From: Fibrobacter sp. UWR2
GTDB lineage: Bacteria > Fibrobacterota > Fibrobacteria > Fibrobacterales > Fibrobacteraceae
Length of the DNA: 64,000 bases
Reading direction: 5' to 3'
Assembly (NCBI RefSeq): GCF_002210285.1
Contig: NZ_MWQE01000001.1
Coordinates: 186,001 to 250,000 of the forward strand
A model generated the notes under the pieces. It worked only from the letters and a program-made list of their open reading frames with translations, searched no databases and was not told where the DNA came from. Positions within the stretch are counted from its first letter, which is position 1, and each line of letters opens with the position of its first letter. Positions 1 to 64,000 of this stretch are shown piece after piece. The position numbers and the translations under genes are program-made.

Positions 1-1
1 G

Positions 2-1225
2 GCAGTGCTTATTTACAACGACTACAACACGCTTTCCTGGCAGATCAACGAAGGTATCGAACTCATCCAGACCATTGTCAAGAACGGCGCTCCGGTCGAT
101 GCTTACGGCCAGCAGGCTCACGACTGCAAGGGCATGAGCAAGTCTGATTTCGAAAGCAAGATGACTCGAATCCATAACGAGACGGGCCTTCCGCTCCTCG
201 TTTCGGAATACGATATCGGCGAAGCCGACGATACCAAGCAGAAAAATGACTATGCAAACCAGGTTCCCTTCATGTGGGAAACTCCGTGGGTTGCAGGCAT
301 TACCATTTGGGGCTATATCAACGGCTCTACCTGGGTGGCAAACACCGGCCTCATCGAAAAGGATGGCCGCAAGCGCGCTTCCATGAACTGGCTCGAAGAC
401 TATTTCGCGCAAAACCTCAACAAGGGCCAGAACGATGTGACCTTCACGCCGGTTGAACCTGAACCGCAGCTCCCGTTCAAGGGCCAGCCGATTGATATTC
501 CGGGTAAGGTCGAAGCCGAAGATTTCGATATCCCGGGCAAGGGCGTCAACGAAGACGGCACGAGCAACCAGTCCTATAGCGACGATTCCGAAAACCACGG
601 CGATAGCGACTACCGCAAGGATACCGGCGTCGACCTCTACAAGAAGGCGACCGGCGTGATTGTGGGCTACAACAGCGAAGGCGACTGGCTCGAATGGACC
701 GTGAACGTGAAGGAAGCGGGCGACTACACGATGTTTGCCGCCGTGGCTGCCGCGGGTTCTACCTCCAGCTTCCAGCTTTCCCTCGATGGTAAGGCTCTTA
801 CCGAAAAGATATCTGTCCCCGCCGCCAAGGAAGGCGAAGAGAACTACGATGACTACAACAAGGTCAAAGCTAACGTGACTCTCCCGGAAGGCAAGCATGT
901 CCTGCGTATGGACGTGACCGGCGCCTGGTTCGACGTGGACTACTTCACCTTCGTGAAGGGCAAGGACGCAACCGATCCCGAACCGATTGTCGGTGACGAT
1001 GACCCGGGCACGATTTCCATTGCAAATGTCAAGTTTGACGCGGGCAAGCTCCAGGATTACTATGTATTCGACCAGAACGGCGTACGCCTCGGCCTGATGA
1101 GCGCCTACGGGTTTAACGCTGCTGCCGACATGCTCCGCGCTTCCAGCATGGTGAAGGCGTCCGGCGTGTACTACCTGCGCAACCGCTTTACCGGCGCAAT
1201 GCAGAACGTCCGCGTTGTCCGCTAG
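2..1225 (+). CDS. GH10 endo-1,4-beta-xylanase with CBM6, 5'-truncated
   Basis: C-terminal part of a secreted xylanase; the reading frame is open to the left edge, so the signal peptide and the first half of the GH10 barrel are missing. The visible catalytic part has YNDYN (a GH10 strand motif), AYGQQAH, and LLVSEYDI, where the Glu is the expected nucleophile. ITIWGYINGSTW closes the barrel near residue 110. A CBM6 follows at about residues 165-320 (starts KVEAEDF, contains EGDWLEW and ends WFDVDYFTF); this family binds xylan or cellulose. The last ~75 residues (YYVFDQNG ... GVYYLRN ... VRVV) resemble the C-terminal sorting-like modules of Fibrobacter secreted enzymes. An intrinsic terminator lies just downstream. 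The family call is secure; exact substrate is inferred. Confidence 0.93.
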   Translation, partial: AVLIYNDYNTLSWQINEGIELIQTIVKNGAPVDAYGQQAHDCKGMSKSDFESKMTRIHNETGLPLLVSEYDIGEADDTKQKNDYANQVPFMWETPWVAGITIWGYINGSTWVANTGLIEKDGRKRASMNWLEDYFAQNLNKGQNDVTFTPVEPEPQLPFKGQPIDIPGKVEAEDFDIPGKGVNEDGTSNQSYSDDSENHGDSDYRKDTGVDLYKKATGVIVGYNSEGDWLEWTVNVKEAGDYTMFAAVAAAGSTSSFQLSLDGKALTEKISVPAAKEGEENYDDYNKVKANVTLPEGKHVLRMDVTGAWFDVDYFTFVKGKDATDPEPIVGDDDPGTISIANVKFDAGKLQDYYVFDQNGVRLGLMSAYGFNAAADMLRASSMVKASGVYYLRNRFTGAMQNVRVVR

Positions 1226-1250
1226 TAAGAACTGTTATCCATACACCTTA

Positions 1251-1284
1251 AGCGCCCCGAAGTCTGGCTTCGGGGGCTTTTTTT
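1251..1284 (+). terminator. Intrinsic terminator after the xylanase gene
   Basis: GC-rich stem (left arm 1251-1262, right arm 1268-1278) with loop TCTGG, followed by seven T at 1278-1284. It lies 26 bp after the xylanase stop codon and immediately before the acyltransferase gene. Confidence 0.88.
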
Positions 1285-1297
1285 CTACATTTGGGGT

Positions 1298-2437
1298 ATG
1301 AAGGCAAGTTATTTCCCCGCAATCGATGGGCTGCGGCTCCTTGCGAGCATCAATATCGTGATGCTCCACCTGGGCAGTTCGAATGCGCTCGCCTACATGG
1401 CGGACTACAAGTGGCTCATGCCCATCGTATCGGCGCCCGCCTTTGCGGCCGGCATTTTCTACGTGTTTGCGGGGTTCCTTTTTGCAAGCAAGTTCAGCGA
1501 TCCGGAACGCCGCATTCCGGTAATCCCGTTCATGTTCGCCCGCATAGCTAAGCTCTACCGCCTGCACTTCTTCATGACGCTTTTGATGTTCGTGGTGCTC
1601 GTGTTCAAGTTCAGCGGCTATACGCACTTGCCTGCTTTCAGTGAAATCGGCGACTGCGCCTCGAAGGGCCTCTCTGCGATGGTTCACCCCTGGCGGAGCC
1701 TGCTCTTGCACCTCACACTCACGTGGTCCATTGTGCCCGATCTGGGCATGAAGCTGAACGAACCCAGCTGGTCCTTGACGAGTTTCTTCCTGTGCTATGC
1801 GATTACGCCGTGGTTTAGCCGCTGGCTGTTCAGGCGCAGCCGCCGTACGCTCTGGATTTTGTTCGGGGCCGTGTTCGTCCCTGGAATCCTCTGGGCGGTG
1901 ACCTTCGGGCTTACGGGCGACCTCTGGTTCGCCGGTTATGCCGAAAAATACAGGTTCTTCCACATGTTCGCGCCGGTACGTGTGTTCGAGTACATCTTCG
2001 GCATGGTCATCTACCGCCTGTACGCCGAAGGCTGTTTCGATTTCCTCAAGAAGGACTACGTGAGCGGGATTGCGCAGGCCCTGCTCCTGGCCACCCTTTA
2101 CGGGAGCCTGTTCCTCATGTCCCCGGCCTACAATCCGGGTGTAAACTACTTTATACATCACAGTATCGCCGTATTTATTTACGGGCTTTTCGTACTTTCG
2201 CTCCTTTCGGGCAAGGGGTTCATGGCCCGGTTCTTCTGTATAGGCTTTGTACGCAAGGTCGGCCGGGCGAGCTTCTACCCGTACCTTATACACCTTCCGC
2301 TTATCTCTATTGCGTGGGGAATCTGCAACCTGAATACCCCCAAAAATACGCTCCTGTTCATGTTGTTCGTGTATACGGTGAGCACACTCTACATGGAATT
2401 CAAGACCTGGCGCCGCAAGCGCAAAAAGGCCCATTGA
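1298..2437 (+). CDS. Acyltransferase family 3 membrane protein
   Basis: A 379-residue polytopic membrane protein. The N-terminus (FPAIDGLRLLASINIVMLHLG) has the DGLR and early conserved His typical of acyltransferase family 3 (OafA/NodX type), and about ten hydrophobic segments follow. These proteins move acyl groups, usually acetyl or succinyl, onto sugars or lipids of the cell envelope; the substrate here cannot be read from sequence. It is isolated between two terminators. A TACATT hexamer ends 6 nt before the ATG and there is no convincing Shine-Dalgarno, so the transcript may be leaderless. Length is normal for the family. Confidence 0.88.
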   Translation: MKASYFPAIDGLRLLASINIVMLHLGSSNALAYMADYKWLMPIVSAPAFAAGIFYVFAGFLFASKFSDPERRIPVIPFMFARIAKLYRLHFFMTLLMFVVLVFKFSGYTHLPAFSEIGDCASKGLSAMVHPWRSLLLHLTLTWSIVPDLGMKLNEPSWSLTSFFLCYAITPWFSRWLFRRSRRTLWILFGAVFVPGILWAVTFGLTGDLWFAGYAEKYRFFHMFAPVRVFEYIFGMVIYRLYAEGCFDFLKKDYVSGIAQALLLATLYGSLFLMSPAYNPGVNYFIHHSIAVFIYGLFVLSLLSGKGFMARFFCIGFVRKVGRASFYPYLIHLPLISIAWGICNLNTPKNTLLFMLFVYTVSTLYMEFKTWRRKRKKAH

Positions 2438-2476
2438 CGGTATATAAATGCGGCCTGTCGTGGCCATGTGAGTAAG

Positions 2477-2499
2477 CGCACACTTCTGTGCGATTTTTT
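2477..2499 (+). terminator. Intrinsic terminator after the acyltransferase gene
   Basis: Stem CGCACA/TGTGCG (2477-2482 and 2487-2492) with loop CTTC, then A and six T. Small but well formed, 40 bp downstream of the acyltransferase stop. Confidence 0.75.
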
Positions 2500-2587
2500 G
2501 GTGTTTTTCGTTACGTTTTTACGTTTTTAGGGCTTGTGCAACCGAATTATTACATCTTTAAGGGGTGCAATAATCCCCAAGTTCAAT

Positions 2588-2593
2588 TATATT
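2588..2593 (+). promoter_or_regulatory. Candidate -10 element for the GH8 gene
   Basis: TATATT 46 bp before the ATG at 2634, leaving a short leader that carries a GAGG ribosome-binding site at 2624-2627. No good -35 hexamer is visible; a small GGGG/CCCC inverted repeat lies just upstream (about 2562-2578). Confidence 0.4.
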
Positions 2594-2633
2594 TATTGCG
2601 GGTGGGAATAACTAGAAAAAAATGAGGATGTAG

Positions 2634-4883
2634 ATGAAAACTTTCCTTAAAGCTACTATGTGCACGGTCGCTATGGCCGCCACGATGTCCATGGCTGCGG
2701 CGAACTTCCCGTTCCCGCAGAACATGAAGAGCCCCTACGGCTACACGATTCCGTTCGCTAGCCCGGATTCGATCAAGGTTCATTTTGACCTGTGGAAGAA
2801 GGCCTGGTACGATGCAAACCAGGGCTGGGTTCTCGCTCCTGAAGGCACCTGCTCTACCGTTTCCGAAGCAATCGCTTACGGTATGTTGATTACGGTGTAC
2901 ATGGACGATGGCAAGAGCTCCGAATACAAGCAGATGTTCGACAAGCTCTATAACACCTGGACAAGCAATGCTGCAGGTTCTAATGGCGGTATGAACTGGC
3001 GCATTGGCTGTGATGGCGGTTCGGGTTCTGCATCTGACGCCGACTTCGACGCTGCCCTTGCCCTTGTGATGGCCTCCAAGCAGTGGGGTGATGAAAGCTA
3101 TATGACGAAGGCAAAGTCCCTCATCAGCTGGATTTCCTCGAACGATCTCAATGGCAGCAAGATTAAGCCGGGTAACCAGTGGAACGACGCTTTTAACCCG
3201 AGCTATGCGACTACCGCAAACTTCAAACTTTTCCAGGATGTTGCCGGTGGTTCCTGGACTGGAGTCATTTCCCAGGCGTATACCGATTTGAACGCTTGTG
3301 CTAACTCCAAGACCGGCCTTGTTCCTGACTGGTGCGACTGGAATAGCCACCAGCCGACCAAGACGAGTGCTTCCGTTGCCCAGGACGAAAATCCGGGCTT
3401 CTTCGACGATGCTGCCCGTACCCCGTGGCGCATGGCGTGGGCCTACTACTGGTATGGCGATACCAAGGCTCAGGCATTCAACAAGAAGATTAACGACTGG
3501 ATGATTCCTGAAACTCGTACGGCTAGCGGTATCAACTCCGGCTACTTCATCAATGGCCAGGCCGTGAAGAGTGAAAAGCGCAACTTTGTGTCTTCCACCT
3601 TCTCTGGTGGTATGGGCATTGCCGCATCTAGCGTTGATGAATCTGCCTCCAAGTCCTTCATGGAAACGGTCTACAAGGCTCTTGTCAACATGAAGAGCTG
3701 CAAGAATGCTTCTGGTTGTGGTGAAGGCAGCAACCCGGGTGAAAAGTACTACCCGGCAACGCTCAACCTCCTCTACCTCCTCCTCATGACGGGTAACATG
3801 CCCAACTTCTACAACATGACGGGCTTCGAAAAGTTTACTCCGGATCCGAGCCTCATGAGCGGTGTCGGCGATGCCGAAGGCGTGCAGATGGCTAAGAAGG
3901 ATTCTACGGTCGGTGTTTCTGGTTTCTGGAACTGGGGTGGCTACCACGACAAGCTCGGCATTGGTACCGTGATGTCTCCGGATTCCGGCGAATCTCCGCT
4001 CTATGCCAAGAACTGTGAAATTACTGCTGAAGCTACCATGGAAATTGGCCCTGAACCGGAATGGACGCAGGCCAAGGCTGACGTGTGCAAGAATACTCCG
4101 GCTCAGTGCGAACTCAAGTACCCGTCCGCCGGTATTGCCATGTCGTTCCTTTCTAACGACAAGAAGGGTGTTGACCTCGAAGCTCTCGGAGTCAAGTACC
4201 TGCGCGTTACTGCTAAGACTCAGGGCCCCATCCGCATGGCTGTCCTTAACGAGATTACCAACGAGAACGATGCCAAGGGCGTTCCGAACGCAGGTGCTGG
4301 TTCTGAACCGGGTACATATGTGGACCCCACTGACGATTACACAGCCGTTCTCTATGACATGACCCCGAGTCAGTATGGATTTGTGGGTGATGGCAAGAAC
4401 GAATTTGACAAGCTTAGCTGGGTGAGCACCGAAGCCCCCATCGGCGCCGAGATCATTAAGCGTGTTACTGGCCTCAAGTGGGAAGTCAAGGACGCCAAGG
4501 GCGGCTTCGGCTCTGTCTCCATCAAGGCCATCGAATTCCTCGATGCAAGTAAGAATGTCATTGATCCGTTCTTGATTACCGGCATTAGGGTTCCGGAATA
4601 CCAGTGCTCCAGCAATCCGGGTTCCAGCTCCAGCAATCCGGGTAGCTCCGCTGTCGGCTTCTACAATGCTCCGTCCATCGACAAGGTGAAGGTGATTGCT
4701 AGCGGTAACCAGGTCCAGGTGCTCGGCGCCTCCGTCGGTTCTGCCTACACCGTGTTCAGCCTGCAGGGCAAGGTTGTCGCTTCCGGCATGATCACCAGCG
4801 CTTCCCAGGGCATCACTGTCCCGAACAAGGGAACGTTCCTGGTACGTGTTGGTACCAAGCTCCACATGGTTGCTGTCAAGTAA
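2634..4883 (+). CDS. Secreted GH8 endoglucanase with accessory and C-terminal sorting-like domains
   Basis: A 749-residue exported enzyme. A signal peptide (MKTFLKATM ... SMAAA, cleavage about residue 23) leads into a GH8 (alpha/alpha)6-barrel at residues ~30-400. Glu78 in VSEAIAYGML matches the family's general acid, and SDADFDAALAL (Asp135/Asp137) matches the GH8 signature Asp region. GH8 enzymes cut beta-1,4-glucan, beta-glucan, xylan or chitosan by inversion; in this organism a cellulase is likeliest. Residues ~420-650 form a beta-sandwich-like module with a FWNWGGYHD start, possibly carbohydrate-binding. A Ser/Asn/Gly/Pro linker (SSNPGSS repeats) then joins a ~75-residue C-terminal domain (AYTVFSLQGKVV ... 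GTFLVRVG) like type IX sorting domains. It is preceded by GAGG and followed by a terminator. Confidence 0.93.
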   Translation: MKTFLKATMCTVAMAATMSMAAANFPFPQNMKSPYGYTIPFASPDSIKVHFDLWKKAWYDANQGWVLAPEGTCSTVSEAIAYGMLITVYMDDGKSSEYKQMFDKLYNTWTSNAAGSNGGMNWRIGCDGGSGSASDADFDAALALVMASKQWGDESYMTKAKSLISWISSNDLNGSKIKPGNQWNDAFNPSYATTANFKLFQDVAGGSWTGVISQAYTDLNACANSKTGLVPDWCDWNSHQPTKTSASVAQDENPGFFDDAARTPWRMAWAYYWYGDTKAQAFNKKINDWMIPETRTASGINSGYFINGQAVKSEKRNFVSSTFSGGMGIAASSVDESASKSFMETVYKALVNMKSCKNASGCGEGSNPGEKYYPATLNLLYLLLMTGNMPNFYNMTGFEKFTPDPSLMSGVGDAEGVQMAKKDSTVGVSGFWNWGGYHDKLGIGTVMSPDSGESPLYAKNCEITAEATMEIGPEPEWTQAKADVCKNTPAQCELKYPSAGIAMSFLSNDKKGVDLEALGVKYLRVTAKTQGPIRMAVLNEITNENDAKGVPNAGAGSEPGTYVDPTDDYTAVLYDMTPSQYGFVGDGKNEFDKLSWVSTEAPIGAEIIKRVTGLKWEVKDAKGGFGSVSIKAIEFLDASKNVIDPFLITGIRVPEYQCSSNPGSSSSNPGSSAVGFYNAPSIDKVKVIASGNQVQVLGASVGSAYTVFSLQGKVVASGMITSASQGITVPNKGTFLVRVGTKLHMVAVK

Positions 4884-4905
4884 TCGCGTGAATCGAACTT
4901 GAAAT

Positions 4906-4941
4906 GGAGCCGCGGCCTTCGGGTCGCGGTTCCTTTTCTTT
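4906..4941 (+). terminator. Intrinsic terminator after the GH8 gene
   Basis: Twelve-pair stem (two G.U pairs) closed by a TTCG tetraloop (4918-4921), left arm 4906-4917 and right arm 4922-4933, then TTTTCTTTT. Confidence 0.9.
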
Positions 4942-4956
4942 TAGGGTGTAAAATTG

Positions 4957-4988
4957 TATATTCTGTATGCGGCAAGCGTTTTTTTGCC
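4957..4988 (+). promoter_or_regulatory. Candidate promoter and 5' hairpin of the first VWA gene
   Basis: TATATT at 4957-4962 gives a start near 4969. A small hairpin GGCAA/TTGCC (4971-4975 and 4984-4988) begins almost at that point and is followed by T-rich DNA, then the ribosome-binding site AGGAGC before ATG 5016. The second VWA gene has the same order of elements at 7364-7414. Confidence 0.45.
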
Positions 4989-5015
4989 CTGATTTTTTGT
5001 TTTTAGGAGCGTAAG

Positions 5016-6119
5016 ATGGACATCGGTTCACTTCATTTTCAGAATCCCGAAGCCTTCTGGCTGTTTGTTCTTGTACCGGTTCTTATTGCATTGTATGTTT
5101 ACCGCCAGCAGCGCCGCAAGAGCACTATCAAGTTCCCGGCGCTTTCCATAGCGAAAAAGGCTATCCCGAGCCGCCGCGTGCGCCTGCGCCACATTGTGCC
5201 CGCGCTGCGCCTTGCGGCCCTCTGCTGCTTTGTGGTGGCGCTTGCCCGCCCGCAGAATGCGATGGAGGTGGAATACACGAATACCGACGGCGTAGACATC
5301 ATGCTTGCGCTCGACGTCTCGGGCTCCATGGGGACGCTCGACATGCTTACGCGTACCGAGCAGGCGAAACTCGGGGTGATGAATGCCGAACGAATCCTCA
5401 AGTCGGGCGACTACTGGAAATACAGCCGCATGGGCTATGCCCAGGTGGTGATTGCCGACTTTATCCAGAAGCGCCACAGCGACCGCATCGGGCTTTCTGC
5501 CTTCGGTAGCCGCGCGGTGACGCAGTGCCCGCTCACGCTCGATTACGGTAGCCTACTCGAGATATTGAAGGCGACAGACGAACTGGCCAAGGATTCCATT
5601 ATCGCGGGTCGCACGGCAATCGGCGATGGCCTGATGAACGCGCTCGCCCGCCTGCAGAAGTCCGAGGCAAAATCGAAGGTCGTTGTCTTGCTGACAGATG
5701 GCCGCGACAATGCAAGCGTGATTTCGCCGGTCCGTGCGGCCGAAGTTGCGCAGTCGCTCGGAGTGAAAGTCTATACCGTGGGCGTGGGCAAGAAGAAGGG
5801 TAAGATTCTCGCGTTCCAGCAGAACCCGTGGACGGGTGAAATCTCGTGGGGCGAGCGCGAAATTACCCCCGAAGAAGGTATCGACGAGTCGACCCTCAAG
5901 GAAGTCGCCGCAAAGACGGGCGGAAAGTTCTACCGTGCCGAGAACAAGGAACAGCTGGAAGAAATCTATTCGGAAATCGACCAGCTCGAGAAGACCGAAA
6001 TCGAGACAGTCGCCTACGCACGGTATGCCGAAAAGTTCTACCCGTGGCTATTGGTGGGCGCTATCCTCGTGTTGCTGGAATTGCTGCTTGCGAATACGCG
6101 CTTCGTGCGCATCCCGTAG
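5016..6119 (+). CDS. BatA-like VWA-domain membrane protein
   Basis: A 367-residue protein with the BatA layout. It has two N-terminal membrane segments (about 12-28 and 62-78) ending in ALARPQ, a von Willebrand A domain with MIDAS motif DVSGS at 100-104, and a C-terminal membrane helix (about 340-360). Bat (Bacteroides aerotolerance) proteins are membrane VWA proteins usually encoded with a MoxR AAA+ ATPase and a DUF58 protein, and are linked to envelope stress; biochemical function is not settled. Here neither MoxR nor DUF58 is adjacent. The VWA partner is at 7419, beyond a convergent gene. The start follows AGGAGC with good spacing. Confidence 0.87.
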   Translation: MDIGSLHFQNPEAFWLFVLVPVLIALYVYRQQRRKSTIKFPALSIAKKAIPSRRVRLRHIVPALRLAALCCFVVALARPQNAMEVEYTNTDGVDIMLALDVSGSMGTLDMLTRTEQAKLGVMNAERILKSGDYWKYSRMGYAQVVIADFIQKRHSDRIGLSAFGSRAVTQCPLTLDYGSLLEILKATDELAKDSIIAGRTAIGDGLMNALARLQKSEAKSKVVVLLTDGRDNASVISPVRAAEVAQSLGVKVYTVGVGKKKGKILAFQQNPWTGEISWGEREITPEEGIDESTLKEVAAKTGGKFYRAENKEQLEEIYSEIDQLEKTEIETVAYARYAEKFYPWLLVGAILVLLELLLANTRFVRIP

Positions 6120-7235
6120 TTACAGCGGTGCCGCGGGCTTGATGCAGTTACTTTCGGCCTTGTCCAGGAATGTGTCGATGGTGCGGGTATCGGGCGTGCC
6201 GTATTCGGACCAGTGTATGCTGAATGTGATAGGCCACGCCCCCTGCGACAGTTCCTGGCTCGTTGTGCTTGCCGTAATCAGCTTGTTTGCAAAAAACTCG
6301 ATTTCTGCGAAGTCGCTGCATTCGGCGATAACCGCAAACTTGGCTTTGCTGTAATGGGCGATAAACGTGCCGCGCTGGACGCTCTGCTCGCGCAGGAATG
6401 TCGCCATTTTCTGGAGGGCGACGACGCCCGCGTCCTTGCCGTGCTTCTTTTGCATGGCCTTGAAGTTGTCTATCTCGATTTTGACAAGGAACAGCCTCTT
6501 GGCCGGGTCCTGGCTCTGTGTGATGGTATCCAGGTAGGATGATAGCTTGTTCGCATTGTTGAGTCCCGTTGTCAGGTCCACGGTAATATACTGTCGGGTC
6601 CGGTACATGTGGATGAACAGGGTGACGAGAACGAATACCGTCGAGGTTATGGGGAGTTCATAGAATTTTGCCTGCAGGATCAGGGTTAAAAGCGGGAACA
6701 GCATAACGGCTGCAATTATGTAGAAACACCGCCTATGGAATCTGCTGGTGCACTTGCGTGCTTTTTTTAGACAGAGACCGGATGCTGCGGCGATGTAGAG
6801 GATGGAAAGCATGTTCAACAAGATCCATACGGTCGGGTTCATGACGGCGGCTTCCTCCGTCAGGTGTATTAGGGTCTCGATGAGGGTGATGCAGCTGACG
6901 ATGATGCTGGGACCTATGATGGGAATAAGCCACTTGCGCAGTACGTAGGTGTTTGCCGAGGTCGTGTAGAAAACGGAAAGGAACCAGCAGCACCCCATGC
7001 AGATGCAGGCGATGACCTTGAGGCTGTTGATGAGCCTGATAATGGGGAAACTTGATGTGGGAATGAATAGCTCGATCGAGTTGAGTACGCTAAACAAGAC
7101 GGAACATTCTACAAGGCACTGGAAGGCGCGTGCCGACTTTTCCAGGACAGCACGCTCCCTGTTACCACACCATATAAATAGGTACACGATAATGCTGATA
7201 ATGTCGATTTCGATTCTTAAAGCATCTATAGCCAT
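6120..7235 (-). CDS. Membrane protein with degenerate GGDEF domain
   Basis: A 371-residue protein. About six membrane segments fill residues 1-190, then a GGDEF-fold domain begins at TVDLTTGLNNANKLSSYL. The metal/substrate region is recognisable (VKIEIDNFKAMQKKHGKDAG, normally D-x-D-x-FK-x-x-ND-x-x-GH-x-x-GD), but the GG[DE]EF loop is replaced by YSKAKF, so diguanylate cyclase activity is unlikely. It could bind a nucleotide or act as a sensory scaffold. The ATG at 7235 was chosen because it follows GGGAAG and begins a hydrophobic N-terminus; the frame runs further upstream but that part is antisense to the batB-like gene. Its stop codon directly abuts the BatA-like gene's stop (6119/6120), tail to tail. 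Confidence 0.8.
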   Translation of the reverse strand: MAIDALRIEIDIISIIVYLFIWCGNRERAVLEKSARAFQCLVECSVLFSVLNSIELFIPTSSFPIIRLINSLKVIACICMGCCWFLSVFYTTSANTYVLRKWLIPIIGPSIIVSCITLIETLIHLTEEAAVMNPTVWILLNMLSILYIAAASGLCLKKARKCTSRFHRRCFYIIAAVMLFPLLTLILQAKFYELPITSTVFVLVTLFIHMYRTRQYITVDLTTGLNNANKLSSYLDTITQSQDPAKRLFLVKIEIDNFKAMQKKHGKDAGVVALQKMATFLREQSVQRGTFIAHYSKAKFAVIAECSDFAEIEFFANKLITASTTSQELSQGAWPITFSIHWSEYGTPDTRTIDTFLDKAESNCIKPAAPL

Positions 7236-7363
7236 AACGATCTTCCCAATGAGGAAAATATATCTTTTCCTTAACAATAATAACATTTTCGTAAGAAAAA
7301 ACGAATTCTTGTGATTTTGGAGCAAAATAATGCAAAAAACGGGGCAAAAAAGCCTGTATTTTG

Positions 7364-7400
7364 TATATTCAGGGTGTTGCGGGGTATGCCCCGCCTTTTT
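7364..7400 (+). promoter_or_regulatory. Candidate promoter with a terminator-like hairpin in the leader of the second VWA gene
   Basis: TATATT at 7364-7369 predicts a start near 7376. A GC stem GCGGGG/CCCCGC (7379-7384 and 7389-7394, loop TATG) begins about 3 nt later and is followed by C and five T, then the ribosome-binding site GGAGGA. This could be an attenuator or a 5' stabilising stem. Confidence 0.45.
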
Positions 7401-7418
7401 GCCCCTCCGGAGGATGTA

Positions 7419-8447
7419 ATGCGTTTTGCCGAACCGAACTTCTTGTGGTGCCTGTTTTCGCTCCCGTTTTTCGCGCTTCTGTTCTACTATGCCTATCGCC
7501 GTCGTAAAAAGCTGGCGTCCCGGTTTGTGTCCCTCCCGATGCTTTCCAAACTCTCTACGAGTGTCTCTCCCTGGCGTAGGCTTGCGAAGGTCCTGATTCT
7601 CCTGCTTGCCATAGCGTTCCTCTTTGTCGCGCTTGCACGCCCGCAGTGGGGCCGCAAGATGGAACATATCGAACGTCGTGGCCTGGACCTTGTGCTGCTG
7701 CAGGATATTTCGCTTTCGATGCTTGCCGAGGACGTGAAACCGAACCGCCTTGTGCGCAGCCGCCACGAGATTTCGTCGTTCCTGGAAAGCCTTTCGGGCG
7801 ACCGCGTGGGCCTTGTCGCTTTCAGTGGGGAGGCTCAGGTGATGGTCCCGCTTACGCTGGACTACGGCACCGTGCAGATGATGCTGCGCGAACTGAATCC
7901 GGGTTGGCTCATGCCGGGCACGAACCTCGAGAACGCCATCCGCAAGGGAATGAGCCTGTTCAAGAATTCGGGCGGCGCGGGCAAGTATTCGGTGATGATC
8001 CTCATGAGTGACGGCGAGGAACTTGAGGCCGCCGCAGTGAATGCCGCTAAGGAAGCGGCGGAGATGGGCATCAAGATTTATACCATCGGTATCGGCAGCC
8101 GCGAGGGAGTGCCTATTCCGGTGAAGACGAAGAACGGTGAAGTCGCCTACAAGAAGGACGTGCAGGGCAATATCGTGACGACGCGCCTCGAGGAAGGGAC
8201 GCTGCAGGAGATTGCGAGCGTGACGGGAGCCTTGTACTTCTATGCGAGTCCGGGCGAGTTCCAGCTGCAGAAGGTGCTGACCGAAATCGCGAGCCTCGAG
8301 AAGAAGGAACAAGCGTCTGACCGCATGGAGAACTACCAGGACCGCTACCAGATTTTCCTCGGACTTGCCGCCCTCCTGTTCCTGATAGAGGCTGTCGTGT
8401 CGGAGCGCGGCCGCCGCCGCAAGCAACTCGCTGGCCGCTTCAGCTAA
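7419..8447 (+). CDS. BatA/BatB-like VWA-domain membrane protein
   Basis: A 342-residue paralogue of the 5016 gene: N-terminal hydrophobic segments (about 8-25 and 57-72) ending ALARPQWG, a VWA domain whose MIDAS is DISLS (96-100, so D-x-S-x-S is kept), and a C-terminal helix (YQIFLGLAALLFLIEAVV). A strong ribosome-binding site (CGGAGGA) places the ATG at 7419; the frame is open further upstream but without a site. In other genomes two such genes are adjacent and form a membrane complex; here the degenerate-GGDEF gene separates them. It is followed by a large bidirectional terminator at 8601-8650. Confidence 0.87.
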   Translation: MRFAEPNFLWCLFSLPFFALLFYYAYRRRKKLASRFVSLPMLSKLSTSVSPWRRLAKVLILLLAIAFLFVALARPQWGRKMEHIERRGLDLVLLQDISLSMLAEDVKPNRLVRSRHEISSFLESLSGDRVGLVAFSGEAQVMVPLTLDYGTVQMMLRELNPGWLMPGTNLENAIRKGMSLFKNSGGAGKYSVMILMSDGEELEAAAVNAAKEAAEMGIKIYTIGIGSREGVPIPVKTKNGEVAYKKDVQGNIVTTRLEEGTLQEIASVTGALYFYASPGEFQLQKVLTEIASLEKKEQASDRMENYQDRYQIFLGLAALLFLIEAVVSERGRRRKQLAGRFS

Positions 8448-8483
8448 AGACGTTTGTTGTAGGCTGTTGGCTGTGCGGATGTT

Positions 8484-8582
8484 GCGCGAAAGGTCTCCGT
8501 GAGCAACAAGCGACTCGTATCAACGAGTCGTGGTTGCGAGAGTGAGCGCATGCCGGAGTAACTTGATGCTAGAGTGAAGCGC
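8484..8582. repeat. Nested imperfect palindrome downstream of the second VWA gene
   Basis: The centre is a perfect 8-bp stem CGACTCGT/ACGAGTCG (8511-8518, 8523-8530) with loop ATCA. It is flanked symmetrically by GCAAC/GTTGC (8503-8507, 8533-8537), CTCCG/CGGAG (8495-8499, 8554-8558) and loosely by GCGC/GCGC (8484-8487, 8579-8582). It holds no credible ORF. It could be a 3' UTR structure, a REP-like element or part of an unannotated RNA. Confidence 0.55.
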
Positions 8583-8600
8583 GAACGGTCTTATACATAA

Positions 8601-8650
8601 CTAAAAACTAAAAGACTCAGTGCATCAGCACTGAGTCTTTTAGTTTTTAG
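8601..8650. terminator. Perfect 23-bp inverted repeat, bidirectional terminator
   Basis: The arms 8601-8623 and 8628-8650 are exactly complementary with loop ATCA. The core GACTCAGTGC stem is bordered by A-rich and T-rich tracts (AAAACT / TTTTAG), so it reads as an intrinsic terminator on both strands: for the VWA gene from the left and for the minus-strand RNA from the right. Confidence 0.88.
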
Positions 8651-8746
8651 GAGGATAGAGAAGAGCCCCTCGGGTGGACTGTGTCTCTCCTGGAGACGGG
8701 CGGCTCGCCGAGGCGATGCCGAGTAATTATCCACCGGAAGGGCTCA
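8601..8746 (-). ncRNA. Candidate structured small RNA, family unknown
   Basis: On the minus strand a TATATT (8758-8753) predicts a 5' end at about 8746. The sequence starting there folds into an outer stem GAGCCC/GGGCTC (8745-8740 with 8668-8663). A second stem GGTGGA/TCCACC (8735-8730 with 8678-8673) lies inside, separated from it by a short internal loop. These enclose two or three small hairpins (for example GTCTC/GAGAC and GGCG/CGCC). Transcription would end at the perfect terminator. No SRP, 6S, tmRNA, RNase P or familiar riboswitch signature is recognised, and no protein gene follows on that strand, so an independent small RNA is favoured over a leader. Confidence 0.5.
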
Positions 8747-8752
8747 TTTTGT

Positions 8753-8758
8753 AATATA
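8753..8758 (-). promoter_or_regulatory. -10 element of the candidate minus-strand RNA
   Basis: TATATT on the minus strand, 7 nt upstream of the base where the outer GAGCCC stem of the candidate RNA begins. No clear -35 is visible. Confidence 0.45.
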
Positions 8759-8841
8759 CAGATTTTTTTGCCGTTGGAGCGCATCGCCCTCAAAAACGAT
8801 ATTCCAATATGGAAGAATGCTGTTTCGCGCTACGGAAAATC

Positions 8842-8847
8842 TATATT
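8842..8847 (+). promoter_or_regulatory. -10 element of the M16-like lipoprotein gene
   Basis: TATATT ends 8 nt before the ATG at 8856, which would place transcription start only 1-2 nt before the start codon. Confidence 0.45.
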
Positions 8848-8855
8848 TAAGGGAA

Positions 8856-10406
8856 ATGCGTAAATTTGACTGTATTATTGCCTGTATGGGGTTCGGGCTG
8901 GTTGGCATGGTGGCGTGCTCTTCCGGGCCGGCTCCCGCAACCGAGACTCCGGCGCCTTCTGCCGATACTACCGCTGCTGTCGCTCCCTCTGCAAAGGAGG
9001 ATCCGGCCCCGGCTCCCGTAGCTGTAGATGCCCTCCCTGCTTCGTATAAGGATATCAAGTATCCCGATTACAAGTACGTAGCCCCGTACCCAAAGGATTA
9101 CCGTGTGGAACTGGGTGAAGGCATTGCCGGGTACATCGTTCCCGACCGTAGCCTTCCGCTGGTGAACTTTACCGTCTATTTCGAAAATCCGCGCGTACCG
9201 ACTGATATCAAGGACGAGGCGGGTAACGAGATTGTGGGCTCCATGTTCCGTCGTGGAGGTGGAGTCGATATTTCTGCACATGCACTGGACGATACGCTTG
9301 AATTTATAAGTGCCGGGCTTTCGACATCTGTTGGGACATGGGTGTCGAGTTTCAGCGTCAACAGCCTGACGAAGGATTTTGCGACAATGCTTGACTTGGC
9401 GCAGAAGGTTGTCCTGAAGCCTGCATTCGACAAGGAACAGCTCGAAATCGTCAAGGCGAATTTTGTGACGGCATACGAACAGCGCTTTGACACTCCGGCA
9501 AAGGTACTTTCTTCGCTCCGGAACAAGGTGAACTATGTACCTTGCCCACGCCTGTGGGAAGCGAACGCCGACGAGTACAAGAAGGTTGCCGTTGCCGATT
9601 TGAAACGCTTGTCGCAGGGTGCCTTCGCGAAGGGCCGTGTCGTGTTCGCGCTTTCGGGTGATATCGACCGCGACAGTGCTATCGTCACCTTGAAGGATTT
9701 TTTTGCCCGCTGGAATGTGGAACCGGCGAAGCCCGTTAAGGGCAAGCCCCTCTTTGACGCCCCGACGCCGATTGCCTTCCTGAACAAGCCGGGAACCTAC
9801 GTTGTGGACAAGGATATTACGCAGGCGAACATTTCGCTGAACCAGCCTTTTGTAAAACGCCCGCATCCGGATTATTACCCGACGGCCGTCGCGAACTTTA
9901 TTCTGGGGGGAGGCAGTTTCTCGTCGCGCCTCATGACGCGCGTGCGTAGCGACGAGGGCCTTGCTTACCATATCAGCAGCCGTGCCGGCAACGACTACCG
10001 CGATACGGCGATGGTTACCATCAGTTTGCAGACGAAGGTGGAGTCTGCCGCCCGTGCGCTTGAACTCATTTACGGCGAAATCGAAAAACTCGCAAAAGAG
10101 GGCCCGAGCGAAGAGGAACTGGCGATGGCGAAGAAGACCCTGGTCGAAAGCCTGCCGGGCGAATTCGATTCCCCGGCATCGACGGCCATCATTTTTGCAA
10201 AGAACGAGATGATTGGCAAGACGTTCGACCATTACCTGGATTATGTGAAAGAAATCAACGCTGTTACCGCCGAACAGGTGAAGGCGATGATTGCCAAGTA
10301 CTACACCAAGGACAAGATGACGATTTCTGTAGTGGGCCCGGTAAGCAAACTCGAATCGCTGAAGCCGTTTACAGTCGTCCCGCTTGATAGTCTCGAATTT
10401 AGGTAG
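8856..10406 (+). CDS. M16-family peptidase-like lipoprotein, zinc site degenerate
   Basis: A 516-residue lipoprotein with signal MRKFDCIIAC and lipobox GMVAC (Cys21), then a Pro/Ala/Thr linker to about residue 60. Two M16 (insulinase/pitrilysin) half-domains follow. In the first half the expected zinc motif HxxEH is absent: the equivalent helix reads EIVGSMFRRGGG (about 125-136). The second half retains the R...GLAY element of the substrate-binding partner domain (VRSDEGLAYHISSR). It is therefore probably a non-catalytic M16 homologue or the partner of an active subunit encoded elsewhere. The start at 8856 gives an intact lipoprotein signal; a longer reading has a non-hydrophobic extension. 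First gene of a run ending in trmH. Confidence 0.85.
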   Translation: MRKFDCIIACMGFGLVGMVACSSGPAPATETPAPSADTTAAVAPSAKEDPAPAPVAVDALPASYKDIKYPDYKYVAPYPKDYRVELGEGIAGYIVPDRSLPLVNFTVYFENPRVPTDIKDEAGNEIVGSMFRRGGGVDISAHALDDTLEFISAGLSTSVGTWVSSFSVNSLTKDFATMLDLAQKVVLKPAFDKEQLEIVKANFVTAYEQRFDTPAKVLSSLRNKVNYVPCPRLWEANADEYKKVAVADLKRLSQGAFAKGRVVFALSGDIDRDSAIVTLKDFFARWNVEPAKPVKGKPLFDAPTPIAFLNKPGTYVVDKDITQANISLNQPFVKRPHPDYYPTAVANFILGGGSFSSRLMTRVRSDEGLAYHISSRAGNDYRDTAMVTISLQTKVESAARALELIYGEIEKLAKEGPSEEELAMAKKTLVESLPGEFDSPASTAIIFAKNEMIGKTFDHYLDYVKEINAVTAEQVKAMIAKYYTKDKMTISVVGPVSKLESLKPFTVVPLDSLEFR

Positions 10407-10419
10407 TTTCCGGATTGTT

Positions 10420-11463
10420 ATGCAGAAAAGAATTTGGACATGCGTTCCTCAGGTTGTAATCGCGATACTCTTCGTGATGTTTTCGGGTGTGTGTTCATTT
10501 GCTGCAGAAAACGAGAATATGCTCGGCGCCGATTCCGTGGTGCGCAATAGCCTGTTGAAAAAACTCGGCAATGAAGATGATTTGCGCTCCCTGTGTTCTG
10601 GCCTAAAGAAGTGCCTTAATATCGATTTTCCCGGGTGTTCTGCAGGCGATAAGCACACCTGGCCGCACCTCAAGTACGACGAAGCGTACTGCAGTGTATA
10701 CCACGAGGTAGTGAAGCGCGGATTTGAGCCTAAGCCGGGTGTCCCGATGGCCGAAGAAGTCTTTGCTAGACTCGGACGCAGGTACAGGGCTATCTACGAG
10801 AACAAGGGTACGCTTCCGCTCGGCGAAAATGTCATCAGCTACTTGTTTGACAATATGCCTTTTACGGCGGAACTCATCAATGCCTATCTCGGGACGAACT
10901 ACTCGCTTGAATACACGAGCAGGAACCGCAGGTATTTTAACGGCAGTAACGGACGGAGCCTTTCGGGCGAATTCTACTGGGCCCTGCAAGATAGCGCAGG
11001 GCAAAAACTTGGCATGCGTAACCTGTTTTTCGGCTACGGGCATGCGAAGGTGCTCAAGTGGGCGCTGCATGGCACGGCTATTGCCTTCCTGGATATGGAC
11101 GAAACTCCTAATAAGCAGATTAAGTATAAACTAACTGCCGTCGTGTTTCCTGGAAATTCCGTACTCAATTCTATCATGCAGATGAATGTGTTCAAGAGTG
11201 TGGTGAACGACAAGATTGACCATATCGTAAAAGATATCAAGAAGGCGTCGGGTAGCTATTTCGGGGGGAATAAGGAACCCATGCTCAAAAGCGCGAGCCT
11301 GAAATCCTATGAGAACGTGCAGTACGTAATTGATTTCGAGAACGTGGTGAATGGTGCCCCGTGGAAACTGGGCGATTTTGAAAAGTTACAGAAGGAACGC
11401 GAAAAGCAGAGGCTCGAAAGCGTCCCGATAAAGGTTGACGATACAAGGATCGAAAAAAAATGA
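10420..11463 (+). CDS. Exported protein of unknown function
   Basis: A 347-residue protein with a signal-type N-terminus (VVIAILFVMFSGVCSFAAEN, cleavage near residue 30). The mature part is not recognised. It has four Cys between about residues 64 and 91 that could form disulfides, a hydrophobic stretch (WALHGTAIAFLDMDE), and a charged C-terminus rich in Lys/Glu. The start is 14 bp after the M16-like gene, and the stop overlaps the next ATG (ATGA), so it is translationally coupled to trmH. Function is unassigned. Confidence 0.75.
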   Translation: MQKRIWTCVPQVVIAILFVMFSGVCSFAAENENMLGADSVVRNSLLKKLGNEDDLRSLCSGLKKCLNIDFPGCSAGDKHTWPHLKYDEAYCSVYHEVVKRGFEPKPGVPMAEEVFARLGRRYRAIYENKGTLPLGENVISYLFDNMPFTAELINAYLGTNYSLEYTSRNRRYFNGSNGRSLSGEFYWALQDSAGQKLGMRNLFFGYGHAKVLKWALHGTAIAFLDMDETPNKQIKYKLTAVVFPGNSVLNSIMQMNVFKSVVNDKIDHIVKDIKKASGSYFGGNKEPMLKSASLKSYENVQYVIDFENVVNGAPWKLGDFEKLQKEREKQRLESVPIKVDDTRIEKK

Positions 11464-12122
11464 GCGAGAACGAAAAAGAAAGTCTTGAATCCCTCCTGGC
11501 TCGTGTTACGGAACGCCGTCGCGAGCTTTTGACCGGCGTGGTAAACCGTCGTACGAGGCACTTCTGTATGGTGCTCGAGGACCTTTTCGACCCGCACAAT
11601 ATTTCTGCGGTAATCCGTACGGCAGAAGTGTTCGGCCTGCAGGACGTTCACATTATCGAAGAAGACAACGCATACAGCGTGAACAAGTCCATATTGAAGG
11701 GCAGTTACAAGTGGATGAGCCTGTACTTGTACAAGAAGCGCATGCTCTGCATGGAAAAACTGCGCACCAAGGGCTACAAGATTGCTGTTGCGAGTACGAA
11801 TACCACGAACTCCGTGCTGGATCTCGATTTGAGCCAGCCTACGGCATTCTATCTCGGGAGCGAGTTCCACGGGAACCACCCCGATACGCTTGCGCATGCC
11901 GACTATGAATTCAAGCTGCCGCAGTATGGGATTACCGAATCGATGAACGTCTCTGTCGCGGGTGGCGTGCTCATGACCTACCTCGACGTGTTCATGCAGA
12001 AGGAAGGCCGCGAGAAGTTCCTGCTTCCGCCTGAAGAACGCAATGCCCTGCTGCGCGATTGGCTTGATCGCCACGTGAACGGCATCGAGAACAACAGCCC
12101 CATTGTACGTGTGGAAGGGTAA
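11460..12122 (+). CDS. trmH: TrmH/SpoU-family tRNA or rRNA 2'-O-methyltransferase
   Basis: A 220-residue SPOUT methyltransferase. Motif 1 is NISAVIRTAEVFG with its conserved Asn and Arg, motif 2 is AFYLGSE, and motif 3 is MNVSVAGGVLMTYL, which builds the trefoil-knot SAM pocket. The order and the C-terminal LLRDWLDRHVNG extension fit tRNA (Gm18) 2'-O-methyltransferase TrmH better than the rRNA enzyme RlmB, but substrate is inferred. It starts inside the stop of the preceding gene. Confidence 0.87.
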   Translation: MSENEKESLESLLARVTERRRELLTGVVNRRTRHFCMVLEDLFDPHNISAVIRTAEVFGLQDVHIIEEDNAYSVNKSILKGSYKWMSLYLYKKRMLCMEKLRTKGYKIAVASTNTTNSVLDLDLSQPTAFYLGSEFHGNHPDTLAHADYEFKLPQYGITESMNVSVAGGVLMTYLDVFMQKEGREKFLLPPEERNALLRDWLDRHVNGIENNSPIVRVEG

Positions 12123-12172
12123 CCCTCCCTTGAAAAAACTGCCAAAAATCGCCTGTTTTGCGGAAACTTTCG

Positions 12173-12200
12173 TTGAAAGTCCTGTTGAATATGCTAGATT
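12173..12200 (+). promoter_or_regulatory. Promoter of the MCE-pts-slt operon
   Basis: TTGAAA (12173-12178), a 16-bp spacer, and TAGATT (12195-12200) preceded by TG. The ATG at 12210 begins 10 nt after the -10 element, so the transcript would have almost no leader. Confidence 0.6.
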
Positions 12201-12209
12201 GTGGGACAA

Positions 12210-13118
12210 ATGAAAAAGAATTCGGTCCTATACTTTTCTGTTGGCCTAGTCGTATTACTGGCTATCGTGATTCTTGTGTTCGGGATGTTCTTCTTGAACG
12301 AGAAGGACCCGCGCGAAACATTCCATACCTACTATCTGCGCTTTACCCAGGTCAGTACGCTGGTTCTTGACGACCCTGTGAAGGTCAACGGCGTCAAGAT
12401 GGGTAAGGTCGAGGACATTAGCCTGGCTGGCCACCGCGTTGTCGTACGCATCAGGCTCCGCACCGACGTGAAGATTCCGAAGGATTCCGAGATTCGTGTG
12501 CAGAATATCGGTATCATGGGTGAACGCCAGATTGGCATGATTCTGGGCGATGCCGAAACCTACTGGGCCCCGAACGATACCATCAACGGTCAGTTCGATG
12601 CGGGTATTGCCGAAGCTCTTGGGCTTGCTGGCGAAGTCTGTGACAGCACCAAGGTGCTGCTGGAATCCGTGAAAGCCGCCCTGAACGGCACTATTGCGAG
12701 TCCCGATTTTCAGGACCGCTTCAGGACCATTCTTGCCAAGGCCGAATCTCTGGAAGACCGCCTGATGACCATGGTCAATACGACCGATCCGCAGCTTAAA
12801 AAGAGCCTTGCCAGTTTGAACGAGGTGATGGGTAAGGTCGATGCTCTTGTGGATGGGGTTAAGCCTCCGCTGGATGGCTTGTTTGCCAACGCCGACAAGG
12901 TTATTGGGAACGCCGATGGCCTGGTGGGTGAACTCGAGGGCGTGACGAAGCATTTGGATGAACTAATTGCTAAGGTGCAGTCCAAGGACAATACGGTCGG
13001 AGTCCTTCTGTCTGACAGAAAATTGCATGACGACTTGGTCAAGACGGTCCATTCGGCGGATAGCCTGTTCCGCGTGATTCTGCACGACGGGCTTGATGTC
13101 AACGTGGATTTCTTCTGA
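12210..13118 (+). CDS. MCE/MlaD-family substrate-binding protein
   Basis: A 302-residue protein: one N-terminal membrane anchor (SVGLVVLLAIVILVFGMFFL) and an MCE domain at about 38-115 (VSTLVLDDPVKVNGVKMGKV ... GIMGERQIGMILG). A long helical C-terminal part follows (repeated VDALVDGVKPPLDGLF- and GELEGVTKHLDELIAK-like segments). MCE proteins carry lipids between inner and outer membrane as hexameric rings, normally with an MlaE permease and MlaF ATPase; neither is adjacent here. It heads an operon with ptsH, 7 bp downstream. Confidence 0.88.
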   Translation: MKKNSVLYFSVGLVVLLAIVILVFGMFFLNEKDPRETFHTYYLRFTQVSTLVLDDPVKVNGVKMGKVEDISLAGHRVVVRIRLRTDVKIPKDSEIRVQNIGIMGERQIGMILGDAETYWAPNDTINGQFDAGIAEALGLAGEVCDSTKVLLESVKAALNGTIASPDFQDRFRTILAKAESLEDRLMTMVNTTDPQLKKSLASLNEVMGKVDALVDGVKPPLDGLFANADKVIGNADGLVGELEGVTKHLDELIAKVQSKDNTVGVLLSDRKLHDDLVKTVHSADSLFRVILHDGLDVNVDFF

Positions 13119-13125
13119 GGAAACG

Positions 13126-13395
13126 ATGATAGAGAAGATTCTCACAGTCACGAATAAACTTGGAATTCACGCAAGGCCTGCTGGCATGATTGTCGATATT
13201 ACGGGCCCTGCAAAAAGCGATGTCACCATCGAGTTCGATGGCTCTAGGGCGAATGCGAAGAGTATCTTGAACGTGATGATGCTTGCTATCCCGGTAGGCT
13301 CGGAGGTCCGTTTCGAAGTGGACGGCGAGGACGAGCAGGAAGTTGTGCTGAAACTGGAAACGCTCTTCCATGACAATTTCAACGAAGAGCCCTAA
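13126..13395 (+). CDS. ptsH: Phosphocarrier protein HPr
   Basis: An 89-residue HPr with both regulatory sites at the classical positions. His15 in GIHARPAG accepts phosphate from enzyme I; Ser46 in NAKSILNVM is the site modified by HPr kinase in organisms that have it. The start at 13126 follows GAGGAA, which overlaps the stop codon of the MCE gene. It overlaps ptsI by 26 bp. No sugar-specific enzyme II is present in the window. Confidence 0.96.
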   Translation: MIEKILTVTNKLGIHARPAGMIVDITGPAKSDVTIEFDGSRANAKSILNVMMLAIPVGSEVRFEVDGEDEQEVVLKLETLFHDNFNEEP

Positions 13396-15184
13396 GTCCG
13401 CAAGGCAAGTCCTTGTCGGTATTCCCGCGTCGCCCGGCTTTGTCATGGGGCGCGCGTTTCAGGTTGCTAGTCGTGAAATAACGGTAGTCGAAGAGACAAT
13501 CCCCGAATCGAGAATTGATGCGGAAGTAGAAGTGTTCCGCAGGGCGGTGACGCGTACATCAAAAGAGATTGCACAAATCAAGGAAATATCGGAGACACGC
13601 ACGGGCGTGCACGATAGCCTGATATTTGCGACTCACCTAATGATTTTGCAGGATCCGGGGCTCGTGAACGGCGTCCTGAACATGATTCGCAAGGAACGCA
13701 AGAATGCCCGCTGGGCCTTGCACGTGGTCCTTGGCGGCTATATCGATAATTTCGAGAAGATTGATTCGCCCGCGATGCGCGACAAGGCGACGGACCTGCG
13801 TGACCTGCATAACCGCCTCATGGCGGCGATGGATGATGCCGGACCGGCCTTGCAGGAAGTGTCTAGCGAAGATGGGGCCGTCATTGTCGCTCACGAGATT
13901 TTGCCGAGTTTCTTGATGGCGCTCAAGCCCGGGCAGGCGCGAGCGCTATTGATGGATACCGGCGGTAGAACGAGCCATGTGGCGATTCTTGCCCGCTCCC
14001 TCCAGATTCCGGCAGTTTCCGGCCTTAGGAACGTTGCTGCGGTCGTGAAACCCGATGATACCCTTATCGTGGATGGTTCCGGCGGCCTTGTCATCGTGAA
14101 CCCGAACGAAGACGATATCCGCAAGTTCCGCGAACGCCAGGAAGTGTTTGAACGCCAGCGCCGTGAACTTTTCACCATGCGTAGGCTCGAACCGATGACT
14201 CGCGATGGAAAGTATATTACGCTGCATGCAAACGTCGAACTCCCGAGCGAAGCCTCCAAGGTGATGGACTATGGTGCGACGGGTGTGGGCCTGTACCGTT
14301 CGGAATTCCTGTTCCTGCAGTATGCCGCACCTACGGAGGAGGAACAGACCGAGGCATACCGTCAGATCCTCGATACGCTTTCTCCGTGCCCGGTGACGAT
14401 TAGAACGCTCGATGCGGGTGGCGATAAGCTTGTGTCGGGCATTACCGCGACGAGCGAGGCAAACCCGTTCATGGGATGGCGGTCTATCCGCGTGTGCCTC
14501 GACCGCGAAGACATTTTCTGCACACAACTGAAGGCGCTTTTGAAGGCGAACGAGAAGGGCAACCTGAGGATATTGTTGCCCATGATTTCGGGCCTCGATG
14601 AATTCCGCAAGGCGAAGTCCTACATTAAGCGCTGTTCCGACGAACTGAAGGCGGAAGGTATCGAGGTCGCTCCGGTGAAGGTGGGCGTGATGATCGAGGT
14701 GCCTGCCGCAGTCGTACTCGTAGACATGCTTGCGAAGGAGGCGGATTTCTTCAGCATCGGTACGAACGACCTTATCCAGTTCACGCTTGCGGTCGACCGC
14801 ACGAACGAACTTATCACGGACATGTTCCAGCCGCACCATCCTGCAATACTCAAGATGATTTATCAAACGGTGAATGCGGCCCACAGGGAAGGCATTCCGG
14901 TGGCGGTCTGTGGCGAAATGGGCTCTGACCCCATGAGTGTGCTTTTGCTTGTCGGCCTGGGTGTAGATGAACTTTCCATGACGCCCTGGAGCGTGATGGC
15001 CACAAAGAAGATTATTCGTTCGATTAACTTCGAAGATGTCCGCGAAAGTGCGCTTACTGTATTGCAGATGGACGATGCCAACAGCGTGAACGGGTATATG
15101 TACAGGAAGTACGCGCAGACCATTACCGATCTCGGCATCTCGAGCTTTATCGGCCAGGTCGCGAGCGAATCGGCGAAGTCCTGA
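13370..15184 (+). CDS. ptsI: PTS enzyme I (phosphoenolpyruvate-protein phosphotransferase)
   Basis: A 604-residue enzyme I that transfers phosphate from PEP to HPr. The N-terminal HPr-binding and phosphohistidine domains contain GGRTSHVAILARS (His203, the phosphorylated residue). The C-terminal PEP-binding barrel has GVGLYRSEFLF, TLDAGGDK, FFSIGTNDLIQ and VCGEMGSDP with the catalytic Cys. The start lies inside ptsH in another frame, which implies coupled translation. Confidence 0.95.
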   Translation: MTISTKSPKSARQVLVGIPASPGFVMGRAFQVASREITVVEETIPESRIDAEVEVFRRAVTRTSKEIAQIKEISETRTGVHDSLIFATHLMILQDPGLVNGVLNMIRKERKNARWALHVVLGGYIDNFEKIDSPAMRDKATDLRDLHNRLMAAMDDAGPALQEVSSEDGAVIVAHEILPSFLMALKPGQARALLMDTGGRTSHVAILARSLQIPAVSGLRNVAAVVKPDDTLIVDGSGGLVIVNPNEDDIRKFRERQEVFERQRRELFTMRRLEPMTRDGKYITLHANVELPSEASKVMDYGATGVGLYRSEFLFLQYAAPTEEEQTEAYRQILDTLSPCPVTIRTLDAGGDKLVSGITATSEANPFMGWRSIRVCLDREDIFCTQLKALLKANEKGNLRILLPMISGLDEFRKAKSYIKRCSDELKAEGIEVAPVKVGVMIEVPAAVVLVDMLAKEADFFSIGTNDLIQFTLAVDRTNELITDMFQPHHPAILKMIYQTVNAAHREGIPVAVCGEMGSDPMSVLLLVGLGVDELSMTPWSVMATKKIIRSINFEDVRESALTVLQMDDANSVNGYMYRKYAQTITDLGISSFIGQVASESAKS

Positions 15185-15198
15185 TTTTGGAGGTGTGA

Positions 15199-17541
15199 AT
15201 GTTGTTTTGTAGATCGGTGCCCTTCCGCCGTTTTATTCCTGCTTTGGGATTGATTGTCGCATGCAATGCATGCGGCGAGAATGGTGGTCGGACTTCCGAG
15301 AATGCTGCCCCCGCTGATTCCAATACGACGATAGAAGACGCCATCCCGCAAGACCCGTACGCAGCACTCGAACAGATAGCGCCGGGCGATTTTCATAATC
15401 GCGTTGTCCGCGCTGACCGTGCCAAGAGGAGCATGGAAGATTCCTTGCTTGCTGGCGATGTGCGCGATTATGCCCGTGCCGCATTTTACTATTACTCCGA
15501 GAAATGGGATAGTGCGTATTCTGCCTACGACGCACTTCGAAGCCGAGACCCGAAACTCGAGGCCGAGGTGGTCCTGCGTATGGCAAAATCGAAGTTCCAT
15601 GTGAACGATTATGATGGAATGCGCCGTGCACTTACACTTGGCTCGAAGTTCTCGAAGAATGATGCATTTGCCCGTGCGGCGGCACGACTCCGCGTGGAGG
15701 CTTCCCTTGCCGATTCGACACTGGGAGAGAAGGCTCATGCGGATTCCCTGAAGGCCTTTCTGGATAGGTTCCCTAAGGGAGACGATGCTGCGGTACTGAA
15801 ATACCGTTACGCCTCGTATTTGGAACAAAATAAGCAACAGAAGCAGGCGAAACGCTATTACATGCAGTTGCTTACGACTTCGACTCCGTACAGGGATTCC
15901 GCCTTTGTGGCCATAAGACGCCTGCGTACGGTGCAGGCATCTCCTGAAACGCTTGCCGAAAAGGTCGCCTATGCGAAGATGGCTTGCGCGAAGGACGAGG
16001 CACAGAGTTGTATTGGACTTTTGGATTCCATCCGTATTCTCGACGAGGACATGGTGGCGAAAAATCCGCAGTCGGTGCAGCCGGTTCCGGAAGGGTCCCC
16101 GCTTGCAGAACTGAAGAGTTCGCTCGACATGAATACGCGTATCGTACTGTGGAGCAAACGCGGCGATGCGCTCAAGGCGATGAACAGGAACGACGAGGCG
16201 ATTGCGCAGTTTACGTTCCTTATCGATTCTGTCGAGGCGCGCGCGGTATGGATTCAGGCGGCGCTGCGCCTGCATCGCAGTGCAGCGAAAAAGAATGCAA
16301 AGGAAATTCGCAGGCTTGATGCCATGTTGCAGAGTGCGAACAAGTACAGCAAGGAAAATGCGAACAACCTTTGGGTCCGCGGATTCGAACACGAACAGCA
16401 GGAGCGCTATGACAGTGCTGTTGTAACGTTCGAAAAACTTGCCGATAAGCATTTCGGGAACAATATCAAGCACCAGTGGGCAAAATTCCGCATAGGCTTT
16501 ATCTACTTCAAGCAGGAACGCTGGGCCGATGCCGAGAAGGCTTTGGCCGAGGCGAAACGCGAACCGTTCCTGTGGAGCGGAAGCGCGTCGAGGTATTTCC
16601 TTGCCGAAACCTACATGAAGATGGGGAAAGATTCCCTCGCTCGCGATGCCTTTTTGGACTGTATCGCCGATTTCCCGCTTGGCTACTATGCGCACCGGAG
16701 CCGCATGAAACTCGTTGAATATGAACTGATGGAAAAGTTCGAGGTGCCCTATGCGAAGGGCGTGCCTATGACCGGCGAGGCGACGCTTGCCTGGGTGAAG
16801 AATATCCAGAAGGGCGCGAAAGACCCGACGTACACGCAGGAACGCTATGACCGCATAAAGAAACTGTTCCAGTACGGGTTTAGCGACGAGGCTTTCGCCC
16901 TGTACGACGAGGCCCGCAAGAAGAATGCGAAACGCCTTGATTTTTTGTATGAGTACGGGAACCTCTTTTATGAGATGGGTGAGACTGCTGCTGGGTACAG
17001 GCTTGCGCGCCAGTTCCAGGCGAATATCGACCGTCGCCTTCTGGCCGATGCCCCGATTGCGATTTTGCATTACCTGTTCCCGCTACCTTACCGCGACCAG
17101 GTGAAGTTCCACTCGGGAATGCGCATAGACCCGTTTTTCGTTTATAGCGTGATGCGCCAGGAATCCATATTCGACTACCAGATTACGTCGCCTGCAGGTG
17201 CATGTGGCTTGTTGCAGATTATGCCTGCGACCGGTAAGATGCTTGCAAAGCAGGAATACCTGGATACCTTCGATCCGGCGCAACTTTACAACCCGTACAT
17301 GAATATCCGTTTGGGAGTCCGCTATCTTGTAGACCTGAAGACACAATACAGCAACGACTACATGTATGTGCTGGGAAACTACAATGCTGGCCCCAAGCCC
17401 ACCAAGCGCTGGCAAAAGGCGGGTGAGGGCAAGCCCTGGGATATCCGTGCCGAAGAAATCAGTTACTGGGAAACCCGTGACTACGTGAAGCGGGTCATGG
17501 GGAATTACTGGATTTATCAGGAAATATACGACGAGATTTAG
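15199..17541 (+). CDS. Slt70-like lytic transglycosylase lipoprotein
   Basis: A 780-residue protein with a lipoprotein signal (RFIPALGLIVAC). A long helical TPR-like superhelix spans about residues 60-620, followed by a C-terminal SLT domain. The catalytic Glu is Glu655 in VMRQESIFD; further marks are GACGLLQIMPATG, LYNPYMNIRLGVRYL and LGNYNAGP. These enzymes cleave murein to 1,6-anhydro products during growth and recycling. Lipidation would anchor it at the periplasmic face. GGAGG lies 8 nt before the ATG and ptsI ends 14 bp upstream, so it belongs to the pts run. Confidence 0.92.
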   Translation: MLFCRSVPFRRFIPALGLIVACNACGENGGRTSENAAPADSNTTIEDAIPQDPYAALEQIAPGDFHNRVVRADRAKRSMEDSLLAGDVRDYARAAFYYYSEKWDSAYSAYDALRSRDPKLEAEVVLRMAKSKFHVNDYDGMRRALTLGSKFSKNDAFARAAARLRVEASLADSTLGEKAHADSLKAFLDRFPKGDDAAVLKYRYASYLEQNKQQKQAKRYYMQLLTTSTPYRDSAFVAIRRLRTVQASPETLAEKVAYAKMACAKDEAQSCIGLLDSIRILDEDMVAKNPQSVQPVPEGSPLAELKSSLDMNTRIVLWSKRGDALKAMNRNDEAIAQFTFLIDSVEARAVWIQAALRLHRSAAKKNAKEIRRLDAMLQSANKYSKENANNLWVRGFEHEQQERYDSAVVTFEKLADKHFGNNIKHQWAKFRIGFIYFKQERWADAEKALAEAKREPFLWSGSASRYFLAETYMKMGKDSLARDAFLDCIADFPLGYYAHRSRMKLVEYELMEKFEVPYAKGVPMTGEATLAWVKNIQKGAKDPTYTQERYDRIKKLFQYGFSDEAFALYDEARKKNAKRLDFLYEYGNLFYEMGETAAGYRLARQFQANIDRRLLADAPIAILHYLFPLPYRDQVKFHSGMRIDPFFVYSVMRQESIFDYQITSPAGACGLLQIMPATGKMLAKQEYLDTFDPAQLYNPYMNIRLGVRYLVDLKTQYSNDYMYVLGNYNAGPKPTKRWQKAGEGKPWDIRAEEISYWETRDYVKRVMGNYWIYQEIYDEI

Positions 17542-17544
17542 CAG

Positions 17545-18393
17545 ATGCTTTTCCTTCTTCTGACAATTGGCCCGGCATTCCTGTTTGCTTGTGGAAATAT
17601 CCTGGAAAAGTCCGGGGTTTCGACGGTAGGCAAGCGCACCGGCGGCACGTCCAGACCTTGGGAATTCTTCAAGGGCGTGGTGACTAACAAGTTCTGGTGG
17701 CTGGGTATCGCTTGCTCGGGGCTTGCAACTCTCGGGTACTATATCGCCATGGCCCGCTATGACCTTTCGCAGGTGCAGCCCATGATGGTCCTGAATCCGG
17801 TACTGACCGCTCTGATGGGGTTCTGCATCTTGAAGGAGGTCCTGACAAAGCGCATTGTTGTCGCAATCTGCTTTGTGGTGGCAGGCCTACTCTATTCGGT
17901 AGAAAATTTGGGAGAATCGACTAGCCTGCAGAATGTTGGAATTCTTTGGGTTTACGCCGGTATCCTTTGTGCGGTAACGCTGGTTGCGCATTTGTTCGTG
18001 AAAAACCGCGAGGTGGTGGATTCACTTATCATGGGTGTTGGGTTCGGCCTTTCTGCTGCTTTCTACAAGAGCCTCGCAATGGATTTTGACTTGGACCATA
18101 TCGCGCTTTCGTCAGTTGCAAGCCTGCTGCTTGATTTCAGGACGCTTGGCTATGTGGCTACCTACAGCATTGCTTTCCTGTATTCGCAGGTCTCGTTCTC
18201 GCGTGGGCGTGCTCTGTTCATCATTCCGTTCAGTGCTGCCGTCGGGGCGGCTGTGCCTACCTTGGCGGGAGCAGTCGTGTTTTCGGAGGCATTCCCTATA
18301 GGGAAGGTCATTTCGGTGACTCTGGTACTGATTGGCGCTTGCCTGTTCATTGTCCGGCGCCCGCACCGCTCTCAGACGAAAAAAATGCCTTAG
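17545..18393 (+). CDS. EamA/DMT-superfamily membrane transporter
   Basis: A 282-residue protein with about ten hydrophobic helices arranged as two similar halves, as in drug/metabolite transporters. Marks are the LNPVLTALMGFCILKE segment in half one and the PFSAAVGAAVPTLAGAVVFSE segment in half two. The substrate is unknown. It starts 3 bp after the transglycosylase stop and is the last gene of the run. Confidence 0.82.
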   Translation: MLFLLLTIGPAFLFACGNILEKSGVSTVGKRTGGTSRPWEFFKGVVTNKFWWLGIACSGLATLGYYIAMARYDLSQVQPMMVLNPVLTALMGFCILKEVLTKRIVVAICFVVAGLLYSVENLGESTSLQNVGILWVYAGILCAVTLVAHLFVKNREVVDSLIMGVGFGLSAAFYKSLAMDFDLDHIALSSVASLLLDFRTLGYVATYSIAFLYSQVSFSRGRALFIIPFSAAVGAAVPTLAGAVVFSEAFPIGKVISVTLVLIGACLFIVRRPHRSQTKKMP

Positions 18394-18430
18394 TTGGCTG
18401 GATTCCCTTGCGGAAAATCACGTGACGTGC

Positions 18431-18473
18431 GGGAAAATTTGAATTTTCCCGTTCGAGAAGGTATATTCTGTAT
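18431..18473 (+). promoter_or_regulatory. Promoter of the LTD-CotH lipoprotein gene with palindromic operator candidate
   Basis: TTGAAT (18439-18444), a 17-bp spacer and TATATT (18462-18467). A perfect 9-bp inverted repeat, GGGAAAATT/AATTTTCCC with a 2-bp centre (18431-18450), covers the -35. The predicted start point coincides with the ATG at 18474. Confidence 0.6.
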
Positions 18474-21242
18474 ATGGTGTGTAGGTCCACTCTTGTAACA
18501 CTCTCTTTGTTGACGGTGCTTCTCGCGGCATGTTCGGACGATAGCGGATCGGGCTCTTCCGTCGAATTGCCCGAAAGTTCCGCCTCGTCATCGGTTCCCT
18601 TTGTGGGGGGCTCCCCGGTGGTGGTGACGGAAGTGGACCCGGTGAATACCACTTTTAAGGATCATGAGGGTGGCGATGCCGGCTGGGTGGAGTTCTTCAA
18701 TCCGTCCGAAACGCCCGTAAACCTTGCTGGTCTCTACTTGACCGATGACCTTTCGCAGCCTAGGAAGTGGGCTTTTGGGAACGTTCCTGTGCCGCCGCAG
18801 GGGTTCATGGTGCTGTTTCTTTCGGGGAAAGACTTGCCCGATTACGAGGCTCCCCATGATTCAGCAGATTTGATTGGTCATGGATGTTGGACCTGGACTG
18901 ATTCGCAAAATGAGCCCGTTGCGGGCGAGAGCCGTGCGGATAATCTCCCGGGCAAGTCAAAGATCTGTTTTGCTGAAAATGGGAGCCAGGCTTTCGGGAG
19001 CAGCATGCAGTACGGTGTGAACGAGGAACTGGGGTGGACATCGATTTCAGTCTTCGTGGGGACGGGGTCGTCCTCGAAAAATGATGTGCTCGACATCTCG
19101 AATGCGAACGAGATTCTTTTGACGGGATTTGTGACGGCGGGCCGCAAGCTTTCGCTTAGGCTCGCGCAGCCCGATGTAGATGACTGGCTTGGGTGGGAAT
19201 CTGTCATCGAGGGTACGGGCGATTCCAATACGACGTATACTATCGCTCTTCCGCAGGGGACTAAACTCCCTGACCTCGAGAACATCTACGGTACGCGATT
19301 CAGCCCGGAATCGAACGAGACGAAGGAGGTCAACATGAAGGTGACCTCGTACATAGCTCGCAATCGCGGGCACGAACCGCATGCGAACTTCAAGCTGCAT
19401 CACAAGGGCGGGAGCCTCTACCTGATGAATGAAGACGGTGCTATTGTGGATTCCGTCGCATACCCTGCGATGCCTGTCGGTAAGACGTGGTCATTCGGTG
19501 TATCGCCTGCAGGTGCGGCGACCTATGGCTTCGCGGACCCGAGCCCTTATGGTGGAGCCTTCTCGTCGGTTGTTTATTCCGAACGTTCTCCGGTAGTTTC
19601 CGATAAGATGCCTCCCTCGGGTTTTTACAAGGAACCGTTCTTCGTGACTTTCTATACCGATGAGGAGAGCAATGCGCACGTGCGTTGCCGGGAAGGTGGA
19701 GCGTTGCCCGATGCGAGCCAGCCCGAAACAATGGGCCTGACTGTTTCTTCTACGACAGTTTTGCGCTGCGCCTCCTTTATGCCGGGAAAGTATCCGGGCG
19801 ACGTGGAAACCCGTACCTACGTATTCGAGGACCAGCCGACGATTGCCTCCGTGTTCATTACCGCAAATCCGCTTTCGCTGTTCGATCCGGATACGGGCCT
19901 CTACATGGATGGCCCCGATGCGCAGGCAAAGGAGCCGCATTACGGTGCGAACTACTGGTCCGACCGTGAACTCCCCGCATTTGTGGAACTTGTTGAACCC
20001 GGTGGCAGTGAACCCGGATTTGCGAAGGATGCTGGCTTCCAGATTTTTGGCAACTACAGCAGGGCCCGCGAGAAGAAGTCTGTCGCTATCGTGTTCCGCG
20101 AGAAGTACGGCGACAAGCGCCTGGAATATCCGCTTTTCCCTGCATATCCGGAACTGAACAAGTTCAAGAGTTTTATCCTGCGTACGGGCAATTTCGGGAT
20201 GGACTACATCCACGATGACCTAGCAAGTTCGCTTTCCGAAGGCCTCGGGGTCGATTACCAGCGGAGCAGACCGGCAATCGTCTACTACAATGGCGAGTAC
20301 TATGGAATCCAGAATATCCGTGAACGCTCGAACCGTTACTACTTCGAGACGCATTACGGCTACGATCCGGACAACATCGACCTTCTGAAGGCGGATAACT
20401 CGGCAAGCAGTGGAGAGTCTTCGGACTATACCGAACTTTTGGACTGGATGGAAATGCACCCGCTCGATGATGACGCGAATTACCAATATGTGGCGTCGAA
20501 GATTGATATAGACAATTTTATCAACTATCAGCAGACGGAAATTTACGCGAATAACCGCGACTGGCCCTCGAACAACCTGAAAAAGTGGCGTGTGCGTAAC
20601 CCGGCTTCTCCGTGGAGGTGGTTCCTGTACGACATGGATTTCGGATTCGGGAACGATATGAGCGAGTACACGAACAATATATTTGAGTTTGCTGCCGCCG
20701 AGGATGGCGAAGACTGGCCGAATGGCCCCAAGTCGACCTTCCTGTTCCGGAAATTGCTAGAAAACAAGTCGTTTACGAATAAGTTTGTGAACCGTATGTC
20801 GGCGCTCCTTTCTATGAACTTCGAAAAATCTCGCGTACTTGCCCGCATAGAGGCGATGATGGATGAGATTTCAGCCGAGGTGGGGCGCGACCAGAAACGT
20901 TGGGGCCATAGTGCAAGCTGGATGGGAAAGGTGCTTGATGGTATGAAGGATTTTGCGGAAGAGCGCCCCGGTGTCCTCTATAGTGAAATGCAGGAATTCT
21001 TTAATCTAGATGAAATCGTCTCGGTGACACTTTCTGCAAACGGAAATGGACGTGTGCTTGTAGACGGCCTCCCGCTCGACAGTCCTTCGCTGAAAATCAA
21101 CTTCTTCAAGGGCACGCCGGTTACCCTATCTGCAGAGGGAATTGGCGGAGGGATATTTGCCGGTTGGAGCGACGGCGTTATGGAAGCCTCCCGTACGATT
21201 CTGCCCGAAGAAATCGATGCCCTGACGGCGACATTCAAGTAG
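18474..21242 (+). CDS. LTD-CotH family lipoprotein
   Basis: A 922-residue lipoprotein (signal VTLSLLTVLLAAC). Domains in order: a lamin-tail domain at ~40-130 (GWVEFFNPSETPVNLAGLYL ... LFLSGKD), further beta-rich regions, and a chitobiase-C-terminal-like Ig domain at ~375-440 (SGFYKEPFFVTF ... HVRCREGG). A CotH kinase-like domain spans ~465-800, with FQIFGNYSRAREKK and the metal-binding YDMDFGFG. A C-terminal InlB-type repeat (GNGRVLVDG ... IFAGWSDG ... LTATFK) ends the protein. CotH domains phosphorylate secreted proteins in spore formers; their role in Fibrobacter is unknown. A paralogue with the same order is at 40752. Confidence 0.87.
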   Translation: MVCRSTLVTLSLLTVLLAACSDDSGSGSSVELPESSASSSVPFVGGSPVVVTEVDPVNTTFKDHEGGDAGWVEFFNPSETPVNLAGLYLTDDLSQPRKWAFGNVPVPPQGFMVLFLSGKDLPDYEAPHDSADLIGHGCWTWTDSQNEPVAGESRADNLPGKSKICFAENGSQAFGSSMQYGVNEELGWTSISVFVGTGSSSKNDVLDISNANEILLTGFVTAGRKLSLRLAQPDVDDWLGWESVIEGTGDSNTTYTIALPQGTKLPDLENIYGTRFSPESNETKEVNMKVTSYIARNRGHEPHANFKLHHKGGSLYLMNEDGAIVDSVAYPAMPVGKTWSFGVSPAGAATYGFADPSPYGGAFSSVVYSERSPVVSDKMPPSGFYKEPFFVTFYTDEESNAHVRCREGGALPDASQPETMGLTVSSTTVLRCASFMPGKYPGDVETRTYVFEDQPTIASVFITANPLSLFDPDTGLYMDGPDAQAKEPHYGANYWSDRELPAFVELVEPGGSEPGFAKDAGFQIFGNYSRAREKKSVAIVFREKYGDKRLEYPLFPAYPELNKFKSFILRTGNFGMDYIHDDLASSLSEGLGVDYQRSRPAIVYYNGEYYGIQNIRERSNRYYFETHYGYDPDNIDLLKADNSASSGESSDYTELLDWMEMHPLDDDANYQYVASKIDIDNFINYQQTEIYANNRDWPSNNLKKWRVRNPASPWRWFLYDMDFGFGNDMSEYTNNIFEFAAAEDGEDWPNGPKSTFLFRKLLENKSFTNKFVNRMSALLSMNFEKSRVLARIEAMMDEISAEVGRDQKRWGHSASWMGKVLDGMKDFAEERPGVLYSEMQEFFNLDEIVSVTLSANGNGRVLVDGLPLDSPSLKINFFKGTPVTLSAEGIGGGIFAGWSDGVMEASRTILPEEIDALTATFK

Positions 21243-21261
21243 TCTGGGTGCAATCCAGTAA

Positions 21262-21289
21262 AGACCCGTCGACAAAAGCCGACGGGTCT
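21262..21289. terminator. Hairpin between convergent genes
   Basis: Perfect 10-bp stem AGACCCGTCG/CGACGGGTCT (21262-21271, 21280-21289) with an 8-nt loop, lying between the LTD-CotH gene and the minus-strand operon. T-tracts are short on both sides, so it is a weak bidirectional terminator. Confidence 0.65.
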
Positions 21290-21315
21290 CTGTTTGCCTA
21301 AGTAAGACTTGTGGC

Positions 21316-21546
21316 TTACAGCTTCTGATGCTTTAAACGCTCTACTTCTCTATTGGCCATGTCTAGTTTCTGTAGTTTCTCGATGATGGGGGCGCACTGG
21401 CTTTTGTCCATATTGAAGTTTGTTCCGCAAATAGGACATTTTACTGAAGTACCGCAGAGAAAGTCGTGCAGGCTTAACTTGATGTACCCCTTTTGGCAAA
21501 CAGGGCACGGAACTCCGGTTGGTGAATTGTATGTTTTTTCGTTCAT
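21316..21546 (-). CDS. Small zinc-ribbon protein
   Basis: A 76-residue protein with two CPxC knuckles (PCPVCQKG and KCPICGTN) about 25 residues apart, the arrangement of a four-Cys zinc ribbon. A charged helical tail follows (IIEKLQKLDMANREVERLKH) that could be a short coiled coil. The ATG at 21546 lies 2 bp beyond the stop of the upstream DUF2589-like gene, so it is the last gene of that operon. Function unknown; a role as adaptor or regulator of the neighbouring proteins is a guess. Confidence 0.78.
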   Translation of the reverse strand: MNEKTYNSPTGVPCPVCQKGYIKLSLHDFLCGTSVKCPICGTNFNMDKSQCAPIIEKLQKLDMANREVERLKHQKL

Positions 21547-21548
21547 GG

Positions 21549-22442
21549 TTATTTTACGTAGTAGTAGATGTCGACGCTGACTGTTGAACCATTGCTGTGA
21601 GTGAAAGTGACTTTCTGTGATGAACCATGCTTGACTTGTCCCTTGTTCTTGATGCTCGCGACCCATGGAATTCCGCCCTGTTCGTTGGTGACCACGCTGA
21701 GTCCGCTACCCCAGTGTTTTTTGTCGTTTGAGAGCGAGAGACCTGTGGATTCGTCGTAGTAGACCGTGACAAGTTCGTTCGCGACGCCCTGATTAGTTAA
21801 GGGGTCTTTCAACTGTAGGAAGGAATCGTTTCCCTTTCCGATTTCGACCTTGACGGTCTTGTCTTGTGGACAAATCTCTGCTGTAGAAATATTCTGTGCG
21901 TTGGCGCCCATCATTGCCAGCAGGTTGCTTAATCCGGCAGGCATGTCTGCTTGGACGACCTTCACTTTGACGTTTATATTGGCGTCGAGATGTGGGCTGT
22001 TGGGATTGCTTGGGCTATTCTTCCCTTTTTGCGGAGCCAGGGTGGCGATAATATTTTTTTTGATTAAATCGGGAGAATTCTCGTCTATTTGTTTTGTAAG
22101 ATCATTGACAGAATCGATGATCCGGACACAAAAATCAAAATCTGCATTGTCTACGTGGAGAAGTGGAAGAGGAATCAAGGACAATGTGGGAATAGACATC
22201 GCCTTTGTCTCGATTTCGCCGTTTGCTCCAGTTTGCGTGTAACGGAATGTAGTCTTTTTTAGATCTCCGATAATATTGGTGTCTTTTGGCTCCGGTTGGG
22301 GCTCGCCCGAGTGTACAGGTTCTTTGCTGAAGCCATACTCGCTAATGAATTCAGCGGTCCTTCGCGCAGCCATGTAATCTGCCGTGATGATGGCATCGAT
22401 GGGTGTAAAGAAGATGTTTTCAAGGGTTGCTGTTTGTGACAT
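21549..22442 (-). CDS. DUF2589-like protein with C-terminal Ig-like region
   Basis: A 297-residue protein without signal peptide. The N-terminus (ITADYMAARRTAEFISEYGF) matches ITAQAMAAKSTWEFIQQVGL in the protein at 23225-24193. The strand motif PLLHVDNADFDFCVRI (93-108) and the segment VVQADMPAGLSNLLAMM also match that protein. The C-terminal ~110 residues look like a beta-sandwich (ELVTVYYDESTG ... KHWGSG ... YYYVK). A strong AAGGAGG precedes the ATG. The resemblance to DUF2589 is from memory of that family; function is unknown. Confidence 0.72.
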   Translation of the reverse strand: MSQTATLENIFFTPIDAIITADYMAARRTAEFISEYGFSKEPVHSGEPQPEPKDTNIIGDLKKTTFRYTQTGANGEIETKAMSIPTLSLIPLPLLHVDNADFDFCVRIIDSVNDLTKQIDENSPDLIKKNIIATLAPQKGKNSPSNPNSPHLDANINVKVKVVQADMPAGLSNLLAMMGANAQNISTAEICPQDKTVKVEIGKGNDSFLQLKDPLTNQGVANELVTVYYDESTGLSLSNDKKHWGSGLSVVTNEQGGIPWVASIKNKGQVKHGSSQKVTFTHSNGSTVSVDIYYYVK

Positions 22443-22451
22443 GGAGCCTCC

Positions 22452-23165
22452 TTAGTCAACTATGACGAAATCGCCGCCACTAGGATTATGCGGATTCTCT
22501 ACCCAGCGATAATTTTCCAGTTTGGTGGTTATGTGGAGTGTCTGGATAACTTCCGGTGACAAGCCGGACAGAGTCGTACCATCTACGATTACTTCAAGTT
22601 CACCGATTTGCTCAGCAGTGAAGTTTTCGATATTCTGACGCTCATTGGTGATGATATCGGACAAGGCCTTCTTTTGACTTGAGGAAATTTCTGTATCCCC
22701 TAGGAGGGAGGAACTCAGAACCTTTGCGACGGCCGTAGAAGTGTCGTCCGCAGATTTCTTTTCGATACCGGATGCGTAGAGTGTTTCCTGCACTCGTGAT
22801 ATCAGTGCTTTCCGTTTGATATCGTCATCGAGTATGAGCGCTTCCTTTTCGGGGAGGCTTGTACGCAGTTTGTCGATTAGTTTTTCGGCTGTAGCTTGGT
22901 TTGCAGACCTGTTCAGCGTTATCTGCGGTTCGATGGACTGGAGTTTTTTTGTCGTGTTGAGAGTGTTACCCTCGATAAATTCCTCTACGGCATAACGCAG
23001 AGTTATGTCGACTTCGGACATGACTGCGTTTGGCAATTGGAGGTATTTGAGCAGTTCATCTTTGCTGTACTGCTTGGCAAGTTTGCTGGTGGTGAGGTTA
23101 CTCTGGTGTTGTGCGCTATCAATAGCATTGAGGATGGAAGCAATAACAGTTTTTAACTTAGGCAT
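22452..23165 (-). CDS. Unknown protein of the DUF2589-like operon
   Basis: A 237-residue, mostly helical, polar protein with no signal peptide or membrane segment. Residues 45-60 (PNAVMSEVDITLRYAV) align without gaps to the P-x-x-x-h-x-x-x-x-I/F-x-F strand motif of both DUF2589-like neighbours, so it may be a diverged relative. The C-terminus ends in a DGTTLSGLSPEVIQ segment. It is translated from an ATG with no clear Shine-Dalgarno, downstream of a stem-loop at 23186-23213 that separates it from the first gene of the operon. Confidence 0.7.
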   Translation of the reverse strand: MPKLKTVIASILNAIDSAQHQSNLTTSKLAKQYSKDELLKYLQLPNAVMSEVDITLRYAVEEFIEGNTLNTTKKLQSIEPQITLNRSANQATAEKLIDKLRTSLPEKEALILDDDIKRKALISRVQETLYASGIEKKSADDTSTAVAKVLSSSLLGDTEISSSQKKALSDIITNERQNIENFTAEQIGELEVIVDGTTLSGLSPEVIQTLHITTKLENYRWVENPHNPSGGDFVIVD

Positions 23166-23185
23166 GTTTTTAGATGGGGGTTATA

Positions 23186-23213
23186 CCCCGGACAGGGAAA
23201 AACCTGCCCGGGG
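23186..23213 (-). promoter_or_regulatory. Intercistronic stem-loop in the DUF2589-like operon
   Basis: Stem CCCCGG-CAGG pairs with CCTG-CCGGGG around a GAAAAA loop (one internal mismatch). The CCCC at 23186-23189 can alternatively pair with the GGGG at about 23176-23180. It sits 11 bp after the stop codon of the first gene and 20 bp before the next ATG, so it could stabilise or attenuate the message. Confidence 0.55.
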
Positions 23214-23224
23214 TTGTTTATAGT

Positions 23225-24193
23225 TTAGGGGTTATTCGAATTGTTTTCGATTGCTTTGACTTCGTCAATGAGAATTTCTGACTTGACCTCCTGATTATTG
23301 AGGGTGCTGGTAATCTGGAGAATCATCGGTGGAATGTTCTTTGCGTCAGGGGCAATTGAAATATAGAGTGTTGTAAAGCCATCTGCCAGAGTGATTTCTT
23401 CGTTTGCAACGACCGGCTTCTTGATGTGGTCGTAAGTGATGGTAAGTCCTTCAAAGTTGCCGGAACCGGATGCCGTAACGGGGTTAATCTTGATTTTTTG
23501 GCCTTTGGCGTAGAGGCCGCTTGCTGTTTTGAGCGCGATACGGCAGGCAATTTCTTCGTCGAATCTAGGTGTAATTTCTCCCTGCTCGACCTCAATTTTT
23601 CCGTTGACGCCGGCATCGGCTGTGGCGGCCATGGTCAGGATGTTGAGTACGGTTGCAAGTCCGGCGGGAACGTCGGCTTGTGTTGCGTGAACGCTGACAT
23701 CCTGTGTGTATTCTACGGAGTAACGTGATTCAGAAGTTGCCTTTGAATCTTTTTTACTAGAGTAGTTCGCCTTTGCTGTGATGGAAAGGCTGAATGGTCC
23801 CCAACCCAATTTGGCCTTTGCTTCGCCCCCAACATCCAGCGCAGTGGATTCGGAATTCTCGGTGCACTGCGAAGAAGATGCGTTGATGGACGCCTTGAAG
23901 TCGATTTGAACCTTGTCGATAACGATCATCGGAATGGGGACGATTGTCAGAATCGGGACAATCATCGTTGTTAGGTTGCCGTCTTTTTGATATGTGAATG
24001 TAACATTTACAGCTTCCTTATTTCCGTCAGCATTGGTGTTCAATCCAACTTGCTGAATGAATTCCCAAGTGGATTTTGCAGCCATTGCTTGTGCTGTGAT
24101 TGCAGCCTGAAGCGGACCGCCGATGAGGGCGCTGTAATCAATTCCGTTTAGCATGTTCTGCGCAACGGTGCCGGGGGTTGTATCTATTGCCAT
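23225..24193 (-). CDS. DUF2589-family protein
   Basis: A 322-residue protein without signal peptide. The N-terminal helix pair (YSALIGGPLQAAITAQAMAA) and the following beta motif PMIVIDKVQIDFKASI (88-103) are typical of what I recall as DUF2589. A charged SSKKDSKATSESRY loop, then TQADVPAGLATVLNILTMAA, and a C-terminal Ig-like region (~215-310) follow. AAAGGAG is well placed before the ATG. It is the first gene of a four-gene minus-strand operon that is visibly AT-richer than its neighbours. Molecular role unknown. Confidence 0.78.
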   Translation of the reverse strand: MAIDTTPGTVAQNMLNGIDYSALIGGPLQAAITAQAMAAKSTWEFIQQVGLNTNADGNKEAVNVTFTYQKDGNLTTMIVPILTIVPIPMIVIDKVQIDFKASINASSSQCTENSESTALDVGGEAKAKLGWGPFSLSITAKANYSSKKDSKATSESRYSVEYTQDVSVHATQADVPAGLATVLNILTMAATADAGVNGKIEVEQGEITPRFDEEIACRIALKTASGLYAKGQKIKINPVTASGSGNFEGLTITYDHIKKPVVANEEITLADGFTTLYISIAPDAKNIPPMILQITSTLNNQEVKSEILIDEVKAIENNSNNP

Positions 24194-24491
24194 GTTCGTC
24201 TCCTTTATGTGGCTGTTGTTGAATAGATGTGTTTTAATTTAAAAAAACATTTTTTAAAAGCAAAAAAATATGTATGTTGTGAATTTGTATGTGTTTTTTT
24301 TAACAAAGTTTATTTATAATTTTGATGTGTGTGACTTTGTGCTACTATGTATAATGATATGTAGTTTGTATGTAAAAATGTTTTTGCGACATTCGTTTAT
24401 ATGTAATAAAAATATTACTTGAAATGCCTTGACTAATAGTTATAATTACATCGTAAAAAATTTTTTGGGCTCTTTTGCAGAGGAGTACGCG
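24194..24491. other. AT-rich divergent intergenic region
   Basis: About 300 bp of strongly AT-rich DNA between the DUF2589-like operon (minus) and the antitoxin-like gene (plus). It contains T- and A-runs and a good plus-strand promoter at 24419-24446. The minus-strand promoter cannot be placed with confidence. No coding potential seen. Confidence 0.6.
24419..24446 (+). promoter_or_regulatory. Promoter of the antitoxin-like gene
   Basis: TTGAAA (24419-24424), 16-bp spacer, TATAAT (24441-24446); the start would be near 24453, leaving a ~39-nt leader with GAGGAG about 6 nt before ATG 24492. Confidence 0.7.
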
Positions 24492-24662
24492 ATGGCTGTG
24501 GTCAGTGTACGAATGGATGATGAAACAAAGAAACGGTTCGACGAATTTTGCAGTTCCGTAGGAATATCGATTTCTGCGGCTGTAAACATGTTCGTGAAAA
24601 TGACTGTGCGCGAGAACCGCTTACCATTTGATGTTAAGGGACACCCCTCTGAACATCATTAA
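24492..24662 (+). CDS. RelB/DinJ-family antitoxin-like protein
   Basis: A 56-residue ribbon-helix-helix protein: VVSVRMDDETKKRFDEFCSSVGISISAAVNMFVK is the DNA-binding N-terminus typical of RelB/DinJ antitoxins, followed by TVRENRLPF. The ATG at 24492 follows GAGGAG; a TTG further upstream is inside the promoter and was rejected. Such proteins normally pair with a YafQ/RelE toxin, but no toxin ORF lies on either side, so it is an orphan antitoxin, a remnant, or a stand-alone regulator. Confidence 0.82.
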   Translation: MAVVSVRMDDETKKRFDEFCSSVGISISAAVNMFVKMTVRENRLPFDVKGHPSEHH

Positions 24663-24813
24663 ATGTGGGGCCGGACGTGGCCCTGTAAACACATAAAACT
24701 TGCCTTTTTGTGCAGTACTTTTGCGGTACTGTGGCTCCGTTTGCTGGGCATACCGATTATCTTGTATCGTCGGGTGTGCTCCGAAGGCGGGTTATTGCTA
24801 TTTTTTACACATT

Positions 24814-26184
24814 ATGAATTTCAATACTAAGATCCTTTGCATTGGCGCGGGCTACGTCGGCGGCCCCACTATGACTGTTATTGCCGACAAGTGCCCCGAC
24901 GTGAAGGTTACCGTAGTCGACATTAACCAGGCCCGAATCGATGCCTGGAACAGCGACAATCTCCCGATTTTTGAACCCGGCCTTGATGACGTGGTCAAGC
25001 GTGCCCGTGGCCGCAACCTGTTCTTCAGTACGGATATTCCCTCCGCTATCAAGGAAGCGGACATCATCTTCGTTTCCGTGAATACCCCGACCAAGACGTT
25101 TGGCCATGGTGCCGGCAAGGCTTCGGACTTGCAGTACTGGGAAAAGACTGCCCGCAACATTCTTGAAATTGCCGACGAGGGCAAGATTATCGTCGAGAAG
25201 TCGACCCTCCCGGTTCGCACCGCCGCCGCGATGGAACGCATTTTGAACAGCAACGACAAGGGCCTGCATTTCGAAGTGCTTAGCAACCCCGAGTTCCTTG
25301 CCGAAGGCACTGCCATCAACGACCTGTTTGAGCCCGATCGGGTACTCATTGGCTCCCACCAGACGGAATCTGGCCTTGCCGCCTGCCAGAAGCTGGTGGA
25401 CGTGTATGCCCACTGGGTGCCGCGTGACCGTATCCTCACGACGAACCTCTGGAGCTCCGAACTCACGAAGCTCACCGCGAACGCCTTCCTGGCCCAGCGC
25501 ATCAGTTCCATCAACTCCATCAGCGCCCTCTGCGAAAAGACCGGCGCCGACGTGGACGAAGTCGCCTATGTGATGGGCAAGGACCGTCGCATCGGACCGA
25601 AGTTCCTCAAGGCCTCTATCGGCTTTGGCGGTAGCTGCTTCAAGAAGGATATCCTGAACCTCGTGTACCTGTGTGGCTACTATGGTCTCCCCGAGGTTGC
25701 CGCCTATTGGGAAAGTGTCGTGAAAATCAACGAGTGGCAGACCCATCGCGTGGTGGACCGCATGCTTGAAACCATGTTCAATACGATTGCGGGGAAGAAG
25801 ATTGCCGTGTTTGGATTTGCCTTCAAGGCGAACACGGGCGATACCCGCGAAAGCCCTGCGAACCTCGTGGTCCGTGATTTGCTCGCCGAACATGCACAGC
25901 CGGTCGTGACTGACCCGAAGGCTATCCCCGATGCCAAGCGCGACCTGAAGGACGTTCTCGATCAGGTTCAGTTTGAGGAAGACCCGTACAAGGCGGCCGA
26001 AGGCGCTCATGCTGTAGTTGTCTGTACCGAATGGAAGTGCTTTGCCGAACTCGACTGGAACCGAATCTATAAGGGCATGGCTAAGCCGGCTTTTGTGTTT
26101 GACGGTCGTAATATTCTTGATGCCGACGCCCTCCGTAAGATTGGTTTCGAAGTGTCGTCTATAGGCAAGGGTAAAGCAGAGTAA
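24814..26184 (+). CDS. ugd: UDP-glucose 6-dehydrogenase
   Basis: A 456-residue enzyme that oxidises UDP-glucose to UDP-glucuronate with two NAD+. The N-terminal Rossmann fold starts [13 protein letters not shown]; the catalytic Cys is Cys275 in [27 protein letters not shown] belongs to the C-terminal UDP-binding domain. The pattern ([21 protein letters not shown]) is close to the animal-type enzyme. The start at 24814 was chosen over an upstream TTG because the NAD-binding motif must begin there. No Shine-Dalgarno is seen; TATTTT lies 9 nt before the ATG. First gene of the polysaccharide locus. The 24663-24813 gap holds a CAGTAC/GTACTG hairpin (24713-24731). Confidence 0.94.
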
Positions 26185-26204
26185 TAACGGAATAGGTTTT
26201 TATT

Positions 26205-27518
26205 ATGGCTTCTATCAGTGTGTTTGGTTTGGGATATGTTGGATGCGTGGGCATCGCGTGCCTTGCAAAACTTGGGCATAAGGTTGTCGGCTGCGATGTG
26301 GATTTCAACAAGGTCTCCCGTGTTGCTATGGGACTTCCGACCATCGTCGAGCGCGATATCGACGAAGTGATGATGGAAGGCTTCAAGGCGGGGCTCATCT
26401 CGGCGACGTCTTCTGCTGAAGAGGCTGTGCTCAAGTCTGAAATATCGTTCCTGTGCGTCGGTACCCCGAATGCATCTGATGGTAGGCTTGATACCTCGTT
26501 TCTCATGTCGGCGGTGAAGTCTATTGCCAACGCAATACGCTCCAAGTCTACGTTCCACATCGTGGTTATCCGTAGCACGGTGCCTCCTGGAACGAACGCC
26601 GCTGTTTCTGAACTCATTGAAAAGGTCTCCGGCAAGCGCGACGGCATTAACTTTACGGTGGTCTCGAACCCGGAATTTTTGCGTGAGGGGATGGCCGTTT
26701 CCGACTTCTTGAATCCGCCGATTACGGTTATCGGAAGCAGGAACCGCAGGGCCCTCAACAAGCTCAAGGAAATGTATTCGGGACTCGGCAGCGAGGTCGT
26801 GGAAGTCGACCCGAAGGTCGCCGAAATTATCAAGTTTGTCAACAATTCCTATCATGCGTTGAAGGTTGCCTTCGGTAACGAGATTGGCGCTATCTGCAAG
26901 AAACTCGATATCGACAGCCACCAAGTGATGGACCTGTTCTGCAAGGATACGCAGTTGAATATTTCCCCGTACTACTTTAAGCCCGGGTTTGCCTATGGTG
27001 GCTCGTGCCTCCCGAAGGATTTGCGCGGGCTCAACTTCCTTGCGGAATCGAACCAGGTGGAAGCTCCGATTCTCGGCTCCATCGAGAACAGCAATAACCT
27101 CCATATCCACCGCGTACTCGAGCGCGTACAGCAGATTGGCGTACGTTCGGTGGGTATTGTCGGCTTGACCTTTAAGGCGGGTACCGACGACCTCCGCAAT
27201 TCTGCGGCTATTCGCCTTGCTGAAGCGGTTCTTGGCAAGGGTTGTACCCTCCGCATTTACGACCGCTACCTGAATATCGCGCGCGAGAAGGAAACGAACC
27301 TGAACGAACTCAACAAGCGCATCCCGCACTTGCTTCCGTTGCTGGACAAGGATGTGGAAAGCGTCGTGAGCAAGACTTCTCTTGTTATCGTGACTGTCAA
27401 GAATCCCGAAATACCTGATTTGATCCGCAAGTATCCGGAAATACACTTCTTGGATCTTGTGCGCATGAAGGACTCTGCGGTAGAAACGCTGCCGAACTAT
27501 GAAGGATTCTGCTGGTAA
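26205..27518 (+). CDS. GDP-mannose 6-dehydrogenase-like nucleotide-sugar dehydrogenase (AlgD family)
   Basis: A 437-residue member of the UDP-glucose/GDP-mannose dehydrogenase family but of a different branch from the preceding ugd. The start ISVFGLGYVGCVGIACLAKLGH, VSNPEFLREGMAVSDF and FAYGGSCLPKDLR are AlgD-like. The catalytic Cys falls at position 268, the number it has in Pseudomonas AlgD. Likely product is GDP-mannuronate, though UDP-sugar substrates cannot be excluded. It lies 20 bp after ugd in the same operon. Confidence 0.85.
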   Translation: MASISVFGLGYVGCVGIACLAKLGHKVVGCDVDFNKVSRVAMGLPTIVERDIDEVMMEGFKAGLISATSSAEEAVLKSEISFLCVGTPNASDGRLDTSFLMSAVKSIANAIRSKSTFHIVVIRSTVPPGTNAAVSELIEKVSGKRDGINFTVVSNPEFLREGMAVSDFLNPPITVIGSRNRRALNKLKEMYSGLGSEVVEVDPKVAEIIKFVNNSYHALKVAFGNEIGAICKKLDIDSHQVMDLFCKDTQLNISPYYFKPGFAYGGSCLPKDLRGLNFLAESNQVEAPILGSIENSNNLHIHRVLERVQQIGVRSVGIVGLTFKAGTDDLRNSAAIRLAEAVLGKGCTLRIYDRYLNIAREKETNLNELNKRIPHLLPLLDKDVESVVSKTSLVIVTVKNPEIPDLIRKYPEIHFLDLVRMKDSAVETLPNYEGFCW

Positions 27519-27525
27519 TAACGTC

Positions 27526-28722
27526 ATGGAACTCGCTGGTAAAAAAGTCTGCATTGTAGTCGAAAATCTTCCTGTACCTTTTGACCGCCGCGTATGGCAG
27601 GAGTCGCTTGCCTTGAAGGAGGCAGGAGCCGAGGTTACAGTCATCTGCCCGAAAACGAAGAACTATCCGCTGGAATACGAGGAACTGGATGGAATAAAGA
27701 TTTATCGACATCCGCTCCCCGAGGCGAACCGTTCCATCGAATACATCAAGGAATACCTCGGTGCGCTTTATCATGAGACGCGCCTGTTGTTCAAGGTGTT
27801 CCGCAAGCAGGGCGTGCAGGATGTAATTCATGCCTGTAATCCGCCTGACCTGATTTTCATTGCGGCGGCGCCGTTCTTCTTCTTTACTCGTTGCAAGTTC
27901 CTGTTCGATCATCACGATATCAATCCCGAACTCTGGATTGCGAAATTCGGCAAGAAGGGCCTTGGCTACCGTGCGATGCTTTTGGTGGAGCGCCTGACGT
28001 ACCACTTTGCGAAGCATGCGATTGTGACAAACGAATCGTACAAGGAAATCGCGATGCGTCGAGGGCGTAAGTGCGAAGAGGATGTGACGATTGTGCGCAG
28101 CGGGCCGAATATTTCCAAACTCAAGGTGGGCCCGGCTAAACCCGAAGTCAAGAAGGGGTTCAAGTACCTCGTCGGTTACATTGGTGTAATGGGCAAGCAG
28201 GAGGGTATCGATCTTCTGCTGCAGTCGGTCGATTACCTTGTGCATAAGAAGAACCGTACCGATATCCGTTTCTGCATTATGGGTGGTGGCCCTGCTCTCG
28301 ATGAACTGCGCCAGATGAACGAGCAGATGAAACTTACGGATTACGTGGAATTCCCGGGTCGCGTTTCGGATGAGTTCCTGGCCGATGTCTTGAATACTGC
28401 CGATGTCTGCGTGAACCCCGACCTGCCTTCTGAGATGAACGACAAGTCCACCATGAACAAGATTATGGAGTACATGGCGTTCGGAAAGCCCATCGTGCAG
28501 TTTACGCTCAAGGAAGGGCAATTCTCCGCGCAGGAGGCTTCGCTCTATGCGAAGAATACCGACACGGATGACTTTGCAGAAAAGATCCTCTGGTTGCTCG
28601 AAAATCCGGAAAAGGCTGCCGAAATGGGCCGCTTCGGTCGCGAACGCGTGGTGAACGAACTCAGTTGGGATTACGAGAAGCCGAAACTAATCGGTGCGTA
28701 CAAGAAACTGCTGAAACTCTGA
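27526..28722 (+). CDS. Glycosyltransferase family 4
   Basis: A ~398-residue GT-B enzyme. The N-terminal acceptor domain (KKVCIVVENLPVPFDRRVWQE) and FDHHDINPELW are typical of O-antigen/exopolysaccharide GT4 enzymes. The donor site includes GYIGVMGKQEGIDLLL and the E-x7-E region near MNKIMEYMAFGKPIV. It follows the AlgD-like gene by 7 bp; an alternative ATG at 27499 would overlap that gene. Sugar and linkage unknown. Confidence 0.88.
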   Translation: MELAGKKVCIVVENLPVPFDRRVWQESLALKEAGAEVTVICPKTKNYPLEYEELDGIKIYRHPLPEANRSIEYIKEYLGALYHETRLLFKVFRKQGVQDVIHACNPPDLIFIAAAPFFFFTRCKFLFDHHDINPELWIAKFGKKGLGYRAMLLVERLTYHFAKHAIVTNESYKEIAMRRGRKCEEDVTIVRSGPNISKLKVGPAKPEVKKGFKYLVGYIGVMGKQEGIDLLLQSVDYLVHKKNRTDIRFCIMGGGPALDELRQMNEQMKLTDYVEFPGRVSDEFLADVLNTADVCVNPDLPSEMNDKSTMNKIMEYMAFGKPIVQFTLKEGQFSAQEASLYAKNTDTDDFAEKILWLLENPEKAAEMGRFGRERVVNELSWDYEKPKLIGAYKKLLKL

Positions 28723-28727
28723 TTCGT

Positions 28728-30182
28728 CTATTTCTGGGCGAAAATGGAATCTTGGGAGGCAAGAATGCTTTCCAGGTCTATTTTGATGTAATCAAGTTCG
28801 GTTAATTTCTTTCGAGCTGTCTTTTTGAGGTATGCATGCCTCTGTATAATCCAGTCCTTCAAGAAAAGGATGTTTTCGTCGTAGGTCGGTTGCGGAATGG
28901 GGTTGTATGGGCAGGTGAGCGTACGCTTGGAATTGCCCGCGCCAGCGGGAGCGCCGCAGTATGCCCAGCCGGAGTCAGAGTAGTTCCGTTGGAAGGATTC
29001 TCCGAAAAATTCTAGGATAGAATCGAGCTTGTTCTTGCCGAGTTCGTTGTCACTGACAAGATTCTCGAAGAGGGGCTCGATTTGCAGGAACCGCTCGCAG
29101 GCGATTTTTTCGAAGACGGAATCCTGGAATAAATCCTTCCACCATATGGCTCTTGCATGTATCCCAGTGGTGGATGAACGGGAGGATGATTTTGTATTGC
29201 CCATGGAGAGGTCGTAATCCCATACGGGGCCGGCTCTCAGTATGCCGTTATGGATGGAAAAGTATCTTGAACCGGTATGCATGTCGGGGTCGTTGACGAA
29301 TTCCTCGATCCAGTAGTGGTCTATCATGGAACGCAGGTCGACGAATTTCATATACTCCCTGATATCCTTGGTCGAAATCGCGGTTTCAATATTGTAGAGC
29401 TCCTTTTTTAGAGACTCCAGCTGGGCTTCTGTAGGGGACTCGGGTTCTGCCATGGCAAGCCGGAAGGAATCGAGCGGGGATAGGGTGTAGGTAACGTCCT
29501 TCTTTTTGCGTTTTTCGACGTATTCGAAAAGGAAATCCCCTTTGTTGATATCGTAGGGAATGCGGTTCTTGCCAAACTCGATTTTTTCTGCAAGTTGATA
29601 ATTGCCGACGTATTCGTCGTTGAACCAGACATCTAGAAAATACGATTTGGGGGAGTATTCAAAAGATAGGTTGCTTGCGAGGTCGAAAATCAGTTTGTTC
29701 CGGATTAGGGTCGGGTCGAAGGGATTGGAGAGGAGGACCCATTTCTTGGCTTTTCCCATGCCGAAGAAATCGATTTTCTGGTTGAATTTTATATTGTACG
29801 GTTTCTTCGGGGCTTTTGCGGTTGAGTTTCCCCGGATGCGGATATAGCCGGGTTCTGTACGATCCGGAGTCGGCGAAAAGTAGGAGTAGTGCTCTACGGC
29901 ATCAAAGAATAGGAAGAACGCAGGGGTGAAATCCGACGAGTTGGGATTCTCGCATTGGATGAAGAGTTTCGGTGAACGCGAGTCTGGGATCACGCCTGCA
30001 GTGGGGATGGGCTGGGTTGTACTTGCAGTGATGTCTACGGGGTCGATTGCTAGCTCGTCGTCGAACTTTGTGGAGGAGTTCGCGATGGAGGGCATGTCTT
30101 CGAAATTGCTGCAACTGCTGAAAACGCTGCCGAATCCGGTAGCCAAAAAAACGCTGGCAATATAAAGACGGGCGCTTTTCAT
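28728..30182 (-). CDS. CotH-family lipoprotein
   Basis: A 484-residue lipoprotein (signal SARLYIASVFLATGFGSVFSSC). The CotH kinase-like domain carries IRIRGNSTAKAPKKPYNIKF, MGKAKKWVLLSNPFDPTLIRNKL and the metal-binding VWDYDLSMGN. Unlike the two other CotH proteins here it has no lamin-tail or InlB-type modules. It sits on the opposite strand between two polysaccharide genes, converging on the GT4 gene with only 5 bp between stops. A phosphorylation role on a surface protein or glycan is possible but unproven. Confidence 0.85.
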   Translation of the reverse strand: MKSARLYIASVFLATGFGSVFSSCSNFEDMPSIANSSTKFDDELAIDPVDITASTTQPIPTAGVIPDSRSPKLFIQCENPNSSDFTPAFFLFFDAVEHYSYFSPTPDRTEPGYIRIRGNSTAKAPKKPYNIKFNQKIDFFGMGKAKKWVLLSNPFDPTLIRNKLIFDLASNLSFEYSPKSYFLDVWFNDEYVGNYQLAEKIEFGKNRIPYDINKGDFLFEYVEKRKKKDVTYTLSPLDSFRLAMAEPESPTEAQLESLKKELYNIETAISTKDIREYMKFVDLRSMIDHYWIEEFVNDPDMHTGSRYFSIHNGILRAGPVWDYDLSMGNTKSSSRSSTTGIHARAIWWKDLFQDSVFEKIACERFLQIEPLFENLVSDNELGKNKLDSILEFFGESFQRNYSDSGWAYCGAPAGAGNSKRTLTCPYNPIPQPTYDENILFLKDWIIQRHAYLKKTARKKLTELDYIKIDLESILASQDSIFAQK

Positions 30183-30310
30183 GGGGTAATCCGAGTTTTT
30201 TGGTGGTCTTTCCCGTGAAAAATATATTAGTGGGTGCCTTTTTGGGCCCCCTCTTATCAAAGTTCTGTTGTCAAATTGTAAACAGGCGCACTGCTTGAAC
30301 GAAAAAATCC

Positions 30311-30316
30311 TATAAT
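30311..30316 (+). promoter_or_regulatory. -10 element of the heparinase-like gene
   Basis: TATAAT ending 9 nt before ATG 30326, with no ribosome-binding site in between. No well-spaced -35 found. Confidence 0.45.
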
Positions 30317-30325
30317 TGTATCGTA

Positions 30326-32230
30326 ATGGCGCTATCCTGGTATTTAAAAAGATTACGTACCTTTTCTGCAGGGGAAATATTCTACCGCATTCGTCAACGG
30401 ATCCGTACGCATGTGCTGGACTGGATAAAGCTTGACGATAGCGACTATACGCACGAGAAACCGGACTGCCCGATTGTTCTGGACTCGAACGCCCACTGCT
30501 TCTATCCGATTTTCGAATCCAGCGTGGATATCTTCAAGGATATTGACTGGCATCTGGATGTATCGACGGAACGGCGCTTCCCTAGGACTTTTTCGCATGC
30601 GATTGATATCCGGAGCGATAAGTATGGCAGTGCAAAGCATGTGTGGGAAGTGAATCGCATGCAGTTCCTGCTGCATATTGCCTGGCTCTTCAAGACGACT
30701 GGCCAGCAAAAGTACCTGGTGCTTTTCTGCCATCACCTTGGAATGTGGAAGGATGCAAATCCCTACCTGGTCGGTGTCAACTGGTATAGCAATATCGAAG
30801 TGAACCTGCGCCTAATCTGCTGGTTTTTCTGCTGGGACCTGCTGGATATAGACGGCCTCCGCAAAGAGAATCCGATTGTCGATAGCTTTGTTGCTGAAAT
30901 TTGGAACTATCTCATTCGAGACCATGCCTGTTTCTCGTACAAGCATCCGTCGTTCTACTCGTCGGCGAATAACCACTTGATTGCTGAATATGCAGGCCTG
31001 TTCATTGCTGCATGCAAGTGGAACATCCCTCACCGGAACTCGCGCCTGAAGTATGCCCAAAAAGGGCTCGAACGTGAAATCCTGAAACAGAATACGTCCG
31101 AAGGGGTAAACCGCGAAGAGGCCGCGGAATATATCCAGTTTATTGATGACTTCTTCTTGATAGCAGCAGTTGTGGGCGATGCTACGGGGCATCCGTTCTC
31201 TGCAACGTACAAGGACCGCCTCCATGCGATGGCGCGCTATATGGATGCCATGCTGGACATGAACTGCAATTACCCGATGTATGGCGACGGTGACGACGGA
31301 TTCGTGTTACGCCCTGATGCGGGCGGGCATTTCAATAATTTCAAGTCGTTGCTTGTTTCCTTCGCGACATACTTCGGCGATTCCTCGTTCAAGCGCGAAA
31401 ACCTTGCCTGGGATGAAAAAAATGAAATTTTGTTCGGGAAGGAAGGCCGCGAGAAGTTTGATGCTTTGCCCGTAGCGCCGATTTCCTCACTAGACGGCAA
31501 TCGCTTCTTCGCTGAAAGCGGGCATTTTATTTTCCGCAAGGCAGAGCAGGCTGATGCCGGTGCTGTGGCCCGAGAGACGTATATGCATTTCGATGCGGCT
31601 CCGCTGGGTTACCTGAGTATCGCCGCGCATGGGCATGCGGACGCACTTTCGTTCATATTGCATGTAGATGGTTCCCCAGTTCTTGTTGACCCGGGAACGT
31701 TTACTTACCATACGCATAAGGATTTACGTCGTTATTTTGTTAGCACCCTTGCTCACAATACGGTATGCGTGAATGGCAAGAATCAGGCGGAGCAGGCTGG
31801 CCCGACGATGTGGCTCAAGCATTATAAGGTGAATGTTGTTTCGAACGATGAGATGCTGGGGTTTGCCGAGGCAACGCACAACGGGTATGAATCCGAAGGC
31901 GTGTCGCATAAACGTCGTGTGGAATTTAACCGTGATACTGAAGAATTCATCATTGCCGATACTCTGCGATGCGAACGGAAGGTTTCTCTTGAAATACCGT
32001 TCCATTTGCATCCGTCGGCCACAGTGAAGCTGAATGGTTCCACTGCTGAAATATCTGTGCCGGGGAGCCGCCATGTGGTAATGGAATTCGACAATAAGCT
32101 CTCTTACGAGATACGTGAAGATGGCTGGTATTCAGAGCACTTTGGCGAGAAGGTTCCGGCAAAGTACTTGTACGCGAAAATAGACCGTGAAGGTAGTGTT
32201 GAATTCGTAACGAAAATCAGGATTCTGTAA
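30326..32230 (+). CDS. Heparinase II/III family protein
   Basis: A 634-residue protein with no signal peptide, starting MALSWYLKRLRTFSAGEIFYR, the usual N-terminus of heparinase II/III-like proteins found in polysaccharide gene clusters. The N-terminal alpha/alpha toroid domain (SSANNHLIAEYAGL) runs to about residue 390. The C-terminal beta-sandwich has FDAAPLGYLSIAAHGHADALSF, VDPGTFTYH and LAHNTVCVNGKNQ, including the His-rich catalytic region. Members cleave uronic-acid polymers by elimination; in such loci they may trim or edit the polymer. The last 14 bp overlap the convergent polymerase gene. Confidence 0.88.
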   Translation: MALSWYLKRLRTFSAGEIFYRIRQRIRTHVLDWIKLDDSDYTHEKPDCPIVLDSNAHCFYPIFESSVDIFKDIDWHLDVSTERRFPRTFSHAIDIRSDKYGSAKHVWEVNRMQFLLHIAWLFKTTGQQKYLVLFCHHLGMWKDANPYLVGVNWYSNIEVNLRLICWFFCWDLLDIDGLRKENPIVDSFVAEIWNYLIRDHACFSYKHPSFYSSANNHLIAEYAGLFIAACKWNIPHRNSRLKYAQKGLEREILKQNTSEGVNREEAAEYIQFIDDFFLIAAVVGDATGHPFSATYKDRLHAMARYMDAMLDMNCNYPMYGDGDDGFVLRPDAGGHFNNFKSLLVSFATYFGDSSFKRENLAWDEKNEILFGKEGREKFDALPVAPISSLDGNRFFAESGHFIFRKAEQADAGAVARETYMHFDAAPLGYLSIAAHGHADALSFILHVDGSPVLVDPGTFTYHTHKDLRRYFVSTLAHNTVCVNGKNQAEQAGPTMWLKHYKVNVVSNDEMLGFAEATHNGYESEGVSHKRRVEFNRDTEEFIIADTLRCERKVSLEIPFHLHPSATVKLNGSTAEISVPGSRHVVMEFDNKLSYEIREDGWYSEHFGEKVPAKYLYAKIDREGSVEFVTKIRIL

Positions 32231-33551
32231 TTTTCTCTACCTGCTGTGCGTCTTCAATTCCCTCTAGGGAATGTTCCTTATAGATGTGTCCCATGAGAAG
32301 GCCTTCAATCAGGAATACGAACGCAGTGTTGTTCCCAATGTGGCCGGACAGTGTAAAGAATAGCGTGCTGCAGAAAACCAGCTCGTATCCAATCGATGCC
32401 GCCCATGAGTTCTTCCGACGCCTAAAGAAAATAAAGAAAAGGCCTATGCTGTAGAGGTAGTAGGCGAAAAGCCCGATAGCTCCGTAGTCGATGAGAGTTT
32501 TAAAGACGATGGATTCCAGACCTCCGATATCTGCATCGTTTATGGGCCTACCTTCATCATCGTAGTCAAAGACATTCTTTGTGTAGCCGACGCCATTCCC
32601 AAATATGGGACTTTGCTGTATCTGGAAAAATGTGAAAAGAAGTTGCTGCTGGCGCATCGAAAGAGAACTTCCCTGGCTTTCTTTAGAAAATTCGTCGATG
32701 GCCATGTTGATATAGGCTGCGCTTATGAAAAAGCAGATGCCGATGCATGCAATTTTCAGCATGATGGATCGCTTTTGGAGGAAAATCAGGAAGGCGCCTA
32801 TTGCCGCACAAACCATGCCTGTTCTAGAACCGCTCAGGAACAGATTAAGGGTTAGCAGAGTATAGAGAATGGCGAGATTCTTCTTTTCCCAGTTGGGCTT
32901 GTTCCATAGGGATACAAAAAGCATGAACAGGCAGCATAGCAACGTACCGTAGGCTGTTGGGTGTGCCGTAGTAAGCATTGCGCGGATTCGGTAGTCCCTG
33001 ATGCAGGTGACGATGGAATCGAGTGAGTGGTATCCGCTATAGATGGGGAACGCCCGGCAGATGTAGGTGTAGGGGTAGTTTCCCTGTAATAAGATTTCTA
33101 GGATGCCGAAAATACAGATGACGACCGTGATGGAATAAAGCCCTTTCATGATGTCGTCGATACTGGAGTGCCTCGTTATTAGGAATGCAGCCAATAGATA
33201 TCCGTATAGTTCGATAAATTCTCGCGTACAGGCATAAAATTGCTTGACGGCGAAACCCTCATTGAAATATACAGAAGCGAAGTGGCATATGAGGATAAGT
33301 AGCAGGAATATCTTGAGCGGAAAAGCCTTTAGGTCTTCAAAGAGGTGTTGCCGGTCTTTTATGCACGAGACGAAGAGGAAACCATAAAGAAATAGGTCCT
33401 GGGGCCTTACCGTAGGGGATTGAAGAAAGCTGATTCCGAGAGGAAAAAGAACTATGCCAAGAAATAACGCTAGAAAACGGGCTTTCAAGGACCCTATGAC
33501 CATGATGGTCAATAGCGAGAAAAGGATGGCATAGACAATGGCGGTTAACAT
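32217..33551 (-). CDS. Wzy/O-antigen ligase-like polymerase
   Basis: A 444-residue membrane protein with roughly ten to twelve hydrophobic helices, a large external loop around residues 140-230 (YTYICRAFPIYSGYHSLD ... HPTAYGTLLC) and a GNGVGYTKNVFDYDD loop near residue 320. This is the general plan of Wzy polymerases and WaaL ligases, which are too divergent to separate by eye; the locus context favours the repeat-unit polymerase. It is transcribed against its neighbours from a TATATT at about 33577-33572 on the minus strand. Confidence 0.75.
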   Translation of the reverse strand: MLTAIVYAILFSLLTIMVIGSLKARFLALFLGIVLFPLGISFLQSPTVRPQDLFLYGFLFVSCIKDRQHLFEDLKAFPLKIFLLLILICHFASVYFNEGFAVKQFYACTREFIELYGYLLAAFLITRHSSIDDIMKGLYSITVVICIFGILEILLQGNYPYTYICRAFPIYSGYHSLDSIVTCIRDYRIRAMLTTAHPTAYGTLLCCLFMLFVSLWNKPNWEKKNLAILYTLLTLNLFLSGSRTGMVCAAIGAFLIFLQKRSIMLKIACIGICFFISAAYINMAIDEFSKESQGSSLSMRQQQLLFTFFQIQQSPIFGNGVGYTKNVFDYDDEGRPINDADIGGLESIVFKTLIDYGAIGLFAYYLYSIGLFFIFFRRRKNSWAASIGYELVFCSTLFFTLSGHIGNNTAFVFLIEGLLMGHIYKEHSLEGIEDAQQVEKITES

Positions 33552-33639
33552 AAAGGCGGCTTTTTCCTTTAAATATAGGAAGATTTTGGTGATGGCCTAG
33601 ATGACAATAATTAAATTTACGCTGAAACAAGGATCCCTT

Positions 33640-34767
33640 ATGGGTATGGAAAAGAAGTACGATTTTTTAATTGTTGGCTCGGGCCTTTTTGGTGCGACGT
33701 TCGCCTATCGGGCCAGGAAGGCGGGGAAACGCTGCCTGGTTATCGATAAGCGTTCGCATCTCGGCGGGAATGTCTATTGCGAAAATACGGAAGGCATCAA
33801 TGTCCACAAGTACGGTGCGCATATTTTCCATACGTCCAACAAGGCCGTGTGGGATTTCGTGAATTCGATTGTCGAGTTCAACCGCTACACCAATAGCCCT
33901 GTGGCCAACTACAAGGGCAAACTCTATAACTTGCCTTTCAACATGAACACGTTCTACCAGATGTGGGGCGTGAAGACTCCGGAAGAGGCGCGCGCGAAAA
34001 TCGAGGAGCAGAAGGCGGATGCCGTTGCATCGCTGAATGGTCGCGAACCCGCCAACCTGGAAGAACAGGCGCTGACGCTTGTAGGCAGGGATATTTTCGA
34101 GAAACTGATCAAGGGCTATACCGAAAAGCAGTGGGGCCGCAAGTGCGAAGACTTGCCCGCCTTCATCATAAAGCGCCTCCCGGTGCGCCTGGCTTTTGAC
34201 AACAACTACTTCAACGACCGCTACCAGGGCATTCCCATTGGCGGGTACAACAAACTGATTGACGGTCTGCTGGAAGGCATAGAAACTCGGGTGAACGTGG
34301 ATTTCTTTGACGATCGCGCCCATTGGGAATCCGTTGCCGACAAGATTGTCTTTACGGGAAAGCTCGACGAATTTTACGGATACCGTTTTGGCAAGTTGGA
34401 ATACCGTACGGTCCGCTTCGAGAACGAGACCCTGGATATGCCTAATTACCAGGGCAATGCCGTGGTGAACTATACCGAGCGAGAAATCCCTTATACCCGC
34501 ATTATCGAACACAAGCATTTTGAAATGTTTGGGCAGACGGTCTATGATTGCCCCAAGACGGTTGTTTCCAGGGAGTATTCGACGGAATGGACCGAGGGCA
34601 TGGAGCCGTATTACCCCGTAAATGATTCGCGCAACAACGAACTCGCCGGAAAATACCGTGCCCTTGCTGCGCAGGAGCCTTCGGTCATATTCGGCGGGCG
34701 CCTTGCCGAATATAAGTATTACGACATGGCTCCGATTATTGAACGCGTATTGAATTTGGAAATCTAG
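33640..34767 (+). CDS. glf: UDP-galactopyranose mutase
   Basis: A 375-residue flavoenzyme that converts UDP-Galp to UDP-Galf. FAD-binding FLIVGSGLFGATFAYRA and HLGGNVYCE, then GINVHKYGAHIFHTSN, KLYNLPFNMNTF and the C-terminal AEYKYYDMAPII are all diagnostic. AAGGA precedes ATG 33640; a longer start at 33601 and a shorter one at 33646 are possible. It indicates galactofuranose in the polymer. Confidence 0.94.
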   Translation: MGMEKKYDFLIVGSGLFGATFAYRARKAGKRCLVIDKRSHLGGNVYCENTEGINVHKYGAHIFHTSNKAVWDFVNSIVEFNRYTNSPVANYKGKLYNLPFNMNTFYQMWGVKTPEEARAKIEEQKADAVASLNGREPANLEEQALTLVGRDIFEKLIKGYTEKQWGRKCEDLPAFIIKRLPVRLAFDNNYFNDRYQGIPIGGYNKLIDGLLEGIETRVNVDFFDDRAHWESVADKIVFTGKLDEFYGYRFGKLEYRTVRFENETLDMPNYQGNAVVNYTEREIPYTRIIEHKHFEMFGQTVYDCPKTVVSREYSTEWTEGMEPYYPVNDSRNNELAGKYRALAAQEPSVIFGGRLAEYKYYDMAPIIERVLNLEI

Positions 34768-34779
34768 TTCGGAAACTGT

Positions 34780-35787
34780 ATGGAAAAATTACTGACGATA
34801 ATCATCCCTACGTACAACATGGAAAAGTACTTGAACCAGTGCCTGGATTCCCTGTTGACGGAGAAGGCCCGGGGCTTGCTGGATATCCTTGTCGTTATCG
34901 ATGGAAGCAAGGACCGTTCGTCGGAAATCGCACACGGGTATGCGGACAAGTATCCGGAAACGGTTCGCGTTATCGACAAGGAGAACGGCAATTACGGGTC
35001 CTGCATCAATCGCGGGATTCTTGAAGGCCGTGGCAAGTATGTGAAGATCCTGGATGCCGACGACCGCTATGATATTGCTGTTCTGGACGACTACCTTGAC
35101 GCTCTAGCCAAGGCCGATGTGGACCTGTTCCTGAGCGATACCCTGCAGGTGACCGAAGATGGTGACACCGTGAAGGAAATCCGGTTCTCGATGCCTGCGG
35201 GCGAAACGTTGAATTTTGACGATTACTGCAAGGTCGACGAACTGCCCATGCACAGCATTGCCTACAAGTTGGAAAATGTCCGCAGGCTGGGCTACAGGCA
35301 GACGGAAGGGATTTCGTATACCGATACGGAATGGGCGTTCTTTCCGATGCAGGCGGTAAAGACCTGCTGCTATTTCCCGAAGCCGCTGTACCGCTACCTG
35401 ATAGGGCGTGCGGGGCAGACGATGGCTCCGGAGGTCTACAGGCGGGGCCGTAGCCAGGAACTGATTATTACCAAGCGCATGGTGGAATTCTGGGATGCAC
35501 TCCCCGAAGAAGAGAGAAAGTATTTCGACCAGTATCTGGTGCATCGCTTGCGCCGCATCTACATGCAGAACATGGTGCGGAACGAAGAAGGCGACAACGA
35601 TTTCCTGATAGAGATGGACAAGTTCATCGAATCGAAATCTCCGCGCCTGTACAAGGTTCTCGACGACTGCCTTTACGGCAAGCGCGAAAAGATTCCGTTT
35701 ATCAAGGAATGGCGCAAGAATTACAAGCCGTCCTTGAAATTCCGCCTGTGCGTGAAGTTGCATAGGCTCATGGGCAACCAGAAGTAG
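34780..35787 (+). CDS. Glycosyltransferase family 2
   Basis: A 335-residue GT-A enzyme: TIIIPTYNMEKYLNQCLDSLL at the N-terminus, VVIDGSKDRSSEIAHGYADKYP, and the DADDRYDIAV metal-binding DxD region. The C-terminal half is helical and basic. It follows glf by 12 bp. Donor and acceptor unknown. Confidence 0.9.
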   Translation: MEKLLTIIIPTYNMEKYLNQCLDSLLTEKARGLLDILVVIDGSKDRSSEIAHGYADKYPETVRVIDKENGNYGSCINRGILEGRGKYVKILDADDRYDIAVLDDYLDALAKADVDLFLSDTLQVTEDGDTVKEIRFSMPAGETLNFDDYCKVDELPMHSIAYKLENVRRLGYRQTEGISYTDTEWAFFPMQAVKTCCYFPKPLYRYLIGRAGQTMAPEVYRRGRSQELIITKRMVEFWDALPEEERKYFDQYLVHRLRRIYMQNMVRNEEGDNDFLIEMDKFIESKSPRLYKVLDDCLYGKREKIPFIKEWRKNYKPSLKFRLCVKLHRLMGNQK

Positions 35788-35790
35788 CGT

Positions 35791-36978
35791 ATGAAGGTCG
35801 CGTACATCAGCAACCTGCCTTTTGCAGATGCGGATTTTCCGCTAGTCCGCGAGATGCAGCGGCAGGGTGTCGATGTATATTTTTTCATATATGTCTCTGT
35901 CTATAGCCACCGTGCGACGCTCGTAGATATTCCCGAAGTCTACAGGAAGCAGGGAATTTTCCCCGCGACAGTCTATGAGGAGTTCAAGGCGTACGAAGGC
36001 TACATGGACATGTCGAAGGTGTTTGTTGTCAATAGCCTGCACCAGTCCGATTTCCACCCGGCGAACATCCGCACGATGCTGTCGCTGGTGAGCAAGATCA
36101 AGAAGCTGGGCGTTGATGCGGTGAACATTACCTGGCCCCCGCGCCGCAACAAGATGCTCCTGTACCTGCTGCGGAAAAAGCTGGTATTCACCCTGCACGA
36201 CCCGTTCCCGCATTCTGCAAAGAACAACCGCGAGTTTGAATTTTGCCGCAAGCTGGCGTTCCGCTGGATTCCGAAAATCATCCTGCTGAACGATGCGCAG
36301 ACGGAAAAGTTCTGCGAGGTGTACAAGTTCCCGCGGAGCCGGCTTTTCCATGCACGGCTCGGGAAATACGACTGCATCAACTACCTGTCCGAAAAATCTT
36401 CCAGCTCGCAAGAAAATCTGGTTGGGTTGCCGGAATCCCTGCGCGGGCAGAAGTACATCTTGTTTTTCGGCCTGATTGCTCCCTACAAGGGCGTTGAATT
36501 CCTGCTGCAGGCCTTCGGTAAACTACAGCAGAAACACCCTGATATCAAGTTGCTGGTTGCGGGCTCGGGCAGACTGTATTTCGATGAATCGCTGTACAGG
36601 GGGAATGCGAATGTGGTCCTGATGAACCATTATGTGCCCCTGGCGCAGTTAGCAAGCCTGTTGAAAAACGCGCTGTTTACGGTCTGCCCCTACAAGGATG
36701 CCACTCAGAGTGGTGTGGTGCAGACGGCGTTCTCCATGGGGACTCCGATAGTCGCTTCGGATGTAGGTAACTTTGCGAAAGCCATAGAGAACGGAAAGTC
36801 TGGTGTGATTGTCCCGCCATGTGATGTCGATGCGCTGACAGGCGCGATGGCGGACCTCGTGGAACATCCGGAAAAACTAGAATCGTTCCGCAAGTATATC
36901 GCCGGCGAAGGGCTCGAAAGGAACGGTTGGGAAGAGGTGGTAACGCAGTACCTGAACTGCTACGAGGCCAGAGTATAA
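35791..36978 (+). CDS. Glycosyltransferase family 4
   Basis: A 395-residue GT-B enzyme. The C-terminal domain is clear: ILFFGLIAPYKGVEFLLQAF, LLVAGSGR, and PYKDATQSGVVQTAFSMGTPIV with the donor-phosphate-binding residues. The N-terminal domain is less typical (VAYISNLPFADADFPLVREM). It lies 3 bp after the GT2 gene and overlaps the next start (TAATG). Confidence 0.88.
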   Translation: MKVAYISNLPFADADFPLVREMQRQGVDVYFFIYVSVYSHRATLVDIPEVYRKQGIFPATVYEEFKAYEGYMDMSKVFVVNSLHQSDFHPANIRTMLSLVSKIKKLGVDAVNITWPPRRNKMLLYLLRKKLVFTLHDPFPHSAKNNREFEFCRKLAFRWIPKIILLNDAQTEKFCEVYKFPRSRLFHARLGKYDCINYLSEKSSSSQENLVGLPESLRGQKYILFFGLIAPYKGVEFLLQAFGKLQQKHPDIKLLVAGSGRLYFDESLYRGNANVVLMNHYVPLAQLASLLKNALFTVCPYKDATQSGVVQTAFSMGTPIVASDVGNFAKAIENGKSGVIVPPCDVDALTGAMADLVEHPEKLESFRKYIAGEGLERNGWEEVVTQYLNCYEARV

Positions 36979-37847
36979 TGAAATTCTCGTTCGTCATCTT
37001 GCATTACAATGCCTTGCCCGATACCATCGAGTGCATCGATTCGATAAAGAAGTGCGTCGGAAGGGATTGCGGTATCGTGGTTGTCGACAACAAGTCCCCG
37101 AACGGGACTGGCGTGGAACTCGATGCGAAGTACCGCGATGATACCCAGGTGACGGTAATCTTGAATCCCGAAAACGAGGGGTTTGCCCGCGGGAACAATG
37201 TCGGATTCCGGTATGCGAAGGAATACCAGAATCCTGACTTTATCGTGATGCTCAATAACGATACGATGATTCTGCAGGATGACTTTGCTGCCCGCGTAGA
37301 GAAGGAATACGAACAAAGTCATTTTGCCGTCTTGGGACCGGTTATCAAGACGCCGCACAAGCCCTACAGTTCCAACCCGGGGCCTTCGAAGTTGCCGTCG
37401 GAAAACTGGTACAAGAAGTATGTGCGCAAGGTCTCGTTCAAACTGTTCCTGAACCGGATTTTCGGGCTGGATGCCGTCTACGAGTGGCTCTTGCGCAAAC
37501 TGCTCGGGCAGAAGGACAAGAAGTTCGATGAATCCCTGCTCACGCGCCGTGCGGAAAATGTGTTGCTGCACGGGAGCTTCCTTATTTTTTCGCGAGACTA
37601 CATTTCCAAGTTTGATGGCCTGAACGACCGCACGTTCCTGTATCACGAAGAACGCCTGCTGTTCCTGCGCCTCCTGCAAAACGGCATGAAATCCGTCTTT
37701 ACACCGGATATCGAAATCTTCCACAAGGAAGATGCCGCAACGAAGACCGTTTCGGCAAAAAGCCGCCTGAAACGCCGTTTCCAGTACGAACATTACATCA
37801 ATTCGGCTAAAGTCATGCTGGATGTAATGCGGAATGGCGAAAACTAG
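36978..37847 (+). CDS. Glycosyltransferase family 2 (rhamnosyltransferase-like)
   Basis: A 289-residue GT-A enzyme: FSFVILHYNALPDTIECIDSI, VVVDNKSPNGTG, NEGFARGNNVGFRYA and MLNNDTMI are the nucleotide-sugar-binding motifs of the WbbL/rhamnosyltransferase type. FLYHEERLLFLRLLQNG is the acceptor-side ED-like motif. Start and preceding stop overlap by one base. Last gene before the lipoprotein island. Confidence 0.88.
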   Translation: MKFSFVILHYNALPDTIECIDSIKKCVGRDCGIVVVDNKSPNGTGVELDAKYRDDTQVTVILNPENEGFARGNNVGFRYAKEYQNPDFIVMLNNDTMILQDDFAARVEKEYEQSHFAVLGPVIKTPHKPYSSNPGPSKLPSENWYKKYVRKVSFKLFLNRIFGLDAVYEWLLRKLLGQKDKKFDESLLTRRAENVLLHGSFLIFSRDYISKFDGLNDRTFLYHEERLLFLRLLQNGMKSVFTPDIEIFHKEDAATKTVSAKSRLKRRFQYEHYINSAKVMLDVMRNGEN

Positions 37848-37849
37848 TA

Positions 37850-37855
37850 TATATT
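37850..37855 (+). promoter_or_regulatory. Candidate -10 element at the start of the lipoprotein island
   Basis: TATATT three bases after the glycosyltransferase stop codon and 24 nt before ATG 37880, with GAGGTG as ribosome-binding site between them. No good -35. Confidence 0.35.
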
Positions 37856-37879
37856 AAAAGAGTCCGCTGAGGTGTATTG

Positions 37880-40738
37880 ATGACTAGATGGACGCCTTTT
37901 TTTGTTCTCTGGCTTCTCACATTTTTCTTTGTTATTGCTTGCAGCAATAGCGCGTCTGAGTGTATGGAAGGAGAGGGCGCGGTGGACTCGTCCAGTTCCG
38001 AGGCATCTGAGAATATTCCCGAAATAGAAGGAATGATTGTTGTCCGTGGCGGTACGGTGACACTCGGTAGCGATGACACGAAGTACAGGCCATCGGAACG
38101 CCCCGCCATGAAGGTCCGCCTGGACTACGGCTTCAATCTTGGCATACACGAGGTGACCTGCGGGGAATACCGCGACCTTGCGAAGAAGATGAGCCTCAAG
38201 AAATTCGGCAAGTGCGAAAATGATAGCCTGCCGCTTTCCGACGTCACCTACTACGATGCGGTACTCTTCGCAAACGCCAAGAGCAAAAACGGGAAAAGCG
38301 ATACGGCCTACGCCTACGGCAACGCGGTGTACGATGCCGAGGGCCACTGCACGAACCTGGAAGCGCTCGTGTTCCACCCCGAAGTAGAAGCATACCGCCT
38401 GCCGACCGAGGCGGAATGGGTGCTCGCCGCATCGCAGGGCTGGAACCCCGCGAAGTACAGCTGGAATGCGGACAACTCGGAATACCATGCGCATGCTGTC
38501 TGCAGTGCGGGCGCGGATACCCTCGGGTTCTGCGATCTCGCGGGTAACGTGAAGGAATGGGTGAACGACTGGGCCGGCAGCTTCTTCGACACGACGGTCA
38601 CGAACTACCTGGGCGCACCCGACGGTGGAGATCTCGGCGAGCGCGTGCTGAAGGGCGGCTACTTCTCGGAAAGGGTGTCCGAGATGAACGTCGTCGCCCG
38701 CGGTGACGACTATACCGTGGTGGGCTCCAGCCGCGCCGAACGCATCGGGTTCAGGCTCGCCTTCGGGCGCATCCCGGACCCCGTATGGCTCGACGCCAGC
38801 GGGCACGCGAAAGCGAGCGTCGTCACGCCGCTTGCCGGCGCGACGTCACTGAAGGCCCGTACCGGGACCTACAACATGGTCCTCGCCTTCCGCAACGACA
38901 TCAGCGGGAATCTCGCCTACATCGACTACCGCGACGGAAGCCTTTCCGTGACCGAGATCGACGACTCCCTGGATGTCTATCATCCGGACATATCCCCCGA
39001 TGGCAGGCGCGTGGCCTTCTGTACCGGGCTCGAGGGTGTCGCGGGCAAGTCCGCGCTGTACGTGCGCGACCTGGATGCCGAAGGGGGCAACCTCGTGAAA
39101 CTCGACGTCGGGAGCGCCGCCATCCCGCGCTGGCGTGTGCTCGGGAGCGGCGACACCGTGATCGTCTATGTGACCGACGCGGGCAACAACAAGGACGAGA
39201 CCGCGTTCAGAAGCGCTTCCACATGGCAGGTCAAGTTCGCCGCAGGCAAGTTCGGTACGCCGGAAAAACTCTTTGACGGAGCCTTTCACGGCGGCATCAG
39301 CGAGGACTACACGCTCGCCGTTACGGGAGCGCGGCTGCTCCGCGCCCGCGTCGCCGATGCCGGCTCGTCGCTCACAGAAAATGCCCGCAACGTTATCTGG
39401 TACGACAGTGCACAGGCCTGCAACGCGTCGCTCGCGCAGGACGGCAGCAAGCGTACCGCGTTCCTCGACTTCGGCGGAAAACCCGGCCGCAAGTTCGCCG
39501 GGGAGGACTACGCCACGCACGAACGCATCCTTGTCGCCGACAGTAGCGGGAAACTGGTGCAGACCCTCAAGGCGCCTGCTGGCTACACGTTCGACCATAG
39601 CGAATGGGCGAGCGACGGCGTGACCTCGAACATTGTGGCGACACTTGCGAATGCAGATGGCGCTCATACGAGAATCGTGCTCGTGAGCCCCTCCGACAGC
39701 AGCGTCCTGGAACTCGCCGCAGGCGAGGAAATCTGGCACCCGTGCCTGTGGGTCAATCGCAATGCGTCAAATTTTCCCTCCGATGCTACGCAGGCCGATG
39801 ACTCTACTGGAACAGGCCGTGCCTTCATTCCAGATCTGGATTCTGCAGGGATTTACTTTTTGCCTGGCGGTGATGAGGAAAGTATCATATGGCGATACAA
39901 GATGGAATTGCTGTGGGAATATAAGGATTTGGCCGATGTCGTTGTCTTGGGGTCATCACGAGTGCTTTATGGAATTGACCCGACATTGTTTTCTGAGGAC
40001 CATCTTGCGATTAGTATGGCTAACTTGCACAATACGATAAAGGGGTCAAAGTATATTTTCGATAATTATGTAATTACGCATATGAAAAACTTGAAATATG
40101 TTGTCTTGGGTGTTGATATTGATCGAGGATATTTGGTTTCGGGAAATAGTTTCTTCCATAAAAAATACAAGGAAATACCCGGTTTTTCTTATGATGTAAA
40201 TCATCAGTACTGGAAAAATCAGTCTACGGATTTTATGGTTGAAGCCGTGAGGAATGCTCCTGGTTCAACGAAATATTCAGAGATCATTTTGCCTACGCGT
40301 GGACATTTTAAATACACGTCATCTAGTGGGTGGGGATCTTCTCCTACTGTGAAGAATGATAGTTCTTGGTATGATGAGAATCCCAAGTTGTACTACGACA
40401 ATTTTCAGGTTTTGGAAGATTTTATAAAAAAATGTCAGGAAAGAGGTGTCTATATTATTGGAGTTATTTTGCCGCAAAGTCCTGACTACAAAAATACGGG
40501 CGCTTTTGGCTTTGGAGGCATTAGAAGGAGTGTTGCGCCGGATTTGATAGAAGAAATATCTGGTTTGAGCGATAAATATTCGAGATTTATCTTGTTGGAC
40601 GAAAATAAAATGGGAAATCACGATTATACAAGTGAAATGGCTCTTGACTGTAGTCATTTAAACCATGCTGGTGCCGAACAGTTAACTCACCGTATCGATT
40701 CTCTCATCAAGACGTTGAATATTGATTTTGATAACTAA
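37880..40738 (+). CDS. Fibrobacter paralogous lipoprotein (TIGR02171-like): FGE-like, propeller and SGNH-like parts
   Basis: A 952-residue lipoprotein (signal PFFVLWLLTFFFVIAC). Residues ~50-295 resemble the formylglycine-generating-enzyme/sulfatase-modifying fold (MVVRGGTV-like start, YRLPTEAEWVLAASQG, GFCDLAGNVKEWVNDW, ERIGFRLAF). Residues ~310-630 look like TolB-type propeller repeats (YHPDISPDGRRVAFCTG). The C-terminal ~270 residues look like an SGNH hydrolase: VVLGSSRVL with Ser692 and DCSHLNHAG with Asp923 and His926. Length and architecture match my recollection of Fibrobacter family TIGR02171, function unknown. Codon use changes from GC-rich to AT-rich at about 39760, within the gene. 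Confidence 0.8.
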   Translation: MTRWTPFFVLWLLTFFFVIACSNSASECMEGEGAVDSSSSEASENIPEIEGMIVVRGGTVTLGSDDTKYRPSERPAMKVRLDYGFNLGIHEVTCGEYRDLAKKMSLKKFGKCENDSLPLSDVTYYDAVLFANAKSKNGKSDTAYAYGNAVYDAEGHCTNLEALVFHPEVEAYRLPTEAEWVLAASQGWNPAKYSWNADNSEYHAHAVCSAGADTLGFCDLAGNVKEWVNDWAGSFFDTTVTNYLGAPDGGDLGERVLKGGYFSERVSEMNVVARGDDYTVVGSSRAERIGFRLAFGRIPDPVWLDASGHAKASVVTPLAGATSLKARTGTYNMVLAFRNDISGNLAYIDYRDGSLSVTEIDDSLDVYHPDISPDGRRVAFCTGLEGVAGKSALYVRDLDAEGGNLVKLDVGSAAIPRWRVLGSGDTVIVYVTDAGNNKDETAFRSASTWQVKFAAGKFGTPEKLFDGAFHGGISEDYTLAVTGARLLRARVADAGSSLTENARNVIWYDSAQACNASLAQDGSKRTAFLDFGGKPGRKFAGEDYATHERILVADSSGKLVQTLKAPAGYTFDHSEWASDGVTSNIVATLANADGAHTRIVLVSPSDSSVLELAAGEEIWHPCLWVNRNASNFPSDATQADDSTGTGRAFIPDLDSAGIYFLPGGDEESIIWRYKMELLWEYKDLADVVVLGSSRVLYGIDPTLFSEDHLAISMANLHNTIKGSKYIFDNYVITHMKNLKYVVLGVDIDRGYLVSGNSFFHKKYKEIPGFSYDVNHQYWKNQSTDFMVEAVRNAPGSTKYSEIILPTRGHFKYTSSSGWGSSPTVKNDSSWYDENPKLYYDNFQVLEDFIKKCQERGVYIIGVILPQSPDYKNTGAFGFGGIRRSVAPDLIEEISGLSDKYSRFILLDENKMGNHDYTSEMALDCSHLNHAGAEQLTHRIDSLIKTLNIDFDN

Positions 40739-40751
40739 GGCTTGGCACGCT

Positions 40752-42998
40752 ATGAGATGTTTGCTGATTTGCTTATTCCTGCTTGTCGTTGCCTGCAGCA
40801 ACAGCGATTCGCTGGATATTTCCAAGGATGATTCCGACAATTCTGCTACGGGATATGACGAAAATGCAGAATCTACGTCTGGCAAAGAGGATACAAATGA
40901 ATACTTGGATACAAGTGATTTGCAACCCTTGGAAATTTCTGAAATCCTGACGCACAATCTAGACTGGGTTGACGAATACGGGGAAACCCCAAGTTGGATA
41001 GAAATATACAACCCGAACAATTGCCCGTTTTCTTTAAAGAACTTCTATTTGTCGAATGATTCTGCCTTGGAACAAAAGTGGCGGTTCGGCGACATTGTAA
41101 TCAAGGCCAATTCATATAAAGTTTTTTTCTGTGACAAAAAGAATACTGCGAACCATACCAGTTGGAAATTGAAAGAAAATGGTGGAACAATCTTTCTGCT
41201 AGATTCCTTGCTTAATGTAGTCGATTCCGCCTCATACCCAGATCTACCTTCGGGAGTCAGTTTCGGTAAAAACAAAAAAAAGGTTTGGGGGTTCATTTCG
41301 GCTCCGTCACCGGAAGCTGTAAATAGGAATTCGACTTGGTACAGAAATCTAAGCGAGGAAGTTTCCGTCGAACCAGATGCGGGCTTTTACTCGGAACCCA
41401 TAACAATACAACCACCTGCAGTGAATTCTTCGGGGACGGTCCGTTGTACTCAAGACGGGAGTATCCCCGATAGCCTGTCTCCTATTTTTGATGCGCCCAT
41501 CACTATACGGCAAAACACAATATTGCGTTGTGGTCTTTTTAAGGCGAAAACACTCACAAAGTCGATTATGACAAATTCCTATTTCATCGGCGAAAATACA
41601 AAGATGTCGATTGTTTCTATTAGCATCGATCCAAAATTCTTCGAAGAAACCTATTATTACAACAACCATTCTTGCAATAACCCGGATCCCGATGCCGGCT
41701 ACCTCAAAGACACCGAATATCCAGTTCATGTGGAATACTTTGAAAATGGTGTAGAGTCCAAGGAAAGGGCCTTTGAAATTGATGCCGGTTTAACCATTGG
41801 CGGCAACTGCACCCGCTATTTGCCCAAGAAGTCAGTCGATATAAAAATGCGTGAAGACTATCAAGACGGAAGACTCCAGTATGCTCTTTTTGATGTCCGG
41901 CCTGAAAAGAACATATTCAAGGCTTTCCGCCTGAGAAACCTCGGAAACCGATACAGTCAAGATTTCTTTGGCGATGCGGCCTTTACAAGCCAACTCGAAG
42001 GTACCGGTGTGGACTACCAACGCCATCATCCGGTTCTCGTTTTCTACAACGGTGAATTCTACGGAATCCACTACATTCGCGAAAAGCTCAATAGATACTA
42101 TATCGAAACGAATTACGGAATAAAGGCAGAAAATGTCACCGTCGTAAAACACATTAACAACAGCTTCGAAGGTGACTCCTCGGGGGAATATGAAAGTCTA
42201 ATCAGGTGGATTGCAGAATCGGACTTGTCCGATAGCCTGTCGTACAATTCTATACTCCAGCGAATGGATCTCAACAACTTTGCGAATTACATGGCCTTCG
42301 AAATTTACAGCCTCAATGACGATTGGCCAACAAATAATGTCCGTGTATGGAAGGCGAAAAATACCCCTTGGAAATTCATGGCTTACGACATGGATTGTGG
42401 TTACGACAAGGACTTGCCATCATGGGAAAATAGCGACAAGAATATTTTCAATTGGATTAGGAACAAGTCGACGGAGCGTTCCTTTGCTCAAGTCTATACG
42501 AAGCTCATTCAAAACAAGGATTTCAAGAGAAAGTTTATCAACCACTCCGCAATAATGTTCAATAGCTACCTAACCGAGAAAAAAATATCGACTATAATTC
42601 AAAAATTGAGAAAAACCATAGAATCCAAGCAAATGGATAGGGACAAGCAGAAGTTCCCTAGAAAATCGTCGAAGGATGGCGACGCCATTATACAGTGGGC
42701 TAAGGAACGCGATGTTTCCGTTCGAGAGGATTATAGACAAGAATTCAATCTCGGCAAGGATATTGCCATAACGCTATTTGCGAAAGGACGTGGGAAAATT
42801 ACCGTAGACGAAATGGAACTGCCTGTTGATTCCCAATCGGATGGCTATGAATGTACTTTTTTTGAGGGAAACGACCTTCTTCTAGAGGCCGTTCCGCAGG
42901 GCGGAAGCGTGTTTGCCGGATGGTCCGACGGAAGCTTCGAAAATCCGCGCCTTGTATCACCCGAGGGAGACTCTACTTTTACGGCCATATTCAAATAG
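40752..42998 (+). CDS. LTD-CotH family lipoprotein
   Basis: A 748-residue paralogue of the 18474 gene. The lipoprotein signal MRCLLICLFLLVVAC is followed by SNSDSLDIS, shared with the 43065 gene. Domains: lamin-tail (TPSWIEIYNPNNCPFSLKNFYL), chitobiase-C-terminal-like Ig (GFYSEPITI ... VRCTQDGS), CotH (LTIGGNCTRYLPKK, FYNGEFYGIHYIREKLNRY, MAYDMDCGY) and a C-terminal InlB-type repeat (GRGKITVDEM ... VFAGWSDGS). The ATG at 40752 was preferred because it begins the lipoprotein signal. It lies 13 bp after the TIGR02171-like gene. AT-richer than the housekeeping genes. Confidence 0.87.
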   Translation: MRCLLICLFLLVVACSNSDSLDISKDDSDNSATGYDENAESTSGKEDTNEYLDTSDLQPLEISEILTHNLDWVDEYGETPSWIEIYNPNNCPFSLKNFYLSNDSALEQKWRFGDIVIKANSYKVFFCDKKNTANHTSWKLKENGGTIFLLDSLLNVVDSASYPDLPSGVSFGKNKKKVWGFISAPSPEAVNRNSTWYRNLSEEVSVEPDAGFYSEPITIQPPAVNSSGTVRCTQDGSIPDSLSPIFDAPITIRQNTILRCGLFKAKTLTKSIMTNSYFIGENTKMSIVSISIDPKFFEETYYYNNHSCNNPDPDAGYLKDTEYPVHVEYFENGVESKERAFEIDAGLTIGGNCTRYLPKKSVDIKMREDYQDGRLQYALFDVRPEKNIFKAFRLRNLGNRYSQDFFGDAAFTSQLEGTGVDYQRHHPVLVFYNGEFYGIHYIREKLNRYYIETNYGIKAENVTVVKHINNSFEGDSSGEYESLIRWIAESDLSDSLSYNSILQRMDLNNFANYMAFEIYSLNDDWPTNNVRVWKAKNTPWKFMAYDMDCGYDKDLPSWENSDKNIFNWIRNKSTERSFAQVYTKLIQNKDFKRKFINHSAIMFNSYLTEKKISTIIQKLRKTIESKQMDRDKQKFPRKSSKDGDAIIQWAKERDVSVREDYRQEFNLGKDIAITLFAKGRGKITVDEMELPVDSQSDGYECTFFEGNDLLLEAVPQGGSVFAGWSDGSFENPRLVSPEGDSTFTAIFK

Positions 42999-43021
42999 TC
43001 AAAGCGGTTTGCCCGCACCGC

Positions 43022-43136
43022 CCGCTGCATCATGGACTAGGAACTTGCTATAGGGAAGATGAAGATGAGAAAACTTGTTGCATTTCAGTTGGCCGTACTT
43101 TTTTCGGCGCTTTATTTTGTTGCCTGTAGCAACAGC
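43022..43136 (+). repeat. Direct repeat, copy 1 (lipoprotein leader unit)
   Basis: About 115 bp, nearly identical to 45110-45224. It covers the preceding intergenic DNA (GGACTAGGAACTTGC), the ribosome-binding site AGGGAAG, and the signal peptide codons through the lipobox Cys and SNS. Only scattered substitutions differ. Confidence 0.85.
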
Positions 43137-45128
43137 GATTCGCTAGATATTTCTAGGGATAGTTCCGGCGATTCTGCTTCGGAACCCGATACGTCCGCCG
43201 AGAGCAATGATTCCCTGCCTTCTAATGGCGAGTACCTTGTCGATGCCCGCGATGGTCAGAGGTACAGGATGGTAACCATCGGGGGCTATACCTGGATGGC
43301 GGAAAACCTGAATTACGAAACGGACAGTAGCACGTGTTTTGACGATCCCGATTTTTGTGAAAAGTTCGGAAGGTCCTACTCCTCTGAAGATGCAAGAAAT
43401 CCTTCGATATGCCCTGTTGGCTGGCACGTGCCCGACACTAATGATATTGACCGGCTGATGTCGTTCGTGGGTTGGAATAGAGCGTGTAAAGTTCTCAGGT
43501 CGGTTGACGGATGGGATGGCGAATCGGGTACCGATGAGTACGGCTTTTCGTTTCTCCCGTCTGGCCTGGGGCAATTATGGACCCGTGAAGGTTATTACAT
43601 GGACTTTAGTTCTGATGATGACAAGGTGGAACTGTATCGTGGCCGCGACCATGGCCATATACGCTGTCAGAAGGATTACCCTCCAATAGAGAAGACTGCC
43701 GTTCCCTGCAAGACAGAAACGGAAGATAACTGCGAGTATGGCACGTTGACAGATGCACGCGATGGACAGGTCTACAAGACCGTAAAAATCGGGAACCAGT
43801 GGTGGATGGCAGAAAACCTCAATTATGGGGCAAACTTCAGGAACTGTTGCGATGGTGAAGAATGCTTTAAACACGGTAATCCCTACATGTATCACGTTTG
43901 GAGTAATAGCAACGTTGATATCGGCGCTGATTCAGCTTGCCCTGCAGGGTGGCGCTTGCCGAAACGTTCGGATATGGACACCTTGTTCGCTGCGGTGGGC
44001 GGCGACTCCGTTGCGGGCTTGGTTCTTGGCTCGAGGAATGCCTTTAGGTCCGGGAAAAAGGCGGGGACGGACGCTTACGGCTTTTCGGCTATCTATATGC
44101 TGCAACGATTAAGCGATATGGATAGGGATGATACGCCCTGGTGGATGGAAAATAGCTATACAAGAAGATTTTGGGTGGATCGGGGATCTTTGGAATATTC
44201 GGGCTGTTACTTTGATTTGAATGATTCTTCCGCTACAATGGGTTGCTTTATCGACGTTGCAACTCCATACGCGTCTGTACGTTGTATAAGGGATGCTTCT
44301 GTGGACGATGGAATGGAAGAAGGCTATTCTACATTGAAGGCTTCTTCTTCGGAGATTCCATGCGAGGGGACGTTTGTCGTGGGTGATTCCCGATGCAGGA
44401 ACAAGGATGAAGATAACTGTGAATATGATTCGCTGACGGATGCGCGCGACGGCCAGGTCTATAAGACCGTGAAGGTCGGAAGTCAGTGGTGGATGGCGGA
44501 AAACCTGAGGCTTAATTCTGACGGCAGCATGTGCTTCAATAATCAGTCAGAGGAATGCGAAAGCAGGGGCAGGTTCTATTTGTGGAGCGCTGCGATGGAT
44601 AGTGTTGGCCGGTATTCGGACGATGGAAAGGGATGTGGCTACGGTGCTGAATGTTCTCCGACAAAACAGGTGCGGGGCGTTTGTCCTGATGGATGGCATA
44701 TTCCAAGCAGGAGCGAATGGGCTGTCTTGGATAGCTTCACTCATGATTTGAGGGCTTGGAAATATATGGACACGCTGCATTGGGACAGGTACGGTGAAAC
44801 CCCGGAAAACCTGAAGTGGGATGAATGGGATACGGATTTTCTTCTCGCTCAGGGAACGATGCTGATGTCTGAAGACGAAGGTGAAAACGGTTTTGGCCTT
44901 GATATGCGTGCTGTGGGCTATGGTAAATGGAATGGAAAGAGGATGGATTGGCATGGTGATTATATTATCTTCTGGACTTATTCCGATGAGAAGTCTAAAG
45001 GCCCTCGTTTTAGTGAGGAAATCCCCCAGATTGTAGATGTGGGTATTGATGAAGAAAGAAAACCTGAGCTTTTTTTTCAGAAGATGAGCCTTAGCAGTGC
45101 GGTTCCAGTCCGCTGCGTCAAGGACTAG
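43065..45128 (+). CDS. Lipoprotein with three FISUMP domains
   Basis: A 687-residue lipoprotein (signal KLVAFQLAVLFSALYFVAC). It holds three Fibrobacter succinogenes major paralogous domains, each opening with DARDGQ-x-Y-(K/R)-x-V-x-I/V-G and WMAENL. They begin at about residues 58, 228 and 457. Each contains Cys pairs and a CP-x-GWH/R-(L/V/I)P segment; each ends in VRC-x-(K/R)D or close to it. The domain is thought to be a surface adhesion or substrate-binding module; function unproven. Two ATGs lie in frame (43059, 43065); the second has proper spacing from AGGGAAG. Confidence 0.88.
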   Translation: MRKLVAFQLAVLFSALYFVACSNSDSLDISRDSSGDSASEPDTSAESNDSLPSNGEYLVDARDGQRYRMVTIGGYTWMAENLNYETDSSTCFDDPDFCEKFGRSYSSEDARNPSICPVGWHVPDTNDIDRLMSFVGWNRACKVLRSVDGWDGESGTDEYGFSFLPSGLGQLWTREGYYMDFSSDDDKVELYRGRDHGHIRCQKDYPPIEKTAVPCKTETEDNCEYGTLTDARDGQVYKTVKIGNQWWMAENLNYGANFRNCCDGEECFKHGNPYMYHVWSNSNVDIGADSACPAGWRLPKRSDMDTLFAAVGGDSVAGLVLGSRNAFRSGKKAGTDAYGFSAIYMLQRLSDMDRDDTPWWMENSYTRRFWVDRGSLEYSGCYFDLNDSSATMGCFIDVATPYASVRCIRDASVDDGMEEGYSTLKASSSEIPCEGTFVVGDSRCRNKDEDNCEYDSLTDARDGQVYKTVKVGSQWWMAENLRLNSDGSMCFNNQSEECESRGRFYLWSAAMDSVGRYSDDGKGCGYGAECSPTKQVRGVCPDGWHIPSRSEWAVLDSFTHDLRAWKYMDTLHWDRYGETPENLKWDEWDTDFLLAQGTMLMSEDEGENGFGLDMRAVGYGKWNGKRMDWHGDYIIFWTYSDEKSKGPRFSEEIPQIVDVGIDEERKPELFFQKMSLSSAVPVRCVKD
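43752..43826 (+). repeat. FISUMP core repeat unit (four DNA copies)
   Basis: A ~75-bp segment encoding the DARDGQVYKTVKIG-x-QWWMAENL core. Close copies begin at 44439, 45366 and 46020, and a more diverged one near 43240. They are coding repeats within the two FISUMP genes and could support recombination between them. Confidence 0.75.
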
Positions 45129-45224
45129 GAACTTGCTATAGGGAAGATGAAGATGAGAAAACTTGCTGCATTACAGTTGGCCGTGCTTTTTTCGGCGCTT
45201 TACCTTGCCGCCTGTAGCAACAGC
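45110..45224 (+). repeat. Direct repeat, copy 2 (lipoprotein leader unit)
   Basis: Copy of 43022-43136. It begins inside the last codons of the first FISUMP gene (CCGCTGCGTCAAGGACTAG) and runs into the signal peptide of the next. The same CCGCTGCATCAAGGACT ending recurs at the 3' end of the second FISUMP gene near 46626. Confidence 0.85.
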
Positions 45225-46643
45225 GTGTCCGGGAATTCTGATGAATCCGGACCTTCCGGATCTTCAAGCAGTGCGACGATAGAGAGTTCCAGCGAACAGT
45301 CTGACGGCATTGTGCCACCATGTAAAACGGAGAGCGAGGATAATTGCGAGTATGGTTCCGTGGTGGATGAGCGCGATGGTCAGGTCTATAAAACGGTGAA
45401 AATTGGTGACCAGTGGTGGACTGCCGAGAACCTGAATTACGGAAGTACTGCTAAGAATTGCTGTGAGAGCGATGCTTGCATAAGGCCTGGCCGTGCTTAT
45501 GATAGCAAAGAAGTCCTGAATGCTTGTCCTGCGGGTTGGCATTTGCCCACAAAAGCTGAGTTCAGGAAATTGATTGCTATGGTGGGTGGAGATTCTGTTG
45601 CGGGGCGAGTGCTCGGTTCCAGCAATCTTTACGATTGTGAAAACTGCCCGGCAGGGACCGATGATTATGGTTTTTCTGCCGTTAGGGTGTATGGGGAATA
45701 TTGGGGTGCTCCCCGACTTGAAAGATCATTCTGGAGTTCTACCGATGTCTCGGATACAGCCTTTGAAAATGATTCTGATGCAGATATGTATAAGAATGCT
45801 AGGTATGCTTTTCGTTTGGAAGATACGTTGGCTAGAGTCTCTCTTGTGAGTGAATGGGAGACTCGCATGAAGTTGCATGCTCGTTGCGTCAAGAATACGA
45901 CTGCGGCTCCTAAAATTTCTCATGGAATAGAACTTCCGTGCAATAGTTTAACTACCGGTACCATTCTGGACCGTTGCAGGAATTCGAAAGAAGACCATTG
46001 TGAGTATGGAACACTGACGGACGAACGTGACGGGCAGGTCTACAAGACTGTGAAAATAGGAGACCAGTGGTGGATGGCGGAAAACCTGAATTTCCGTTAT
46101 CTGCAAAAGACGGAATCGCTGGATTCGAGCAGTTTCTGCCGGAACGATTCGCTTGCGTATTGCGAAAAATACGGAAGGGAGTATTTATGGAGCGCCGCGA
46201 TGGATAGCGCGGCATTATACTCTACAAATGCGAAAGGATGCGGCCTTGGAACGCCTTGTGCTCCGGAAACTCCGGTTCGGGGAGTATGCCCTGCGGGTTG
46301 GCATATCCCGAGCAAAGACGAATGGAACACTCTGTTTTGGGAAACAGAGCCTAATATTTATTATGAGTATTACAATTGGGATGCAAGTGGTGAACACAGT
46401 TATAATGGTTATATGCTGATGTCTGAGGAAAGCTGGGGCGATTATGGGCCTAGAGGCACGAATCGGTTTGGGTTTAACGCGTTTTCGGGGGTGTTCTGGA
46501 GTTCGACGATAGGCAAATATACGCCTGAATCGATGTGGTATGTGTATGTTTGTACATTGGGGGGTGATGAAGAATACATTGGAGTTGATGATCAATTGGG
46601 AGACAGAAGGAACCTCTATCCTGTCCGCTGCATCAAGGACTGA
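45153..46643 (+). CDS. Lipoprotein with two FISUMP domains
   Basis: A 496-residue lipoprotein (signal KLAALQLAVLFSALYLAAC) followed by a Ser/Gly-rich linker. FISUMP domains begin at about residues 69 (DERDGQVYKTVKIGDQWWTAENL) and 287 (DERDGQVYKTVKIGDQWWMAENL). Each has the CPAGWH(L/I)P segment, and they end with ARCVKN and VRCIKD. It is a tandem duplicate of the preceding gene with one domain fewer. The ATG at 45153 is preferred over 45147 for ribosome-binding-site spacing. Confidence 0.88.
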   Translation: MRKLAALQLAVLFSALYLAACSNSVSGNSDESGPSGSSSSATIESSSEQSDGIVPPCKTESEDNCEYGSVVDERDGQVYKTVKIGDQWWTAENLNYGSTAKNCCESDACIRPGRAYDSKEVLNACPAGWHLPTKAEFRKLIAMVGGDSVAGRVLGSSNLYDCENCPAGTDDYGFSAVRVYGEYWGAPRLERSFWSSTDVSDTAFENDSDADMYKNARYAFRLEDTLARVSLVSEWETRMKLHARCVKNTTAAPKISHGIELPCNSLTTGTILDRCRNSKEDHCEYGTLTDERDGQVYKTVKIGDQWWMAENLNFRYLQKTESLDSSSFCRNDSLAYCEKYGREYLWSAAMDSAALYSTNAKGCGLGTPCAPETPVRGVCPAGWHIPSKDEWNTLFWETEPNIYYEYYNWDASGEHSYNGYMLMSEESWGDYGPRGTNRFGFNAFSGVFWSSTIGKYTPESMWYVYVCTLGGDEEYIGVDDQLGDRRNLYPVRCIKD

Positions 46644-46650
46644 ATTTATC

Positions 46651-47850
46651 CTATAGATCCGTAGCCCTGACATACAGCAGGTTGAACATCCCGTAGCCGG
46701 CTTTGTTCCTGTTGCTGTAATAGGTGTCGCGGTATTTTACTTTGTTTGTATCTAGTAGGTATACCCGATATAGATCGCGGGTCAGTTCCTTTTGCGCGTT
46801 GTCCCAGCCGGAAATCTGCTTGTAGGGCCACTGCCTGGAATCTTTCCCGATGTAGCCTGCTAGGAAGTCGAGCGCCCTGTAGAATGAACGCCCTTGGATT
46901 TCGGTCGCCTTGCGGATGTCGAGCCCGCTGTTTCTTGCGATGGTGTAGAAGTCCAGCATGTGCGATAGGTTGTACCAGGAATAGTGAAACGCGAGTGTAC
47001 GCTTGAGTTCTTCGGGCTGCCTCCCGTCCTTTTCGACCTGCTTCAGGATATGCCTTTCCGCGAAATGCGCGATGAGCCGTTCTGCCGTTTTGCGGTCGCC
47101 GGTGTAGAGGCTGTAGGCCAGCAGTTGCGTGTCGTATGTCGTGCCGTGGTTATTCTTCGCCTTGCTCTCCTCGATTCCCTGCTCGCTCGTGGTGAGCCAC
47201 TGCACGTATTCGGAGAACCATTTCTTCATTGCGGCGCGGTCGGCGGGCTTGTAGCCCTCATAGGATTCCAGGAGCGTGAGTGCGTCCATCATCTGCACGA
47301 AGGAGTATCCGTCCAGGACGCCGAAGGGGTAACCCTTGCCGTGATTGCGCCCGGGAATCATCTGCGCGAAATTCATGTTCGGGTTCATTCTGGTGGAGTC
47401 GTCAATAAACCATATACGGACTTGACGGACGGCGTCTTCCGCGAAGGAGGTGTCCCCGCCCAGGAACCAGGCGAGCGTGAGCGTCTGTACGCGACGGCTC
47501 ATCCTGTCGAGTGATTTGCGGTCGTATTCCTTCAATTCCGGGTTGCTCACGCCGTCACGGGATATATACGGGAGTCCGTCGGGCTTGCTGGAATCCGGCC
47601 AGAAGTACCGCGAGAGGCTGGCGTAGTCGTGCTTGTTCCCGCTTGCGGGGACATGCTTCTTGTCCATCACCGAGGCGTATGCCTGCTTCTGCATTTCCCT
47701 GGCGTTTTCTTGCAGGCTCTGGAACGCTTGCACATACGGGCTGTCCTTCGCCTTGAGGGATTCCTTTACCTGCAGGAGGTGCGCCCCGTTCCACAGGAAC
47801 TGCGCGAAGCATGGGGTGGCAAGGAATATGGCCAGGAGCAGTCGGAACAT
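46651..47850 (-). CDS. Alginate-lyase-like family protein (exported)
   Basis: A 399-residue protein with a signal peptide (FRLLLAIFLATPCFA). The rest is an alpha/alpha toroid matching the alginate-lyase family (Pfam Alginate_lyase). Marks are DRMSRRVQTLTLAWFLGGD, MNFAQMIPGRNHGKGYPFG, the catalytic KNNHGTTYDTQLLAY, and WYNLSHMLDFYTIAR. Homologues cleave or bind uronate polymers in the periplasm. With an AlgD homologue and a heparinase-like protein in the locus, it may remove mislocated polymer. It is the last gene of the long minus-strand run that begins at 61272. Confidence 0.86.
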   Translation of the reverse strand: MFRLLLAIFLATPCFAQFLWNGAHLLQVKESLKAKDSPYVQAFQSLQENAREMQKQAYASVMDKKHVPASGNKHDYASLSRYFWPDSSKPDGLPYISRDGVSNPELKEYDRKSLDRMSRRVQTLTLAWFLGGDTSFAEDAVRQVRIWFIDDSTRMNPNMNFAQMIPGRNHGKGYPFGVLDGYSFVQMMDALTLLESYEGYKPADRAAMKKWFSEYVQWLTTSEQGIEESKAKNNHGTTYDTQLLAYSLYTGDRKTAERLIAHFAERHILKQVEKDGRQPEELKRTLAFHYSWYNLSHMLDFYTIARNSGLDIRKATEIQGRSFYRALDFLAGYIGKDSRQWPYKQISGWDNAQKELTRDLYRVYLLDTNKVKYRDTYYSNRNKAGYGMFNLLYVRATDL

Positions 47851-47869
47851 GGTGAGCCTGTTTTAATCC

Positions 47870-48805
47870 CTAGAAGAACTTCTTTTTGCTTAGGGCCTTG
47901 ATAAACGTGGATGGAGAAAGGACGAACGCCTGCATCAAGTCCTTCAGGTGTTTCTTTTTTCCGTCGATATGGGCTACGTGAATGATGCTGCGGCACAAAT
48001 CTACGTTGATTTTTTTTGATTTGATTTTGGGAAAGTTTGCCTTGAGTTCGCGAATGTGGTTGGGCAGGGCTCGTGCTCTCGCTTTTTTAAGATTCTCGTC
48101 CCATGTGCATCCGCTTGGTTGCCTGCGGTAGACAGACATCTTTTTGTTGAAACAGCGGATTTTTCCCATGTGGGCGCACTTTTCGCCAAGGAAAATGTCT
48201 CCGTTCAAAATGTTCTGTGGATTCTTTATGGGGAAGTCAATGACTTCGCGCCTGTAAACCATGGAAGCTGTCGGTATGACCCAGTTCTCGTATATTTCGG
48301 TGGCCGAGTAGTCGCGGTCTTCAAGTTTCGAATAGACAGATTCCATTGGCGGAACGCCGGGTTCGTCCTTGACTTCGGCATCGTGGAATGTCATGGAATA
48401 GTCGGGGTGGCTTTCGAGGAACGAGACCTGTGTCTGCAATTTGTGCGGGTCAATCCAGTAGTCGTCTCCTTCGCACATGGCGATATATTTGCGCTTGGAG
48501 AGCGAATACATGATTCTCATAAAAGACCCGTCTTTTTTGGACCATTGATTTTCGGTTTCGATATAGGGCTTGATTATCTTGGGATACTTGGCTGCGTACT
48601 CCCGGATAATGTCAGCCGTGCCATCGGGGGAGGCGTCGTCATGGACGATAACTTCGAACGGGAAATCGGTTTCCTGGATTAGGAATCCTTCTAGGCATTC
48701 TGCGATGAATTTTTCCTGTTTATACGTTGCACAGCGGACGCAAACAAGCGGCTCTGCGTCGGCAGGCCATTTCGCCATGATTTCTTCTTGTTTTCGTAGT
48801 TGCAT
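47870..48805 (-). CDS. Glycosyltransferase family 2
   Basis: A ~311-residue GT-A enzyme: LVCVRCATYKQEKFIAECLEGFL, VIVHDDASPDGTADIIREYA, and CEGDDYWIDPHKLQ as the DxD region. The C-terminal HPDYSMTFHDAEVK fits the type. Starts at 48805 (MQLRKQEE) and 48778 (MAKW) are both plausible; neither has a strong ribosome-binding site. Confidence 0.88.
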   Translation of the reverse strand: MQLRKQEEIMAKWPADAEPLVCVRCATYKQEKFIAECLEGFLIQETDFPFEVIVHDDASPDGTADIIREYAAKYPKIIKPYIETENQWSKKDGSFMRIMYSLSKRKYIAMCEGDDYWIDPHKLQTQVSFLESHPDYSMTFHDAEVKDEPGVPPMESVYSKLEDRDYSATEIYENWVIPTASMVYRREVIDFPIKNPQNILNGDIFLGEKCAHMGKIRCFNKKMSVYRRQPSGCTWDENLKKARARALPNHIRELKANFPKIKSKKINVDLCRSIIHVAHIDGKKKHLKDLMQAFVLSPSTFIKALSKKKFF

Positions 48806-48815
48806 GTGCCTCAAG

Positions 48816-49871
48816 TTATCTATATGGCTCTGCTACAAAGCGGATTGCGTCGATAAAGCCCTGGAACATGTTCTCGATTTGCATCTCGGTCTCGTAGGTA
48901 TGGCGTGCGGCTGCGGACATGCGGCTGTGCAGTTCCGTGTCGTTGCATATTTCAAGGATTTTTGACTTGAGTTCCGCTTCCGAATCGACGATGAACCCGT
49001 TCTCGCCCTGCTTTAGATAGATGATTTCGGGCGCGTGGATGCGGTTCAGTACCACGACGGGAATGCCCCAGAACATGGCTTGGTTCAGCGCGAGCCCGAT
49101 GTGGCCCGGCGTGCTGAATACATCGCCAATCTGGTAGATTTCATCGACGTCCTTGCCGTACTTTTCGCCGAGGTAGTAGTAGTGCGGGTTGGAATCGATC
49201 ATGGCCTGCTGCTGTTCGCTTATCCCGCCGCCGACAACGACGAGTGCGGTATTCGTGCAGTCCTTGAACTGTTCCAGCAGAATGTCGAGCCCCTTGTAGG
49301 GGAGGATGCGCGAAATGTAGAGGATGACGCGTTTTTCCTTGATGCCGTAGGCCGCCTTGACTTCGTCGGGCGTACGCAACGCCTTCCGGTCGACATCGGA
49401 AAAGTCGAGGGTGTTCTTCGCGATAAACGTCTTTTTCTGGTTCCGCTTGCTCAGGTATTTCAGCTGCGCGGGCGAATAGAGGATAATTGCGCTGCTGATA
49501 GTGTGGATGAAGTGGAAGATGGAATTCTTGAGTTTCGCGTCGGGCGTCTTGATATTGATCCCGTGATTCCAGTAAATCATGGGAATCTTTTTCCATCGGC
49601 AGTAGAACGTGAGCGGAATGATGATTTTATCCTTTAGGTGCAGGAAGTTGATACACACGTCGGGCTTGATTTCGGCGATGAGCCTGGTGTAGTTCCTGGT
49701 ACTGAAAGGAGCGTCGTGCCGGATGTAGCGAATGGGGAAGTCGACCTTCTGGAAGTCGTTGCTCGCCACATGGAATTCGTAACCGAGTTCCTTGAACATG
49801 TCGAAGAACTTGTTGTAGATGCGGCTGCGGTAGTGCATCACGCGGTTCGAAATCAGGAGAATCTTTTTCAT
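48816..49871 (-). CDS. Glycosyltransferase family 4
   Basis: A 351-residue GT-B enzyme. N-terminal ILLISNRVMHYRSRIYNKFF and IYWNHGINI, then the donor domain VILYISRILPYKGLDILLEQF, ALVVVGGG and GDVFSTPGHIGLALNQAMFWGIPVV. The next gene downstream starts within about 11 bp of its stop. Sugar unknown. Confidence 0.88.
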   Translation of the reverse strand: MKKILLISNRVMHYRSRIYNKFFDMFKELGYEFHVASNDFQKVDFPIRYIRHDAPFSTRNYTRLIAEIKPDVCINFLHLKDKIIIPLTFYCRWKKIPMIYWNHGINIKTPDAKLKNSIFHFIHTISSAIILYSPAQLKYLSKRNQKKTFIAKNTLDFSDVDRKALRTPDEVKAAYGIKEKRVILYISRILPYKGLDILLEQFKDCTNTALVVVGGGISEQQQAMIDSNPHYYYLGEKYGKDVDEIYQIGDVFSTPGHIGLALNQAMFWGIPVVVLNRIHAPEIIYLKQGENGFIVDSEAELKSKILEICNDTELHSRMSAAARHTYETEMQIENMFQGFIDAIRFVAEPYR

Positions 49872-49886
49872 CGTGCCTGTTCCTGG

Positions 49887-50816
49887 TTACTTCTTGATTC
49901 CCATCATCTTGCAGATTTTTTTCTTGACACGCGGGAGGAATGTCTCGATTTTGTTCTGGCGGAGCAGCTTGCGGATGAATTTCTCGTCGTACCCGTATTT
50001 TGCCGCCTCTTCCAGGCATCGCATGTAGATGTCGCCCTTGCCGTGCTCCTTGCAGTACTTGAACGGCCATACCATCAGCTTGTCGAAAAAGTCGATGCCG
50101 TGTTCCTGCAGGAACCTGTTCTTCTGCCCGAAAACGGAGACGCGGGCGATAAGCCTGTCGTCGGAAATGATTTTCGATACGCTGCCCTGGCGGACGATGT
50201 AGTTGTATATCGGTTCCCCGCAGACGGCCATGTTCTTGGCGAAGTACCCGACCAGGTAAGAGAACCTGGTGTCGTTGTGAATCTTTGTCTGCTCGAATCG
50301 GATTCCGTTGTCCTCGATGATGGAACGGCGTACCATCTTGCACCAGGGCTCGCCGAAATAGTAGCGCAGCAGCGTTTCGCCTTTTGTGGCATTCTTCTTG
50401 TACAGCTTGATGATTTCGTCTACGTGGTTCTTTTGTTTGGCGGGCTTGCCCGTGTCGGCATCGACAAAGTTTGCGTTAAAGTAGACGATATCGTTATCTT
50501 GGGTGGCGTACCTGTCGACCAGTTCGATGAAATTCTTGCAGAAGTAGTCGTCTGCGTCCGCGAACATGACGAACTTGCCTTTTGCTTCGGCAAGGCCCCT
50601 GTTCCTTGCGGCACCACCGCCAAGGTTTTCCTGGTAGACAACCTGCACGTTAGGAAAATCGATCCCGATATCTTCCAGGGCGGACTTGCTTTCTTCGCTG
50701 CTGCCATCGTCAACGACAATTACCTGTATGTCATCCCTCTGCGGAATGCTCCCAAGGCAGCGCCTTAGCAGCGCCGGCAAGTTGTAGTGGGGGATGACTA
50801 TGGAGTAATTGGTCAT
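49887..50816 (-). CDS. Glycosyltransferase family 2
   Basis: A 309-residue GT-A enzyme: SIVIPHYNLPALLRRCLGSIP, VVDDGSSEESKSALEDI, GGGAARNRGLAEAKGKFVMFADADDYF with the DADD metal site. The C-terminal half is basic and helical, ending KKICKMMGIKK. It is 15 bp upstream of the GT4 gene at 48816-49871. Confidence 0.9.
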   Translation of the reverse strand: MTNYSIVIPHYNLPALLRRCLGSIPQRDDIQVIVVDDGSSEESKSALEDIGIDFPNVQVVYQENLGGGAARNRGLAEAKGKFVMFADADDYFCKNFIELVDRYATQDNDIVYFNANFVDADTGKPAKQKNHVDEIIKLYKKNATKGETLLRYYFGEPWCKMVRRSIIEDNGIRFEQTKIHNDTRFSYLVGYFAKNMAVCGEPIYNYIVRQGSVSKIISDDRLIARVSVFGQKNRFLQEHGIDFFDKLMVWPFKYCKEHGKGDIYMRCLEEAAKYGYDEKFIRKLLRQNKIETFLPRVKKKICKMMGIKK

Positions 50817-50825
50817 GCTTGTCGC

Positions 50826-51962
50826 TTAGCGGAGACTGTCAAAAAAAGCCTGCAATTTTTGGATGTACGCCTGGTAATCATGCTTGGCTGCATTTTTGTC
50901 GTGATTGCTCTTCCGGTCATCCATGCTTAACGGAGTCTCAATGTGCTCGGAGTCTAATTCGCTGTCTAGAGAAAAGACTTTGTAGCCATTGTTTTTGTAG
51001 AATGAATACAGGGTCGAACCTTCGTAAAAGAAAACGTTCCTTCCTGTTTTCATCATGTAGGAAATGTTCCCTACGGCTTGCTGACGGAAATGCCCGAAAA
51101 TTGCGGACTGGCAGGATTTCAATATTTTCGAATATTCTTCGAATGGCATGAAATCCTTTATGAACGTTATTTTGAGGTTTTTGAATTCCTTGCTTCTGTC
51201 TATTACGCTCTGAATGTATTTTGGGTCGGTATTTGGATAACTAAACGGAATGAAGACTTCGTATTCCTTGCCGATGGAATTCAATTTATGGAGTATGTCT
51301 AGGTGGTTATTTGTCGGGTCGTTGCTGTTGCCGAGTAGAATTCTCCTTGAATAGCGCTCGTCCTTGTTGGGTAATAATACGGTGTCTTCGTTTTCTGTGT
51401 TTCTTTCAATGTACCGGAATGGGTAGAGCTCAAAGTGCGGGAATCTCTTCTTTATTTCTGTGAATTCGGAAGGCAGTACGACAGATATGTGGCGTATCTT
51501 TTTTATTAATTGATAGTACCTTTTCTGTTTCTTGGAAAGAATTCCGAATTTTCTGAGGACTAGGATCGCTCTGTCCTTTAGCGTTTGTGGACCGACTTTG
51601 GCAATGCGCCGAGTCATTGGCTTATATAGAGACAAGTTCAGAATTTTTTGGAAAGGATCTGACCGGTCTGAATAAATGTCATAGCCCCATGAATTCCAAA
51701 GAATAGGGAGGCTTAGTTTTAGAAGGTATCTTGGGCTGATGCAAAGAGAATGGATTACGACGTAATCGAAACCATGACTGTTGATGTAGTCCACCATCTC
51801 GTCGGATGAATGGAACATAAGGACATTATCGCTTTTTATGTACTTGAAAATATCACCGTTCGACAGCGCACAAAAAGTGGAGTCGACTCCCTCCAGTTCT
51901 TTGAATTGGTCAATGGCACAATCGATGAACTTTTCATCAAGACTCAGGTGGGCGACTCTCAT
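50826..51962 (-). CDS. WecF-like (GT56) 4-acetamido-4,6-dideoxygalactosyltransferase homologue
   Basis: A 378-residue protein with the GT56 pattern. ILLGNSNDPTNNHLDILHKL, VFIPFSYPNTDPKYIQSVID and GHFRQQAVGNISYMMKTGRNVFF align in order with E. coli WecF (LVGNSGDRSNEH, VVVPMGYP, FARQQGIGT). WecF transfers TDP-Fuc4NAc to lipid-linked acceptor in enterobacterial common antigen. The presence of a VioA/WecE-type aminotransferase in the same run supports a 4-amino-4,6-dideoxyhexose donor, but the exact sugar is inferred. Noticeably AT-richer than its neighbours. Confidence 0.78.
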   Translation of the reverse strand: MRVAHLSLDEKFIDCAIDQFKELEGVDSTFCALSNGDIFKYIKSDNVLMFHSSDEMVDYINSHGFDYVVIHSLCISPRYLLKLSLPILWNSWGYDIYSDRSDPFQKILNLSLYKPMTRRIAKVGPQTLKDRAILVLRKFGILSKKQKRYYQLIKKIRHISVVLPSEFTEIKKRFPHFELYPFRYIERNTENEDTVLLPNKDERYSRRILLGNSNDPTNNHLDILHKLNSIGKEYEVFIPFSYPNTDPKYIQSVIDRSKEFKNLKITFIKDFMPFEEYSKILKSCQSAIFGHFRQQAVGNISYMMKTGRNVFFYEGSTLYSFYKNNGYKVFSLDSELDSEHIETPLSMDDRKSNHDKNAAKHDYQAYIQKLQAFFDSLR

Positions 51963-51990
51963 AGGCGATAACGAAATGAGCTGTTGTTAA

Positions 51991-53046
51991 TTATTGTATG
52001 TAGTCGATTACGTCGGAAATCTCGTAGCTCATCATTCGATAGTCGGTCGACTTCAGAGCGGATGCTATCGTAATCAATGCCGATGCGATAGGTGTCGAAA
52101 TCCCTTTTTCGGCGGCAAGCTTTTCGAGCATGCACAATTCCATCGGAACATCTTCGTAAATATAACGGGTGTCCAAGCTGGCCGGACCCTTGGGGCCACC
52201 GGTTGCAGCATAGTTCTTGAAGACTTGCAGGCTGTCGATAGAAAGGTCTTCCTCGTTACGCCACTTGCATGCGTCTAGGTAATTGATGGCATTCTTTCCG
52301 CCGTAGGCTCGGATTACCTGTTTTTTTTCGTCGTCCAGTTGTTCGACTAAGTTCCAGATGGCCGGTGAGAACGATTCGCGGTACATCCAGAATTCTCCCT
52401 TGGAATATTCGATTCTGCTAGCGGACATGATGGTGCCGATTGTGTGGACGACCATGTTGGGGTTATGCAAGGTCGATTCGACAATGTTCGTTCTCAGGTA
52501 CTTGTGCGTGCCGAATAAGGAAGTAACGACGGGCAGATACTTTTCATCTTCTTTGTGGAGGAACGATACAGCGTTGCGGACGTTCTTGAAAAGAATTTCG
52601 ACTTTCCCAGGGGCGATAATGCGGGCGTCATATGGGGTTGATTCGCCTTCAACGTAAATGATGTGCTTGCCCTTGGTGTGGTTGGCGAATTGAGTCGAAC
52701 CCATGTTGCCTGGAATCAAGAATACAATCTGGCCTTCTTTCAGGAACGGACCGATCTTTTTTGCAAGTTCGCGGTGCTGTAGACTCTGGGTCAAGATCAT
52801 GACCGCTTCGGCGCCATCCAAGCCCTTTTCGATGTCACGGGTGATCATGTTGGGCTTGAGAGAAAATTCCCTGTTGTTGTCTGTGGTGTCAAGGCAACTG
52901 ATTTCGCCAGTTTTCAAAAGCTGTTCGAAGTTGTCGTCGTGCAGACTGTGCGAAGTCTTGATTAGATTGACCTGGTGACCGTTCTGCATCAACTTGATGG
53001 ACTGTGCGCAACCGGAATTGCCTGCTCCAATGACCGCTACTTTCAT
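51991..53046 (-). CDS. Octopine/opine dehydrogenase-family enzyme
   Basis: A 351-residue NAD(P)-dependent enzyme: KVAVIGAGNSGCAQSIKLMQNGH is the Rossmann start. VESTLHNPNMVVHTIGTIM is the conserved NxxxHxxxxxHxxG-type catalytic region of the octopine/nopaline dehydrogenase family. YGGKNAINYLDACKWRNEE and TRYIYEDVPMELCMLEKLA follow as in that family. These enzymes reductively condense an alpha-keto acid with an amino acid. Family members occur in a few O-antigen clusters that make N-(1-carboxyethyl) amino acid substituents, so a decoration role is plausible here. Confidence 0.83.
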   Translation of the reverse strand: MKVAVIGAGNSGCAQSIKLMQNGHQVNLIKTSHSLHDDNFEQLLKTGEISCLDTTDNNREFSLKPNMITRDIEKGLDGAEAVMILTQSLQHRELAKKIGPFLKEGQIVFLIPGNMGSTQFANHTKGKHIIYVEGESTPYDARIIAPGKVEILFKNVRNAVSFLHKEDEKYLPVVTSLFGTHKYLRTNIVESTLHNPNMVVHTIGTIMSASRIEYSKGEFWMYRESFSPAIWNLVEQLDDEKKQVIRAYGGKNAINYLDACKWRNEEDLSIDSLQVFKNYAATGGPKGPASLDTRYIYEDVPMELCMLEKLAAEKGISTPIASALITIASALKSTDYRMMSYEISDVIDYIQ

Positions 53047-53059
53047 TTGTCGTTTCCTC

Positions 53060-54340
53060 TTAGTTAAACAAGGCTTCGGGGTTGAGTTTTTCCATTAACA
53101 GGGATTCTCCGTGTTCGTTGAAAACATCGTATTCCTTATTGATGAAGTTAACGAGTCTTTCGACTTCGGCCCTGTTTTCGGCAACAATTTCGGCAACCAT
53201 GATAGGCCTGTCGACAGTCCTGTCCTTGCCATAGTGGTAGCCGACATCATGATATTTCTGAATTTCGATACATTCCGGGAGGGCTTCTACCTTGTCCATG
53301 CCGACGATTTTGGCCACGGTCTGGTCGGCTCCCTTCAGCAGGTAGTTGCAATCCAGGGCGAACTTCTTGTACCTTGCCGACTCTTCGCTGATGGTTCCGA
53401 TGTCTTCGACCATCTTGCCAGTCAATGCGAAACGGATAATCATGTCCATGGCGTTGTAGCCTAGGCAGGCCTGTTCGTGGTTGAAATACGAGCCGCCTAG
53501 ACGGCAACCCATCTCAAAGAATTTCACATTCTTTCCGTCGAAGTACCCTTGCATAAAGAGTACACCGTCCGTAAAGCCTTCGCTCTTGAACATGTTGATT
53601 ACGGCAGGGTTGATCTTTTCGAGATAGTAATCAACCGCCTTTGACGGAGACATGCTAATTGTGGAGTAATTGATGGCGCTGCCGCGGTCAGAGGCCATAA
53701 AACGGTCAAAGATTGACAGCAGCCTAAATTCTCCGCCGACAGCGATATAGTCCAACAGGAATTCCCTTCCGCTGATATAGTCTTCGATAATGGCGTTCCC
53801 GCTGGCAGAATAGCTGACCGCGTCGGCGAAGCGTTCTTTTAGTTCCTTTTCGTTGTAGCACACGCCGGCTCCGCGGGATCCGCTGCCGTCGAGCGGCTTC
53901 ACGAATACGGGATAGGTGATTTTCTGGAGGGTGGTGTCGTCAATCTTGCCGTCCATCAGGTAAGTCTGCGGAACAGGTACACCATACTTGTCGCAGGTGT
54001 TCTTGAAGTCAACCTTGTTGGTCGACATGCTCAGCATTTTATCGGTAATGTAGCATGGCAAGCCGAGCTGCTTGCAGACTTCCATATACGGCTTGAGCAA
54101 TATGTCTACAAAACCGGTAATGACGCCGTCAACTTTTTCTTTCTTGCAGAAATCGACCAGGGCGTCAACGTCAAGTGCGTTAATCAATACAGGTTTGTCG
54201 GCCACCTTTTTGGCCGGGGAATCAGGGAGGTAATCGGCGACGATGGTGTACACGCCGGCCGCCTTTGCGTAGCGGACGATATCGCATTCTGTCGTGGTAG
54301 CACCGATGATGAGAAGTTTCTTTCCCTTGAGGTCGTTCAT
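53060..54340 (-). CDS. ATP-grasp carboxylate-amine ligase
   Basis: A 426-residue ATP-grasp protein: a pre-ATP-grasp domain (KKLLIIGATTTECDIVRYAKAAG), then VFVKPLDGSGSRGAG for ATP binding and EMGCRLGGSYFNHEQ for the Mg2+-binding Glu/Arg region. Such ligases join a carboxylate to an amine through an acyl-phosphate. The start at 54340 was chosen because 31 upstream residues are basic and non-homologous. It lies 13 bp upstream of the opine-dehydrogenase gene and probably acts in the same modification pathway. Confidence 0.85.
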   Translation of the reverse strand: MNDLKGKKLLIIGATTTECDIVRYAKAAGVYTIVADYLPDSPAKKVADKPVLINALDVDALVDFCKKEKVDGVITGFVDILLKPYMEVCKQLGLPCYITDKMLSMSTNKVDFKNTCDKYGVPVPQTYLMDGKIDDTTLQKITYPVFVKPLDGSGSRGAGVCYNEKELKERFADAVSYSASGNAIIEDYISGREFLLDYIAVGGEFRLLSIFDRFMASDRGSAINYSTISMSPSKAVDYYLEKINPAVINMFKSEGFTDGVLFMQGYFDGKNVKFFEMGCRLGGSYFNHEQACLGYNAMDMIIRFALTGKMVEDIGTISEESARYKKFALDCNYLLKGADQTVAKIVGMDKVEALPECIEIQKYHDVGYHYGKDRTVDRPIMVAEIVAENRAEVERLVNFINKEYDVFNEHGESLLMEKLNPEALFN

Positions 54341-54437
54341 AGTCTTGTAGTTCTTAAATAGTGTGTTTTTATGCTTAATTTTAAATATACTTTTTTTCCT
54401 GTGAAAACTTTCTTTGACGGGCTCTGGACGCACGTTT

Positions 54438-55400
54438 TTACAGGATAATGCTTGCTATTCTTTTCATATCTTCATTCCCATAACGTTGGTCGATGGGAAT
54501 GCAAACCACGTGGTTTGCCAGTTCGTATTCCAAGTCGTTTTGCTTGGCCCATTCAAAGACGTTGGGCCAATAAGTGGCGACGAATACTTGCTGCTCGATA
54601 AGCTTTTTCTTGAGGGAGTCGCCGTTGTCCGCCCAATAGGGGTAAACCAGCGGACATTCGAAAGAATCTATGGAAGGAATTTGTAGCCGGTTGGAGGCAT
54701 TCAAGGCTTTGTGAATGCTCTCGAAATTTTCACGTCTCTTGTGCTTGATGCCGTCAAGATCGACAGAGGCAAAAATGGATTTCGACAGATTGCTCATTTG
54801 ACAAAGCGGGGCTTCTGTAATGGCCTTGCTCACATCCTTAAAGTCGCTGTATCCTTCAGAGGGGGGCAATTCAATTCGTTTCAAAAGGTGCTTGCAACGG
54901 TCAAAGGATTTGTCAATCGGCAATTCGCCTGTGGTGTCGGGAACGGTCGTTACGGCAAGGCCGCCGTCTGGCATGCCCATAAATTTGCGCGGGCTGTAAA
55001 ACTGGTGCGAACTCGAAACAGACCTGCAATAAAGAGCCTGTGCGTTGTCCAATATGAGCTTTTCGCCATATTGTTTTGCAAGCAGCTTGCTGTATTCGTC
55101 CTTGATTCCGTAGTAGTTTGTGTAGAGAATGAATTCGTTTTCGCCAAGTTCCAGGTTGTCGGCGATTTCGAGTTTTTCATTGATGTGGTAAAACTTCCAA
55201 GAGACACCGACTCTTTGAATTGGCAACATGACGGCGTCGCAAGTGAAATAGGGTATCCAAAGGCAGTGAATGTTCCCGAGACCTTTCAGAATGTATTCGA
55301 GTGCATGGCGGCCACTATTCAGGTAAACCGCATTTTTGTGCAGTTGCTGTCCTTTTGCCGAAGGGAATTCCCATTCAAAATATCCGCCGATTGGTCTCAT
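54438..55400 (-). CDS. Short DegT/DnrJ/EryC1-like PLP-fold protein
   Basis: A 320-residue protein with the fold-type-I outline of sugar aminotransferases but short. NSGRHALEYIL replaces the usual phosphate-binding SGTxAL, LILDNAQALYC keeps the PLP-ring Asp118 and Gln, and YSPRKFMGMPDGG carries a candidate Schiff-base Lys139. It may be an active transaminase with an unusual substrate or a related PLP enzyme. It is 9 bp downstream of the second ATP-grasp gene, and translation is probably coupled. Confidence 0.72.
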   Translation of the reverse strand: MRPIGGYFEWEFPSAKGQQLHKNAVYLNSGRHALEYILKGLGNIHCLWIPYFTCDAVMLPIQRVGVSWKFYHINEKLEIADNLELGENEFILYTNYYGIKDEYSKLLAKQYGEKLILDNAQALYCRSVSSSHQFYSPRKFMGMPDGGLAVTTVPDTTGELPIDKSFDRCKHLLKRIELPPSEGYSDFKDVSKAITEAPLCQMSNLSKSIFASVDLDGIKHKRRENFESIHKALNASNRLQIPSIDSFECPLVYPYWADNGDSLKKKLIEQQVFVATYWPNVFEWAKQNDLEYELANHVVCIPIDQRYGNEDMKRIASIIL

Positions 55401-55409
55401 TGCAAATCC

Positions 55410-56618
55410 CTATTTAAGCTTGATGTGTACCCACGAATCGGGATTGCTGATGGCCTTGTCGAGTTCCTCGCGGGTATCAAAGCGTAGGAACAGCGTGCCA
55501 AGCGAATTGTTTGCGCCCTTGAAAGGTGTAATGTGGTCTCCGGGCTTTACAATCAGGCCCACGTCGCGAACATACTTGCTCTTGAATGCGGGTTCGATTT
55601 CGATGGAAACGAGCGTGCCCTCTTCGTAAGAATGCAGGATATAGTTGCACCAGACTCCGTCGTATTGCGGTGTGGTGATGTCGTCCATTGGCATGCCGAG
55701 AGCCTTCTTGATCTCGTTGGCGATGAGGCTTTGGCCGGTCGCCATGTCTTGCAATTCGGCGATACGGTTCCCGCCGCCGCGGGGGGAGACTTCCATGATG
55801 TAGGCCTTGCCGTCGGAGCACACGCGGCTTTCCACGTTGTAGATGCCGGATTTCACACCGAGTAGCGTGAACAGACGCTGCAGTTGCGCGGTCAGATCGT
55901 CCTGAAAACTCTGTTCCATCGATGCTGGCCAGATCTCTATTGCGGGCGTGTATGGATTTGCTGCGTTTTTGTCAAACAGCTGGTCGGAATAGGCTGGGTA
56001 GACGAGTTTCCCGTCCACTGTGAAGACGTCTGCGCTGGACTGTGCGCCAACCTTGTCCAAGAAGTCTTCGACGATGAAGTTCTTTGAAATGGAGGCCGAG
56101 AGCGCTGTCTCGATGGCGGATCTCAGGTTGGCTTTGTCAACGACCTTCGTGACGCCCTTGCTTCCGGCGGAATCTACGGGTTTTACGATGACGGGCCAGT
56201 TGAAATAGTCGGCGTCCTTCAGGGCGTCCTCGATGTCAGTGTAGCCCTTCGCCTTCGGACAGTTGAAACCGTGCTCGGAGAGAAACTTTCGGAACAAGGA
56301 CTTGTCCTGCAGAATGCAGGCGGCTTCGTAGCTGCACTGGAATGGTAGCCCCATTTTCTCGGCAACGTAGGCTGCAGAGACAACGCCCGGGTCTACTGCG
56401 TGCGAGAGGATTCCGTCAATTTTCAGTTCCAGTGCAGCCTTGAGTACGGCATCTTTGTCGATGATGCTTACATTGCAATACTCGTCGGAATACTTGTGCG
56501 CAATGTTGTTCGGCAGGTAGTCTGCTGTAATCACATGGACTCCCAGCCTGTGGGCTTCCTCGATTATAGGGAGCAGATAACGGAGCCCGCCCAAAAGCAT
56601 CAACCTCTTTTGCGGCAT
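55410..56618 (-). CDS. ATP-grasp ligase (second copy, divergent)
   Basis: A 402-residue ATP-grasp protein: RLMLLGGLRYLLPIIEEAHRLG and VITADYLPNN at the N-terminus, VIVKPVDSAGSKGVTKV as ATP-binding loop, and IMEVSPRGGGNRIAEL as the Mg2+-binding signature. It differs from the ligase at 53060 throughout, so the two likely use different substrates or act in sequence. PurK/CarB-like fold; the reaction is inferred as amide or peptide-type bond formation. Confidence 0.85.
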   Translation of the reverse strand: MPQKRLMLLGGLRYLLPIIEEAHRLGVHVITADYLPNNIAHKYSDEYCNVSIIDKDAVLKAALELKIDGILSHAVDPGVVSAAYVAEKMGLPFQCSYEAACILQDKSLFRKFLSEHGFNCPKAKGYTDIEDALKDADYFNWPVIVKPVDSAGSKGVTKVVDKANLRSAIETALSASISKNFIVEDFLDKVGAQSSADVFTVDGKLVYPAYSDQLFDKNAANPYTPAIEIWPASMEQSFQDDLTAQLQRLFTLLGVKSGIYNVESRVCSDGKAYIMEVSPRGGGNRIAELQDMATGQSLIANEIKKALGMPMDDITTPQYDGVWCNYILHSYEEGTLVSIEIEPAFKSKYVRDVGLIVKPGDHITPFKGANNSLGTLFLRFDTREELDKAISNPDSWVHIKLK

Positions 56619-56624
56619 TCAGGA

Positions 56625-57740
56625 TTACCTTTTGTTCTTGACGACGTCGATGACTCGGTTCGCACTTTCTTCGTCGAGGCCTGCGAACATGGGCAGGCAG
56701 AGCACTTGGTCGGCGAGCTTGTGGGCAACAGGGAGGTTTTTCGGATTGGCGGATTCAAGCCCCTTGTAGGCACTGAATGTGCTGATGAGGGGGTAGAAGT
56801 AACGGCGTCCGTAGATGTTGTGTTCTTGCAGTTTCGCGTAGAGTGCGTCGCGGCTCATGCCGTATTCCTTCTCGTCAACGAAAATCGGGAAGTAGGCGTA
56901 GTTATGGTGCACGCCCTCGATATCCTGCAGACAGCGTACGCCGGGGATGTCCTTGAGGGCTTCTCGGTACTTTTCGGCGGTTGCCTTTCGCTTCGCAATG
57001 GCGCCGTCTACCTGCTTCAGGTTCAACAGACCGTAGGCCGCGCGGATTTCGTCCATCTTGCTGTTGATGCCGGGAGCAACCACGGTCGTTTCTCCGTTAA
57101 AACCGAAATTTTTGAGGAAGTCAATTCTTCTTTTGGTTGCAGCATCGTGGCAAACCAGTGCTCCGCCTTCGACGGTGTTGTAGACCTTAGTGGCGTGAAA
57201 ACTGAGCGTACTCATATCACCGTGGTTTAGGATAGATTCTCCGTTCACCTTGACGCCAAAGGCATGTGCCGCATCATAGATGACCTTAAGTCCGTAAATG
57301 TCTGCGATTTCTTGAATTCGTTTTGTATTGCATGGAGTGCCGTAAACATGTACGGGCATGATTGCCGTTGTGTGCGGCGTAATGGCGGCTTCGATTTTTT
57401 CAGGATCGATGTTTCCCGTGGATTCCTCGATGTCGACAAAGACGGGCTTGAGGCCATTCCACCAGATGGAATGTGTTGTTGCGACAAAACTGTACGGGGT
57501 GGTAATCACTTCACCGGTGATTCTCATGGCCTGCAATGCCGTGATGAGCGGGAGCGTGCCGTTCGTGAACAAACTGATATATTCGACTCCGAGATACTCG
57601 GCAAGGGCTTTCTCAAGTTCCTTGTGGTAGTGACCGTTGTTGGTGAGCCATTTGCGGTCCCAAATATCCTTGAGCATCGGGATAAAGTCATCCAAAGAAG
57701 GAAGAAGGGGGGACGTGACGGTAATCAGTTTATCTTCCAT
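56625..57740 (-). CDS. DegT/DnrJ/EryC1/StrS sugar aminotransferase (VioA-like)
   Basis: A 371-residue PLP enzyme. TNGTLPLITALQAM binds the cofactor phosphate, VIYDAAHAFG has the PLP-ring Asp and the HA variant of the family, and LSFHATKVYNTVEGG has the Schiff-base Lys185. The pattern is close to VioA/FdtB-type dTDP-4-keto- or 3-keto-6-deoxyglucose aminotransferases, giving an amino-dideoxyhexose. The 5' end overlaps the flippase gene by 11 bp. Confidence 0.87.
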   Translation of the reverse strand: MEDKLITVTSPLLPSLDDFIPMLKDIWDRKWLTNNGHYHKELEKALAEYLGVEYISLFTNGTLPLITALQAMRITGEVITTPYSFVATTHSIWWNGLKPVFVDIEESTGNIDPEKIEAAITPHTTAIMPVHVYGTPCNTKRIQEIADIYGLKVIYDAAHAFGVKVNGESILNHGDMSTLSFHATKVYNTVEGGALVCHDAATKRRIDFLKNFGFNGETTVVAPGINSKMDEIRAAYGLLNLKQVDGAIAKRKATAEKYREALKDIPGVRCLQDIEGVHHNYAYFPIFVDEKEYGMSRDALYAKLQEHNIYGRRYFYPLISTFSAYKGLESANPKNLPVAHKLADQVLCLPMFAGLDEESANRVIDVVKNKR

Positions 57741-59175
57741 GACGGAATCCTTTGATGGTGTTAACTAGGTAGTCTAGACATTCGAAATGTAGTATTTTGG
57801 CCGTTCCGATGTAGATGACGATGCCTAGCAGAATTTGTAGAATTGCCGAAAAATATAGAGGAATATCAAGGAGGCTGAAAAGGTAAAGGCATCCGGCCAT
57901 GAAAATAGACAATAGGAATGATGGCAAAATGTCCCTTAGTTGTTCTAGATAGCCGTATTGCATCAGTTTCTTGTTGGGATGTGCATTGATGAATGCGCTG
58001 ATGAGTGTTCCGAATGCCGCGCCGTACGCAATACCGATGGGCGTCTTGAAGAGGAATAGACTCCCGAGAAGAATGCCTATGCCGACGAATTCCTTGATGA
58101 TTTCAAGTTTTAGGAATATGTCGCTTCGGCCCATGGCGTTTATTGCGGAAAGGTTCGATGTGTGAATCGGGCGGAATGCATAGATGAAACAGTAAACTTG
58201 TACGAAGGGTACGCACGGGAGCCACTTTTCTCCGAGTAGGAAAAGAATAAGGGGCTTGGCGAGAATGGCAAGCCCGGCCATCATCGGAAGAATCAGGAAT
58301 GACGTCGTGACGATGGAACGCCGCATGAGTTTCTTCATCATGGGACGGTCATCCTGGTATGCAGAAAGCGAAGGCAACATCACGGACTGAATAGAATTGT
58401 TGATGTTGTTCACGACCAGGTTCGGAAAATGGTCGCCGCGGTTATAGTAGGCGAGGTCTGCTGGGGTGAATACCTTTCCTATGATGAGCCCGCGCAGGTT
58501 TGAATAGCAGGCGTCCAGAAGCGAGGAACAGAGCAGTTTCCAGCCGAAACTGAATAGTGATTTGAGACGTGTTCCCGAAAAATTGAAACTCGGGTGCCAG
58601 GGAACGATTACCCACAGGATGACGATGTTTAAAACGCTGATGGAAAGTTGCTGGATGACTATAGCCCAGATTCCAGCCCCATACAAAGCCGCCACGATAC
58701 CCGCGATGCCCGATGGAATCATGGCCCCGAGGCTCCGGTAAAAGAGGCTTCGGAACATCATGTGCCTAGACACATAGGCGTTCTGGATGGAATTCAGGAC
58801 TCCTATGGGGATTGTTAGTGCAAGAACCCTTGTCACCGGGACGAGGATTTCTTTTTCGTAAAAATAGGCAATGAGGGGGGCTGCAAAAAAGAATATTGCG
58901 TATGCGATGAATGAAACGCCGAGACTTGCCCAAAATACGCTAGTAAAGTCCAAATCGTCGGCATCTTTTTTCTGGATAAGGGCGGTATTCAGGCCGCTCT
59001 GGACAAAGATGTTTGCGATGGCGATGAATATTAGGGCTAACGCCACAACACCGAAGTCATCAGGCGCGAGTATCCTTGCGAGGACTATGGATACAACGAA
59101 CTGGGTGAGCTGAGTCCCCAGTCGTTCGCAGTATTTCCAAAAAAGCGATGTGATTATAGTTCGTTTAGTGGGCAA
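57730..59175 (-). CDS. Wzx-type polysaccharide flippase
   Basis: A 481-residue membrane protein with about twelve to fourteen helices, beginning SLFWKYCERLGTQLTQFVVSIVLARILAPDDFG, the hallmark of the PST/WzxC flippase family. It would move lipid-linked repeat units across the inner membrane. The only usable start is a TTG that directly follows the Wzc stop codon (TAATTG); no in-frame ATG occurs before residue ~140. Confidence 0.87.
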   Translation of the reverse strand: MPTKRTIITSLFWKYCERLGTQLTQFVVSIVLARILAPDDFGVVALALIFIAIANIFVQSGLNTALIQKKDADDLDFTSVFWASLGVSFIAYAIFFFAAPLIAYFYEKEILVPVTRVLALTIPIGVLNSIQNAYVSRHMMFRSLFYRSLGAMIPSGIAGIVAALYGAGIWAIVIQQLSISVLNIVILWVIVPWHPSFNFSGTRLKSLFSFGWKLLCSSLLDACYSNLRGLIIGKVFTPADLAYYNRGDHFPNLVVNNINNSIQSVMLPSLSAYQDDRPMMKKLMRRSIVTTSFLILPMMAGLAILAKPLILFLLGEKWLPCVPFVQVYCFIYAFRPIHTSNLSAINAMGRSDIFLKLEIIKEFVGIGILLGSLFLFKTPIGIAYGAAFGTLISAFINAHPNKKLMQYGYLEQLRDILPSFLLSIFMAGCLYLFSLLDIPLYFSAILQILLGIVIYIGTAKILHFECLDYLVNTIKGFRHGR

Positions 59176-61272
59176 TTAGTATTTCCCGTACTTGTAGCCG
59201 TAACCATCGCTGTGGCTGTGTTCGTACTTGTTAATGACGAAACTGGCGTGAACATCGTTGTTGCCCTTGAGCAACTGCTTCATGCCGTCCTTGATGGCGT
59301 CAATACTGTGCTTGTTGTATTCGATGACCATGACAATCTGCGATGCGACGCGGCATGCAAGTGCGGCGTCGGTTACGAGCATGATAGGCGGCGTGTCGAC
59401 AATGATGAGGTCGTACTTCTTTTCCAATTCGTCGATAGTGCTTGTGTAGTGCTTGGAACCGAGCAGTTCGGAAGGGTTGCTCGGGACGTTTCCACAGGGG
59501 ATGATATCGAGGTTTTCGACTTCGGTGCTGCAAATGACCTCGTCGAGGGTTGCGTTGTGCAATAGGACCTGCGAAAGACCCTTGCCGCGCTTGATGCCGA
59601 ATTCCTTGTGCAGGCGGCCCTTGCGGAGGTCGGCGTCAATAAGGAGGACCTTCTTGCCAAGGCCGGCGCACAGGGCGGCAAGGTTAACCGAGATAAAGCT
59701 CTTGCCCACACCGGGGATAAGTCCGCTTACGCCGATAATCCTGCGCTGTCCGTCTTCCATGCTGAATTCGAGAGAACTGCGGAGGGCGCGCAACGATTCC
59801 ACTGCCACATCGTCGGGTTCGACAACGGCAAGCGGGCGCGTTCCCTTGGTTCCCTTCGGATTCCCCTTCGGGACTTTCGCGTAGACGCTGAATCCCGTTT
59901 CGCGTTCGATGAAGTTCGCGTCGCGGACTCCGCTGCTCAGTTTGCTCTTGATGGAGATTAATGCGAAACCGAACAAGAGCCCGATAAAGAGAGCGGCGGA
60001 GATGATTAGAGGTTTCTTGGGTTTTGCGGGGCGCAGGGCAGGTTCTGCAAAGTCGATGATACGGACTGAGCCGACTTCGCCTGCGGATACAAGCTTCAAC
60101 TGCTGGATGTTGTTGAGCATGGTTGTGTACATGATCTTGCTCATGTCCACTTCGTTTGTGAGCTTCAGGACTTCCTGCTGTGTGGAGGGAAGTTTCTTTG
60201 TCTCGTTATAGTTGCTGGCGAGTTCACGCTTCAGCGCGTTTTCCTGTTCCTCGAGAGTCTTAATGGTCGGGTGCTCCGGCTGGAACAGTCGGATGGCGCT
60301 CTGCTTCTTCTGCTGCAAATCGAGAAGGTTCTGCTGCAACTTGGTGCGTTTCTCGAGCACGAGGCGCGTTTCCGCATTGATATCGATGGAACCGACGCGG
60401 TTCCTGTAGGTGTTGTACTTCAGGAGCGAACTGTCCATCTGGGCCTTTACGTCGGGCAGCTGCTTTTCCAGGAATTCAAGGGTCTTCTGCGCTTCGGCGT
60501 TACGCTGTTCCACGTTCTGCCGCAGGTAGGTTGTCGCAATTTCGTTCAGGATGCTTGTTGCACGGTCCGGGTAGATGTCCTGGTAGCTGAATTCCAGGAT
60601 GCCGGTCTTTTTTCCACGTTCCTTCACTTTGAACTTGCTCTTGAACGAGGCGATGGCGTCGAGCCTTTCCATTTTCTGGAGTTTGAACTTCTGCTTGGGT
60701 TCGGCATCCATGTAGAAAACGTTGATCGTGACGGTGTCACCGGCATAGGGAGCCCTGCATGTCTGGCTTACGGTACATTCCAGGAATTTTTTCTTGTTGT
60801 GGTCTAGCAGGTAGTAGTGATTGCTGTCGATAACGACGGCATGCCAGGGGCCGGTTTCTTCGTCGGGAGGGAGTTTACTCCAGGGAACCTCGAAGGCGCT
60901 GAGTTCCATGCGACCTTCCTGGTGCAGAATCCTGTTGATCTTGCTTATGGGGGTCGCTTCGTATTGCAAGTGCATTTTTTCGACGGCTTCGCCGATAATC
61001 TGGCGGCTCATGATGAGCTCGATTTCTGTTTCGGCGGGGCTTGTTGTCGAGAAAAGGTTTCCGAGGCCGGCCATCATCCCGACGTTCTTGCCGTTTTTCG
61101 ATTCAATCTGTAGCAACGCATCGACCTTGTAGATAGGTCTAATCCACATGGCGACGAATACGCCGATAATTCCGGCTAGGATTAGGCACGGAACCATTAT
61201 CTGCCAGTTTTTGGCGATGTTCTTTAGAAGATCAAAAAGATCGGTTTCTTCTTTTTTCGATGACGAAGCCAT
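59176..61272 (-). CDS. Wzc-like polysaccharide co-polymerase with BY-kinase domain
   Basis: A 698-residue inner-membrane protein. TM1 is at about 33-52, followed by a periplasmic Wzz-type coiled-coil region with a PxxP-rich end (EPALRPAKPKKP) before TM2 near 425. The cytoplasmic kinase has Walker A SGLIPGVGKSFIS, Walker A' VLLIDADLRKGR and Walker B LIIVDTPP. The C-terminus carries a Tyr cluster (DGYGYKYGKY) for autophosphorylation. It controls chain length and export together with Wzy. GAGG lies 8 nt before the ATG. First gene of the minus-strand run. Confidence 0.92.
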   Translation of the reverse strand: MASSSKKEETDLFDLLKNIAKNWQIMVPCLILAGIIGVFVAMWIRPIYKVDALLQIESKNGKNVGMMAGLGNLFSTTSPAETEIELIMSRQIIGEAVEKMHLQYEATPISKINRILHQEGRMELSAFEVPWSKLPPDEETGPWHAVVIDSNHYYLLDHNKKKFLECTVSQTCRAPYAGDTVTINVFYMDAEPKQKFKLQKMERLDAIASFKSKFKVKERGKKTGILEFSYQDIYPDRATSILNEIATTYLRQNVEQRNAEAQKTLEFLEKQLPDVKAQMDSSLLKYNTYRNRVGSIDINAETRLVLEKRTKLQQNLLDLQQKKQSAIRLFQPEHPTIKTLEEQENALKRELASNYNETKKLPSTQQEVLKLTNEVDMSKIMYTTMLNNIQQLKLVSAGEVGSVRIIDFAEPALRPAKPKKPLIISAALFIGLLFGFALISIKSKLSSGVRDANFIERETGFSVYAKVPKGNPKGTKGTRPLAVVEPDDVAVESLRALRSSLEFSMEDGQRRIIGVSGLIPGVGKSFISVNLAALCAGLGKKVLLIDADLRKGRLHKEFGIKRGKGLSQVLLHNATLDEVICSTEVENLDIIPCGNVPSNPSELLGSKHYTSTIDELEKKYDLIIVDTPPIMLVTDAALACRVASQIVMVIEYNKHSIDAIKDGMKQLLKGNNDVHASFVINKYEHSHSDGYGYKYGKY

Positions 61273-61323
61273 TAGATAATCCTCAATGTTCTAAACACTT
61301 CTCCATAAATTAGAAAAAATTGC

Positions 61324-61329
61324 TAAAAT
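61324..61329 (+). promoter_or_regulatory. -10 element of the SppA-fusion gene
   Basis: TAAAAT ending 7 nt before ATG 61337 in AT-rich DNA; no ribosome-binding site and no clear -35. Confidence 0.4.
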
Positions 61330-61336
61330 ATTTGCA

Positions 61337-63625
61337 ATGAAAAAGTTGATTGCTATTGTCTTTACGGCTGTTTGTGCTTCTTTTGCCTACATTCCGGGCG
61401 AATCGGGCTTCGTTTCTCTTGACTATGGGCAGGGCGTCTTCGGGAACCCCGCCGGCCTATCTGCGTTCGATTCGAAAGGGGCCCTGCTTGGCTACCAGTA
61501 CGATAACGAGATTTCCGTTTTCCGTGCCGGAGTAAACCTCAATCGCGTGGGTGTCGGGTTTGACTACCGTACCGATGGAGAGCACTTCGACGAATCCCGC
61601 TGGAACCTCACGTATTCCTTCCCGATGTTCTCGCGTCTGCTATTTTCCGGTACGCGAGCCATGGCGTTCCGTAGCGCCGATTTCCAGGGTACGGAATGGG
61701 TGCTTGACCAGGGCTTTATCGTGCGCCCGACTTCGTTCTTCTCGCTTGGGTACATGTGCGAAAACCTGCTCTATTTGGGCCCGCAGTCGCAGGAACGCGT
61801 CCATAGCTTTGGTGCGACGCTCCGCCTGGGCAACCTCCTTGCGGTAAGTTACGACTGGGAAGATTTCGAGAAGCATAGGCTGCTCCTGGAAATGGGATTC
61901 TATGGGTTCCGTTTTGGTCTCCAGATGCCCCTTTATGGCGAAGATGAATGGCGCCTTACGGTATCCACGTCAATCGGTGGATACAACGATTTTGCTCTTA
62001 CATTCTTTGACGATTTCCTCCCGAAGCGCGGTGTGTGGGGCTTCCATTCAGCCCGCAATCCGAATGCATCCCGGTTTGCGCGTATCGTACGCGTACCCTT
62101 GAATACAGATGTCGTGGAAGTGGCGCAGGGCCTACCGTTCTTCGGAACGAAAAAGATAGGCATTGCCGAAGTGCGTAATTTGTTCGAACACCTGCTGCGC
62201 GATCCTGCGGCTGGCCTTGTCATTCTTGACTTCTCGGGGTATAGCGGCGATGTGGGTGTTTCTAGCGAAATCGACCGCATGGTGACGCAGCTTAGGGCGC
62301 GTGGCTCGAAGGTTGTCGCCTATATGGACGATATCCGCCCCTCCGTGCTCCTGGCGGCTTCGTCAGTGGACCGTGTTGTAGCCGAGCCTTCTGCTCACTT
62401 TGCCTGGCGCGGCCTAGGCGGCAATTCGCTCTACTACAAGGGATTTTTTGACAAGATTGGCGTGAAGGTGGAATTCCTGCGGCATGGTGCGTACAAGTCG
62501 GCCGTTGAACCGTATGTTGCCGATTCTATGTCGGTCGAGGCCCGCGAAAATAGGGAAGCCCTATACAAGGACTTGTGGCAGTCTCTGTCGGCCCGTATCG
62601 CGCTTCGTGGTGGCGGAAACTCTTACAGGAGGATGCAGCAGCTGGACTCGCTGGCCAAGGAGCCTATTGTCGCCGCGTCGGGTGCGGTGAAGGCGAATCT
62701 TGTCGATACGCTCCTCTATATCGATCAGGTTCCCGCCTATGCTCTCAAGACGTTCTTTGACCTGGATGCCCCGCAGGCGCGTTACAGTGACTGGTACCCG
62801 ACCGATCGCAAGGTGTTTTCTGAAAGCTGGCGCCGCCGTGCGAAAATCGCAGTGCTGAATATTGACGGAACGATTGACTCCGACATGGAACGCTACGCTT
62901 CCGAAGCTCTCCGCACGCTTCCCGGAAATGTCGCTGCCGTTATCTTGCGCATTTCCTCTCCGGGTGGTAGCGCCCTTGCTTCCGATAAGATTTGGGGAGC
63001 GGTCAAGGCTGTTCGTGGGCGTGAAATTCCCGTGGTTGCAAGTATAGGTAGTATGGGTGCCTCGGGGGCGTACTATATCGCGTGCGGTGCCGACAAGATT
63101 ATCGCCGAGCCCCACTCCATCGTGGGGAGTATCGGCATTTATGGCGGTAAGATCGATGCTACGGGCCTGCTGAGCAAACTGGGCGTACGTGCTGAACCGG
63201 TCAAGAGCCATGAGCATGCCGATGCGCAGACCTTCGCTCGCCCGTGGAGCGAATCCGAGAAGGCGGCTCTCCAGCAGTACATGGATGAGTTCTACGACCG
63301 CTTCGTCGGGATTGTCTCGGAACAGACCGGAGTCCCGAAGGCGACTGTCGATTCGGCGTATGGTGGCGGCCGCGTGTTCGTGGGTCAGAAGGCTCTCCAG
63401 TATGGACTTGTACAGGGGCTCGGCGGCATTGACCTTGCCATCAAGGAGGCGCGTACGCTTGCCGGTATCGGCGAAGGTCGCGAAATCGAACTTATCTCGC
63501 TTGCAACAGGTGATACCCGCCTCGTGACGGAACAGCCACTGCGTACCCTTGCGAATTTCTTTGACGATATCGGGCAGGTGAGCCTGTGGGCCATCGACCC
63601 GTTCTTGTGGAATATGGAACCCTGA
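61337..63625 (+). CDS. Beta-barrel-like domain fused to SppA-type (S49) signal peptide peptidase
   Basis: A 762-residue exported protein with signal peptide ([15 protein letters not shown]). Residues ~20-250 are rich in alternating aromatic/polar strands ([28 protein letters not shown]) and resemble an outer-membrane porin-type barrel. Residues ~255-760 form a full-length SppA: the first half carries the catalytic Lys387 in [11 protein letters not shown], the second the nucleophile Ser576 in [10 protein letters not shown], followed by [12 protein letters not shown]. Both dyad residues are kept, so it should be active. SppA degrades leftover signal peptides or periplasmic substrates. Confidence 0.87.
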
Positions 63626-63626
63626 T

Positions 63627-64000
63627 ATGCTCGCAATTGTCCTTACCGTCCTATGTTGCCTCTTCTTCTCGGCGTTCTGCTCCGTGACGGAGGCGTCGTT
63701 CTACAGTGTGCCGCCCGCGACGGTGGAGTTCTTGCAGAAGAACAAGAAGTTTACGGCGAAGTACCTCACGCACGTGAAGGATAACATCGATCGTTACATT
63801 GCCTCGGTGCTTATCGTGAATACGGTGGCGAATACTGTCGGTGCGTCGCTTGCCACGGCTCTCGCGGTAAAGCGCCTTTCCTCTACGGGAGCGATGGCAT
63901 TACCGATAATCCTTACCATCCTTATCCTGCTTTTCGGTGAAATTACGCCCAAGACGCTCGGAGTCAAGCAGGCCAAGACGTTTGCCCCGCTGGTCGCCGT
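63627..64000 (+). CDS. CNNM/CorC (DUF21)-family membrane protein, 3'-truncated
   Basis: The frame starts at ATG 63627, 1 bp after the SppA stop, and runs off the window (124 codons seen). The translation begins MLAIVLTVLCCLFFSAFCSVTEASFYSV, and later has DNIDRYIASVLIVNTVANT and FGEITPKTLG. These are the first helices and the conserved Glu/Pro motifs of the CNNM transmembrane domain found in HlyC/CorC proteins. Such proteins take part in Mg2+ or Co2+ transport; CBS and CorC domains would follow beyond the edge. Confidence 0.85.
   Translation, partial: MLAIVLTVLCCLFFSAFCSVTEASFYSVPPATVEFLQKNKKFTAKYLTHVKDNIDRYIASVLIVNTVANTVGASLATALAVKRLSSTGAMALPIILTILILLFGEITPKTLGVKQAKTFAPLVA

Follow-up and report, generated by a model that had tools for sequence, protein, structure and literature searches.

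DUF2589 (PF11655) is a Pfam family without an assigned function. In the literature searched it receives one passing mention only, for a run of short DUF2589-related genes in Archaeoglobus fulgidus, AF0414-AF0417, that is up-regulated on lactate (PMC3949148). The operon described here can be likened to that run by description, although the latter is archaeal and has been reported only as lactate up-regulated; the multi-gene architecture of DUF2589 operons, their X relative and their zinc ribbon are not described in the literature searched. Holin-endolysin pairs offer a functional likeness, since many operons of the family join small proteins that are not enzymes to wall hydrolases without a clear signal peptide; however, the transmembrane helices typical of holins are missing from the DUF2589 proteins, they are cellular rather than phage proteins, and the copy studied here has no hydrolase beside it. 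Bacterial gasdermins and protease-activated pore systems are a further lead for comparison with DUF2589 operons. A few loci do pair DUF2589 with trypsin-like or subtilase proteases, but no similarity of fold to those pores was found and proteases are a minority partner of the family.

Gene layout and the kinship of A, B and X

The window, by which we mean the whole 64,000-nucleotide stretch of Fibrobacter DNA analyzed, carries at 21316-24193 four tandem minus-strand genes in the order B-X-A-zinc ribbon, separated by gaps of 59 bp (B-X), 9 bp (X-A) and 2 bp (A-zinc ribbon), in agreement with a first-pass annotation of the letters that had proposed a four-gene operon closing with a small zinc ribbon. 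The B protein (322 aa; 23225..24193, minus strand) belongs to the B subfamily of DUF2589 and contains an N-terminal helix, the strand motif discussed below, a GWGP-containing insert, the segment QADVPAGL and a C-terminal extension of ~120 aa that is absent from a shorter Bacteroidota copy. X (237 aa; 22452..23165, minus strand) has an N-terminal helix followed by the strand motif, without the first hairpin, and then a C-terminal part of its own. The A protein (297 aa; 21549..22442, minus strand), of the A subfamily, combines a helix, the strand motif, QADMPAGL and a C-terminal extension. The last gene (21316..21546, minus strand) encodes a 76-aa CxxC...CxxC protein, CPVC-x19-CPIC, whose four cysteines are invariant in homologues from three phyla and which matches no Pfam family above its cut-off.

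Both B (E = 1.7e-25, 90.6 bits) and A (E = 3.6e-15, 57.1 bits) lie well over the PF11655 gathering cut-off of 23 bits and are thus members of the family, so that the earlier label of "DUF2589-like" was right for these two proteins though too weak. Against subfamily profiles made from related loci, the B gene product gave 3.8e-31 with the B family and 1.1e-8 with the A family, and the A gene product gave 4.5e-20 with the A family and 2.1e-11 with the B family. X falls short of the PF11655 cut-off and has no Pfam match at E ≤ 1; its kinship is visible as remote homology by profile-profile comparison only, and we therefore class it as a relative rather than a member of DUF2589.

That annotation had further held that the three proteins share one 16-residue strand motif, and the motif lies exactly where it was placed: P88-I103 in B, PMIVIDKVQIDFKASI; P93-I108 in A, PLLHVDNADFDFCVRI; and P45-V60 in X, PNAVMSEVDITLRYAV. 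On the window sequences alone, A and B resemble each other more than shuffled sequences do (0 of 500 shuffles reach their score), but the X motif is not above chance, its BLOSUM62 scores of 21 with B and 4 with A standing against a mean best score of ~28 for shuffled sequences. A position-specific score built from the A and B motifs did not separate X from background either and was set aside for profile comparison. With relatives from other phyla in the profiles, including Bacteroidota homologues of X in the X family, hhalign gave scores of 30.3 and 30.2 for the X family against the A and B families, and 60 column-shuffled decoy alignments for each comparison reached maxima of 12.8 and 16.7. 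The alignment is collinear: the helices and the motifs fall on one another, and X lacks the first beta hairpin. In Fibrobacter, Bacteroidota and Spirochaetota, homologues of X are encoded next to DUF2589 genes or between them. The cross-phylum profiles thus show that the motif had been read correctly, even though the window could not by itself prove the case of X. Judged from these sequence profiles, X is a shortened DUF2589 relative, and A, B and X are built on one common unit. Two smaller details fared differently: QAD(V/M)PAGL is indeed present in two proteins, while the helix reported as AMAA-x-x-(S/T)-x-EFI reads MAA-x-x-T-x-EFI in both, AMAA being true of B only and A having YMAA.

AlphaFold modeled the window B with a mean pLDDT of 54 and a canonical B with a pLDDT of 66.5, and the cores are resolved but the central insert is not. 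The canonical model has one long helix, four main strands, of which the third holds the motif, an insert that is rich in serine and of low confidence, and a final helix. The C-terminal Ig-like regions once ascribed to two of the proteins find no backing, as there is no Pfam match at E ≤ 1 and the B structure there is of low confidence. A sequence search of solved structures returned nothing convincing; Foldseek gave a best match of E = 2.9 in the PDB, with no delivery, shell, tail or filament protein, and only one homologue among viral models. By hydropathy, A, X and the zinc ribbon have no clear transmembrane helix, and the one hydrophobic stretch of B is modeled largely as sheet strands.

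Between B and X lies a hairpin (23185..23214, minus strand) with a 12-bp stem, a 6-nt loop and a folding energy of -25.4 kcal/mol (z = -5.3), a feature that the first-pass annotation had not mentioned, any more than the wall-hydrolase link described below. All four Fibrobacter operons keep this hairpin, with stems of ~12-14 bp that differ in sequence and z-scores of -6.4, -6.2 and -8.0 in the three relatives. Since no U-tract follows it in the window, it is more likely a transcript stabilizer or processing element than a terminator; an Rfam search gave no match near threshold. At 21263..21288, where the operon gives way to the plus-strand gene that flanks it, an inverted repeat read directly in the sequence (GACCCGTCG / CGACGGGTC) is a possible bidirectional terminator, and it is missing from the consensus-scan list. 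At the other end, the AT-rich region 24194..24485, of low GC, is the presumed promoter region; the consensus scan found no minus-strand sigma-70-like site in it.

Conserved gene order and acquisition of the cassette

The order B-X-A-zinc ribbon recurs in four genomes of the genus Fibrobacter (the window genome, G029, G033 and G148) and in one genome each of Bacteroidota (L147) and Spirochaetota (L208), which bears out the conserved neighborhood that had been proposed as a check on the annotation. All four zinc-ribbon cysteines are invariant across these loci and a related B-A-zinc ribbon-A2 layout. Elsewhere the core takes other forms. Lachnospiraceae, Treponema, Chitinispirillales and Brachyspira-like spirochaetes combine A and B with a small protein and one of 93 aa; Vibrio plasmids carry A-B-93-aa, and many Bacteroidota have B-X-Y. 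In the genome-collection scan, 76 of 80 loci had both A and B. Within the phylum to which the window belongs, 10 of 168 genomes had DUF2589 matches, as did 19 of 297 sampled Bacteroidota, 13 of 296 sampled Spirochaetota and 2 of 300 genomes from the phylum of a Gastranaerophilales genome, and most Fibrobacterota and Spirochaetota genomes with a match held at least two copies. No convincing fusion of DUF2589 to another domain was seen among the loci collected. At the Brachyspira-like loci, the surroundings of the operon are conserved and of a housekeeping kind.

In the window, a CotH-like gene ends at 21242 and a nucleotide-sugar dehydrogenase gene starts at 24820. In eight relatives the former lies directly before the latter, compared with the ~3.4 kb between them here, and the other Fibrobacter carriers have the operon at different sites. 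The operon is therefore an insertion, an acquired cassette, as its base composition, its opposite strand and the neighboring orphan antitoxin had led the first-pass annotation to propose. It is AT-richer than its surroundings (GC 0.470, flanks 0.533 and 0.505), and 8.5% of equal-sized stretches of the window have GC as low; at 40001-43000 the GC of the window falls to 0.39-0.44, below that of the operon. We regard the identity of the cassette and its acquisition as practically certain. In the genes compared, amino-acid changes lie far below synonymous changes, which are often saturated, and the genes are thus under purifying selection.

Divergent from the operon stands a RelB/DinJ-type antitoxin gene (24486..24662, plus strand; TIGR02384, 56.2 bits against an NCBIfam cut-off of 45.65), with no RelE-type toxin gene adjacent to it, its neighbors being the DUF2589 operon and the nucleotide-sugar dehydrogenase gene. 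The orphan antitoxin noted earlier is thus real, but it cannot reliably be counted with the cassette: the orthologues nearest to it (78% identity) are found at other places, some of them in genomes that have no DUF2589, and on these grounds we rejected it as a cassette component. We take it for a bystander that is probably not part of the system. Related orphan RelB genes also occur near the operon in G033 and G148.

Association of DUF2589 loci with wall hydrolases

Of the 80 loci, 51 have a gene of the Amidase_2/phage-lysozyme cluster on the same strand and no more than 2.5 kb away, at a median gap of 44 bp. In Lachnospiraceae and Treponema, an Amidase_2 gene, with or without a phage-lysozyme domain, is usually found near A or B. 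In a sample spread over lineages, the commonest Pfam families at most two genes from the core were Amidase_2 (7 of 147) and Phage_lysozyme (4 of 147), each of which had at most one member among the 135 background genes lying five to nine genes away. The enzymes near A/B pairs come from at least seven unrelated families of peptidoglycan hydrolase (Amidase_2/phage lysozyme, M15, PF11860 muramidase, GH108, GH19, CHAP and M23). M15 occurs in Chitinispirillales and at one Bacteroidota locus, the PF11860 muramidase on a deltaproteobacterial plasmid some genes away, and CHAP in Bacteroidota; a GH108 endolysin is found together with DUF2589 and the 93-aa protein on one viral contig, a GH19 gene precedes the B-A pair in G100 (locus L115), of the window's family and a different genus, and an M23 peptidase gene directly follows the zinc ribbon in the Spirochaetota B-X-A-zinc ribbon locus L208. 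These data establish that the DUF2589 family is associated with wall hydrolases. Hydropathy revealed no clear signal peptide in the neighboring hydrolases, by a simple test in which a few annotated starts are uncertain. A few Bacteroidota loci have a subtilase, a trypsin-like protease or a patatin.

The association is not universal. No wall hydrolase lies beside the window operon, and none is adjacent in G029, L147, the Brachyspira-like loci or several Bacteroidota loci. In G033 and G148 a truncated Amidase_2-like frame adjoins B, of a family that is intact elsewhere in the genus; no such amidase remnant was found in the window. Amidase_2-like frames lacking their N-terminal part lie beside the operon at L016:10204-10680 and L114:6104-6529, in two genomes of the genus Fibrobacter. 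The only Amidase_2 gene of the window genome was considered as a partner and dismissed, the same type being present in a relative without DUF2589.

A proposed role and its rivals

Because relatives of the cassette repeatedly adjoin wall-cutting enzymes, it may have a part in their handling or delivery. We propose that B, X, A and the zinc ribbon would make one cytoplasmic hetero-oligomer in which B, A and X are each built on a long helix and a small beta sheet and the zinc ribbon would serve as a small accessory subunit; in the second widespread architecture, a different protein of ~93 aa would take the equivalent place. That B, X and A assemble together, as the first-pass annotation had suggested from the motif, we consider likely. 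The B message is probably protected by the hairpin that follows its gene, and B would be in excess over X, A and the zinc ribbon; we infer this excess, and likewise the stoichiometry of the complex. In the wider family, the complex would hold a wall hydrolase without a signal peptide in the cytoplasm and, when triggered, would help it across the membrane to the wall, much as a holin serves an endolysin; a DUF2589 complex may thus, by analogy, work like a holin-endolysin pair without being one. As no hydrolase lies beside the window operon, the window copy would depend on a hydrolase encoded at another place or work without any. We advance hydrolase handling or delivery by a DUF2589 hetero-oligomer, together with its conditional extension to the window copy, as a tentative reading to which we give a real but less than even chance. 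More doubtful is the general form of the idea, a new cross-phylum chromosomal machine for delivery or lysis: two or three related subunits would form a soluble hetero-oligomer that brings cytoplasmic wall hydrolases of interchangeable kinds, and at times proteases or lipases, to the envelope. A family known by number alone emerges here as a multi-gene system, conserved in gut and environmental bacteria from several phyla, whose link to wall-cutting enzymes without an obvious export signal is both recurrent and swappable, and its operons are a concrete gene set for asking how such enzymes reach the wall outside phage lysis.

The varied partners would also suit an abortive-infection type of defense, in which DUF2589 proteins that sense an infection would set free or switch on a cytoplasmic effector, be it a wall hydrolase, a protease or a patatin, and this effector would kill the infected cell. 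The partners include a subtilase, a trypsin-like protease and a patatin that matches defense effector models, the operon is patchily distributed and acquired, and a few neighbors are defense genes (a JetD-like protein in L028, AbiE genes in L022). We nevertheless think this unlikely. None of the PADLOC models fits A, B, X or the 93-aa protein, and for the zinc ribbon there is only a marginal match to a candidate model (E = 0.009); the housekeeping setting of the Brachyspira-like loci also counts against a defense role. Similarly improbable, in our judgment, is that the hydrolase link is limited to the A/B/93-aa branch and that the B-X-A-zinc ribbon branch of the window does something else, such as chaperoning another client. 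The missing hydrolases of the window, G029 and L147 agree with such a division, as do the differing architectures with a zinc ribbon in place of the 93-aa protein, but the M23 gene of the Spirochaetota locus, the GH19 gene before the B-A pair at L115 and the truncated amidase-like frames of G033 and G148 speak against it.

Two or three paralogous subunits, no recognized catalytic family, a hairpin compatible with B in excess and endolysin-like partners without clear signal peptides would fit a structural or storage assembly (a filament, shell or inclusion) in which the common strand unit would let B, A and X copolymerize and the hydrolase would serve to release the assembly by lysis of some cells. 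The structure searches, however, gave no similarity to known shell, tail or filament proteins; we hold this account to be quite unlikely. Least probable is a phage-derived lysis cassette with DUF2589 in a phage lysis module, for which the viral contig with its GH108 endolysin and the endolysin-like character of several hydrolases might be cited. Five scans of 2.9 million viral contigs found DUF2589 on that same one contig, 50,697 phage records yielded one weak match, no PHROG matched, and the family sits in ordinary chromosomes of several phyla; with this near absence from viral and phage collections, we discarded a phage origin as unsupported.

Several loci carry further genes around the core. 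At ~23 Lachnospiraceae and Treponema loci (L037, L057, L061, L078, L087 and others in L025-L104), the amidase gene is closely preceded by one for a tyrosine recombinase, perhaps a promoter invertase. In many Lachnospiraceae (L041, L058, L072, L086, L091 and others), the operon is followed by genes for a STAS protein, a GNAT-like protein and a large PP2C-type-phosphatase-like protein, possibly a partner-switch control. Directly behind the B-X-Y operon at L148:5076-6332 and L156:9381-10643 comes a subtilase gene and then one for a protein of 67 aa, possibly a stand-alone inhibitor of proteases. Treponema-type loci include fascin-like proteins (L031:3602-4081, L034:6893-7372), and a gene with an eCIS-core domain and an AHH nuclease (L115:9427-10209) converges on the GH19-B-A locus.
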